In this document: positions 1 through 25,524 of the stretch, piece by piece | Layout of the letters: each line of letters opens with the position of its first letter | How positions within the stretch are numbered: the first letter of the stretch is position 1 | IMG/VR virus record: IMGVR_UViG_3300025151_007895 | Location: 1-25,524 of that record | Reading direction: 5' to 3' (one strand) | From: a virus | Length of the DNA stretch: 25,524 nucleotides | Made by a program: the position numbers and the translations under genes | Notes under the pieces: generated by a model | The model's input: the letters and a program-made list of their open reading frames with translations, nothing else | Told to the model about the DNA's origin: nothing | The model's database searches: none

Positions 1-2
1 CA

Positions 3-212
3 TTACCAAAATCCTAATGTTCTGCCATTACCGCTTATAATAAACAAGCAAGTAACAACGTGTAAAACTATCCAAAATGTCCTAAAAGCAAGTGCCTTCC
101 TAACATCTGTTTGTGTAATGGGCAAGAACTCTGGTTTGTCTTCGTCATTTAGACCTATTGGCATTCCAACTGTTCTTGCCCACATTTTTAAAAAGCGTCT
201 TTGTCCGCTCAA
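3..212 (-). CDS. small single-helix membrane protein, unknown
   Basis: A 69-aa protein with a basic, soluble N-terminal half and one hydrophobic segment at about residues 44-60, ending in GRTLGFW. I recognise no family. Its ATG overlaps the stop of the DoxX-like gene (ATGA). Its own stop overlaps an ATG at the window edge (TAATG at 5..1), so at least one more coupled gene continues outside the window. By position it belongs to the pseudoazurin/DoxX cassette. A small subunit of a membrane complex is possible, but that is inference from context only. Confidence 0.7.
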   Translation of the reverse strand: MSGQRRFLKMWARTVGMPIGLNDEDKPEFLPITQTDVRKALAFRTFWIVLHVVTCLFIISGNGRTLGFW

Positions 213-616
213 GTTCTGTTACCCCTAAGAGCAAAGAATAGCCCACCTACCCATAAAAATACGTGTAAGTTATCGTATAAAATTACGTCCCAAAAGCTCT
301 CTGGTTGGCCAACCCAGATAACGCCTGTCATTATACTACAAACAACAATACCACTGAAACGTGTAATGATATCGTTGAGCTCTTTGTAAGCCTTGATCAA
401 AACTAGTCCGCCTACGAGTAATCCAATACCTGCACCTATTTCACCATAAACTACAAACCACCATACCAATGCTGGTAAATCAAATGCGGCTCCGTCTTCT
501 GGATCAAACGGTAATTTACTTATACCTTGTTGCAAAAAAACTATAGCAAGCGGAATACGTATAAGCCAATGGCTCATACAAAACTCTGGAATACGTGCAG
601 TAATACTTTTTAACAT
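209..616 (-). CDS. DoxX-like four-helix membrane protein
   Basis: A 135-aa protein with about four hydrophobic segments. The first carries a DoxX-like signature near residues 20-36 (RIPLAIVFLQQGISKLPF), and later helices contain a GEIGAGIGLLVGG segment. DoxX/DoxD-like proteins are small inner-membrane proteins linked to quinone or thiosulfate redox chemistry and to oxidative-stress complexes. The start shares one base with the pseudoazurin stop (TAATG), and the stop overlaps the next start (ATGA), so translation is probably coupled. Placement beside a cupredoxin suggests a redox role in the host cytoplasmic membrane. The family assignment is from pattern and is fairly sure, but the substrate is unknown. 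Confidence 0.72.
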   Translation of the reverse strand: MLKSITARIPEFCMSHWLIRIPLAIVFLQQGISKLPFDPEDGAAFDLPALVWWFVVYGEIGAGIGLLVGGLVLIKAYKELNDIITRFSGIVVCSIMTGVIWVGQPESFWDVILYDNLHVFLWVGGLFFALRGNRT

Positions 617-1056
617 TACAGGTCTCCTAGTAACCCTTTCATTTTCTTCTTAGACTTACCACGCAACTTCATTGCTTTGATGTCATCTAGGTTTGACATA
701 TCGTCACCAACGACTACAAGGGCAATCATTCCCATTGTTGCGTGTGGTGTGCATTGGTACAAGTATACACCAGGTGTATCAAATGTTATAGCAACTTCTT
801 TGTTGTTTTTACTCTTCTTTGGCAAATCCCAACCTTCTGGACCTGCGATGAATTGTACATTGTGTCCTTTGCTAGTTGGTACCCAAGTGATTGTATCGCC
901 TACATCAATACGTGCAATATCTTCACTGTATACCATTTTAGCACCATCGTCACGTTTGTTCAACATTTCGATAGTCATATCTTCAGCATTTGCTGATTGA
1001 AGTAATATGGTACTAAAAAATGCAAATACCATTGTTATAATTATTGATTTTTTCAT
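616..1056 (-). CDS. pseudoazurin (periplasmic blue-copper electron carrier)
   Basis: A 146-aa precursor with a Sec signal peptide, a lysine-rich start plus a hydrophobic stretch, and likely cleavage after ANA at about residue 24. The type-1 copper ligands are visible: H65 in GHNVQF and the C-terminal cluster C102-T-P-H105-A-T-M-G-M110. The Cys+3 His and +8 Met spacing is that of pseudoazurin. Pseudoazurins are soluble periplasmic one-electron carriers, mostly of alphaproteobacteria, that feed copper nitrite reductase, N2O reductase or cytochrome cd1/peroxidase. The lysine-rich tail (about residues 130-141) fits docking to acidic partners. It sits in a chain of overlapping genes after a small membrane protein (ATGA) and before the DoxX-like gene (TAATG). 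A copper carrier is unusual for a phage, so it is probably an auxiliary metabolic gene. Confidence 0.9.
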   Translation of the reverse strand: MKKSIIITMVFAFFSTILLQSANAEDMTIEMLNKRDDGAKMVYSEDIARIDVGDTITWVPTSKGHNVQFIAGPEGWDLPKKSKNNKEVAITFDTPGVYLYQCTPHATMGMIALVVVGDDMSNLDDIKAMKLRGKSKKKMKGLLGDL

Positions 1057-1268
1057 TTATTGTCCTTTAAATTTAAGTTCATTGGAGAGTATTGTTCTCC
1101 GTTGTAACCCGAACCAGTTGCGTTAGGTCCAGTTTCTACGCCGCTGTTGCATCCAACAACGACAACTAATAAAAAGAATATACTTGTTATAGTAACTCTT
1201 TTTGTCCACAGCATAAACATTTCAAATGTGCGTTCTGCTTCTGCTTGTGCCTCAGCTTTAGGATCCAT
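1053..1268 (-). CDS. small membrane protein resembling aa3 oxidase subunit IV
   Basis: A 71-aa protein with an acidic N terminus (MDPKAEAQAEAERTFEMF), one transmembrane helix at about residues 26-40, and a polar tail. The pattern of an E-R-T-F motif followed by a short linker and a single helix resembles the small subunit IV of alphaproteobacterial aa3 cytochrome c oxidases. At this length that resemblance is suggestive only. A cysteine right after the helix (VVVVGCNSG) could also suggest a lipobox, but its position is not a clean one. The start overlaps the stop of a 25-codon ORF (TAATG) and the stop overlaps the pseudoazurin start (ATGA). Confidence 0.7.
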   Translation of the reverse strand: MDPKAEAQAEAERTFEMFMLWTKRVTITSIFFLLVVVVGCNSGVETGPNATGSGYNGEQYSPMNLNLKDNK

Positions 1269-1345
1269 TACTTACCCCATATTTCGGGTATTTTGTCAGC
1301 CCAAGGCCAAGGTCCGATTTCAAAGTTAAATTCTAACTCCCCCAT
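1268..1345 (-). CDS. 25-aa micro-ORF linking two cassette genes
   Basis: This ORF starts at an ATG that overlaps the end of the preceding 62-aa gene and ends in TAA, which shares a base with the next ATG. The peptide is aromatic and acidic (for example FEIGPWPWADKIPEIW). It exactly fills what would otherwise be the only gap in an uninterrupted chain of overlapping genes, which is the main support for translation. It could instead be a read-through leader that only couples translation. No family is recognised. Confidence 0.45.
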   Translation of the reverse strand: MGELEFNFEIGPWPWADKIPEIWGK

Positions 1346-1521
1346 CCCGCAAACTCCTCTTTGTTTACCATTCTTACGTGTCTTGTAGGTAATGCGAATT
1401 GTTGTTCACCTAAACAAATGATGTTAGGTGCATTTTCAAGATATCGAGTTTTCTTTTCATCAGTTTCAAACTCCATACTAAAAGCATCACCATTATTAGT
1501 GTTCAAAAAGTTATAAGTCAT
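1333..1521 (-). CDS. 62-aa soluble protein, unknown
   Basis: I chose the ATG at 1521 (MTYNFLNTNN) because it overlaps the stop of the upstream 58-aa gene in an ATGA junction. The frame is open six codons further up, but those would overlap the upstream gene more. The protein is hydrophilic, with no membrane segment and one cysteine (NIICLGE), and ends FAGWGS. No known family is recognised. Its place in the cassette suggests a small cytoplasmic accessory factor. Confidence 0.6.
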   Translation of the reverse strand: MTYNFLNTNNGDAFSMEFETDEKKTRYLENAPNIICLGEQQFALPTRHVRMVNKEEFAGWGS

Positions 1522-1694
1522 TCTCCTACTCCAAAACATAATAGCACTGGTGTCATTCTACAATAACGTGCATAATCATCGTGTCCAACACTGGCGTATG
1601 TCATACCCATTGGAACTAACAAAATGAAAGCACTAACAATCAAAAATGCCCAACCTAATCCTTTTGTTGTACAATAATTTGTTTGTTCACTCAT
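1518..1694 (-). CDS. 58-aa single-helix membrane protein, faintly CtaG/Cox11-like
   Basis: A short gene between the 142-aa and 62-aa genes, with ATGA overlaps at both ends. After a polar start (MSEQTNYCTTKG) there is one transmembrane helix (about residues 12-32), followed by MTYASV and a short polar segment with a CRM motif. Cox11/CtaG copper chaperones have a single helix followed by a TYASVPLY-type motif and a Cys. Here only the beginning of that pattern is present and no periplasmic copper domain follows. It could be a truncated relic or an unrelated small subunit. It is well supported as a gene but weakly as a family member. Confidence 0.6.
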   Translation of the reverse strand: MSEQTNYCTTKGLGWAFLIVSAFILLVPMGMTYASVGHDDYARYCRMTPVLLCFGVGE

Positions 1695-2119
1695 TCGTGC
1701 TCACCTCCTGGATCATTTTCGTCCAATTTAACTTTTTGTCCGTTAATCCACATATTCTGTCTGGCTCTCGGAAAACTATGATAGCCGCCGAGAAGTTTAA
1801 ATGACTTTACAGTTTGATTAAAGCTGTCTGGTCTTTTGTCTGCTTCGTTCATTACCACTGCTGTGATAAAGATACCAGCAATCAAACATACGTGCATTAT
1901 AGCACTGATGCCAAATGCCATATAACTGCCGATCATTAAAGCAAATATTCCGCTCCAAATAAATGCAAGGCATTGGAATATCATATGCGATACTCTTGGA
2001 TCTAATTTGCGTAGTGGAGAGTTTTCAATAGTCATTAAACTTGACCACATAAGTCCAAATTCGCTACGAAGTGAAGTGATAGTTGTTGCCCAACCAATGG
2101 GCTTTGGTTTCTGATTCAT
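1691..2119 (-). CDS. two-helix membrane protein, first gene of the cassette
   Basis: A 142-aa protein: a soluble N-terminal region, two hydrophobic helices at about residues 44-64 and 66-90, then a charged C-terminal tail ending in DENDPGGEHE. No family is recognised. It is the promoter-proximal gene of the overlapping cassette running to the left edge. A GGAG-type ribosome-binding site lies just before the ATG, and a TTGACT-N17-TATATA promoter lies 27-55 bases upstream. The stop overlaps the next start (ATGA). Context suggests a subunit or assembly factor of a membrane redox complex. Confidence 0.7.
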   Translation of the reverse strand: MNQKPKPIGWATTITSLRSEFGLMWSSLMTIENSPLRKLDPRVSHMIFQCLAFIWSGIFALMIGSYMAFGISAIMHVCLIAGIFITAVVMNEADKRPDSFNQTVKSFKLLGGYHSFPRARQNMWINGQKVKLDENDPGGEHE

Positions 2120-2145
2120 AGTATTCTCCGTGTGTCTATGTATTA

Positions 2146-2174
2146 TATATAGCAGGTTTGACGTGCAAAGTCAA
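2146..2174 (-). promoter_or_regulatory. sigma70-like promoter for the electron-transfer cassette
   Basis: The minus strand has TTGACT (2174-2169), a 17-base spacer, and TATATA (2151-2146) preceded by TGC, an extended -10. It lies in the short gap between the TauD-like gene and the 142-aa gene, pointing into the cassette. Confidence 0.6.
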
Positions 2175-2189
2175 CCTTACTAGGGTGTG

Positions 2190-3113
2190 TTAAATTGTAG
2201 CATTAAAGTTTTTATTTCTGTTTTGTATGAAGTTATTGTAATTACTTATCCTAAAAGTGATCCTATGAAGTACTCTTTGAGCCAGTATATCAGGATCATT
2301 TTGATCACGTTTATGTAAAGTTAGTAATTGATCCATCAGCACAATATCACCTGGTTCATACCAATGTTGATATATGTATTTGTCTTGGAACATATGGTCG
2401 TACAAGCGTTGGAAAAGTGTTTCATCTTCTGTAATAATTTTACATTTATTGTTGGTGTAAAAATAAATGCCTTTTACTCCTTCAATATTCTGTTGTAGCA
2501 ACCACATTTTGTAAGGACCTTCTTGCCCATCTTTTTTCATCATTTTGTATTGTGTTTCGGGCAGGCCTTTAGCCCATACTTCCGGTGTGTATTCGTATTC
2601 ACAATGCACCCATTCTAATTCTTTTTTGAAGTCATCATCTAAATCATTATATGCAAGATTGGTGTTCAAATAACTTGTGCTTGTGTTTTCGCAACCTTCA
2701 TAGCCTTGTAATGCAACACCGTCAGCACGATCTAGGCCATTTAAGTTGGCGTGCCAATCTAAAATACCTGTGCTGAAAATTCCAGTTGAAATTCCTTTTT
2801 TATTCTTTTTTGCAGTTGTTCTTTGTATAGGATATAATTCTTTATCTTTATCCCAATTAGATGTGTTAGGTGGAGTTTTACCAAGATAAAATTCACCTTC
2901 TTTAGTATAAATCATTTGCCTGTAATTGGCTACTGTACCAATTTTTTCTATAAAATTTACAAAATGGTAAGGCAATTTGTTTTGTTTTTTTAAAACTACA
3001 ATAAGTTTTTTTCTCAATGTGTCACGTATAAATTGTGCATCATCAACAGATAAATCTACGATATCAACATCGTCGATTTGTGTTGCTACACCATTTAAAC
3101 TTTTAACGTGCAT
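2190..3113 (-). CDS. TauD-like Fe(II)/2OG dioxygenase with altered facial triad (H-A-N)
   Basis: A 307-aa protein of TauD/TfdA/gamma-butyrobetaine dioxygenase type. The start is the ATG at 3113 (MHVKSLNG), 6-7 bases after GGAGAG and overlapping the end of the phosphoribosyltransferase gene. The longer reading frame has no better site. The first metal motif, at about residues 117-127, reads W-H121-A-N123, where the family normally has H-x-D or H-x-E. The distal His (H267 in LLTLHKR) and the 2OG-binding Arg (R284 or R288 in HRITFR) are present. The family hydroxylates small molecules such as taurine, betaines or xanthine. It is the last gene of the importer-oxygenase operon. The Asp-to-Asn change could mean altered chemistry, weaker iron binding or a lineage-specific triad. 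Confidence 0.78.
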   Translation of the reverse strand: MHVKSLNGVATQIDDVDIVDLSVDDAQFIRDTLRKKLIVVLKKQNKLPYHFVNFIEKIGTVANYRQMIYTKEGEFYLGKTPPNTSNWDKDKELYPIQRTTAKKNKKGISTGIFSTGILDWHANLNGLDRADGVALQGYEGCENTSTSYLNTNLAYNDLDDDFKKELEWVHCEYEYTPEVWAKGLPETQYKMMKKDGQEGPYKMWLLQQNIEGVKGIYFYTNNKCKIITEDETLFQRLYDHMFQDKYIYQHWYEPGDIVLMDQLLTLHKRDQNDPDILAQRVLHRITFRISNYNNFIQNRNKNFNATI

Positions 3114-3519
3114 TATATCTCTCCGGCATTGTGAATAATGCACGAGTACCATCATCACAAGGACTTCTTGCAAAAACTACCCATCTGTGAATTTGATTAT
3201 GTAGTAATGTTGGGTGGTTTTCACTTATATATTCTTTCATACTAGTTCCTGTTGTCCACACATCATCAACAACCAATCCTATGTTATCAGCATTTGGATC
3301 TGCATATTTTTGTAATGCACTAGCTAAAGGAATGCCTCCTCTGGGTATACCTTCTACCCATCTAAAAGGAGTAATTTGGTAGTCCATTATCATACGTGCA
3401 AGTCCATCCCACCATTCAGGACGTATTGCATCACATTCAATTTTCCAGGCAAGTTTATTACCTGCGTGGCTGATAAAGTCTCCTACTTCAAATAAATCTG
3501 CGTTTGTTCTATATACCAT
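3103..3519 (-). CDS. type I phosphoribosyltransferase-like protein
   Basis: A 138-aa protein with the PRPP-binding signature at about residues 83-94 (VVDDVWTTGTSM). Upstream is a GIPRGGIPLA segment that resembles the 5'-phosphate/pyrophosphate loop of orotate- and purine-type phosphoribosyltransferases. Such enzymes join a nucleobase to PRPP. It is shorter than most bacterial PRTases (about 170-210 aa), so a hood region is small or absent. It starts one base after the stop of the IPNS-like oxygenase, and its stop lies inside the start region of the TauD-like gene. In this operon a nucleobase-salvage role is attractive but inferred. The base used cannot be read from the sequence. Confidence 0.75.
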   Translation of the reverse strand: MVYRTNADLFEVGDFISHAGNKLAWKIECDAIRPEWWDGLARMIMDYQITPFRWVEGIPRGGIPLASALQKYADPNADNIGLVVDDVWTTGTSMKEYISENHPTLLHNQIHRWVVFARSPCDDGTRALFTMPERYNAR

Positions 3520-3520
3520 A

Positions 3521-4384
3521 TTAATAACTCTGTGCTAGTCGCCACATTAAATATTCTTTTGATTCAATTGGATCATACTTGTCCTCTTCACCTTTACGCA
3601 AGTTTTTGACTATTGTTCCAGGTGTAGGATCAACAAAGTGTGGCATTGAATATCTCTGTTGATGTATGTGAGTGTTTACCACTCTATGTTTAGTACTTTT
3701 AAAATAATCATTAGTCCAACGCTGTAGTAAGTCACCAATGTTAACAACAACGCCATCGTCCGCAAAGGGTACTGGATGCCAATTGCCAGCAAGGTCTTGA
3801 ACTTGAAGTCCGGGGACGTCATTAATCTGCCAAAGTAAAGTAATAGTACCGTAGTCACTATGCTCTCCTATACGCATTTGTTTATCTAACATAGGCCCAT
3901 CATATGCTGGATAATGTATAACTCTTGTGGTATTGAATGGGACTTTATGTGCATCTACCAATGTAGTGCCTGTATCTAAGATAGTATCAAACTTCTCCAA
4001 AATGCGTAAAGTTAACCTATCAGCTATGTCTATGCTTGCTAATGCACTATCTCTAAAGCCTTTAATTTCTGTTGGCCATAAATGCTCAGGCATACGAGTA
4101 TTGTTGTAATTAAATGATTCTTTAATATCTTTTGGGGCAGTAGGATCTACGTTTTCATCGCCGACCATACTATAACCTAAATTAGTGTTTCCTTCATACG
4201 GATATTTTTGTTTTGTTTCCATCGGCAAATCAAAAAATGATCTCATTTGATGTTGCCAAGCATTCATATCAGCCTTATCCACGCCAGAAAGAGCGTTGGT
4301 AAACACTGCGAAGCCTACAGTAGTGTAAGCTTCATCAATGCGATCTAAAGAGTCTTGTGCTTTTATATCTATTACTGGTATCAT
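3521..4384 (-). CDS. IPNS-like Fe(II)/2OG dioxygenase
   Basis: A 287-aa protein of the isopenicillin-N-synthase-like superfamily, with an intact active site: H175-S-D177 (GEHSDYGTITLL), H233 (STKHRVV) and the 2OG-binding R244-Y-S246 ahead of a P-H-F-V-D-P segment. The N-terminal DIOX_N-like region includes GFAVFTN and a FFDLPMETKQKYP stretch. Members hydroxylate or desaturate small molecules such as thymine and other pyrimidines, gibberellins or amino acid derivatives. The start overlaps the beta-propeller gene stop (ATGA), and the stop is one base from the phosphoribosyltransferase start. Assignment to the superfamily is firm. The substrate is unknown. Confidence 0.9.
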   Translation of the reverse strand: MIPVIDIKAQDSLDRIDEAYTTVGFAVFTNALSGVDKADMNAWQHQMRSFFDLPMETKQKYPYEGNTNLGYSMVGDENVDPTAPKDIKESFNYNNTRMPEHLWPTEIKGFRDSALASIDIADRLTLRILEKFDTILDTGTTLVDAHKVPFNTTRVIHYPAYDGPMLDKQMRIGEHSDYGTITLLWQINDVPGLQVQDLAGNWHPVPFADDGVVVNIGDLLQRWTNDYFKSTKHRVVNTHIHQQRYSMPHFVDPTPGTIVKNLRKGEEDKYDPIESKEYLMWRLAQSY

Positions 4385-5397
4385 TTAAATTCCTTATATC
4401 TATGTGCTTTAAAACAACTGTTTTGTGCTCCTGTAATAAATTCGTTTAGCGGGCTAGGATATTCTGCAAACTCAGGAATAACATATTCCCATACAGTTTC
4501 TCCCTCGGGTGTAACTTCAAACAATCTACCAAATGCACTTTCACAAATAAATGTGTTGCCATTCCACAGACGTTGTACACTGCCCATATATGGACTAAAG
4601 AAAGCAGGAGGCATATCATCTACATAACTCCAAACAACTTCCTTTGTATCTATATCAAACTCTGTAATTCTACTGTGGTGTACACCTGGTGGTCTAATAT
4701 TTCCATTACAAAATGTTAGCAATGTTTTATCTAGTGTAACAACAGGACAATGTTGTTGTGCAACGTCTGGCCATTTTACTTGCCATACAACTTCTTTGGT
4801 GTCTCTGTCAACTCCAATAATACCGCTGGTGTTACGCAAGCTCATATAAATTGTTTTGCCACTGTAGCACACCCCGTTGATCATTGGCCAATGATTATCT
4901 GGCATACCTGCGTGGCAAGGAAAGTCTTCTTCTGTGATATGTTCCCAAGCACACCATTCCCAAACTGTTTCGCCTTTTCTATTGACCATACGCACAATGT
5001 CACTGTATCTTCCCATTTGGTATTCAGCCGCCGCCACATACAATAATCCATTATCTAGCCATTGAGCATCGTGGTGTGCATATGGATCTTCGTATTCCCA
5101 TACAATGTCACTGTTTTTTGTTGCTTCCATAAAGTGACCACCGTGCCATATATCCCAAGGAGGATAAAGATCAACACTAGTATTATGGCTACCATTGTAA
5201 CCCAAGTTACCGTTTTCTAATAACACTGCATCTCTTCCAGGACGCACAGGCATATTCCATTCGTGTACTAGTTCGCCTCCATCATCAATAAGAGGTACAC
5301 GCCCTCCGCCAGTTTGTGGAGCAAACAGTGTATAACCACCTGCTGTTTTGCTATCCCAATGTGTTAATCCTAGTTTTCTTCTTGCTACTGTTGTCAT
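4381..5397 (-). CDS. arylsulfotransferase-like beta-propeller protein
   Basis: A 338-aa protein. The start is the ATG at 5397 (MTTVARRK), which overlaps the permease stop (ATGA). The sequence is a repeated beta-propeller: six blade-closing motifs of the type V-W-E-Y recur (VHEW, VWEY, VWEW, VWQV, VWSY, VWEY), as in arylsulfotransferase (ASST)/PQQ-like propellers. Many His residues are scattered at ASST-like loop positions (GSHN, AHHDAQW, GVHHSR). ASST enzymes move sulfate between phenolic esters in the periplasm, but no signal peptide is seen here, so either it is cytoplasmic or the fold has another role. It sits between the importer genes and the two oxygenases, which ties it to the processing of the imported compound. 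Confidence 0.72.
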   Translation of the reverse strand: MTTVARRKLGLTHWDSKTAGGYTLFAPQTGGGRVPLIDDGGELVHEWNMPVRPGRDAVLLENGNLGYNGSHNTSVDLYPPWDIWHGGHFMEATKNSDIVWEYEDPYAHHDAQWLDNGLLYVAAAEYQMGRYSDIVRMVNRKGETVWEWCAWEHITEEDFPCHAGMPDNHWPMINGVCYSGKTIYMSLRNTSGIIGVDRDTKEVVWQVKWPDVAQQHCPVVTLDKTLLTFCNGNIRPPGVHHSRITEFDIDTKEVVWSYVDDMPPAFFSPYMGSVQRLWNGNTFICESAFGRLFEVTPEGETVWEYVIPEFAEYPSPLNEFITGAQNSCFKAHRYKEFK

Positions 5398-6158
5398 TGT
5401 TCGCTCTCGTGCCATTTGTGTAATAAGTACCAACCTACAGTTGATACTGTCATAAAGAATGCAAAGCCCAACATTGTAGCTGTGAGTATAAGTGCCATAA
5501 CCAATGATGTTTCTAAGTTTGCTTGTGCATATATAATTTGTACTCCAAGTCCTCCTGCTTCACTGCCACTACCAATAATAAATTCTCCAACAATAGCACC
5601 GATAACACTTAGTCCTGCACTGATTTTCATACCTGCTATAATATTTGGTATTGCGGCAGGAAAACGTAATTTCATAAAACTAGTTATACTGTTTACTTCG
5701 TGGTAGGCAAAAAGCTCTACAAGTGTTTTACTTGTGCTTTTTAGTCCTAGTAGTGTGTTGTTTATAATAGGAAACAGTGCTATAATAACACTGATAATAA
5801 TAATACTTTTGATTTCAAATCCAAACCAAAGCACAATAAGTGGTGCGACTGCAACAACTGGTACTGTCTGTAATAAGATTGCATATGGATATAAACTGCG
5901 TTCTAGTATTTTATTTAGACTCATTATGGTTGCTACAGTTATTCCTAGTACAGTAGCAATAGCATATCCTGTTAGTGCGGCTCTACTTGTAAGTCCTAGC
6001 CCTGTCATAATAATGTCAAAGTCACTAACAAATGTTTGTGCTACTGCCCACGGTGTTGGCAGTAAGAAAGCCATATCATATGCTAATGCGCCTAAATGCC
6101 AACCTCCAAGAAACAGTACAAGAATCAACACAGGTGGTATAATCTTTTTTACTTCCAT
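5394..6158 (-). CDS. ABC transporter permease (SsuC/TauC/ThiX type)
   Basis: A 254-aa polytopic membrane protein with about six hydrophobic segments. The cytoplasmic-loop signature of binding-protein-dependent permeases is visible around residues 164-200 (LRFPAAIPNIIAGMKISAGLSVIGAIVGEF). The length is normal for this family. It overlaps the ATPase stop by ten bases and the propeller start by four. It forms the channel of an importer for a sulfonate-, nitrate- or pyrimidine-like solute, together with the two upstream genes. Confidence 0.92.
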   Translation of the reverse strand: MEVKKIIPPVLILVLFLGGWHLGALAYDMAFLLPTPWAVAQTFVSDFDIIMTGLGLTSRAALTGYAIATVLGITVATIMSLNKILERSLYPYAILLQTVPVVAVAPLIVLWFGFEIKSIIIISVIIALFPIINNTLLGLKSTSKTLVELFAYHEVNSITSFMKLRFPAAIPNIIAGMKISAGLSVIGAIVGEFIIGSGSEAGGLGVQIIYAQANLETSLVMALILTATMLGFAFFMTVSTVGWYLLHKWHESEQ

Positions 6159-6853
6159 AATCTTAACTTCTCTGATATTTCGTTCACCAGTTTGCTAAAC
6201 TGAGGTTTGCTTCTAATATCTGGTGTTCTTTGTTTAAATGGTATGTCTACAATGTGTGTGATCTTGCCTGGACGTGGACTCATAACAACAACTCTGTTGC
6301 TGAGATAAACTGCTTCAGCAATATTGTGTGTTACAAGTATCGCAGTAAACTTGTCACGCTTCCACATATCATATAGTTCTTCTTGCAGGACTTCTCTGGT
6401 TAGTTCGTCAACTGCACTTAGTGGCTCGTCTAATAGTATGTATTCTGGGTCCAATACCAAACTACGTGCTAGACTCAATCTCATTTTCATACCGCCACTG
6501 AGCTGATGAGGATAACTTTTTTCAAATCCGCTTAGTCCTACTTGACGAAGTGCAACAGCGGCTTTGGCTCTTTTATTTTCAATGTGTTCTAATTCCATTA
6601 ACAGTTCAACATTTCCTTGTACAGTACGCCAAGGCAACAATGCACTGTCTTGAAACACAAAAGCACCTTTGCTAGGTTTGTTTACCTTGCCTGGTGAATC
6701 AACTAAGTCTGCAATAATTCTGAGTAGGGTAGACTTGCCACAGCCTGAAGGTCCAACAATACTGATGAACTCGCCTGTGGCAACGTCTAAGTTTACCTCA
6801 GCTAGTGCTTGAACTTCGTCGAAGTGTTTTGTTACTTCACTTACTTCAATCAT
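6149..6853 (-). CDS. ABC transporter ATP-binding protein (SsuB/TauB type)
   Basis: A 234-aa nucleotide-binding subunit with Walker A at about residues 34-42 (GPSGCGKST), a Q-loop in VFQDSALLPWRT, the signature LSGGM, Walker B with catalytic Glu in ILLDEPLSAVD, and the H-loop His in LVTHNIAEA. All catalytic residues are present, so it should be active. It is 12 bases downstream of the binding-protein gene and overlaps the permease. It energises import through the inner membrane. Confidence 0.95.
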   Translation of the reverse strand: MIEVSEVTKHFDEVQALAEVNLDVATGEFISIVGPSGCGKSTLLRIIADLVDSPGKVNKPSKGAFVFQDSALLPWRTVQGNVELLMELEHIENKRAKAAVALRQVGLSGFEKSYPHQLSGGMKMRLSLARSLVLDPEYILLDEPLSAVDELTREVLQEELYDMWKRDKFTAILVTHNIAEAVYLSNRVVVMSPRPGKITHIVDIPFKQRTPDIRSKPQFSKLVNEISEKLRLWK

Positions 6854-6865
6854 AGCTGGTTCTTA

Positions 6866-7801
6866 TCACTCGCAGTTAGCAAGGAATGATAAGTTATATG
6901 AACTTGATGCATCAAAGTCAGCTGGAACCATATCAACTTGCTTTAACTGTGCTGATAGTTCTTCCCAACGTTCTGATTTCATACAGCCAAGTTTGCTGTA
7001 ATCCTTTGGAAGGAAGTCTGCTTTCATAAGTTCAATAGCACCCATATGGATGTCTCTTGTTACTTTCTTAGATTTACTAAGAATAAGATCCGCAGTTGGA
7101 TCTGGGTTGTTGAGTGACTTTGCAAAAGCGGCTCTCAGTCTATCTACAACTTCTTGTACTAGTTCTGGGTTTTCGTCAATCATTTTTTGTGTGGTGAATA
7201 GCACACTATAAGGTCTGTAGCCTAATGACTCAAGTGTAATTTGATCAGTTGCTACGCCTTGTGCGGCTAATCTTGCAGGAAGGAAAAGTGAATAGCCCTG
7301 TTGGAACATTTCTTTTTCTCTTGCAAACAATGCTAGATCGCCTTTGAGTGGGAACTCATCAGCACTTACACCATATTCTGCTTTTACCCACTTCCAATAA
7401 GTAACACCCATTTTTACTGCAAAGCGTCTACCGTCCAAGTCTTGGATAGTTTTGATGCCTTGATCTGGATGGAATACAAGTGTATATGGAACGTGGTCTA
7501 GATTAGCAAATACCGCAACTAGTCCTGCACCTTTGGCGTTTGCCGCCATTACTGAATCTGAACCTTGTAGGCCAAACTCAACTGAACCAGCGGCAGTTTG
7601 GGCGGCTGTATTAATACCAGGACCACCTGCTTTGACGTTGATTTTTAGATCGTGTTCGTCGTTATCTAACATAGCTTGCCAGAAAACACTTTGGTTACCT
7701 TGTGGGAACCAATCCATAAGAAGTGTTACTTCTTTTGCTTGAGCAGTAGCAGCAAATAATAGTGATACAGCACTAACTGCCAGTAGTTTAAATAGTTTCA
7801 T
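6866..7801 (-). CDS. periplasmic solute-binding protein, NMT1/THI5-SsuA family
   Basis: A 311-aa precursor. I place the start at 7801 (MKLFKLLAV), just after an AAGGA box. The frame stays open 16 codons upstream, but those would extend a clean signal peptide. Residues 1-22 form a Sec signal ending ATAQA. The mature part starts KEVTLLMDWFPQGNQ, typical of NMT1/THI5-like and sulfonate/nitrate/pyrimidine binding proteins. Further family features are the GGPGINTAAQTAAGSVEFG region and VTYWKWVKAEYG. The ligand cannot be read from sequence. It is the first gene of the importer operon and lies directly downstream of the tmRNA, with no clear promoter of its own. Confidence 0.9.
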   Translation of the reverse strand: MKLFKLLAVSAVSLLFAATAQAKEVTLLMDWFPQGNQSVFWQAMLDNDEHDLKINVKAGGPGINTAAQTAAGSVEFGLQGSDSVMAANAKGAGLVAVFANLDHVPYTLVFHPDQGIKTIQDLDGRRFAVKMGVTYWKWVKAEYGVSADEFPLKGDLALFAREKEMFQQGYSLFLPARLAAQGVATDQITLESLGYRPYSVLFTTQKMIDENPELVQEVVDRLRAAFAKSLNNPDPTADLILSKSKKVTRDIHMGAIELMKADFLPKDYSKLGCMKSERWEELSAQLKQVDMVPADFDASSSYNLSFLANCE

Positions 7802-7859
7802 TTTTTTCCTTTCTAGTTTTGGGTGTTCTTTAACTAAAAAATGTTTCACCCGTTTTTGT

Positions 7860-8225
7860 AGTGCAACTATTCTGTTCCTAGGTTAGTTGCCAACCCGACA
7901 GCATTATGCCGCTAAGGCGTAATCTGAAGGTGCAAAATTATCGTTTGCATTTGTGTTTTGTAAACTTGCCTATATGTCGAAACCTATTTCGCCCCCATCA
8001 TAAACACACTAGGATCAACATAGCCTAGTGCATATGCTATTCCCATTTCTATACCTAGTAAGACTACAAGTCCTAAGACTGCAACACTTACTGCCATAGG
8101 TAGAAATATAAAGTCTTTCCAAGTTCTTTTTCTTGTGCAACAACTACTCAAGTTATCTCCAATGTGTTTATGGTGGAGGCGTCCGGTACCGCCCCGGAGT
8201 CCATATAAACGTTCTAACGCTTACC
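7860..8225 (-). ncRNA. ssrA: permuted two-piece (alphaproteobacterial-type) tmRNA
   Basis: Transcription order is acceptor piece, intervening segment, coding piece. Acceptor piece (about 8215-8171): GGAC, T-stem TCCGG/CCGGA around a 7-nt loop GGCGGTA, then CGCCTCC-A-CCA with CCA encoded. Coding piece (about 7996-7860): starts GGGGGCG, which pairs with CGCCTCC including a G3-U70 wobble, the alanine identity element. Then comes the conserved GGTTTCGAC, the tag frame at 7948-7904 (ANDNFAPSDYALAA plus stop), and an H-type pseudoknot with stem GCAACTA/TAGTTGC (7890-7884 with 7869-7863). A helix between pieces, CATATAGGC (7976-7968) with GTTTATATG (8210-8202), confirms the two halves belong together. 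It rescues stalled ribosomes and tags peptides for proteolysis. The alpha-type permutation points to the host lineage. Exact piece ends are estimates. Confidence 0.93.
7984..8151 (-). CDS. possible 55-aa membrane protein inside the tmRNA intervening segment
   Basis: The spacer between the two tmRNA pieces is about 174 nt and holds an open frame with a TTG start at 8151, five bases after GGAG. It encodes a basic N terminus with CC (SSCCTRKRTWKD), one strong hydrophobic helix (about residues 14-34) and a short tail, and it ends in TAG inside the 5' end of the coding piece. The ordered layout of SD, basic segment and helix argues for a real protein. The non-ATG start and overlap with the RNA argue against. 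No family is recognised. Confidence 0.4.
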   Translation of the reverse strand: MSSCCTRKRTWKDFIFLPMAVSVAVLGLVVLLGIEMGIAYALGYVDPSVFMMGAK

Positions 8226-8228
8226 CTC

Positions 8229-8259
8229 TATTTATAACATAAAAGAAAAAGGATGTCAA
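8229..8259 (-). promoter_or_regulatory. strong tmRNA promoter with overlapping T4-late-like box
   Basis: The minus strand has TTGACA (8259-8254), a 17-base spacer, and TATAAA (8236-8231). The -10 is part of TATAAATA (8236-8229), the exact T4 late-promoter core, so both host-type and late transcription could start here. The predicted start is just before the tmRNA acceptor piece. The importer operon downstream may be read from the same promoter. Confidence 0.75.
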
Positions 8260-8271
8260 TCTTTTATATTT

Positions 8272-8279
8272 GATAAATA
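8272..8279 (+). promoter_or_regulatory. late-type promoter box for the synthetase-like/tRNA module
   Basis: GATAAATA on the plus strand, identical to boxes found ahead of virion genes on the other strand in this window. It lies 70 bases upstream of the synthetase-like start and is divergent from the tmRNA promoter. No good sigma70 pair is seen for this direction. Confidence 0.45.
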
Positions 8280-8301
8280 ACTTGGTTTAGGAATAAGAAT
8301 C

Positions 8302-8326
8302 GCCATTTCAATGGCATATTTTTTTT
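8302..8326 (+). terminator. hairpin plus U-run in the leader of the synthetase-like gene (possible attenuator)
   Basis: GCCAT (8302-8306), loop TTCA and ATGGC (8311-8315) are followed within four bases by a run of eight T. CGCC at 8301-8304 can alternatively pair with GGCG at 8328-8331, which would break the hairpin. The position between the late box and the gene suggests attenuation. The stem is short, so this is tentative. Confidence 0.4.
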
Positions 8327-8348
8327 AGGCGAAAAAAGGAGAAAATAT

Positions 8349-9215
8349 ATGACGCAACTAATCTCACCCACAAAGTTCACTAAGACAGTTGGCCTTTTAA
8401 GGTCATTTTTTTTGGACAAAGGTTTTGAAGAAGTACACACTCAAAACAGACTTTCAATACTTGCCGCTTGTGAAGATCCATTCAATGTAGCAACTTACAA
8501 TTACGCAGGCCAGGTGTGGCCGTTGCCGCAAACAGGCCAAATGTGGTTAGAACACGAATTATTAAGTAGCCCCGATAGTAAGGGGTTTTTTTGTGTCTCC
8601 ACTTCCTACAGACAGGAACCAAATGCGATTCCAGGCAGACACGATATAATATTTCCAATGTTTGAATTTGAATTTCCTGGCACTATTGATGATCTTAAAG
8701 CAATGGAATATGAATTGTGCGAGTATTTAGGTTTTGGTAATATTACAGAAAAAACCTACGAAGGTTGGCAAAGACATTATAACTTAGATGCAAATGCAGA
8801 ACTAGAAGCAGAACACGAAAATGCTATGGGCAAAACATTTGGGCAAGCAATGATAACAGATTTTCCAGAATTCACTTCACCATTTTGGAATATGAGTAGA
8901 TACGATAATGGAGTTCATAGTAAAAAAATTGATGTTATATTAGGTGGTATGGAAACTATTGGAAGTGCTGAACGTAGCACAGATGTAGAAATGATGCGTG
9001 ACACTTTTCATACTATCACAGATGGAGCATATAGTAATTTGCTATACGAACTATTTGGAAAAGATAGAGTTGAAGCAGAACTTGAAAAGTTTTTAGAGTT
9101 TGATTTCTTTCCTCGCGTTGGCGGTGGAATAGGAATGACAAGAATGATAGCGGCTCTGGATACAAGAGTGCAAGACAAAGATCCATTTGTCAAAGCAGTG
9201 GCCGCTGTAGCTTAG
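8349..9215 (+). CDS. stand-alone class IIb aaRS-like catalytic domain (AspRS/AsnRS-like)
   Basis: A 288-aa protein with the class II synthetase core: motif 2 (SYR88QE90 then GRHDIIFPMFEFE), the AsnRS/AspRS-like segment DVILGGMETIGSAERSTD (about residues 195-212), and motif 3 with GGGIGMTR265. The upstream segments ACEDPFNVATY and TGQMWLEHELL also align by eye with AsnRS. The usual N-terminal OB-fold anticodon-binding domain is missing (AsnRS/AspRS are about 430-600 aa). Known core-only relatives include asparagine synthetase A and archaeal AsnRS-like paralogues that make amino acids, and others that modify RNA or proteins. The start at 8349 follows AAGGAG. It is the only plus-strand protein gene and is followed after 6 bases by a tRNA, so the two are probably co-transcribed. 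Confidence 0.85.
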   Translation: MTQLISPTKFTKTVGLLRSFFLDKGFEEVHTQNRLSILAACEDPFNVATYNYAGQVWPLPQTGQMWLEHELLSSPDSKGFFCVSTSYRQEPNAIPGRHDIIFPMFEFEFPGTIDDLKAMEYELCEYLGFGNITEKTYEGWQRHYNLDANAELEAEHENAMGKTFGQAMITDFPEFTSPFWNMSRYDNGVHSKKIDVILGGMETIGSAERSTDVEMMRDTFHTITDGAYSNLLYELFGKDRVEAELEKFLEFDFFPRVGGGIGMTRMIAALDTRVQDKDPFVKAVAAVA

Positions 9216-9221
9216 AGTTAA

Positions 9222-9322
9222 TCTGGGGTGGTGGAAAAGGTAGACACGCACGACTGTTTATCGTGTGGTAGATGTACTGCAATATATTTACCGTGTAGGT
9301 TCGAGTCCTACCCCCAGAGCCA
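9222..9322 (+). tRNA. tRNA with GUU (Asn) anticodon and very long variable arm
   Basis: A complete cloverleaf. Acceptor stem TCTGGGG/CCCCAGA (9222-9228 with 9312-9318), discriminator G (9319), CCA encoded (9320-9322). D arm GTG/CAC with GG-T-A in the loop. Anticodon stem CACGA/TCGTG (9249-9253 with 9261-9265). Loop CTGTTTA puts GUU at 9256-9258, the Asn anticodon. T arm GTAGG/CCTAC with loop TTCGAGT. The variable region (9266-9294) forms a 10-bp stem, GGTAGATGTA/TATATTTACC with two G-U pairs and a 6-nt loop. Normal tRNA-Asn has a short variable loop; long arms belong to Ser, Leu, Tyr and Sec tRNAs. Position 37 is U rather than the A expected for t6A. G73 fits Asn or Ser, not Leu. Confidence 0.88.
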
Positions 9323-9324
9323 AG

Positions 9325-9495
9325 TTACCACTTAGCCGCGCTTATTTTACGCATATTGCGTTGTGATTTTATAGCATTCAGACAGTTCAATATCTTACGT
9401 TGCTTTTGAAATGGTCTTGAGTAACCATTTTTATTTTGCCAGGTTTTGTCTTGTTCTATTTCTTTACTAAGAGCTTCACCTAGTAACTTTTCCAT
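9325..9495 (-). CDS. small protein of 56 aa, unknown
   Basis: I place the start at 9495 (MEKLLGEALSK) because GGAGGAGG lies about 11 bases upstream. Longer starts in the same frame would run much deeper into the preceding gene. The peptide is basic toward the C terminus (RNMRKISAAKW). It overlaps the upstream gene by 20 bases and ends three bases from the convergent tRNA. It is the last gene of the HAD operon. No family is recognised. Confidence 0.55.
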   Translation of the reverse strand: MEKLLGEALSKEIEQDKTWQNKNGYSRPFQKQRKILNCLNAIKSQRNMRKISAAKW

Positions 9496-9733
9496 TAACG
9501 TAAGTTCCTCCTCCGTTAATGCCGCCATTTGTCTTGATTCCATTCTGTCTGTCACTCCATTCTTTTTCAAACTGTTCTGCATAGTCATACAAAGGTGCGC
9601 CATTGGCACCATCATACCAAAGGCGTTTAAAATAACCTTCTGCACTTTGCATAACTGTTTCAGGGGATGCGTCGAGATGCCCTTTTACCATATAAAAAAG
9701 TCGATACTCTTCTTTTAGATCATTTCTCAGCAT
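9476..9733 (-). CDS. 85-aa hypothetical phage protein
   Basis: A soluble protein starting MLRNDLKEEYRLFY, aromatic and acidic, with a glycine/asparagine-rich tail (NGGINGGGTYVNG). No family is recognised. It lies about 46 bases downstream of the 87-aa gene in the HAD operon and overlaps the next small gene. Confidence 0.6.
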   Translation of the reverse strand: MLRNDLKEEYRLFYMVKGHLDASPETVMQSAEGYFKRLWYDGANGAPLYDYAEQFEKEWSDRQNGIKTNGGINGGGTYVNGKVTR

Positions 9734-9779
9734 AACGTATTTACATAATTGTTACATTAGGTGCGCTAACATAGGTTGT

Positions 9780-10043
9780 TTATGTGAACTGTCTTTCCAG
9801 TAAATTATAATTTTCAATTGTTTGTAACATATCTCCGCCAAGATAGTAGTTCATATGTTCTAGTAATTCTTTATCAGTGCTATAAACACCAGCAGTAATA
9901 AAATTATTTTTATTAATAAAGTCTATTATTTCGTCTTTGTTTTTCCAATTAGGAAATGAAACAAGGCATCTTGCAGTATCTTCACAAACCGAAACTTGAC
10001 TTGAAACAAGTTCGTATGGCGTATCAAAATCATATTTTACCAT
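9780..10043 (-). CDS. 87-aa hypothetical phage protein
   Basis: A soluble protein (MVKYDFDTPYELV...) with mixed alpha/beta character and two cysteines near residues 19 and 26. The start shares a base with the stop of the Hc1-like gene (TAATG), so translation is likely coupled. No family is recognised. Confidence 0.65.
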   Translation of the reverse strand: MVKYDFDTPYELVSSQVSVCEDTARCLVSFPNWKNKDEIIDFINKNNFITAGVYSTDKELLEHMNYYLGGDMLQTIENYNLLERQFT

Positions 10044-10222
10044 TACATATCATTCTTCATTTTTTGGATTTCGTTTCTTCTACTAACAACTAATTTTTTT
10101 ATTTCGCTCAATGCTTGTCTTGCACGGGCGGCACTAACCTTTACACCATTTTCTTCAAAGTTTTCAGTTTCTTTCAAGTATGTCGCAAAAGCAAGTTTAA
10201 GTTGTTCGTGAGTATCACTCAT
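10043..10222 (-). CDS. histone H1-like (Hc1-type) protein, 59 aa
   Basis: A short gene between the HAD phosphatase and the 87-aa gene, overlapping both (8 bases and TAATG). The sequence is MSDTHEQLKL..., then an acidic patch, then a basic helix AARARQALSEIKKL and a VVSRRNEIQKMK tail. This resembles small Hc1/H1-like DNA-associated proteins known from chlamydiae and from marine T4-type phages. A role in binding or compacting DNA is inferred from the family. The basic ARARQAL...RRNEI pattern is the main support. Confidence 0.65.
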   Translation of the reverse strand: MSDTHEQLKLAFATYLKETENFEENGVKVSAARARQALSEIKKLVVSRRNEIQKMKNDM

Positions 10223-10787
10223 TCAATATAACCTCGCAAATATCTTGCCAGTTTTTTACCCTAATTACGTCTTTATGTTCAAACCATTCATTGTACGAGT
10301 GTGTGTAAAGAATGCATTTTAATCCAAACTGCAAACCAGATACCGCGTTTTCAGGTTTATCCTCTAACCAATAATATTCAGTACCTTCATATTCTTCAAG
10401 TATATGATCCTTAGCACCATTACCTGTCACATAATGCATTTTATCAAATGTATTTTTACCAAACAGGTATTCTAAATGTCTATTGCGTGTTTCCTGTATA
10501 TATTCATTTAATCCTACGGCAGTGCAAATATCAATCTTGTATCCATTTTCTACTAGTTTTTGCACTCCTTCTTTTGAATCGTGTAGATATTGTAATTGTG
10601 ATATCCAAACACTTTCATTGAAGTCTTTTATAAGTCCGTCTGCTTGCTCTCTATTAATATCATATTCTCTATGCACGGCATAAGAATCTGGATCTGATCT
10701 TACAAATCCTTCGGTTTCCATCCAATCTCGAAAACAATCTTTCCAATTCAATAAAACGCCATCAACATCTGTGATAATTTTTTTCAT
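10215..10787 (-). CDS. HAD-superfamily phosphatase (nucleotidase-like)
   Basis: A 190-aa protein. HAD motif I is D7-V-D9-G-V-L-L, motif II is near T89 (DICTAVG), a lysine near residue 126 is a candidate motif III, and motif IV is E142-D143 (WLEDKPENA). The set is complete. Phage proteins of this type include 5'(3')-deoxyribonucleotidases and polynucleotide phosphatases. Being first in an operon near nrdAB fits nucleotide metabolism, but the substrate is inferred. It follows a perfect sigma70 promoter and overlaps the Hc1-like start by 8 bases. Confidence 0.82.
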   Translation of the reverse strand: MKKIITDVDGVLLNWKDCFRDWMETEGFVRSDPDSYAVHREYDINREQADGLIKDFNESVWISQLQYLHDSKEGVQKLVENGYKIDICTAVGLNEYIQETRNRHLEYLFGKNTFDKMHYVTGNGAKDHILEEYEGTEYYWLEDKPENAVSGLQFGLKCILYTHSYNEWFEHKDVIRVKNWQDICEVILNE

Positions 10788-10813
10788 AATAGCCTTTCGA
10801 TTGCCTATTCCTT

Positions 10814-10842
10814 ATTATATGCAATTGTTTAAAGTTTGTCAA
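10814..10842 (-). promoter_or_regulatory. perfect-consensus sigma70 promoter of the HAD operon
   Basis: TTGACA (10842-10837), a 17-base spacer and TATAAT (10819-10814), all on the minus strand, 27 bases before the HAD gene. The -35 overlaps the stop region of the PAAR gene, so this starts a separate early-type operon. Confidence 0.85.
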
Positions 10843-11186
10843 CCGTTTGCAAAAACTGTGCTTTGTGTTACATTGATAATTTTTGCACCACATTTATAGG
10901 TATCGTTTAATCTTCCTATTGCTTTACCATTTGCAAAAACGTTTTCACTAAATGTTGCTAAGCCTGTTTGGTGAGTAGTGCATCCTGGAATAGTATGGCT
11001 TTCTTCTACATCGCCATCTCTCACAACCCCAACTCCTACCGCAAAAACATCAGGTGAACCTGCTTCAGTAGCAATAATTTGTGGAGCCGCATCACAAGCA
11101 ATACCATCAAGTGGATCAGCATCTCCTACGCTAACGTGAACTGTGTCAACAACATCAACTCCGTCTTTTCGTGCTACCAAAGGCAT
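10839..11186 (-). CDS. PAAR-repeat spike-tip protein (gp5.4-like)
   Basis: A 115-aa protein with repeated short beta motifs: GSPDVFAVGVGVVRDGD, SHTIPGCTTHQTGLATFSENVFANGKAIGRLNDTYKCG, and a final TVFANG. The His/Cys pattern (SHTIPGC, TTH, YKCG) fits the metal site of PAAR tips. In T4-type phages such a protein caps the gp5 needle and pierces the host envelope. It is ten bases downstream of the 96-aa gene and last in the nrdB operon. The placement of a tail-tip gene behind nrdB/grx fits a marine T4-type gene order. Confidence 0.85.
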   Translation of the reverse strand: MPLVARKDGVDVVDTVHVSVGDADPLDGIACDAAPQIIATEAGSPDVFAVGVGVVRDGDVEESHTIPGCTTHQTGLATFSENVFANGKAIGRLNDTYKCGAKIINVTQSTVFANG

Positions 11187-11195
11187 TACAATCTC

Positions 11196-11486
11196 CTAAT
11201 TTAATGTAAGACCTGTTGTTGCTTCCATATATTGGTTAGCCATTCCTGCTTCGGTCTTGTGAGTAAATAAAATACTACTTTTATTTAGTTTTACTGTATC
11301 TTTAGGATCAACTGTAAAAACCCAAGGTCCTAAGCCAATTCCTTGTTGACTAGCTTGTAGAGCAAGAGGTTTTGTTACAGAAATAGTATCATCTGTTTCA
11401 CCTGAATACCTTGCTACTAGTTCTTCACCAGCGGTTGTCCTTAAAGTAATTACATCGTTTGATTTGAATGGTGTATCAATTAACAT
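11196..11486 (-). CDS. 96-aa hypothetical protein, beta-rich
   Basis: A beta-rich protein: VITLRTTAGEELVARYSGETDDTISV is suggestive of an SH3/Sm-like barrel, followed by a QQGIGLGPWVFTV loop. The start shares a base with the glutaredoxin stop (TAATG). The linkage to PAAR suggests a small structural or chaperone role in the particle. No specific function is recognised. Confidence 0.65.
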   Translation of the reverse strand: MLIDTPFKSNDVITLRTTAGEELVARYSGETDDTISVTKPLALQASQQGIGLGPWVFTVDPKDTVKLNKSSILFTHKTEAGMANQYMEATTGLTLN

Positions 11487-11737
11487 TATAATGTGTATCC
11501 TGTTCCTGTGTAGTTTGTGTCTTCAATATATTTGACAAATTGTTCAAACCCTCCGACTTTCTGTCCGCCCACTACTATCTGTGGAAATGTCCTTGCTTCA
11601 GGAAACTCTTCAAGAACAGCCTCCCGTGTAAAGTCTTTTCCCATTTCCAAATATTCAAATTGATACCCTCTACTTTCACAAAGCATTTTGGCTTTGACGC
11701 AACTTGGACAAGCTGGTTTACCCCAAATGTGTATCAT
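11486..11737 (-). CDS. grx: glutaredoxin (NrdC-like)
   Basis: An 83-aa thioredoxin-fold protein with active site C10-P-S-C13, a cis-Pro segment (RTFPQIVVGGQKVGGF) and the GG...F glutathione-site pattern. It reduces the C-terminal cysteines of ribonucleotide reductase between catalytic cycles. Its start overlaps the nrdB stop (ATGA), tying it to that enzyme. CPSC is less common than CPYC and is seen in phage NrdC/NrdH-like proteins. Confidence 0.9.
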   Translation of the reverse strand: MIHIWGKPACPSCVKAKMLCESRGYQFEYLEMGKDFTREAVLEEFPEARTFPQIVVGGQKVGGFEQFVKYIEDTNYTGTGYTL

Positions 11738-12837
11738 AATGAAAATCCTTTCAGACTATCTTTTGAAACATCTTGTTTGATGCCACCAATTACATAAGAT
11801 TCAACTTCTGTTTCTTGAGGAGCAACTTGTAATCCTGAACTACTCAACCAATGTTGTGTCCAAGGTAAAGGATTAGTGTTTACTGGTGCATCAAATATAG
11901 CATCAAATCCTAATGCTTTTAATCTTCTGTTAGCGATATATTCAACATACTGATGCAACAATGTACTATTCAATCCTATCATTGATCCGTCTTTGAACAA
12001 ATAATCTGCCCAGTCTTTTTCTTCAGCAACACAATCTCTCCAAAGATTATATACATCTTCTTTAGACTCTTTTGCAATCTTTGCCATATCAGGATCATCT
12101 TTACCCTGCGCCCAAAGTTTCAATACGTGTGTGCTAAGTGCCAAATGCTGTGCTTCATCACGTGCGATAAGTGAAATAATCTTAGCACTACCTTCCATAA
12201 GTTTAAGTTCACCAAAGCCAAATGTACAAGCAAAGCTCACATAAAAACGTAATCCTTCCAAGATGTTTACTGTCATCATAGCAAGATACATTTTTTTCTT
12301 TACATCATACATACTGCCTTCACCTCTGTGAAAGTATGCATCACTTGCCTCATTGAATGCATCATAGTGTTTTGTTACACTAGTTGCTCTAGCAATAATT
12401 TTTTCGTCATCTAAAATAGTGTCAAACACCTCTGTTGGATCTGGATAGACATTTTTCATAATATGTGTATATGAACGTGAATGAATTGTTTCAAAGAAAT
12501 CCCAAGTAACAATACAACCTTCTAGCTCAGGAATACTAACGTGTGGTAAAAATGCTAAACAAGGACCTCTTCCTTGCACAGAATCTAACAAAGTTTGATA
12601 TTTTAAATTAGCTGTAAAGATATGTTTTTGTTCTGGACGGAAGTTTGCATAGTCTGCTCTGTCTTTTTGCAAACTTACTTCTTCTGGACGCCAAAAATAA
12701 CCTAACATAGTTTGGTTTAATTTATCAAACACAGGGAACTTAAATGTATCGTATCTCTGTGTGTTTTGATCTTCACCAAAAAACATATTTTGTTTTGTGA
12801 AGTCAACTTTTTCTTTATTAAAAACTGTCTTTGACAT
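11734..12837 (-). CDS. nrdB: class Ia ribonucleotide reductase beta subunit
   Basis: A 367-aa protein, close in length to E. coli NrdB (376). The di-iron/tyrosyl site is intact: D85 (LLDS), E116 and H119 (FETIHSRSY), radical Tyr Y123, and later Glu/His pairs such as EGLRFYVSF and RDEAQH. It generates the radical used by NrdA to make dNDPs. It has its own promoter with nested dyads at 12858-12897, plus a late-type box, so it can be expressed apart from nrdA. The stop overlaps glutaredoxin (ATGA). Confidence 0.95.
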   Translation of the reverse strand: MSKTVFNKEKVDFTKQNMFFGEDQNTQRYDTFKFPVFDKLNQTMLGYFWRPEEVSLQKDRADYANFRPEQKHIFTANLKYQTLLDSVQGRGPCLAFLPHVSIPELEGCIVTWDFFETIHSRSYTHIMKNVYPDPTEVFDTILDDEKIIARATSVTKHYDAFNEASDAYFHRGEGSMYDVKKKMYLAMMTVNILEGLRFYVSFACTFGFGELKLMEGSAKIISLIARDEAQHLALSTHVLKLWAQGKDDPDMAKIAKESKEDVYNLWRDCVAEEKDWADYLFKDGSMIGLNSTLLHQYVEYIANRRLKALGFDAIFDAPVNTNPLPWTQHWLSSSGLQVAPQETEVESYVIGGIKQDVSKDSLKGFSL

Positions 12838-12857
12838 TTTATACCTCTTTCACGTGT

Positions 12858-12913
12858 CTGTATAGATGACTATACAGCCGATAAGGCTGTATGTCAAGTG
12901 TTTTGTATTTATA
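12858..12913 (-). promoter_or_regulatory. nrdB promoter with overlapping dyad operators and late box
   Basis: TTGACA (12897-12892), 17 bases, TATAGT (12874-12869). A perfect palindrome, ctgtatag-atga-ctatacag (12858-12877), covers the -10 and the start site. A second dyad, ATACAGCC/GGCTGTAT (12872-12892), fills the spacer and shares an arm with the first. A T4-late core TATAAATA lies just upstream (12913-12906). The dyads look like a repressor operator or mutually exclusive hairpins. They do not match the NrdR box as I know it. Confidence 0.75.
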
Positions 12914-15209
12914 TTGCGCAAGCTTCGCACAACTCGTCATCTTCAAGCTCTGCTGGCTTTTCGAGTTCGATTGGTGCTTGATCCTCAAGATCGCTAGGAT
13001 CTTCTTTATAATCATATGTATTCTGGTAGTAACTAGTTTTCCAACCGTACTTATAAGTGTTCAATAAATCTTGTATCATTACACTCATTGGTACTTCGTT
13101 GTTGTCAAATTGTGTTGGATTGTAACTCCAGTTACCACTAATAGCTTGATCAAAGAATTTTTGCATTACTGCAACAATGTTTATATAACCAGCGTTGCCT
13201 GGCATTTCCCATAATAAAGTATAGTAATTTTTTAGTGTTTGATACTGTGGAACAATCTGCTTAAGAGGCCCTTTTTTGGACTTTTTAACGGACAAGTAAC
13301 CGCGGGGTGGTTCGATTCCGTTGGTAGCGTTTGACACAACAGAACTGCTCTCCGATGGCATCTGTGCGGACAACGTTGAATGTCGAAGCCCGTGTTCTCT
13401 GATATCATTGCGTAAACTAGCCCAATCATAGTTTAAATTGTTCTCCACTATTGTATCAACATCCTTTTTGTATGTGTCTATAGGAAGGATGCCGTCACTA
13501 TATTTAGTGCGGTCAAAATACTCACAAGCACCTCTTTCCTGCGCTAATTTGTTGCTGGCTTTGAGCAAGTAATATTGGAATGCTTCGGTTAGATCGTGTA
13601 CGATTTGCCAAGCTCTGTCATCTTCGTAACTAACGTGATTCTTAGCAAGATAATGTGCAAGACCAATATAACCAATTCCTAAACTGCGTCTTGCCTTTGT
13701 GCTTATCTCTGCCGCTTTAATTGGATAACGCTGGTAGTCAATAATTTCTTCAAGTGCTCTAACTGCTAGTTCACAAATTTCTTCTAGATCATCTAGTTCT
13801 TTAATTAAACCAACGTTGATTGCACTTAATATGCACAATGCAATTTCTCCTTGCTCATCGTCAATATGATTCAAGGGTTTTGTTGGTAATGTTATTTCTT
13901 GACAAAGATTACTCATATAAACTTTATCTTTGAATGAACTGTGAGAATTACAATGATCAACATTCATAATGTATATACGGCCAGTTTCAGCACGTTCTTT
14001 TATCAACGCACTAAACAATTCCATTGCATCAATTTTCTTTTTCTTGATGCTAGTTTTGCGTTCATACATTTCGTACATTTCTTTGAATTCGTCTGCATCT
14101 CCGAAGTATGCTTCGTACAATCCTGGCACATCGTGTGGTGAGAACAAGGTGATTTCTCCACCAGACAAAAGTCTTTCGTACATAGTTTTGTTAAGCTGAA
14201 TACTATAATCTAACTTACGTACACGATTGTCTTCTGTTCCTTTATTGTTTTTTAGAACTAGTATATCTTCAATCTCTTGATGCCAAAAAGGAAAGTGTGT
14301 TGTTGCACTGCCGCCTCTTACTCCGTTTTGTGTACAACATCTGACGGTTGATTCGAATTTTTTGAGGAATGGAATGATTCCTGTGTGTGCAACTTCACCT
14401 CCTCTAATTTTTGAATTAACTCCTCTGATGCGCCCTGCGTTAATACCGATGCCAGCTCTCTGCGCTGTGTAACGTCCAATAGACATATCACTGGCAAAAA
14501 TGGAATCAAGGGTGTCATCTGAATCAACAAGGACACAGGAGGCAAACTGCCTGACTGGTGTCCGCACTCCGGCCATAACTGGCGTTGGTATGTTGAGTTT
14601 AAAAAGAGAGGTCGCATCGTAGTATCTCCTAACATAATGTAAACGATTTTCTTTAGGATAGTTTGCAAACAGTGTAGCCGCAATCATCATATACATAAAT
14701 TGCGGTGTTTCAAATAATTCACCGTTTGATCTATCTTGACAAAGATACTTATCAACAACTTGTCTTAAACCTGCATAGGTAAAGTTTTCATCGCGTTTGT
14801 GATGAATATAAGAATCCATTTTTGCTATTTCATCATCTGTGTATACATTTAATATATCTTTATCATACACGCCTCTGCTGATGTTTAGTTCAATCATTTC
14901 TTGTAAAGAGCAAGGCTCATAGCCGCCAAAAACTTCTTTGTTAACACCATAACTAAGCAATCTTGCCGCGGCATATTGATAGTTTGGATTTTCTAAACTA
15001 ATTAAATCATTTGCACTACGCACTAGAACTTCTTGTATTTCTTTCGTACTCATTCTATCATAGAATTGTAAATTAGCATTCATTTCAATTAAACTACTGC
15101 TGACTCCAGCCAATCCTTCACAAGCAAATTCAACTACCTTGTGGATTTTTTCAATATTTAAAGTTTCTTGTTCGCCATTACGCTTGACGATCATCGTGCG
15201 TTCACTCAT
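12909..15209 (-). CDS. nrdA: class Ia ribonucleotide reductase alpha subunit
   Basis: A 766-aa protein, the family's usual length. An N-terminal ATP-cone segment (MIVKRNGEQETLNIEKIHKVV) is followed by the ten-stranded barrel. Active-site features: Cys in FASCVLVDSDD, N-L-C-Q-E-I (radical Cys with Asn and Glu), the second redox Cys in ALCILSAINVG, and the radical-transfer Tyr pair in LKNYYTLLWEMPG. The C-terminal shuttle cysteines are C-E-A-C (CxxC), whereas E. coli has CxxxxC. It reduces NDPs to dNDPs for phage DNA synthesis. It is preceded by a 141-aa structural-type gene and followed by the nrdB promoter. Confidence 0.96.
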   Translation of the reverse strand: MSERTMIVKRNGEQETLNIEKIHKVVEFACEGLAGVSSSLIEMNANLQFYDRMSTKEIQEVLVRSANDLISLENPNYQYAAARLLSYGVNKEVFGGYEPCSLQEMIELNISRGVYDKDILNVYTDDEIAKMDSYIHHKRDENFTYAGLRQVVDKYLCQDRSNGELFETPQFMYMMIAATLFANYPKENRLHYVRRYYDATSLFKLNIPTPVMAGVRTPVRQFASCVLVDSDDTLDSIFASDMSIGRYTAQRAGIGINAGRIRGVNSKIRGGEVAHTGIIPFLKKFESTVRCCTQNGVRGGSATTHFPFWHQEIEDILVLKNNKGTEDNRVRKLDYSIQLNKTMYERLLSGGEITLFSPHDVPGLYEAYFGDADEFKEMYEMYERKTSIKKKKIDAMELFSALIKERAETGRIYIMNVDHCNSHSSFKDKVYMSNLCQEITLPTKPLNHIDDEQGEIALCILSAINVGLIKELDDLEEICELAVRALEEIIDYQRYPIKAAEISTKARRSLGIGYIGLAHYLAKNHVSYEDDRAWQIVHDLTEAFQYYLLKASNKLAQERGACEYFDRTKYSDGILPIDTYKKDVDTIVENNLNYDWASLRNDIREHGLRHSTLSAQMPSESSSVVSNATNGIEPPRGYLSVKKSKKGPLKQIVPQYQTLKNYYTLLWEMPGNAGYINIVAVMQKFFDQAISGNWSYNPTQFDNNEVPMSVMIQDLLNTYKYGWKTSYYQNTYDYKEDPSDLEDQAPIELEKPAELEDDELCEACAI

Positions 15210-15226
15210 ATTATCTCCTTGTTATT

Positions 15227-15652
15227 TTAATTATATTGAGGTAGTTTACTATACTGCATTTGTGGAACCAAATTATTTTGCTTGTTATAATTAACATATC
15301 CATTATTATAAATTCCAATTGTTGTATTGTCAACTGAAAGTAGGTATACAAACCTACTTTTATCTTTGTCTAGTGTAATATGTATCTCAAAAGTCGCCTG
15401 GGAAAAACGTTCGGTTAACTGTAATGTGTACATAATTCCAAGAATTTTTCCAAATTCACAGTAGGTATTTTCTTTGATCATTTCCCAAGGATCTGGCCAC
15501 GAGTTTTTGTCATATGGATCAGCACTAATTGAATCAGTTGGTACTGAATTCCAAAAATCAAAAACAATATCAAAAGGAGAGCTTGCCGTTTCAATTTTAG
15601 TTCTAAGATTACGCCAAAGTTCTAGTCTTTGAAAATAATTATTTGGGAACAT
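15227..15652 (-). CDS. 141-aa hypothetical phage protein
   Basis: A soluble protein (MFPNNYFQRLELWRNLRTKIE...) with an alpha-helical N-terminal half and a beta-rich second half (ATFEIHITLDKDKSRFVYLLSV), then a tyrosine/asparagine-rich tail. It begins three bases after the tail-spike stop and ends 17 bases before nrdA. No family is recognised. A tail- or virion-associated role is inferred from position only. Confidence 0.7.
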   Translation of the reverse strand: MFPNNYFQRLELWRNLRTKIETASSPFDIVFDFWNSVPTDSISADPYDKNSWPDPWEMIKENTYCEFGKILGIMYTLQLTERFSQATFEIHITLDKDKSRFVYLLSVDNTTIGIYNNGYVNYNKQNNLVPQMQYSKLPQYN

Positions 15653-15655
15653 ATA

Positions 15656-17275
15656 TTAATCCGGTATGCAATGCCTAATAGTAAAACTAAAATGATCTGC
15701 ATCCGTAACGCCGTCGCCTAAAGTTGAATTACGTTGATTAATTACAATTCTACTACCACTTAGTTGAGCTGTAAAAATAAGTGCCGCAGATAAACTGCTG
15801 TTTCCTTCGTAAATATAATCGTCACCAAATATAACATTTGTTCCGCTTACGTCTTTATTCCAAATAAAACTCATTGTACCTTTGCGATATGCTTCGCCTG
15901 AACCATTTTCAGCTGTGTACTCATAGTCTACATAAATTGTGCCTTTGTTTGATTCTGCTGGCAATGCCATAAAAAACTCAGACACTAAATTACCACCTAT
16001 TTGAGTTACAACTGGATAATTTAGATTGTAATCAATAGGTCCTTGAATCTCAGGCGGATAATTTCCTGTGTTATATAATGGATTGACTGTAAGATCTGCT
16101 GTACGTTGAAAAAAGTCGCCCTCGCTAGTATTGCCTTTATCACCATACCTGATTACAGATACAACAGGATTATGGCTATCTGCGGCATCATTTCCTGCAT
16201 AATAAAAAATGTTATTTTTTGTTGTGTTTCTTGTACCGTTATCTATTATAATTGCTTGTTTATTAACATTTTTAAAATCTATGTTTTCTATTGTATTGTG
16301 CATAGGACCAGTTTGTTGACCTGCGGCTCCGATTACTGTGCCAATACCAAATTTGTATCCGTATGCTGTGGTGTGTATTTTACCACCATTCCAATAATTA
16401 TATGATGTATCATCATCTGAAAAATAAGCATATGCAAAATTTTCTATTTGTATATTAGTAAATTTATTTCTTTCGCAATCAAGAGAAGCAATACTTCCAC
16501 TACGCATTTTAAATGCACCATAATCTACTTCTGTGCCATCTCCATAATTCCAGCTACCTACTAATCTTAGATTCTCAAATTCACTATCTCTACAGTTTTG
16601 TAAAATAATACTACCTCCATAACTGCTGTGAGTTATAGTCATATCAGTTAATCTAATATACCTAGGTTGATTTGTGCTATCATTGGTGCTATCATCTGAG
16701 TAAGATCCTGCGCCTATGCTTGTGCTATTTTTTGTATAAAAAGCATTTGCTCCTGTGACAGTGAATAATGTTTTTCCTATTCCGTCACCAACAATATTTG
16801 CAAATGGAGGTATAAAAATAGGAGAAGTTATTAAATATTCACCAGCAGGTATACTTAAAGTAATATTTTTATTTTGTCCGCCAATAGGTGATAAAAACAA
16901 TTGATCTACTGCACGTTGTATAGCAGAAGTCTGATCTGAACCATCACCAGTTGCACCAAAATCTTTGACACTTACAAACTGATCTAATTTTTGCGCAATG
17001 CTCTTACTTACTGGAGTTGCGCCTGTCTCACCTGTTTGAATGTTATCGCTTGTTCTATATGTGTATTGTCCTGCAAGTGATAAGATGTCGCTATTCGTTG
17101 TAAGTATTTCTGTATTGCCTGTAGCAGGCGCACCTTCGCCAACACTACCATTACCAATATATAGTTTTTGATCATCAATTGCCCATCCTAGTTCACCACT
17201 TGATAATTGTGGCACACCACTTACTTGGGCTCGACCTCTACGATGCTGTATTCGAGATATTTGTACAACGGCCAT
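15656..17275 (-). CDS. tail spike/fibre with pectate-lyase beta-helix
   Basis: A 539-aa protein. The N-terminal domain has the phage fibre motif RIQHRRGRAQVS...LSSGELGWAIDDQKLYIGNG, which attaches to the particle. From about residue 95 a VSVKDFGATGDGSDQTSAIQRAV segment opens a right-handed beta-helix of the pectate-lyase-3 type, as in depolymerase tail spikes. The C-terminal part is beta-rich. It probably binds or degrades host surface polysaccharide. A late-type box CTAAATA (17306-17300) lies 25 bases upstream of the ATG. Confidence 0.85.
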   Translation of the reverse strand: MAVVQISRIQHRRGRAQVSGVPQLSSGELGWAIDDQKLYIGNGSVGEGAPATGNTEILTTNSDILSLAGQYTYRTSDNIQTGETGATPVSKSIAQKLDQFVSVKDFGATGDGSDQTSAIQRAVDQLFLSPIGGQNKNITLSIPAGEYLITSPIFIPPFANIVGDGIGKTLFTVTGANAFYTKNSTSIGAGSYSDDSTNDSTNQPRYIRLTDMTITHSSYGGSIILQNCRDSEFENLRLVGSWNYGDGTEVDYGAFKMRSGSIASLDCERNKFTNIQIENFAYAYFSDDDTSYNYWNGGKIHTTAYGYKFGIGTVIGAAGQQTGPMHNTIENIDFKNVNKQAIIIDNGTRNTTKNNIFYYAGNDAADSHNPVVSVIRYGDKGNTSEGDFFQRTADLTVNPLYNTGNYPPEIQGPIDYNLNYPVVTQIGGNLVSEFFMALPAESNKGTIYVDYEYTAENGSGEAYRKGTMSFIWNKDVSGTNVIFGDDYIYEGNSSLSAALIFTAQLSGSRIVINQRNSTLGDGVTDADHFSFTIRHCIPD

Positions 17276-17299
17276 TCTTAACTCCTGAATTGTTGTTAG

Positions 17300-17306
17300 T
17301 ATTTAG
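17300..17306 (-). promoter_or_regulatory. late-type promoter box for the tail spike
   Basis: CTAAATA on the minus strand, 25 bases before the ATG at 17275 and inside the stop region of the exonuclease gene. It has the same core as the other late boxes in the window. Confidence 0.5.
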
Positions 17307-17983
17307 CCGAACTTCTCGTAATATTGATAAACCCTGCGCCACCATTCCTGTTCCCACTCTGCAAACTCATTTGGCCACAAGTCAAACTGCTGATATTCAC
17401 CTGCACGACTGCACATAAAGATATGTCCTTCTCGTATGTCTGTACCGTGTACTTCGTTGTGTGCAATTGCATATGCAGTAAGTTGTAGGAAGTAATCTTC
17501 AACCCATTCTAATTTTTTTGGCTTATTAGTTTGCTTGAAGTCCATTATACAAGGATTGCCTTTGTAAACACCCACAAGGTCTGTGGTTCCTGCATACATT
17601 TGTGGCACATAAAGAGGAACTTCACTTCCCCATATTTCATCTACATCATCCATAGCGTGGACTTTAATTGTAGTTGCCATCATATGTGCTTGTTGAGCAT
17701 ATGGATTGCTACCAGCACTAGGCCATTCGCCTGTGTCTATGTAATCTTCAAGATACTTATGCATCCTGGTGCCTACGCCACTAGCCTCTGTTACGATTTC
17801 TTGTGCTTTTTGTTCACCTACACGTTTCTTCCAAGCAATAAGATGTGTCTTATCTTTAGTTTCGCCTAGGATGGTTGTGACACTTGCTACTGGTGGTCCG
17901 CCAGGTGTTTGGTATCTGCGCTTGCCGTTTACTTCAACACGTTTTAGTTTTTCATATGAAAACTTTTCTTGGATAAGGCTCAT
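17303..17983 (-). CDS. RecB-type PD-(D/E)XK exonuclease
   Basis: A 226-aa protein. Nuclease motifs: a GVGTRMHKYLE helix (about residues 69-79), E121, D135 in AGTTDLVG, D148-F-K150 (the (D/E)xK motif) and a RecB-type Q167-x-x-x-Y171. All are present, so it should be active. Related proteins are common in marine T4-type phages and are thought to act in recombination or host DNA breakdown. The start at 17983 lies 14 bases downstream of the stop of the C-terminal extension frame at 17998. Confidence 0.85.
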   Translation of the reverse strand: MSLIQEKFSYEKLKRVEVNGKRRYQTPGGPPVASVTTILGETKDKTHLIAWKKRVGEQKAQEIVTEASGVGTRMHKYLEDYIDTGEWPSAGSNPYAQQAHMMATTIKVHAMDDVDEIWGSEVPLYVPQMYAGTTDLVGVYKGNPCIMDFKQTNKPKKLEWVEDYFLQLTAYAIAHNEVHGTDIREGHIFMCSRAGEYQQFDLWPNEFAEWEQEWWRRVYQYYEKFG

Positions 17984-17997
17984 ATGTTATAGTAACA

Positions 17998-18294
17998 TTA
18001 AAGATCTGATAAGTCAACAGCTCTTTTGGCCATTTTACTTACTGTATCACCGTCTGCTCCGCCTGCTGGTGTTTTGTCAGCAAGGTTAACTTCGTCTTGT
18101 GTATAATTGCTTACAATATCTTTTATTCTATCATCTGATTGAAAAGCGGCATCAAATGTATCATAACTAAATTGTGGCACTTCACTGTTATCCATCATTT
18201 GATCTAATTCTTGGAAAGTAATAGTCTCAACACCTTCAGCTTTTAATAAACGAAGGACTCTATAAAGATTGTCTGTGCTAACTGCTTCGGTTAC
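17998..18294 (-). CDS. 98-codon frame continuing the prohead-core-like gene by -1 frameshift
   Basis: This frame begins at GTA right after the A9 run that ends the upstream gene. It encodes VTEAVSTDNLYRVLRLLKAE..., then MMDNSEVPQ..., and stops at 17998. The first 32 codons look like real protein but have no ATG, GTG or TTG start: the first ATG is at 18198 and has no clear ribosome-binding site. Upstream the frame is closed by a TGA at about 18325. Access therefore most likely requires -1 slippage on A-AAA-AAG, giving a protein of about 398 aa. An independent 66-aa start at 18198 or an assembly error (ten A's would fuse the frames) are the alternatives. Confidence 0.65.
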   Translation of the reverse strand, partial: VTEAVSTDNLYRVLRLLKAEGVETITFQELDQMMDNSEVPQFSYDTFDAAFQSDDRIKDIVSNYTQDEVNLADKTPAGGADGDTVSKMAKRAVDLSDL

Positions 18295-18303
18295 TTTTTT
18301 TTT
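18291..18303 (-). other. candidate programmed -1 frameshift site (A9 run, A-AAA-AAG-TAA)
   Basis: Nine A's on the minus strand (18303-18295), then GTAA. The 0-frame reads AAA-AAA-AAG-TAA, and the heptamer A-AAA-AAG is the dnaX-type slippery sequence. The -1 frame continues for 98 codons. A run of nine A's may also allow transcript slippage. Confidence 0.6.
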
Positions 18304-19196
18304 GAAAGTTTTCTTGCTAGGTTGCGTGGATCAACGCTTTCTCTTTGTTCCCTACCTGCTGGCTCTTCGCCACCTGCGGCTGCTGCATCTACTGCAAAGT
18401 CATCTTCAGGTGCTGGAACGGCATCAGCTTCTTGATCAACAGTTGGTTCCATTTCCATATCAGCACCCATATCATCTGTACCCATTGGTGCTTGCATTTC
18501 ACCTTCTCCTGTAAGCATTCCTACTCCGTTGCTTAACGCACCTCTAGTTGCTTCCATCGAAGTGTAAAGTTCATCTAAACTAGCCTTAATTGTTTCAACA
18601 AATGCATTACTTTGTTCTACACCCATTTCATCACGAATAGCATCAGCAAGATCTAGCATTGACTCTGTTTTCATTTCGGCTGTGTCTTCCATCCAACCTG
18701 TAACTCTGTCAACCATATCCTTAGCCGCCATAACAATTTCTGCTTGATCCTCTGCACCTTCACGTACAACAGATTCTTTTGCTTCAGCATCTGCTTTTTT
18801 ATTACCAGCGTCTTTCATTGCTTGAATACCTTTAGACTTTTTATCCTTAATGGCTTTTTTCATTGGCTCTTTTTTGTCGCCATCTTTATCCATATCTAAA
18901 AAGTCAGGCTTTGCTTTTTCTTCTAGTGCTTCTTCTTCAATATCACCACGTTCTGCGATTTCAGCATTTAATACATCAAGAAAAAGTTTTTGTCTTTGAT
19001 AATCATCGCTTTCGATAACTGTATTGAAACTTTCGCTTACTTCAATTTGACTTAGACGTGTTCTAAGTTTATTACGTGCATCTTGTAGTTGTTGTAATGT
19101 AAAAGATTCTAAAGCAATACGCTTTCCGAAACGCTTTGCAAGGCTTTCGTTTAAGCTCTTTGCGGTAACTGGTTTTGCAAACTCTGAAATAATCAT
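18291..19196 (-). CDS. T4-type marine phage virion or prohead-core-like protein
   Basis: A 301-aa protein. It opens with MIISEFAKPVTAKSLNESLAKRFG and a helical segment FTLQQLQDARNKLRTRLSQIE, a pattern I associate with prohead-core-type proteins of marine T4-like phages. A highly charged middle (KPDFLDMDKDGDKKEPMKKAIKDKKSKG) and an acidic, methionine/alanine-rich tail fit a scaffold-like, possibly protease-processed protein. It ends LSKKK-stop on a slippery A-AAA-AAG with TAA immediately after, and the coding signal continues in the -1 frame. A late box GATAAATA (19231-19224) precedes it. The exact role is inferred. Confidence 0.7.
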   Translation of the reverse strand: MIISEFAKPVTAKSLNESLAKRFGKRIALESFTLQQLQDARNKLRTRLSQIEVSESFNTVIESDDYQRQKLFLDVLNAEIAERGDIEEEALEEKAKPDFLDMDKDGDKKEPMKKAIKDKKSKGIQAMKDAGNKKADAEAKESVVREGAEDQAEIVMAAKDMVDRVTGWMEDTAEMKTESMLDLADAIRDEMGVEQSNAFVETIKASLDELYTSMEATRGALSNGVGMLTGEGEMQAPMGTDDMGADMEMEPTVDQEADAVPAPEDDFAVDAAAAGGEEPAGREQRESVDPRNLARKLSKKK

Positions 19197-19223
19197 GGTG
19201 ATAATATCCTATTTTATTTAAAG

Positions 19224-19231
19224 TATTTATC
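19224..19231 (-). promoter_or_regulatory. late-type promoter box
   Basis: GATAAATA on the minus strand, 27 bases before the ATG at 19196, with no competing gene between. It matches the T4 late core with one change. Confidence 0.5.
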
Positions 19232-19232
19232 T

Positions 19233-19646
19233 CTAGTTGTATATTATTTGTTCTAATCTCTTTGTAACTAACCGTAGTTCATCTAAAGATATGTCTAATC
19301 TTACATCTAAAACGTCTTTTTTCAAAGCATTTTCCGTTTTATCAATAGTATGCTGGTAAAATTTTGCATCAGTACTATGTTTTTGCACCGCCTTATCTAA
19401 ATTTTCAACTAAATTAATACATTTGTTTTCATTATATAGCTTTGCAGTAGCTATTGCTCCGTGTTTACTGAAACGTTGTCCTATTGTTTTATCTTCAATG
19501 CAATCAAATAATAAAAAAGATTTGTCTTTCCTTTGCCTAATTATTACAGGGCCAATACGAATTGCATTGCCCATTACAACTGGCAAATGATGCTTCTTAA
19601 TACCTTCAGAAATAAGATTGTTTAATTCTTTAACTATATTTTTCAT
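19233..19646 (-). CDS. 137-aa hypothetical phage protein
   Basis: A soluble, helical protein (MKNIVKELNNLISEG...) with a GNAIRIGPVIIRQRKDKSFLLFD beta segment and a coiled, charged C-terminal half. The start overlaps the 68-aa gene by 17 bases. It belongs to the tightly packed virion-region operon. No family is recognised. Confidence 0.7.
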   Translation of the reverse strand: MKNIVKELNNLISEGIKKHHLPVVMGNAIRIGPVIIRQRKDKSFLLFDCIEDKTIGQRFSKHGAIATAKLYNENKCINLVENLDKAVQKHSTDAKFYQHTIDKTENALKKDVLDVRLDISLDELRLVTKRLEQIIYN

Positions 19647-19836
19647 TAAACAGGTAGCACTTTCCTTTATAGAAGACTTTCTTTATTATATCTTTTCTTA
19701 TAAGATTGTCAAGAAGATATTGTTGTCTTTCCGTAAATTCATCATATCGACACAAGTGATTCATTTTGTTAAGAAGAGCCTCTTCTTCTAAAGTGATAGG
19801 AACACTTATACCGTTACTAATTTCTTGAAAATTCAT
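19630..19836 (-). CDS. 68-aa hypothetical phage protein
   Basis: A soluble protein (MNFQEISNGISVPITLEEEALLNKM...) that looks helical and carries several aromatic residues near its end (VFYKGKCYLF). The start overlaps the stop of the 92-aa gene (ATGA). No family is recognised. Position suggests a virion-region accessory protein. Confidence 0.65.
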   Translation of the reverse strand: MNFQEISNGISVPITLEEEALLNKMNHLCRYDEFTERQQYLLDNLIRKDIIKKVFYKGKCYLFNEKYS

Positions 19837-20111
19837 TGTGCTGTTGGGCTCATTGTCTGTTGAGTGTTTGGAGTGCCCATTGTACCTGTTTGCTGTCGAG
19901 CCATATTGGTCTTAGCTTTTTGTGCTGTAGCAACTGCCTGAGTAGCTGCTCTAACTTGTTCATCTGCCGCTTTTTTCTGTGCGGCTAATTGAGTCATTTG
20001 AGCTTGAATAGCGACTACACCTTCTTTCGCCTGTTGTAATGCTTCTTGTGCTGATTTTACAGGATCGGCAATCGGTGCTTCTTTAATTGTTTCTAAATCA
20101 GAAATTTTCAT
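19833..20111 (-). CDS. 92-aa alanine/glutamine-rich coiled-coil protein
   Basis: After MKISDLETIKEAPIAD the protein is one long heptad-rich helix (QEALQQAKEGVVAIQAQMTQ...AATQAVATAQKAK), then a threonine/glutamine-rich disordered tail. It is probably an oligomeric structural or scaffolding accessory. Both ends overlap neighbours by ATGA. Confidence 0.7.
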   Translation of the reverse strand: MKISDLETIKEAPIADPVKSAQEALQQAKEGVVAIQAQMTQLAAQKKAADEQVRAATQAVATAQKAKTNMARQQTGTMGTPNTQQTMSPTAQ

Positions 20112-20368
20112 CTATTCATTGCCCTAACTCTAATACTGGCTGGATTAGTTCTTTTAGTTCTTTTTGCTTTTCTAACCATTTTTGATCCTAACCTTGCCTT
20201 AGTAATTCTTAGTCTATTTCTTTTTGCTATGTCTGGTGGAGCAAAGCATTGTCCTACATTTGTTACGACTCTACCTTTTCTAGCACCAGAAGTACATCTA
20301 TATTTTCTTACAACTGTATTTCCTCTTTTAGCATATACCTGTCTTTCAAAGAGTTCTCTCAATAACAT
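20108..20368 (-). CDS. 86-aa strongly basic protein
   Basis: Arg/Lys make up a large share of the sequence (RITKARLGSKMVRKAKRTKR), with two cysteines in YRCTSGARKGRVVTNVGQCFAP. It is probably a nucleic-acid-binding or virion-internal protein. The RCTSGARKGRVV motif recurs in marine T4-type phage small proteins as I recall. The start is three bases from the previous stop. Confidence 0.65.
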   Translation of the reverse strand: MLLRELFERQVYAKRGNTVVRKYRCTSGARKGRVVTNVGQCFAPPDIAKRNRLRITKARLGSKMVRKAKRTKRTNPASIRVRAMNR

Positions 20369-20371
20369 TGT

Positions 20372-20608
20372 TTACCCCATTTGCATAATAATAACAACAA
20401 TAGTTGATAATAAACCTGCTACTATTGTACCTGCGGCTCCAATAATTACTTTTACTAGGCTTGCTTGCCCGTTTGCCATTTGTTCGGCAATGCCATCTAA
20501 CTTTTCTTCAACAGCGCCAAGGCGCTGTTCAAAACGCTCATAACGCAAAGCACACATATCTACGTGTGCTTCTAAACTTTCTCTTTCAATTTTAGATGGT
20601 GCCGACAT
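20372..20608 (-). CDS. 78-aa coiled-coil protein with C-terminal membrane helix
   Basis: The N-terminal two thirds is a charged coiled coil (RYERFEQRLGAVEEKLDGIAEQM). The last 25 residues are hydrophobic (VIIGAAGTIVAGLLSTIVVIIM). This tail-anchored layout resembles some small phage lysis or membrane proteins, and a holin-like role is possible but unproven. A late-type box lies at 20697-20690. Confidence 0.65.
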   Translation of the reverse strand: MSAPSKIERESLEAHVDMCALRYERFEQRLGAVEEKLDGIAEQMANGQASLVKVIIGAAGTIVAGLLSTIVVIIMQMG

Positions 20609-20675
20609 TTATTACTCCATATGTTTACGACAGGAAATAGCCTTTTCGTTGTACCTAAATAAATGCCTGACAGAG

Positions 20676-21062
20676 TTATTCTGTAATATTATTTATCTCT
20701 TCGAAAAGAATATTTAAATTTTTACCCTTTGTAATAAAAACAGGTTGTTCAAATACTTCTGTTTCTTCAAGTCCGGCAACAAAAGGAACAAACATAAAAT
20801 CATTGACCAACATATCAATAGTCAATGACTTTTCATATTCAACAGAAAAATCAAATTGCCAAACATCATTATTACCAAATTCCTTTGTGTTCGTTTTATA
20901 TGGATCATCTTCAACTGTTGGATTTACACGTAATCCAATTGTATTCAATAATGTCAAAAAGTTTTGTTTTTGTCCATATTTGACTTTATCTTCTTTGGTA
21001 ACTTTGTTGTGGTTTGTAATATCTACAGTAGTTTTTATTTGAAATTTAGTATGCATATCCAT
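20676..21062 (-). CDS. 128-aa hypothetical phage protein
   Basis: A soluble, beta-rich protein (MDMHTKFQIKTTVDITNHNK...). It overlaps the 3' end of the sulfotransferase gene by 17 bases. A shorter start at the third codon is possible. No family is recognised. The end of the gene carries the late box for the following operon. Confidence 0.65.
   Translation of the reverse strand: MDMHTKFQIKTTVDITNHNKVTKEDKVKYGQKQNFLTLLNTIGLRVNPTVEDDPYKTNTKEFGNNDVWQFDFSVEYEKSLTIDMLVNDFMFVPFVAGLEETEVFEQPVFITKGKNLNILFEEINNITE
20690..20697 (-). promoter_or_regulatory. late-type promoter box
   Basis: GATAAATA on the minus strand near the 3' end of the 128-aa gene, about 80 bases before the start of the 78-aa gene. 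It is followed by a small ACAGA/TCTGT hairpin in the leader. Confidence 0.45.
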
Positions 21063-21600
21063 ACTCCACTATGTCTTTTAAGTATACGTCCCATACTAGA
21101 TCTCGCGTTTCACTAGTATATAGTTCTTTATAGTCATAGTCTACGGACTTATTGACATATGGCAAAGGTTTGTCACAATCCAATAACTTTTGTATTTGTT
21201 CAAAATCTTTATTCAAATTCTCATAGCGCAATATTATTGTGTTTGTACCAAACCATTGATGTTGAGGTGTGTCTAACCTATACCAATTCCTTGCCCATAA
21301 AAGGAAAGGTTGATACGATAAATTACGTTCAAACTGTGAGAATCTTTGTAGTAGCCAATCTTTGAATGGAGTGTTAGTAAAATTAGAAAACATATACCAA
21401 CTTGCTAATCGTTCCCAAGGATTACGTACAACACCGAATGTTATTTCAGTCCTAGGAAAAAATTCATTTACTTCTACAATATGTCCGTGTTTTCTACCTT
21501 GGATGGTATTAAAATTTTCATCAAGCCAAGTTGATATACTTGTTCCTGCAGTTTTAGGATTATGAATGAATGTGACTTTCTGCTCAGGTAAGTGTCGCAT
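21046..21600 (-). CDS. PAPS-type sulfotransferase family protein
   Basis: A 184-aa protein. The 5'-phosphosulfate loop is at about residues 13-22 (HNPKTAGTSI) and the 3'-phosphate motif at 57-64 (VVRNPWER). Both are intact and typical of Sulfotransfer_2/3 families. It would move a sulfuryl group from PAPS to a carbohydrate or other acceptor. It is shorter than most family members, with a plain C-terminal helix. In marine phages such enzymes may modify surface glycans or virion parts, but the acceptor is unknown. It starts just downstream of a terminator. Confidence 0.85.
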   Translation of the reverse strand: MRHLPEQKVTFIHNPKTAGTSISTWLDENFNTIQGRKHGHIVEVNEFFPRTEITFGVVRNPWERLASWYMFSNFTNTPFKDWLLQRFSQFERNLSYQPFLLWARNWYRLDTPQHQWFGTNTIILRYENLNKDFEQIQKLLDCDKPLPYVNKSVDYDYKELYTSETRDLVWDVYLKDIVEYGYAY

Positions 21601-21617
21601 ACATTATTTACAGTCAT

Positions 21618-21656
21618 AAAAAAAGCGCCACTGTAAAAGTGACGCTCCTTTTTTTT
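21618..21656 (-). terminator. bidirectional rho-independent terminator
   Basis: A nine-pair stem (21624-21632 with 21638-21646, one G-U) with loop GTAAA, a seven-A run on one side and eight T's on the other. On the minus strand it ends the 111-aa gene transcript. Confidence 0.85.
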
Positions 21657-21670
21657 AAAGTTATCTACTC

Positions 21671-22006
21671 TTATGCGTCTGCAATATCGAATAGGTTAGT
21701 TTGTAATGCAACTGTTGAGCTGCTTAGGTCGAATGAATTCACTGTACCTAATGCTTGTACTCTTGCTTGTAAATCAGCTGCGCTAGTTGAGTGACCATCA
21801 ACGATAACGCCGATGAATCCGTCTGTTCCAGATGAAACAGCCATAAGTGGTCCAACTTCCTGCATTACAGCTTCGATTGCTCCGCCGATTCCGCCTTGTG
21901 AAGCAAGTGTTGCTTTTGTGTCAATTGCATAAAAGTCTAGGTTTGCAGTTGAGTAAAGTGTACCGTGTGCGTGGCCTAAACCATTTGTTCTTGTGAATGC
22001 TGCCAT
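21671..22006 (-). CDS. 111-aa probable abundant virion protein
   Basis: The sequence (MAAFTRTNGLGHAHGTLYSTANLDFYAID...) is rich in Ala/Gly/Thr/Ser and low in charge, as in small capsid- or tail-decorating proteins. I recognise the style from marine T4-type phages but no defined family. It has its own transcription unit: a late box (22070-22064), a 5' hairpin, a strong AAGGAG site and a terminator right after. That suggests high late expression. Confidence 0.75.
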   Translation of the reverse strand: MAAFTRTNGLGHAHGTLYSTANLDFYAIDTKATLASQGGIGGAIEAVMQEVGPLMAVSSGTDGFIGVIVDGHSTSAADLQARVQALGTVNSFDLSSSTVALQTNLFDIADA

Positions 22007-22032
22007 TTTTATCTCCTTAATTCTCTAATGAC

Positions 22033-22050
22033 TAACCCGTTACTCTACGG
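22033..22050 (-). promoter_or_regulatory. 5' leader hairpin of the 111-aa gene
   Basis: On the minus strand, CCCGT-AGAGTA-ACGGG lies between the late box and the ribosome-binding site. It may stabilise the transcript. Confidence 0.45.
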
Positions 22051-22063
22051 GATTTCTATATTG

Positions 22064-22070
22064 TATTTAG
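22064..22070 (-). promoter_or_regulatory. late-type promoter box
   Basis: CTAAATA on the minus strand, 58 bases before the ATG at 22006, in the only real gap between the 290-aa and 111-aa genes. Confidence 0.5.
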
Positions 22071-22086
22071 CATTTGAGAAGAAAAA

Positions 22087-22959
22087 CTAGCTCTTAAGGT
22101 CTCTTTTTGCCCTTTTATGAACTTGTTCTAGTTGTTTTATATAGGCAGGGCCAGCTCTTACTATATCGTGTACCATATATATCAAAGGCAAGTATGAGCC
22201 TGCAACTGCTGGAGGTATAGTTGCACCTTTTTGCATCATATTTAAAAACCTACCTACAAATGGCAAAGAACTAACAGGCAATACAAATCTATAGTTTTGA
22301 ATATTTTGCATACCGCCAATATCCGGCATACTGAGCTTTGGTTCTGGATCAGTAGCAGAAAAATCTTCTAAGTTATTATCATTTGTAAAACGTGAAAACA
22401 TTGGCATAACATCGCTGTCACTAAGTTTACTTCTAGCGGCAAAAAGCAATCTTGTTATAACCTTTTGTCTTTCAGCTTTACTATCAGTATCAAATGTATT
22501 CAATCTTCTGCGTATTTCTCTGTAATGAGGATTGCTAATATCTAAATCAGATTCTATTAACGCTAGATCTCTCAGGTCTTGTGCCGTAACTTTATCACCG
22601 CTTGCCATTCTGCGTAAAAATCCATTTAGCTTTCCTACGCTTATAACTGTACTTCTTCGTTCTTTTGCGGCGGCACCTGGATTTTTTAATTTCTTTAATG
22701 CGGCTTCGTCGCCAGTAATAAAATAATATAGATTATATAAATCTGTGCTATCTATTCTAAAACGTGTGTAATCTCTATACATAACTGTTTTGTATGCATA
22801 CTTCATAGCATCAGTTCTATGTTTTCTATAATATCTCATAGCTTGTAAACACAAAATACTTAGATATGCTTTTTCTTTGCAATCTGTATAAGTTAAAAGT
22901 CTTTGATTCCTTGCATCTCGAGTCATACGCGACTCTTGCAATTCCTTTATGAAATTCAT
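22087..22959 (-). CDS. 290-aa hypothetical phage protein
   Basis: A mostly helical, basic protein (MNFIKELQESRMTRDARNQRLL...). A central helix-rich region carries GKLNGFLRRMASGDKVTAQDL, and the C-terminal region includes VLPVSSLPFVGRFLNMMQKGATIPPAVAGSYLPLIYM, which is hydrophobic but not a clear membrane helix. The start overlaps the 84-aa gene (ATGA). It is likely a conserved protein of marine T4-type phages; its role is unknown. Confidence 0.75.
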   Translation of the reverse strand: MNFIKELQESRMTRDARNQRLLTYTDCKEKAYLSILCLQAMRYYRKHRTDAMKYAYKTVMYRDYTRFRIDSTDLYNLYYFITGDEAALKKLKNPGAAAKERRSTVISVGKLNGFLRRMASGDKVTAQDLRDLALIESDLDISNPHYREIRRRLNTFDTDSKAERQKVITRLLFAARSKLSDSDVMPMFSRFTNDNNLEDFSATDPEPKLSMPDIGGMQNIQNYRFVLPVSSLPFVGRFLNMMQKGATIPPAVAGSYLPLIYMVHDIVRAGPAYIKQLEQVHKRAKRDLKS

Positions 22960-23210
22960 TTACGCTTGCTTTCTTTGATTTTTTCAACTCCTACACGAAA
23001 CTTCTTACTGCTTCCTGCTTTGATACTGTTGATAAGTCGTCTTTCAAGATCTAATGCGGCTTCTGCATCATAAATTGTATGCACTTGTTCTAACAAGTTT
23101 ATTGCACTGTCAATAATATTAGTACCGGTGGTTTGAATAAAGTCGTCACCACGGTCAGCAACACGGATTGTGCTAAGTTCTTGTAATATACTTCTAGTGC
23201 GTTTTCTCAT
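22956..23210 (-). CDS. 84-aa helical basic protein
   Basis: A helical protein starting MRKRTRSILQELS and ending KKFRVGVEKIKESKRK. No family is recognised. An exact T4-late core TATAAATA lies only four bases before the ATG, so a transcript from it would be nearly leaderless. It overlaps the 290-aa gene by four bases. Confidence 0.65.
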   Translation of the reverse strand: MRKRTRSILQELSTIRVADRGDDFIQTTGTNIIDSAINLLEQVHTIYDAEAALDLERRLINSIKAGSSKKFRVGVEKIKESKRK

Positions 23211-23214
23211 ATAG

Positions 23215-23222
23215 TATTTATA
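23215..23222 (-). promoter_or_regulatory. exact T4-late core TATAAATA
   Basis: It sits between the lipase stop and the 84-aa start, 5 bases from the ATG. The expected start site falls at or inside the ATG, so this is either a leaderless promoter or one for the downstream genes. Confidence 0.5.
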
Positions 23223-23976
23223 TCATTTTTTCTATGTTAGAAATATAGTTGGTCATAGAATGATCACTAAAACTATCAATACTGCCTTTCTTCAAGCCCA
23301 TCCATATACCACGCCAGCGATCTTTTACACGTTGCCAATAAGTAAGTTTACGTTCCTCACCGTAAGCATTCATATAATGTTCTGTTCCGTGATGTGTGTA
23401 AAGCATAGCGGCAAGTGGTACCCTTGTTACAATATCATTATTGTTTACCCAACGATGGTGTGTGACATTTAAACTTTTACAATAACCTGACCATCCTACC
23501 CTTGGCGAGCCGTATGTGAAAACTTCTTGTATGTCAGGCATCTCAGCATCGCAATTGCATCTACTTGCCATTATAGTTGTCATTGCGGCTCCTAAACTGT
23601 GCCCAGTAAACCATATGTTTTTACTTGCATTAGTTTTACGTCTTAAATCTTCTTGTACCATAGGCCATAACTCATCTACTTCTGCTTTGAAACCTCTATG
23701 CACTCTACTTACTGTTTCTGCCATTACAGGCATTGCCTTTAAATCTGCCTTAATATCATTAAACTCACTTGGTTGTGTACCTCTACAAGCAATAACTAAA
23801 TCTGTTTTGTTCATAAATCTATATGCTTGCGCACCATCTTTATTATAAAATTCAACTGTAGTAAATCCAAGTGTCTTAACAACTTTTTTTACATATGCAA
23901 CATCATCACTATAAGCAATGCTTGATAATTTAGCAAATAGTAAACTCCGCTCTAAAAATGTTTTCTCTGTAATCAT
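23218..23976 (-). CDS. class 3 lipase (alpha/beta hydrolase)
   Basis: A 252-aa protein. I start it at 23976 because the GGAGG site lies within the four extra codons of the longer frame. The nucleophile elbow is GHS127LGAA, with ACRGTQ as the oxyanion-side strand, D181 in NNNDIVTRVP and His candidates near residues 195-200 (THHGTEH). No signal peptide or membrane segment is seen. Class 3 lipases hydrolyse acylglycerols or phospholipids. In a phage this could help membrane breakdown at lysis or free lipid carbon; both are inference. Confidence 0.88.
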   Translation of the reverse strand: MITEKTFLERSLLFAKLSSIAYSDDVAYVKKVVKTLGFTTVEFYNKDGAQAYRFMNKTDLVIACRGTQPSEFNDIKADLKAMPVMAETVSRVHRGFKAEVDELWPMVQEDLRRKTNASKNIWFTGHSLGAAMTTIMASRCNCDAEMPDIQEVFTYGSPRVGWSGYCKSLNVTHHRWVNNNDIVTRVPLAAMLYTHHGTEHYMNAYGEERKLTYWQRVKDRWRGIWMGLKKGSIDSFSDHSMTNYISNIEKMI

Positions 23977-23994
23977 TTTGCCCTCCAATAATTA

Positions 23995-24516
23995 TTACAT
24001 AGGTGTGAACCTCACATTTTCAATAACCCAATCAATTGGCTCCTCGTATGCAAATTGCAACATATATCGATCGTGTTCATTGTTTGTGACGCTGTGTATC
24101 CATTCACCTGTATTTAATATCACAGCATTATTTTTGTAGTGGTAAGTGTGTTTATTTTCGTCTGCATCAAAAAAATCAACTGGTGCAAAAACGTCTAAGT
24201 CTGGTGCTAGATGCCAACTTACACTGCTAGTCTTTTTTGTGTATTGCACAAAGTCTATATGTCTTGGTACAGGATCAAATGGTGGATTGTGTAATAGGTA
24301 AACGTTGTGTGGTAATATGTTAACACATTTTAACAAAGGTTTGATATCTAAGTAACCTACGTTACGACTGATACCGTGCATCGTTTTTTCTTTATCCTTT
24401 TTTGCGTATTGACCATATCTTGTATAGGTTGTTTTCTTAGCAACCTTTAACATTTTTTGCCTAAATTCTTCTGTGATACTATGATCTATTTCATACCAAA
24501 AAGGACCTTGATGCAT
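23995..24516 (-). CDS. aspartyl/asparaginyl beta-hydroxylase-like protein
   Basis: A 173-aa double-stranded beta-helix candidate. The metal and 2OG residues read H86-I-D88 (PRHIDFVQ), H141 (GEWIHSV) and R150 (DRYMLQF), in the order and spacing of Asp/Asn beta-hydroxylase-type 2OG oxygenases. The V-I-L-N-T-G-E-W-I-H-S-V strand is typical. Such phage oxygenases may hydroxylate peptides or small molecules. It lies 18 bases upstream of the lipase gene. Confidence 0.72.
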   Translation of the reverse strand: MHQGPFWYEIDHSITEEFRQKMLKVAKKTTYTRYGQYAKKDKEKTMHGISRNVGYLDIKPLLKCVNILPHNVYLLHNPPFDPVPRHIDFVQYTKKTSSVSWHLAPDLDVFAPVDFFDADENKHTYHYKNNAVILNTGEWIHSVTNNEHDRYMLQFAYEEPIDWVIENVRFTPM

Positions 24517-24546
24517 TTTTACCTTTCTTTTAAGTAATTATCAATT

Positions 24547-24578
24547 AAAAAAAATTAGGAGCTAACCTTGGCTCCTAA
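24547..24578 (-). terminator. rho-independent terminator after the peroxiredoxin gene
   Basis: An eight-pair stem, TTAGGAGC/GCTCCTAA (24555-24562 with 24571-24578), with an 8-nt loop, followed on the minus strand by eight T's. It separates the peroxiredoxin unit from the hydroxylase/lipase genes. Confidence 0.85.
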
Positions 24579-24616
24579 CGTGTTTATTACGTAACAACCC
24601 GCCTAGACTATCTATA

Positions 24617-25150
24617 TTAGACGTTTTCTAGGTATTCACAACAATTCTCAGGAGTTGTTTGCTCGTATGGATCGTCGTCTAATCCATCATTGTTGATGCC
24701 AGGCTCCTGCCACCACTTTTCAACAACACCATTGTTCAAGACACACATATAACGCCAGCTACGTAAACCAAAACCTAAATGGTTCTTACCTACCAGCATA
24801 CCCATAAAACGAGTGAAGTTACCAGAACCATCTGGTATAACTTTTACGTTTTGAATATCCATTACTTTCGCCCAAGCATTCATTACAAAAGCATCATTTA
24901 CACTAATGCAATATACATCGTCACATCCTGCATTGCAAATTCTATCATAGTTTTCTTCAAAACCTGGTAATTGATAATCAGTGCAAGTAGGTGTAAATGC
25001 TCCAGGTAAACTGAATAATACTACACGCTTGTTTGCAAATAATTCATCGCTGGTTATTTGTTGCCAACGATAAGGGTTATTCCCTTCTACGCTTTCGTCT
25101 CTTATGCGAGTTTGGAAAGTAACTCTAGGTGGCTTAAATCCTTCAATCAT
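24617..25150 (-). CDS. peroxiredoxin (Prx5-type)
   Basis: A 177-aa protein with the peroxidatic motif LPGAFTPTC56T, the FEENYDRICNAGCDDVYCISVND segment of the Prx5/AhpE-like group, and a conserved Arg near GLRSWRY. Further Cys residues near the end (NCCEYL) could resolve the disulfide. It reduces H2O2 and organic peroxides in the cytoplasm. It is a single-gene unit with a late-type box upstream and a terminator behind it, so it is probably well expressed. It may protect the infected cell from oxidative stress. Confidence 0.92.
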   Translation of the reverse strand: MIEGFKPPRVTFQTRIRDESVEGNNPYRWQQITSDELFANKRVVLFSLPGAFTPTCTDYQLPGFEENYDRICNAGCDDVYCISVNDAFVMNAWAKVMDIQNVKVIPDGSGNFTRFMGMLVGKNHLGFGLRSWRYMCVLNNGVVEKWWQEPGINNDGLDDDPYEQTTPENCCEYLENV

Positions 25151-25172
25151 ATCTGTGTCTCCTTTGGGTTTG

Positions 25173-25180
25173 TATTTATT
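25173..25180 (-). promoter_or_regulatory. late-type promoter box for peroxiredoxin
   Basis: AATAAATA on the minus strand, 22 bases before the peroxiredoxin ATG, in the gap after the permease gene. Confidence 0.45.
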
Positions 25181-25524
25181 TTATAACCCGTTTGGCACAA
25201 TCACATAATGAATCATTAGGACAATAGCAACTGATGCACCTAGTCCAATCATCATCTTAAAAAAGTCTCTAGTAACTAGTGGAAACACAGTTTTGAACTT
25301 GTGCTTGCCTGTAACTGTTGCCATCGCTAACTCACGTCCACAAAGCAAACCTACGAACACCCAAGTTGTTGACATTGGAATATCATTAAGTTCTTTGAAG
25401 AACCACAGTATCAACCAATAGACAGCATCAATGATTGTAGCACTACGCACATATCTTGTGTTGTGCTTTTCAATAACGATGTTTTGGATCTTACCTCCGC
25501 CTTCACGGAACATATAATATAGTC
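25181..25524 (-). CDS. PiT-like phosphate permease, C-terminal part (cut by window edge)
   Basis: The frame stays open to the right edge without a stop, so the ATG at 25513 is probably internal. The visible part carries N-D-I-P-M-S-T-T-W-V-F-V-G-L-L-C-G-R-E, which resembles the signature of PiT-family phosphate transporters (P-x-S-T-T-H/W-x-x-x-G), plus two or three hydrophobic helices. The protein would import inorganic phosphate in the host membrane. Phosphate genes are common auxiliary genes in marine phages, though a whole permease is less usual. The rest of the gene was not seen. Confidence 0.7.
   Translation of the reverse strand, partial: LYYMFREGGGKIQNIVIEKHNTRYVRSATIIDAVYWLILWFFKELNDIPMSTTWVFVGLLCGRELAMATVTGKHKFKTVFPLVTRDFFKMMIGLGASVAIVLMIHYVIVPNGL

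Follow-up and report, generated by a model that had tools for sequence, protein, structure and literature searches.

Structure of the tmRNA gene

The window analysed here (WIN in pairwise comparisons) is a whole contig of 25,524 bases, an IMG/VR virus record with T4-like genes. On its minus strand, at 8224-7860, cmscan with Rfam identified both halves of a permuted two-piece tmRNA of the alphaproteobacterial type. The full RF04321 model (tmRNA_permuted) matched 8221-7904 with 71.6 bits against a cut-off of 47, and the full RF01849 model (alpha_tmRNA) matched 8263-7860 with 70.7 bits against a cut-off of 50, so that in the covariance search suggested as a check by an earlier sequence-only reading of this DNA both models lie above cut-off. 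ARAGORN missed the tmRNA when run on the window. The 3′ piece (8224-8171, delimited by cmscan, acceptor and T-arm pairing and the P2 duplex) carries the 3′ strand of P2 (8224-8203), the T arm (8198-8182), the 3′ strand of the acceptor (8181-8175), A8174 and an encoded CCA (8173-8171). The 5′ piece (7996-7860, delimited by cmscan, acceptor pairing and the P2 duplex) begins with G1 at 7996 and holds the acceptor 5′ strand (7996-7990), a D-like loop, the 5′ strand of P2 (7975-7960) and, inside the cmscan match, a tag frame (7948-7904) that encodes ANDNFAPSDYALAA, has the hydrophobic end expected of a tag and closes with a TAA stop at 7904. Further 3′, a pseudoknot (7895-7863; GGTT/AACC with GCAACTA/TAGTTGC) was read by eye within the alpha_tmRNA match. 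The acceptor helix across the pieces, GGGGGCG/CGCCTCC, has 7 of 7 pairs including G3-U70, and the T arm has 5 of 5. The permuted halves, the acceptor helix with G3-U70, the tag frame and the pseudoknot after the tag, all proposed from the letters alone, are thus borne out. The P2-like helix is also present across the pieces, but duplex prediction gives 8 bp plus 6 bp where 9 bp had been stated. The earlier description did not contain the 174-nt length of the segment between the pieces, its 12-bp end helix or the ORF nested in it. We found no group I intron in this tmRNA, the T arm being unbroken and the Rfam scans of the window returning no intron family.

Promoter, 5′ piece and tag compared with other tmRNAs

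For comparison, viral contigs were scanned with a pattern that picks ANDN[FY]AP-type tags. At least 120 contigs carried it, which makes such tmRNA genes common in IMG/VR. Of 385 alphaproteobacterial genomes 359 matched; 50 of these and one other formed the bacterial set, and 8 were later chosen for their long segments. Unresolved loci (14 of 120 in the tag scan and 5 of 51 bacterial) were dropped before counting. Most tmRNAs in the comparison come from metagenomic contigs. Loci are denoted by L numbers, and it may be noted that the same IMG/VR contig stands under two such ids in L124/L291 and in L125/L290.

Upstream of the tmRNA we read by eye a promoter on the minus strand (8259-8229) consisting of TTGACA (8259-8254), a 17-nt spacer and TATAAATA (8236-8229), and the latter doubles as a T4-type late core. 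The promoter scanner passes over it, since its rule requires the sixth base of the second hexamer to be T. Among the 120 viral tmRNAs for which enough preceding sequence was available, 62 have TATAAATA within 70 nt of the T arm on its upstream side, as opposed to none of 44 bacterial ones. The claim of a promoter overlapping a T4-late core holds, in a phage-style form. The contrast supports a late, phage-controlled expression of the tmRNA; part of this contrast may stem from base composition.

The distance from G1 to the tag is 48 nt in the window, where P2 runs straight into the tag and leaves no space for PK1, whereas it is 83-88 nt in all 44 unique bacterial tmRNAs. Among 121 unique viral tmRNAs it is 46-50 nt in 36, 51-70 nt in 12 and longer in 73. 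As the window does not have the PK1-bearing 5′ piece of bacteria, we file its tmRNA as a phage variant. The P2 duplexes of the short class have a mean of -9.35 kcal/mol with their own partner and -7.63 kcal/mol with that of another member, a modest predicted advantage of the own partner.

The window tag is found in at least 6 other viral contigs among the 120 matches listed in the tag scan. Neither this tag nor the short 5′ piece occurs in any of the 44 unique resolved bacterial tmRNAs. Their presence in many marine phage contigs and absence from this bacterial set suggest a long phage history, and the idea that the phage took the gene from its host lineage finds no support here; the proposed comparison with candidate host tags gave no match in the same set. 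Tags of the ANDNFAPVALAA type occur in some small-genome alphas, which hence share with the window only the ANDNFAP start. Inferring the host from the tag was accordingly dropped. In L289 the predicted tag is unusually long, with 29 residues (ANDNASNVFSFVDFSNARKYVNEDFAIAA).

Phage context and the question of the host

The contig holds ribonucleotide reductase, PAAR protein and phage exonuclease families, which together with its IMG/VR virus record agrees with the placement of the tmRNA among phage-type genes. The tmRNA had also been taken to mark an alphaproteobacterial host, and this was not upheld. NrdA of the window is nearest to that of Synechococcus phages (about 71%). Also, according to the accessible part of PMC9004378, an alpha-type two-piece tmRNA is carried by phage Melnitz, which infects OM43. 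Since this is not an alphaproteobacterium, the host cannot be read from the alpha type. A ThiY-like protein was tried as a host guide and discarded (63% to a Chloroflexi MAG contig and a weak Celeribacter match).

Two other regions of the window were recorded. An ABC transporter (NMT1/THI5-type binding protein, permease and ATPase) and an arylsulfotransferase-like gene occupy 4386-7784, in place of which about 1.1 kb is present in L124 and L125, contigs otherwise 98-99% identical. At 8349-9319 lies a gene for a 288-aa AsnRS-like protein that matches only the class II catalytic domain (PF00152), directly followed by a tRNA with a GUU anticodon and a long variable region of 29 nt, which ARAGORN misreads as tRNA-Asp(atc). 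With a strict script, a GUU tRNA (variable region of 13-37 nt, within 300 nt) was found at 44 of 81 AsnRS-like loci, and Prochlorococcus phage P-SSM2 has the same pair. The two may form a synthetase-tRNA pair private to marine phages.

The intervening segment and its nested ORF

Between the two pieces lies a segment of 174 nt (8170-7997, minus strand), and its place predicts that the mature tmRNA lacks it. The two ends of the segment pair with each other (8170-8159 with 8012-8001) in a helix of 12 bp that stops 4 nt before G1. A Shine-Dalgarno motif GGAG (8160-8157), with its GG inside this helix, stands 5 nt before the start codon of an ORF of 55 aa (8151-7984, minus strand). This ORF starts with TTG, and the last base of its TAG stop is nt 13 of the mature 5′ piece. 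By eye, the encoded protein has a basic N-terminus followed by a hydrophobic stretch. No Rfam riboswitch was found in the segment. Taken alone, the segment gives a shuffle p of 0.02 for the open frame, and most single loops are likewise not decisive by themselves.

The ORF has relatives at 20 loci, of which 7 lie in tmRNA segments (L286-L291 and L294) and 13 stand alone as 45-aa genes, whose stop mostly overlaps the ATG of the next gene (TAATG or TGATG). L286-L289 have ATG where the window has TTG. Between WIN and L124 we counted 15.5 synonymous differences over 33.5 sites and 15.5 nonsynonymous differences over 119.5 sites (pN 0.130, pS 0.463, Fisher p 7e-5). The comparison with L286 (3 nonsynonymous and 0 synonymous changes) has too few differences to judge, and that with L287 gives pN/pS 0.85 on 4 differences. 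Judged by these substitutions, the nested ORF is under purifying selection. A tblastn search with a composite of the family against 50,697 phage records gave no match. A separate stand-alone ORF of the window (9476-9733) is 51% identical over 37 aa to an ORF nested in the tmRNA segment of L063.

Segment genes in other phages

Of 58 unique viral segments with a length of 95 nt or more, 47 hold an ORF that spans 70% or more of the segment, where 7.4 were expected from shuffles that keep both segment ends; some of the 58 were taken from scans selected for their ORF or SD content, and the tag-scan subset alone gives 31 of 40 with 5.4 expected. For segments of at least 140 nt the count is 30 of 32 against 2.2. 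The 47 ORFs form about 23 families by blastp, start with ATG (36), TTG (10) or GTG (1), and have an SD-like motif in 31 cases and none in 16. Two weak members, L284 (shuffle p 0.735) and L049 (0.23), look like chance. Among the 11 long segments below the ORF threshold, L308 and L316 share a segment type of 388 nt, which in L308 seems to contain a coupled pair of shorter ORFs. Two coupled ORFs are likewise apparent in L337, whose tmRNA has no Rfam match and is the one exception among 27 submitted loci, the other 26 being confirmed.

The coding nature of these frames is also seen in their substitutions. The ORFs of L011 and L043 differ by 33 synonymous and 9 nonsynonymous changes (p 3e-21), a synonymous excess is present in 7 of 7 pairs hand-picked for Fisher tests, and pN/pS is 0.03-0.55 in most ORF pairs, three pairs having no synonymous change. 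The L011-type ORF has 290 relatives; in the best 80 of these loci it is inside a segment in 11, beside a tmRNA in 1 and with no recognised tmRNA nearby in 68. One segment cargo matches Pfam DUF6356 (E 4e-11), while matches of others to DUF2061 (1.8e-4) and HNH (3.5e-4) fall just under the cut-off. In L110 (12406-12922) a 327-nt tmRNA segment encodes a 104-aa HNH-like protein, which might promote the spread of the cassette.

Of 90 viral segments with 60 nt or more, 87 have a terminal helix of 7 bp or longer (17.1 expected). The helix mostly occupies the same position, straight after CCA and 4-5 nt before G1, and its sequences are diverse. It is best read as a processing hairpin, which in the window covers half of the SD. 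The 44 unique bacterial segments measure 2-74 nt. The 8 chosen as long were resolved at 11-165 nt; by eye most of them are hairpin-like and none has an SD-led ORF. In one long segment of bacterial origin, L322, an open frame beginning with ATG extends through the 92-nt hairpin.

Exchange of the segment as a cassette

The segments of WIN and L286 are 98% identical, against 57% for the leader, 64% for the T arm plus acceptor and 41% for the 5′ piece. When L286 (1,872 bases) is compared with the window by blastn, nothing matches except the segment and a few bases next to it. The translated comparison shows weakly similar genes elsewhere, pointing to distantly related phages. The reverse pattern is seen with L124, where the flanks are 97-100% and the segment 82% identical. 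Segments at least 85% identical with 5′ pieces at most 72% identical were found in 12 pairs from three ORF families. An ORF up to 98% identical despite strongly differing tmRNA halves means that the segment has been swapped as a cassette.

Relation to known systems

The accessible part of PMC9004378 gives a count of 53 two-piece tmRNA structures in phage genomes, 50 of them from marine or aquatic phages, so the basic tmRNA finding in the window belongs to a known kind. A blastn search of the window tmRNA against phages gave no match at 1e-5; at E<=10 Melnitz came first, and this Kyanoviridae myophage is the best isolate match, with a permuted alpha-type tmRNA. It differs in its long 5′ piece, with 82 nt ahead of the tag where the window has 48, and, unlike the window, has a glutamine riboswitch downstream of the tmRNA. 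Such a riboswitch (RF01739) is also present just downstream of the tmRNA in L021, L053 and L283. Melnitz too has an ORF in its segment, of 142 nt, for which there is no CDS in the record and no mention in the accessible part of PMC9004378.

Permuted bacterial tmRNAs share with the window the gene order, the acceptor with G3-U70, the T arm, the tag and an excised intervening sequence (RF01849, RF04321; accessible part of PMC11915505), but their segments are short (up to 165 nt even among those chosen as long) and by eye hold no SD-led ORF. In its accessible part the same paper describes a tRNA-Ala gene in one bacterial segment and a repetitive element in another, and mentions no protein gene. 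It also describes, there, tmRNA genes with group I introns bearing homing endonuclease genes, which likewise have a protein gene in the removed part. These differ in that removal in the window, which has no such intron, would be by tRNA-type processing, and that the cargo of phage segments is mostly small hydrophobic or uncharacterised proteins. We found no published account of protein genes in permuted-tmRNA segments in the main text of openly accessible journal papers, and nested segment genes are not described in the accessible parts of PMC10117765 or PMC4131195.

Proposed mechanism and alternative explanations

We consider it very probable that the locus yields a dual transcript, tmRNA precursor and mRNA, and that its spacer is an exchangeable cargo site of phages. 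A late-type phage promoter would give one transcript serving at once as tmRNA precursor and as small mRNA. Through the acceptor stem and the segment-end helix the precursor would be folded into a single long hairpin; RNase P would then generate the 5′ end at G1 (7996), and the CCA end would arise through trimming by other nucleases. The two mature pieces would stay joined through the acceptor and P2 helices, and the product, as its anatomy predicts, would be an ordinary alanine-charged tmRNA that rescues ribosomes with host SmpB. The segment thereby discarded carries a Shine-Dalgarno and the gene of a small hydrophobic protein, and phages have exchanged cassettes in it, probably by recombination at the conserved flanking tmRNA sequences.

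The same structure could be an ordinary two-piece phage tmRNA whose long segment is a spacer or processing hairpin with an ORF by chance. The hairpin-like form of most of the 8 long bacterial segments (by eye), the strong conservation of the terminal helix and the fact that an open frame is not rare in a single short loop fit this, but the excess of ORFs over the shuffles, the synonymous excess in all the picked pairs, the stand-alone homologues and the DUF6356 match do not, so we regard it as very improbable and already largely refuted. It is barely credible that we are dealing with host DNA, whether misassembled into the contig or part of a prophage, or with a dead remnant of a tmRNA. The adjoining transporter genes are bacterial-like, but the virus record and its phage families argue otherwise, the same arrangement recurs in L124 and L125, where the tmRNA flanks are 98-99% identical, and all helices and the tag are intact.

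ArfA is made from an mRNA that loses its stop codon by RNA cleavage. The window ORF may similarly lose its stop, 13 nt past G1, by the predicted cleavage, although the two proteins are unrelated and the stop position varies among segment ORFs. In such a switch the cut at G1 would remove the stop, leaving a nonstop mRNA whose product is tagged by the mature tmRNA, and the full protein would be made only if processing lags. The position of the window stop, stops past G1 in 21 of the 47 segment ORFs and the SD lying partly within the terminal helix favour this reading. The other 26 stop before G1, as does L294 of the window's own ORF family, and this logic cannot therefore be general; as an account of the locus we rate it unlikely. 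With this split we hold the cargo bay to be general and a feedback to be possible for the window's class only. A combination, in which the spacer is an exchangeable gene bay and, in the class with the stop at +13, maturation destroys the stop and the new tmRNA tags the nested protein, is doubtful to a like degree. If true, the small protein would accumulate only once ribosome rescue is saturated.

Implications

Under the preferred reading, that of a dual transcript with an exchangeable cargo site, the waste segment of a structural RNA gene is a slot for protein genes exchanged among phages, with a frame that can run into the functional RNA, and the maturation and translation of the phage tmRNA would compete directly. 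The phage tmRNAs without PK1 offer a natural set of such molecules. Current annotation hides short genes within tmRNA features, and the cultured phage Melnitz probably has one of them; the segment slot would be a route for the spread of small phage genes.

Follow-up and report, generated by a model that had tools for sequence, protein, structure and literature searches.

AsnRS carries an OB-fold anticodon domain besides its class II catalytic core, whereas several described paralogues of the synthetases consist of the core alone. The archaeal AS-AR and the bacterial AsnA are core-only AspRS/AsnRS paralogues recruited to metabolism; the anticodon domain is likewise missing from EpmA/GenX and GluQ-RS, core-only synthetase paralogues whose targets are EF-P or queuosine. 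To our knowledge, neither EpmA/GenX nor GluQ-RS is paired with a tRNA gene of its own. In bacteria, the identity determinants of tRNA-Asn are GUU and G73 (PMC9976931), the amidation of Asp-tRNA-Asn requires U1-A72 (PMC9976931; PMC4206432) and, in yeast, t6A37 prevents aspartylation (PMC9976931; PMC4206432). Some phages are known to carry tRNAs whose changed anticodon loops let them escape anticodon nucleases (van den Berg 2023, eLife, PMC10264068). In open-access papers, we found no phage AsnRS/tRNA-Asn pair and no cyanophage synthetase.

The window, i.e., the whole stretch of DNA analysed, is a 25.5-kb viral contig (25,524 nucleotides), a marine phage fragment with a class Ia ribonucleotide reductase. 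It holds an AsnRS-like gene, which ends in TAG, and, after a spacer of 6 nt (AGTTAA), a tRNA gene [Table 1]. The first-pass annotation had described this pair as a core-only enzyme next to a class II tRNA with GUU, G73 and a 10-bp variable arm, in a plus-strand island of a minus-strand region; our analysis confirmed the adjacency and the anatomy, and the genes flanking the pair are indeed on the minus strand. The tRNA scored 47.5 bits with the Rfam tRNA model, against a gathering score of 29 bits, and the ARAGORN label 'Asp(atc)' is a mislabel because the 29-nt variable region misleads the tool. PADLOC gave no defence match.

Table 1. Coordinates of the AsnRS-like gene, the tRNA and its parts, and the small OPRT-like gene in the window.
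Feature	Position	Strand	Remark
Core-only AsnRS/AspRS-like protein, 288 aa	8349..9215	+	PHROG 29758; homologue of the P-SSM2 'tRNA ligase'
Codon of E68, AsnRS-type pocket Glu in QTGQMWLE	8550..8552	+	AspRS has Lys
Class II tRNA-Asn(GUU), 101 nt, CCA encoded, Leu-like body	9222..9322	+	
Acceptor 5' strand UCUGGGG	9222..9228	+	U1 pairs with A72 (9318); U1-A72 in 99/99 distinct tRNAs
Anticodon GUU	9256..9258	+	Kept in 99/99 distinct tRNAs
U37	9259..9259	+	Family: U37 90/99, C37 2/99, A37 7/99
Long variable region with 10-bp hairpin	9266..9294	+	
Discriminator G73	9319..9319	+	99/99 distinct tRNAs
Small orotate-phosphoribosyltransferase-like protein, 138 aa	3103..3519	-	Best profile and fold matches are orotate PRTases

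The cultured cyanophages P-SSM2, P-SSM5 and P-SSM7 carry a 'tRNA ligase' protein with an adjoining tRNA-Asn of 85-86 nt; the P-SSM2 record places its tRNA-Asn elsewhere, yet one sits 9 nt 3' of the ligase gene. In the GenBank records of P-SSM2 and P-SSM7, the same pair appears as two separate annotations, 'tRNA ligase' and 'tRNA-Asn', and neither a link between the two nor a function is given. Scans of IMG/VR returned at least about 600 stretches with the protein, and the pair was found in hundreds of contigs. The tRNA was located directly 3' of the enzyme gene in 153 of 169 phage loci, mostly with a gap of 4-12 nt, and 7 of the 16 loci lacking it stop at a contig edge. Reciprocally, a scan by the characteristic anticodon-arm pattern found the enzyme just upstream in 104 of 110 places; the remaining 6 tRNAs lie within 108 nt of the sequence end, and no tRNA without enzyme was found among the 110 places where the sequence suffices. 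The first-pass annotation had suggested searching related phages for the same pair and had counted it as a refutation if homologous genes never co-occurred with the tRNA; their co-occurrence is near-constant, as would be expected of an orthogonal aaRS-tRNA pair. Since the protein is also under purifying selection (almost every pairwise dN/dS lies at about 0.02-0.12), the pair is not a product of chance. In the tree, the phage proteins that come with the tRNA group into a single supported clade, inside which tRNA-less members are nested as losses, and one protein (L178) is placed elsewhere, though it has the same kind of tRNA. Four distant viral members (L083, L084, L166 and L167; 45-49% identical) have no tRNA nearby, and two named records among the distant members are 484 and 735 kb in size.

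The window protein matched Pfam tRNA-synt_2 (1.7e-14) and shows motifs 1-3 of a class II catalytic core. The absence of an anticodon domain, pointed out in the first-pass annotation, is borne out by the predicted model (pLDDT 92.3), which covers only the catalytic core of AsnRS/AspRS, without the OB-fold, and aligns with core residues 233-532 alone of the 8h53 chain. The best structural match of the model is human AsnRS with Asn-AMP (Z 26.9, 250 residues, rmsd 2.5), followed by AspRS, EpmA (Z 23.7) and archaeal asparagine synthetase A (Z about 23), in a VIA-align structural table that leaves room for other class II core families. In an alignment with Brugia AsnRS and with AspRS, TGQMWLE follows the AsnRS form, which has Glu, and not the AspRS form, which has Lys, and the pocket Glu E68 is invariant in 71 diverse family members. 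None of the curated NCBIfam families takes the protein in. The asnS models (TIGR00457, NF003037) gave at most 28 bits against cut-offs of 342-414, the cut-offs of the AsnA-type models (including TIGR00669) were not reached either, and NF005055 'asparagine synthetase A' gave 22-24 bits against 389, with matches from two cellular homologues only. The protein is best explained as a core-only AsnRS paralogue from a family not described before; this family shares with AsnRS the core fold, the class II motifs and the pocket Glu but lacks the OB-fold, falls far below the asnS cut-offs and is linked to pyr genes.

The core-only architecture and the match to AS-AR structures would also fit a simple asparagine synthetase like the archaeal AS-AR, to which the tRNA would be an unrelated passenger. 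This is quite improbable. In the alignment, the pocket Glu is of the AsnRS type, as opposed to an AspRS-type Lys; the family is a different sequence family from AS-AR and AsnA, all curated AsnA-like models being far below cut-off; and it coexists with AsnB in most carrier genomes (13 of 20). An asparagine synthetase would, moreover, leave the loss of pyrB and carB (see below) and the pairing with a tRNA in phages unexplained.

The window tRNA has an acceptor stem UCUGGGG/CCCCAGA with U1-A72, an anticodon stem-loop CACGA-CUGUUUA-UCGUG, which gives a 7-base loop with anticodon GUU and U37 in place of A37, and a variable arm GGUAGAUGUA-CUGCAA-UAUAUUUACC of 10 bp. Both hairpins appear when the strand is folded (z = -2.9). 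Across 99 distinct tRNAs of the family, the variable regions range from 11 to 37 nt, and their hairpins average 5.9 bp against 3.3 bp in shuffled sequences. In most of the cases tested, the closest body is that of a tRNA-Leu from the same phages, in keeping with the Leu-like D-loop pointed out in the first-pass annotation. All 99 tRNAs combine the GUU, G73 and U1-A72 of bacterial tRNA-Asn, whereas the A37 and the short variable loop typical of it are lacking: purine 37 was lost in 92 of 99, and C33 occurs in 6 of 99 (C33 in place of U33 was seen at L068, L069, L072, L092, L124, L125, L130 and L159). The other tRNAs of the same phage loci kept purine 37 in 94 of 94 and U33 in 95 of 95 distinct sequences. 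Judging by this conservation pattern, the invariant positions appear to be those read by the host's charging and amidation enzymes, and the lost ones those needed for decoding, although the strict conservation of GUU can also be explained by decoding. The phage tRNA thus shares the determinants GUU, G73 and U1-A72 with the substrate of tRNA-dependent Asn synthesis (ND-AspRS and GatCAB), but it is class II, Leu-like and U37-bearing, and we propose it as a donor, not for translation. Anticodon-loop changes are held in common with the nuclease-resistant phage tRNAs; here, they come with a dedicated synthetase-like partner, the loss of purine 37 and a non-canonical body.

Among the determinants of Ser identity are G73 and a large variable arm, and replacing A73 by G73 can convert a tRNA from Leu to Ser identity (PMC9976931). 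It had been suggested that host SerRS might charge the long-arm tRNA and insert Ser at Asn codons, in the manner of allo-tRNAs. This we consider very improbable. In the window, NrdA uses an AAT codon for its catalytic Asn, the invariance of U1-A72 and GUU, which are Asn charging and amidation determinants, would lack a reason, and the AsnRS-like neighbour gene would be pointless. Besides, a 7-bp acceptor and a 5-bp T stem fit all 99 tRNAs, and this ordinary 7/5 branch is not the 8/4 or 9/3 branch of allo-tRNAs.

The main rival is an orthogonal translation pair, in which the core-only enzyme would attach Asn to the class II tRNA, host AspRS/AsnRS would be kept off by the long arm (or the lost OB-fold), and the tRNA would read AAY codons once the host's own tRNA-Asn has been cleaved or runs short. 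The near-obligate pairing, the AsnRS-type pocket, the invariance of GUU despite an enzyme without anticodon domain, and the precedent of phage tRNAs that evade anticodon nucleases through altered loops (PMC10264068) speak for such a pair. Nevertheless, U37 and C33 should impair decoding and exclude t6A37, while the other phage tRNAs all have purine 37. The protein is strongly acidic and has no added tRNA-binding part relative to its tRNA-less cellular homologues, and these homologues, the pyr operons and the replacement of pyrB/carB would be left without explanation. We therefore regard orthogonal charging, which the first-pass annotation had put forward, as an unlikely reading and not as the first choice.

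A scan of genome contigs yielded 125 relatives in Patescibacteria, Bacteroidota, some Proteobacteria and others, the cellular homologues being 51-63% identical. In the 80 loci read, no tRNA was found beside the gene except in four viral-looking contigs (L169, L170, L171 and L178), and a search for a class II GUU tRNA elsewhere in 27 carrier genomes gave 5 pattern matches against about 18 for the reversed control, which does not support the presence of one. Among the neighbours in 77 cellular loci, DHODH-like genes occurred in 28, OPRT/OMPDC in 21 and either of them in 34, whereas the next family occurred in 10; in 43 of the 77, no pyr neighbour was located within 4 kb. Four full operons, three in Midichloriaceae-type loci and one in a Rhodospirillaceae locus, have the synthetase-like gene (RS), OMPDC, OPRT and DHODH in a row, which links the family to pyrD, pyrE and pyrF. 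In a Pasteurella atlantica chromosome (L233:3604-6892), OMPDC and a small OPRT come after the family member, DHODH lies upstream of it on the opposite strand, and pyrB, pyrC_multi and carB are all below cut-off. A family member was also seen in a genome of the TGA-recoding SR1 lineage (L237, G014), with in-frame TGA in AsnRS and other frames.

Over the cut-off, the 20 carrier genomes had pyrB in 1, carB in 1 and pyrC_multi in 0, against 14/14, 14/14 and 11/14 in the control genomes, though many carriers are reduced or fragmentary MAGs in which pathway genes may be missing for other reasons. Since many carrier genomes are small, we also compared matched genomes. Within the order of Aureispira, the family occurs in 8 of 249 genomes; pyrB was present in 0 of 8 carriers against 17 of 20 non-carriers, and carB likewise, the 17 including in each case one genome with cut or split genes (Fisher p 5e-5 each, a value that ignores shared ancestry although the carriers cluster). 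This pattern is indicative that the family replaces pyrB and carB. As many carriers possess both AsnRS and AsnB, the gene is explained there by neither charging nor free Asn synthesis. The family probably works in pyrimidine synthesis and not primarily in translation.

Pyrimidine genes also occur in the phage loci. Both in other phages and in the pyr operons of cells, homologues of the small OPRT of the window directly adjoin the RS gene. Two phage loci (L013 and L022) have DHODH-RS-tRNA-OPRT on one strand, L178 has RS-tRNA with DHODH nearby, and RS-DHODH (L058/L060) and RS-OPRT (L063) occur without the tRNA. Only about one phage locus in ten has DHODH or OPRT within its short flanks, and no DHO_dh gene was found in P-SSM2, P-SSM5 or P-SSM7. 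Against the phage record collection, the small OPRT gave no match as query and DHODH only distant matches (33% identity or less). Anti-defence or plain codon compensation stays among the candidate roles of the pair, but it would leave these pyr links unexplained. The link of the enzyme to pyr genes and the lack of a tRNA beside the cellular enzyme could also reflect two separate functions, a pyrimidine enzyme and a host-charged, nuclease-resistant tRNA-Asn offsetting the asparagine drain; the host determinants in the tRNA are intact (PMC9976931). This is improbable, for the tRNA tracks the enzyme almost perfectly and not the phage tRNA arrays, and its decoding loop is degraded.

Because the cellular homologues need no private tRNA, the role of the tRNA would have to be phage-specific. 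The neighbour genes agree best with the suggestion of the first-pass annotation that the pair may carry an activated amino acid for some other purpose. From the observed pairing, tRNA anatomy, operon links, replacement pattern and AsnRS-type fold and pocket, we infer a reaction, a direction of tRNA use and a host pathway. Asparagine and one CO2 carbon are enough to make dihydroorotate, which is the cyclic ureide of asparagine, and aminoacyl adenylates react with CO2 to N-carboxyanhydrides. The enzyme would activate asparagine as Asn-AMP, CO2/bicarbonate would turn this into the N-carboxyanhydride, and the side-chain amide nitrogen would attack the latter, closing the six-membered ring to dihydroorotate. 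This proposed reaction, Asn + HCO3- + ATP -> dihydroorotate, we hold with slightly more doubt than belief. Its product would feed the same DHODH, OPRT and OMPDC steps as CarAB, PyrB and PyrC, and since AsnRS chemistry alone is used, it would explain their loss, with a single synthetase-like protein standing in for all three in the carrier genomes. In phages, host-charged Asn-tRNA would hand its asparagine to the enzyme by an AMP-dependent reversal of the transfer step, and the phage would thereby draw on tRNA-dependent asparagine synthesis; such a donor role for the tRNA is tentative, somewhat more so than the reaction. A pyrimidine enzyme working from asparagine, together with a host-charged tRNA that is a donor and not a normal decoder, is our best explanation of the whole, albeit a tentative one. 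The full chain, in which phages build the pyrimidine ring from tRNA-bound Asn by host Asp-charging, amidation, delivery to the core-only paralogue and CO2-dependent closure to dihydroorotate, is unlikely to hold in every step.

In open-access papers, we did not find an alternative dihydroorotate route. If the proposal is true, there would be a second pyrimidine route, without carbamoyl phosphate, aspartate transcarbamoylase or dihydroorotase, in which one tRNA-synthetase relative replaces three classical enzymes, distributed among Patescibacteria, Bacteroidota, some Proteobacteria and a great many ocean phages. We know of no earlier case of a virus tRNA gene kept for nucleotide synthesis and not for decoding, and the phage version would be the first. 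Even with another reaction, the near-obligate partnership, across hundreds of marine viruses, of a core-only AsnRS paralogue with a non-canonical tRNA-Asn calls for an explanation, and the long-standing question of what purpose tRNAs serve in phages becomes directly testable in P-SSM2-type cyanophages.

The window has other features outside the pair, all on the minus strand. A permuted two-piece tmRNA of the alphaproteobacterial type is located at 7860-8263 (Rfam 70.7 and 71.6 bits), which ARAGORN missed, and tmRNAs are also present in related phage loci (L056, L058/L060, L077, L078 and L079). A complete ABC transporter (NMT1/THI5-like binding protein, ATPase and permease) is carried by the phage at 5394-7849, adjoining an arylsulfotransferase-like protein and with two oxygenases (2OG-Fe(II) and TauD families) near, and a DoxX-like protein is encoded next to a plastocyanin-like protein at 209-1056.
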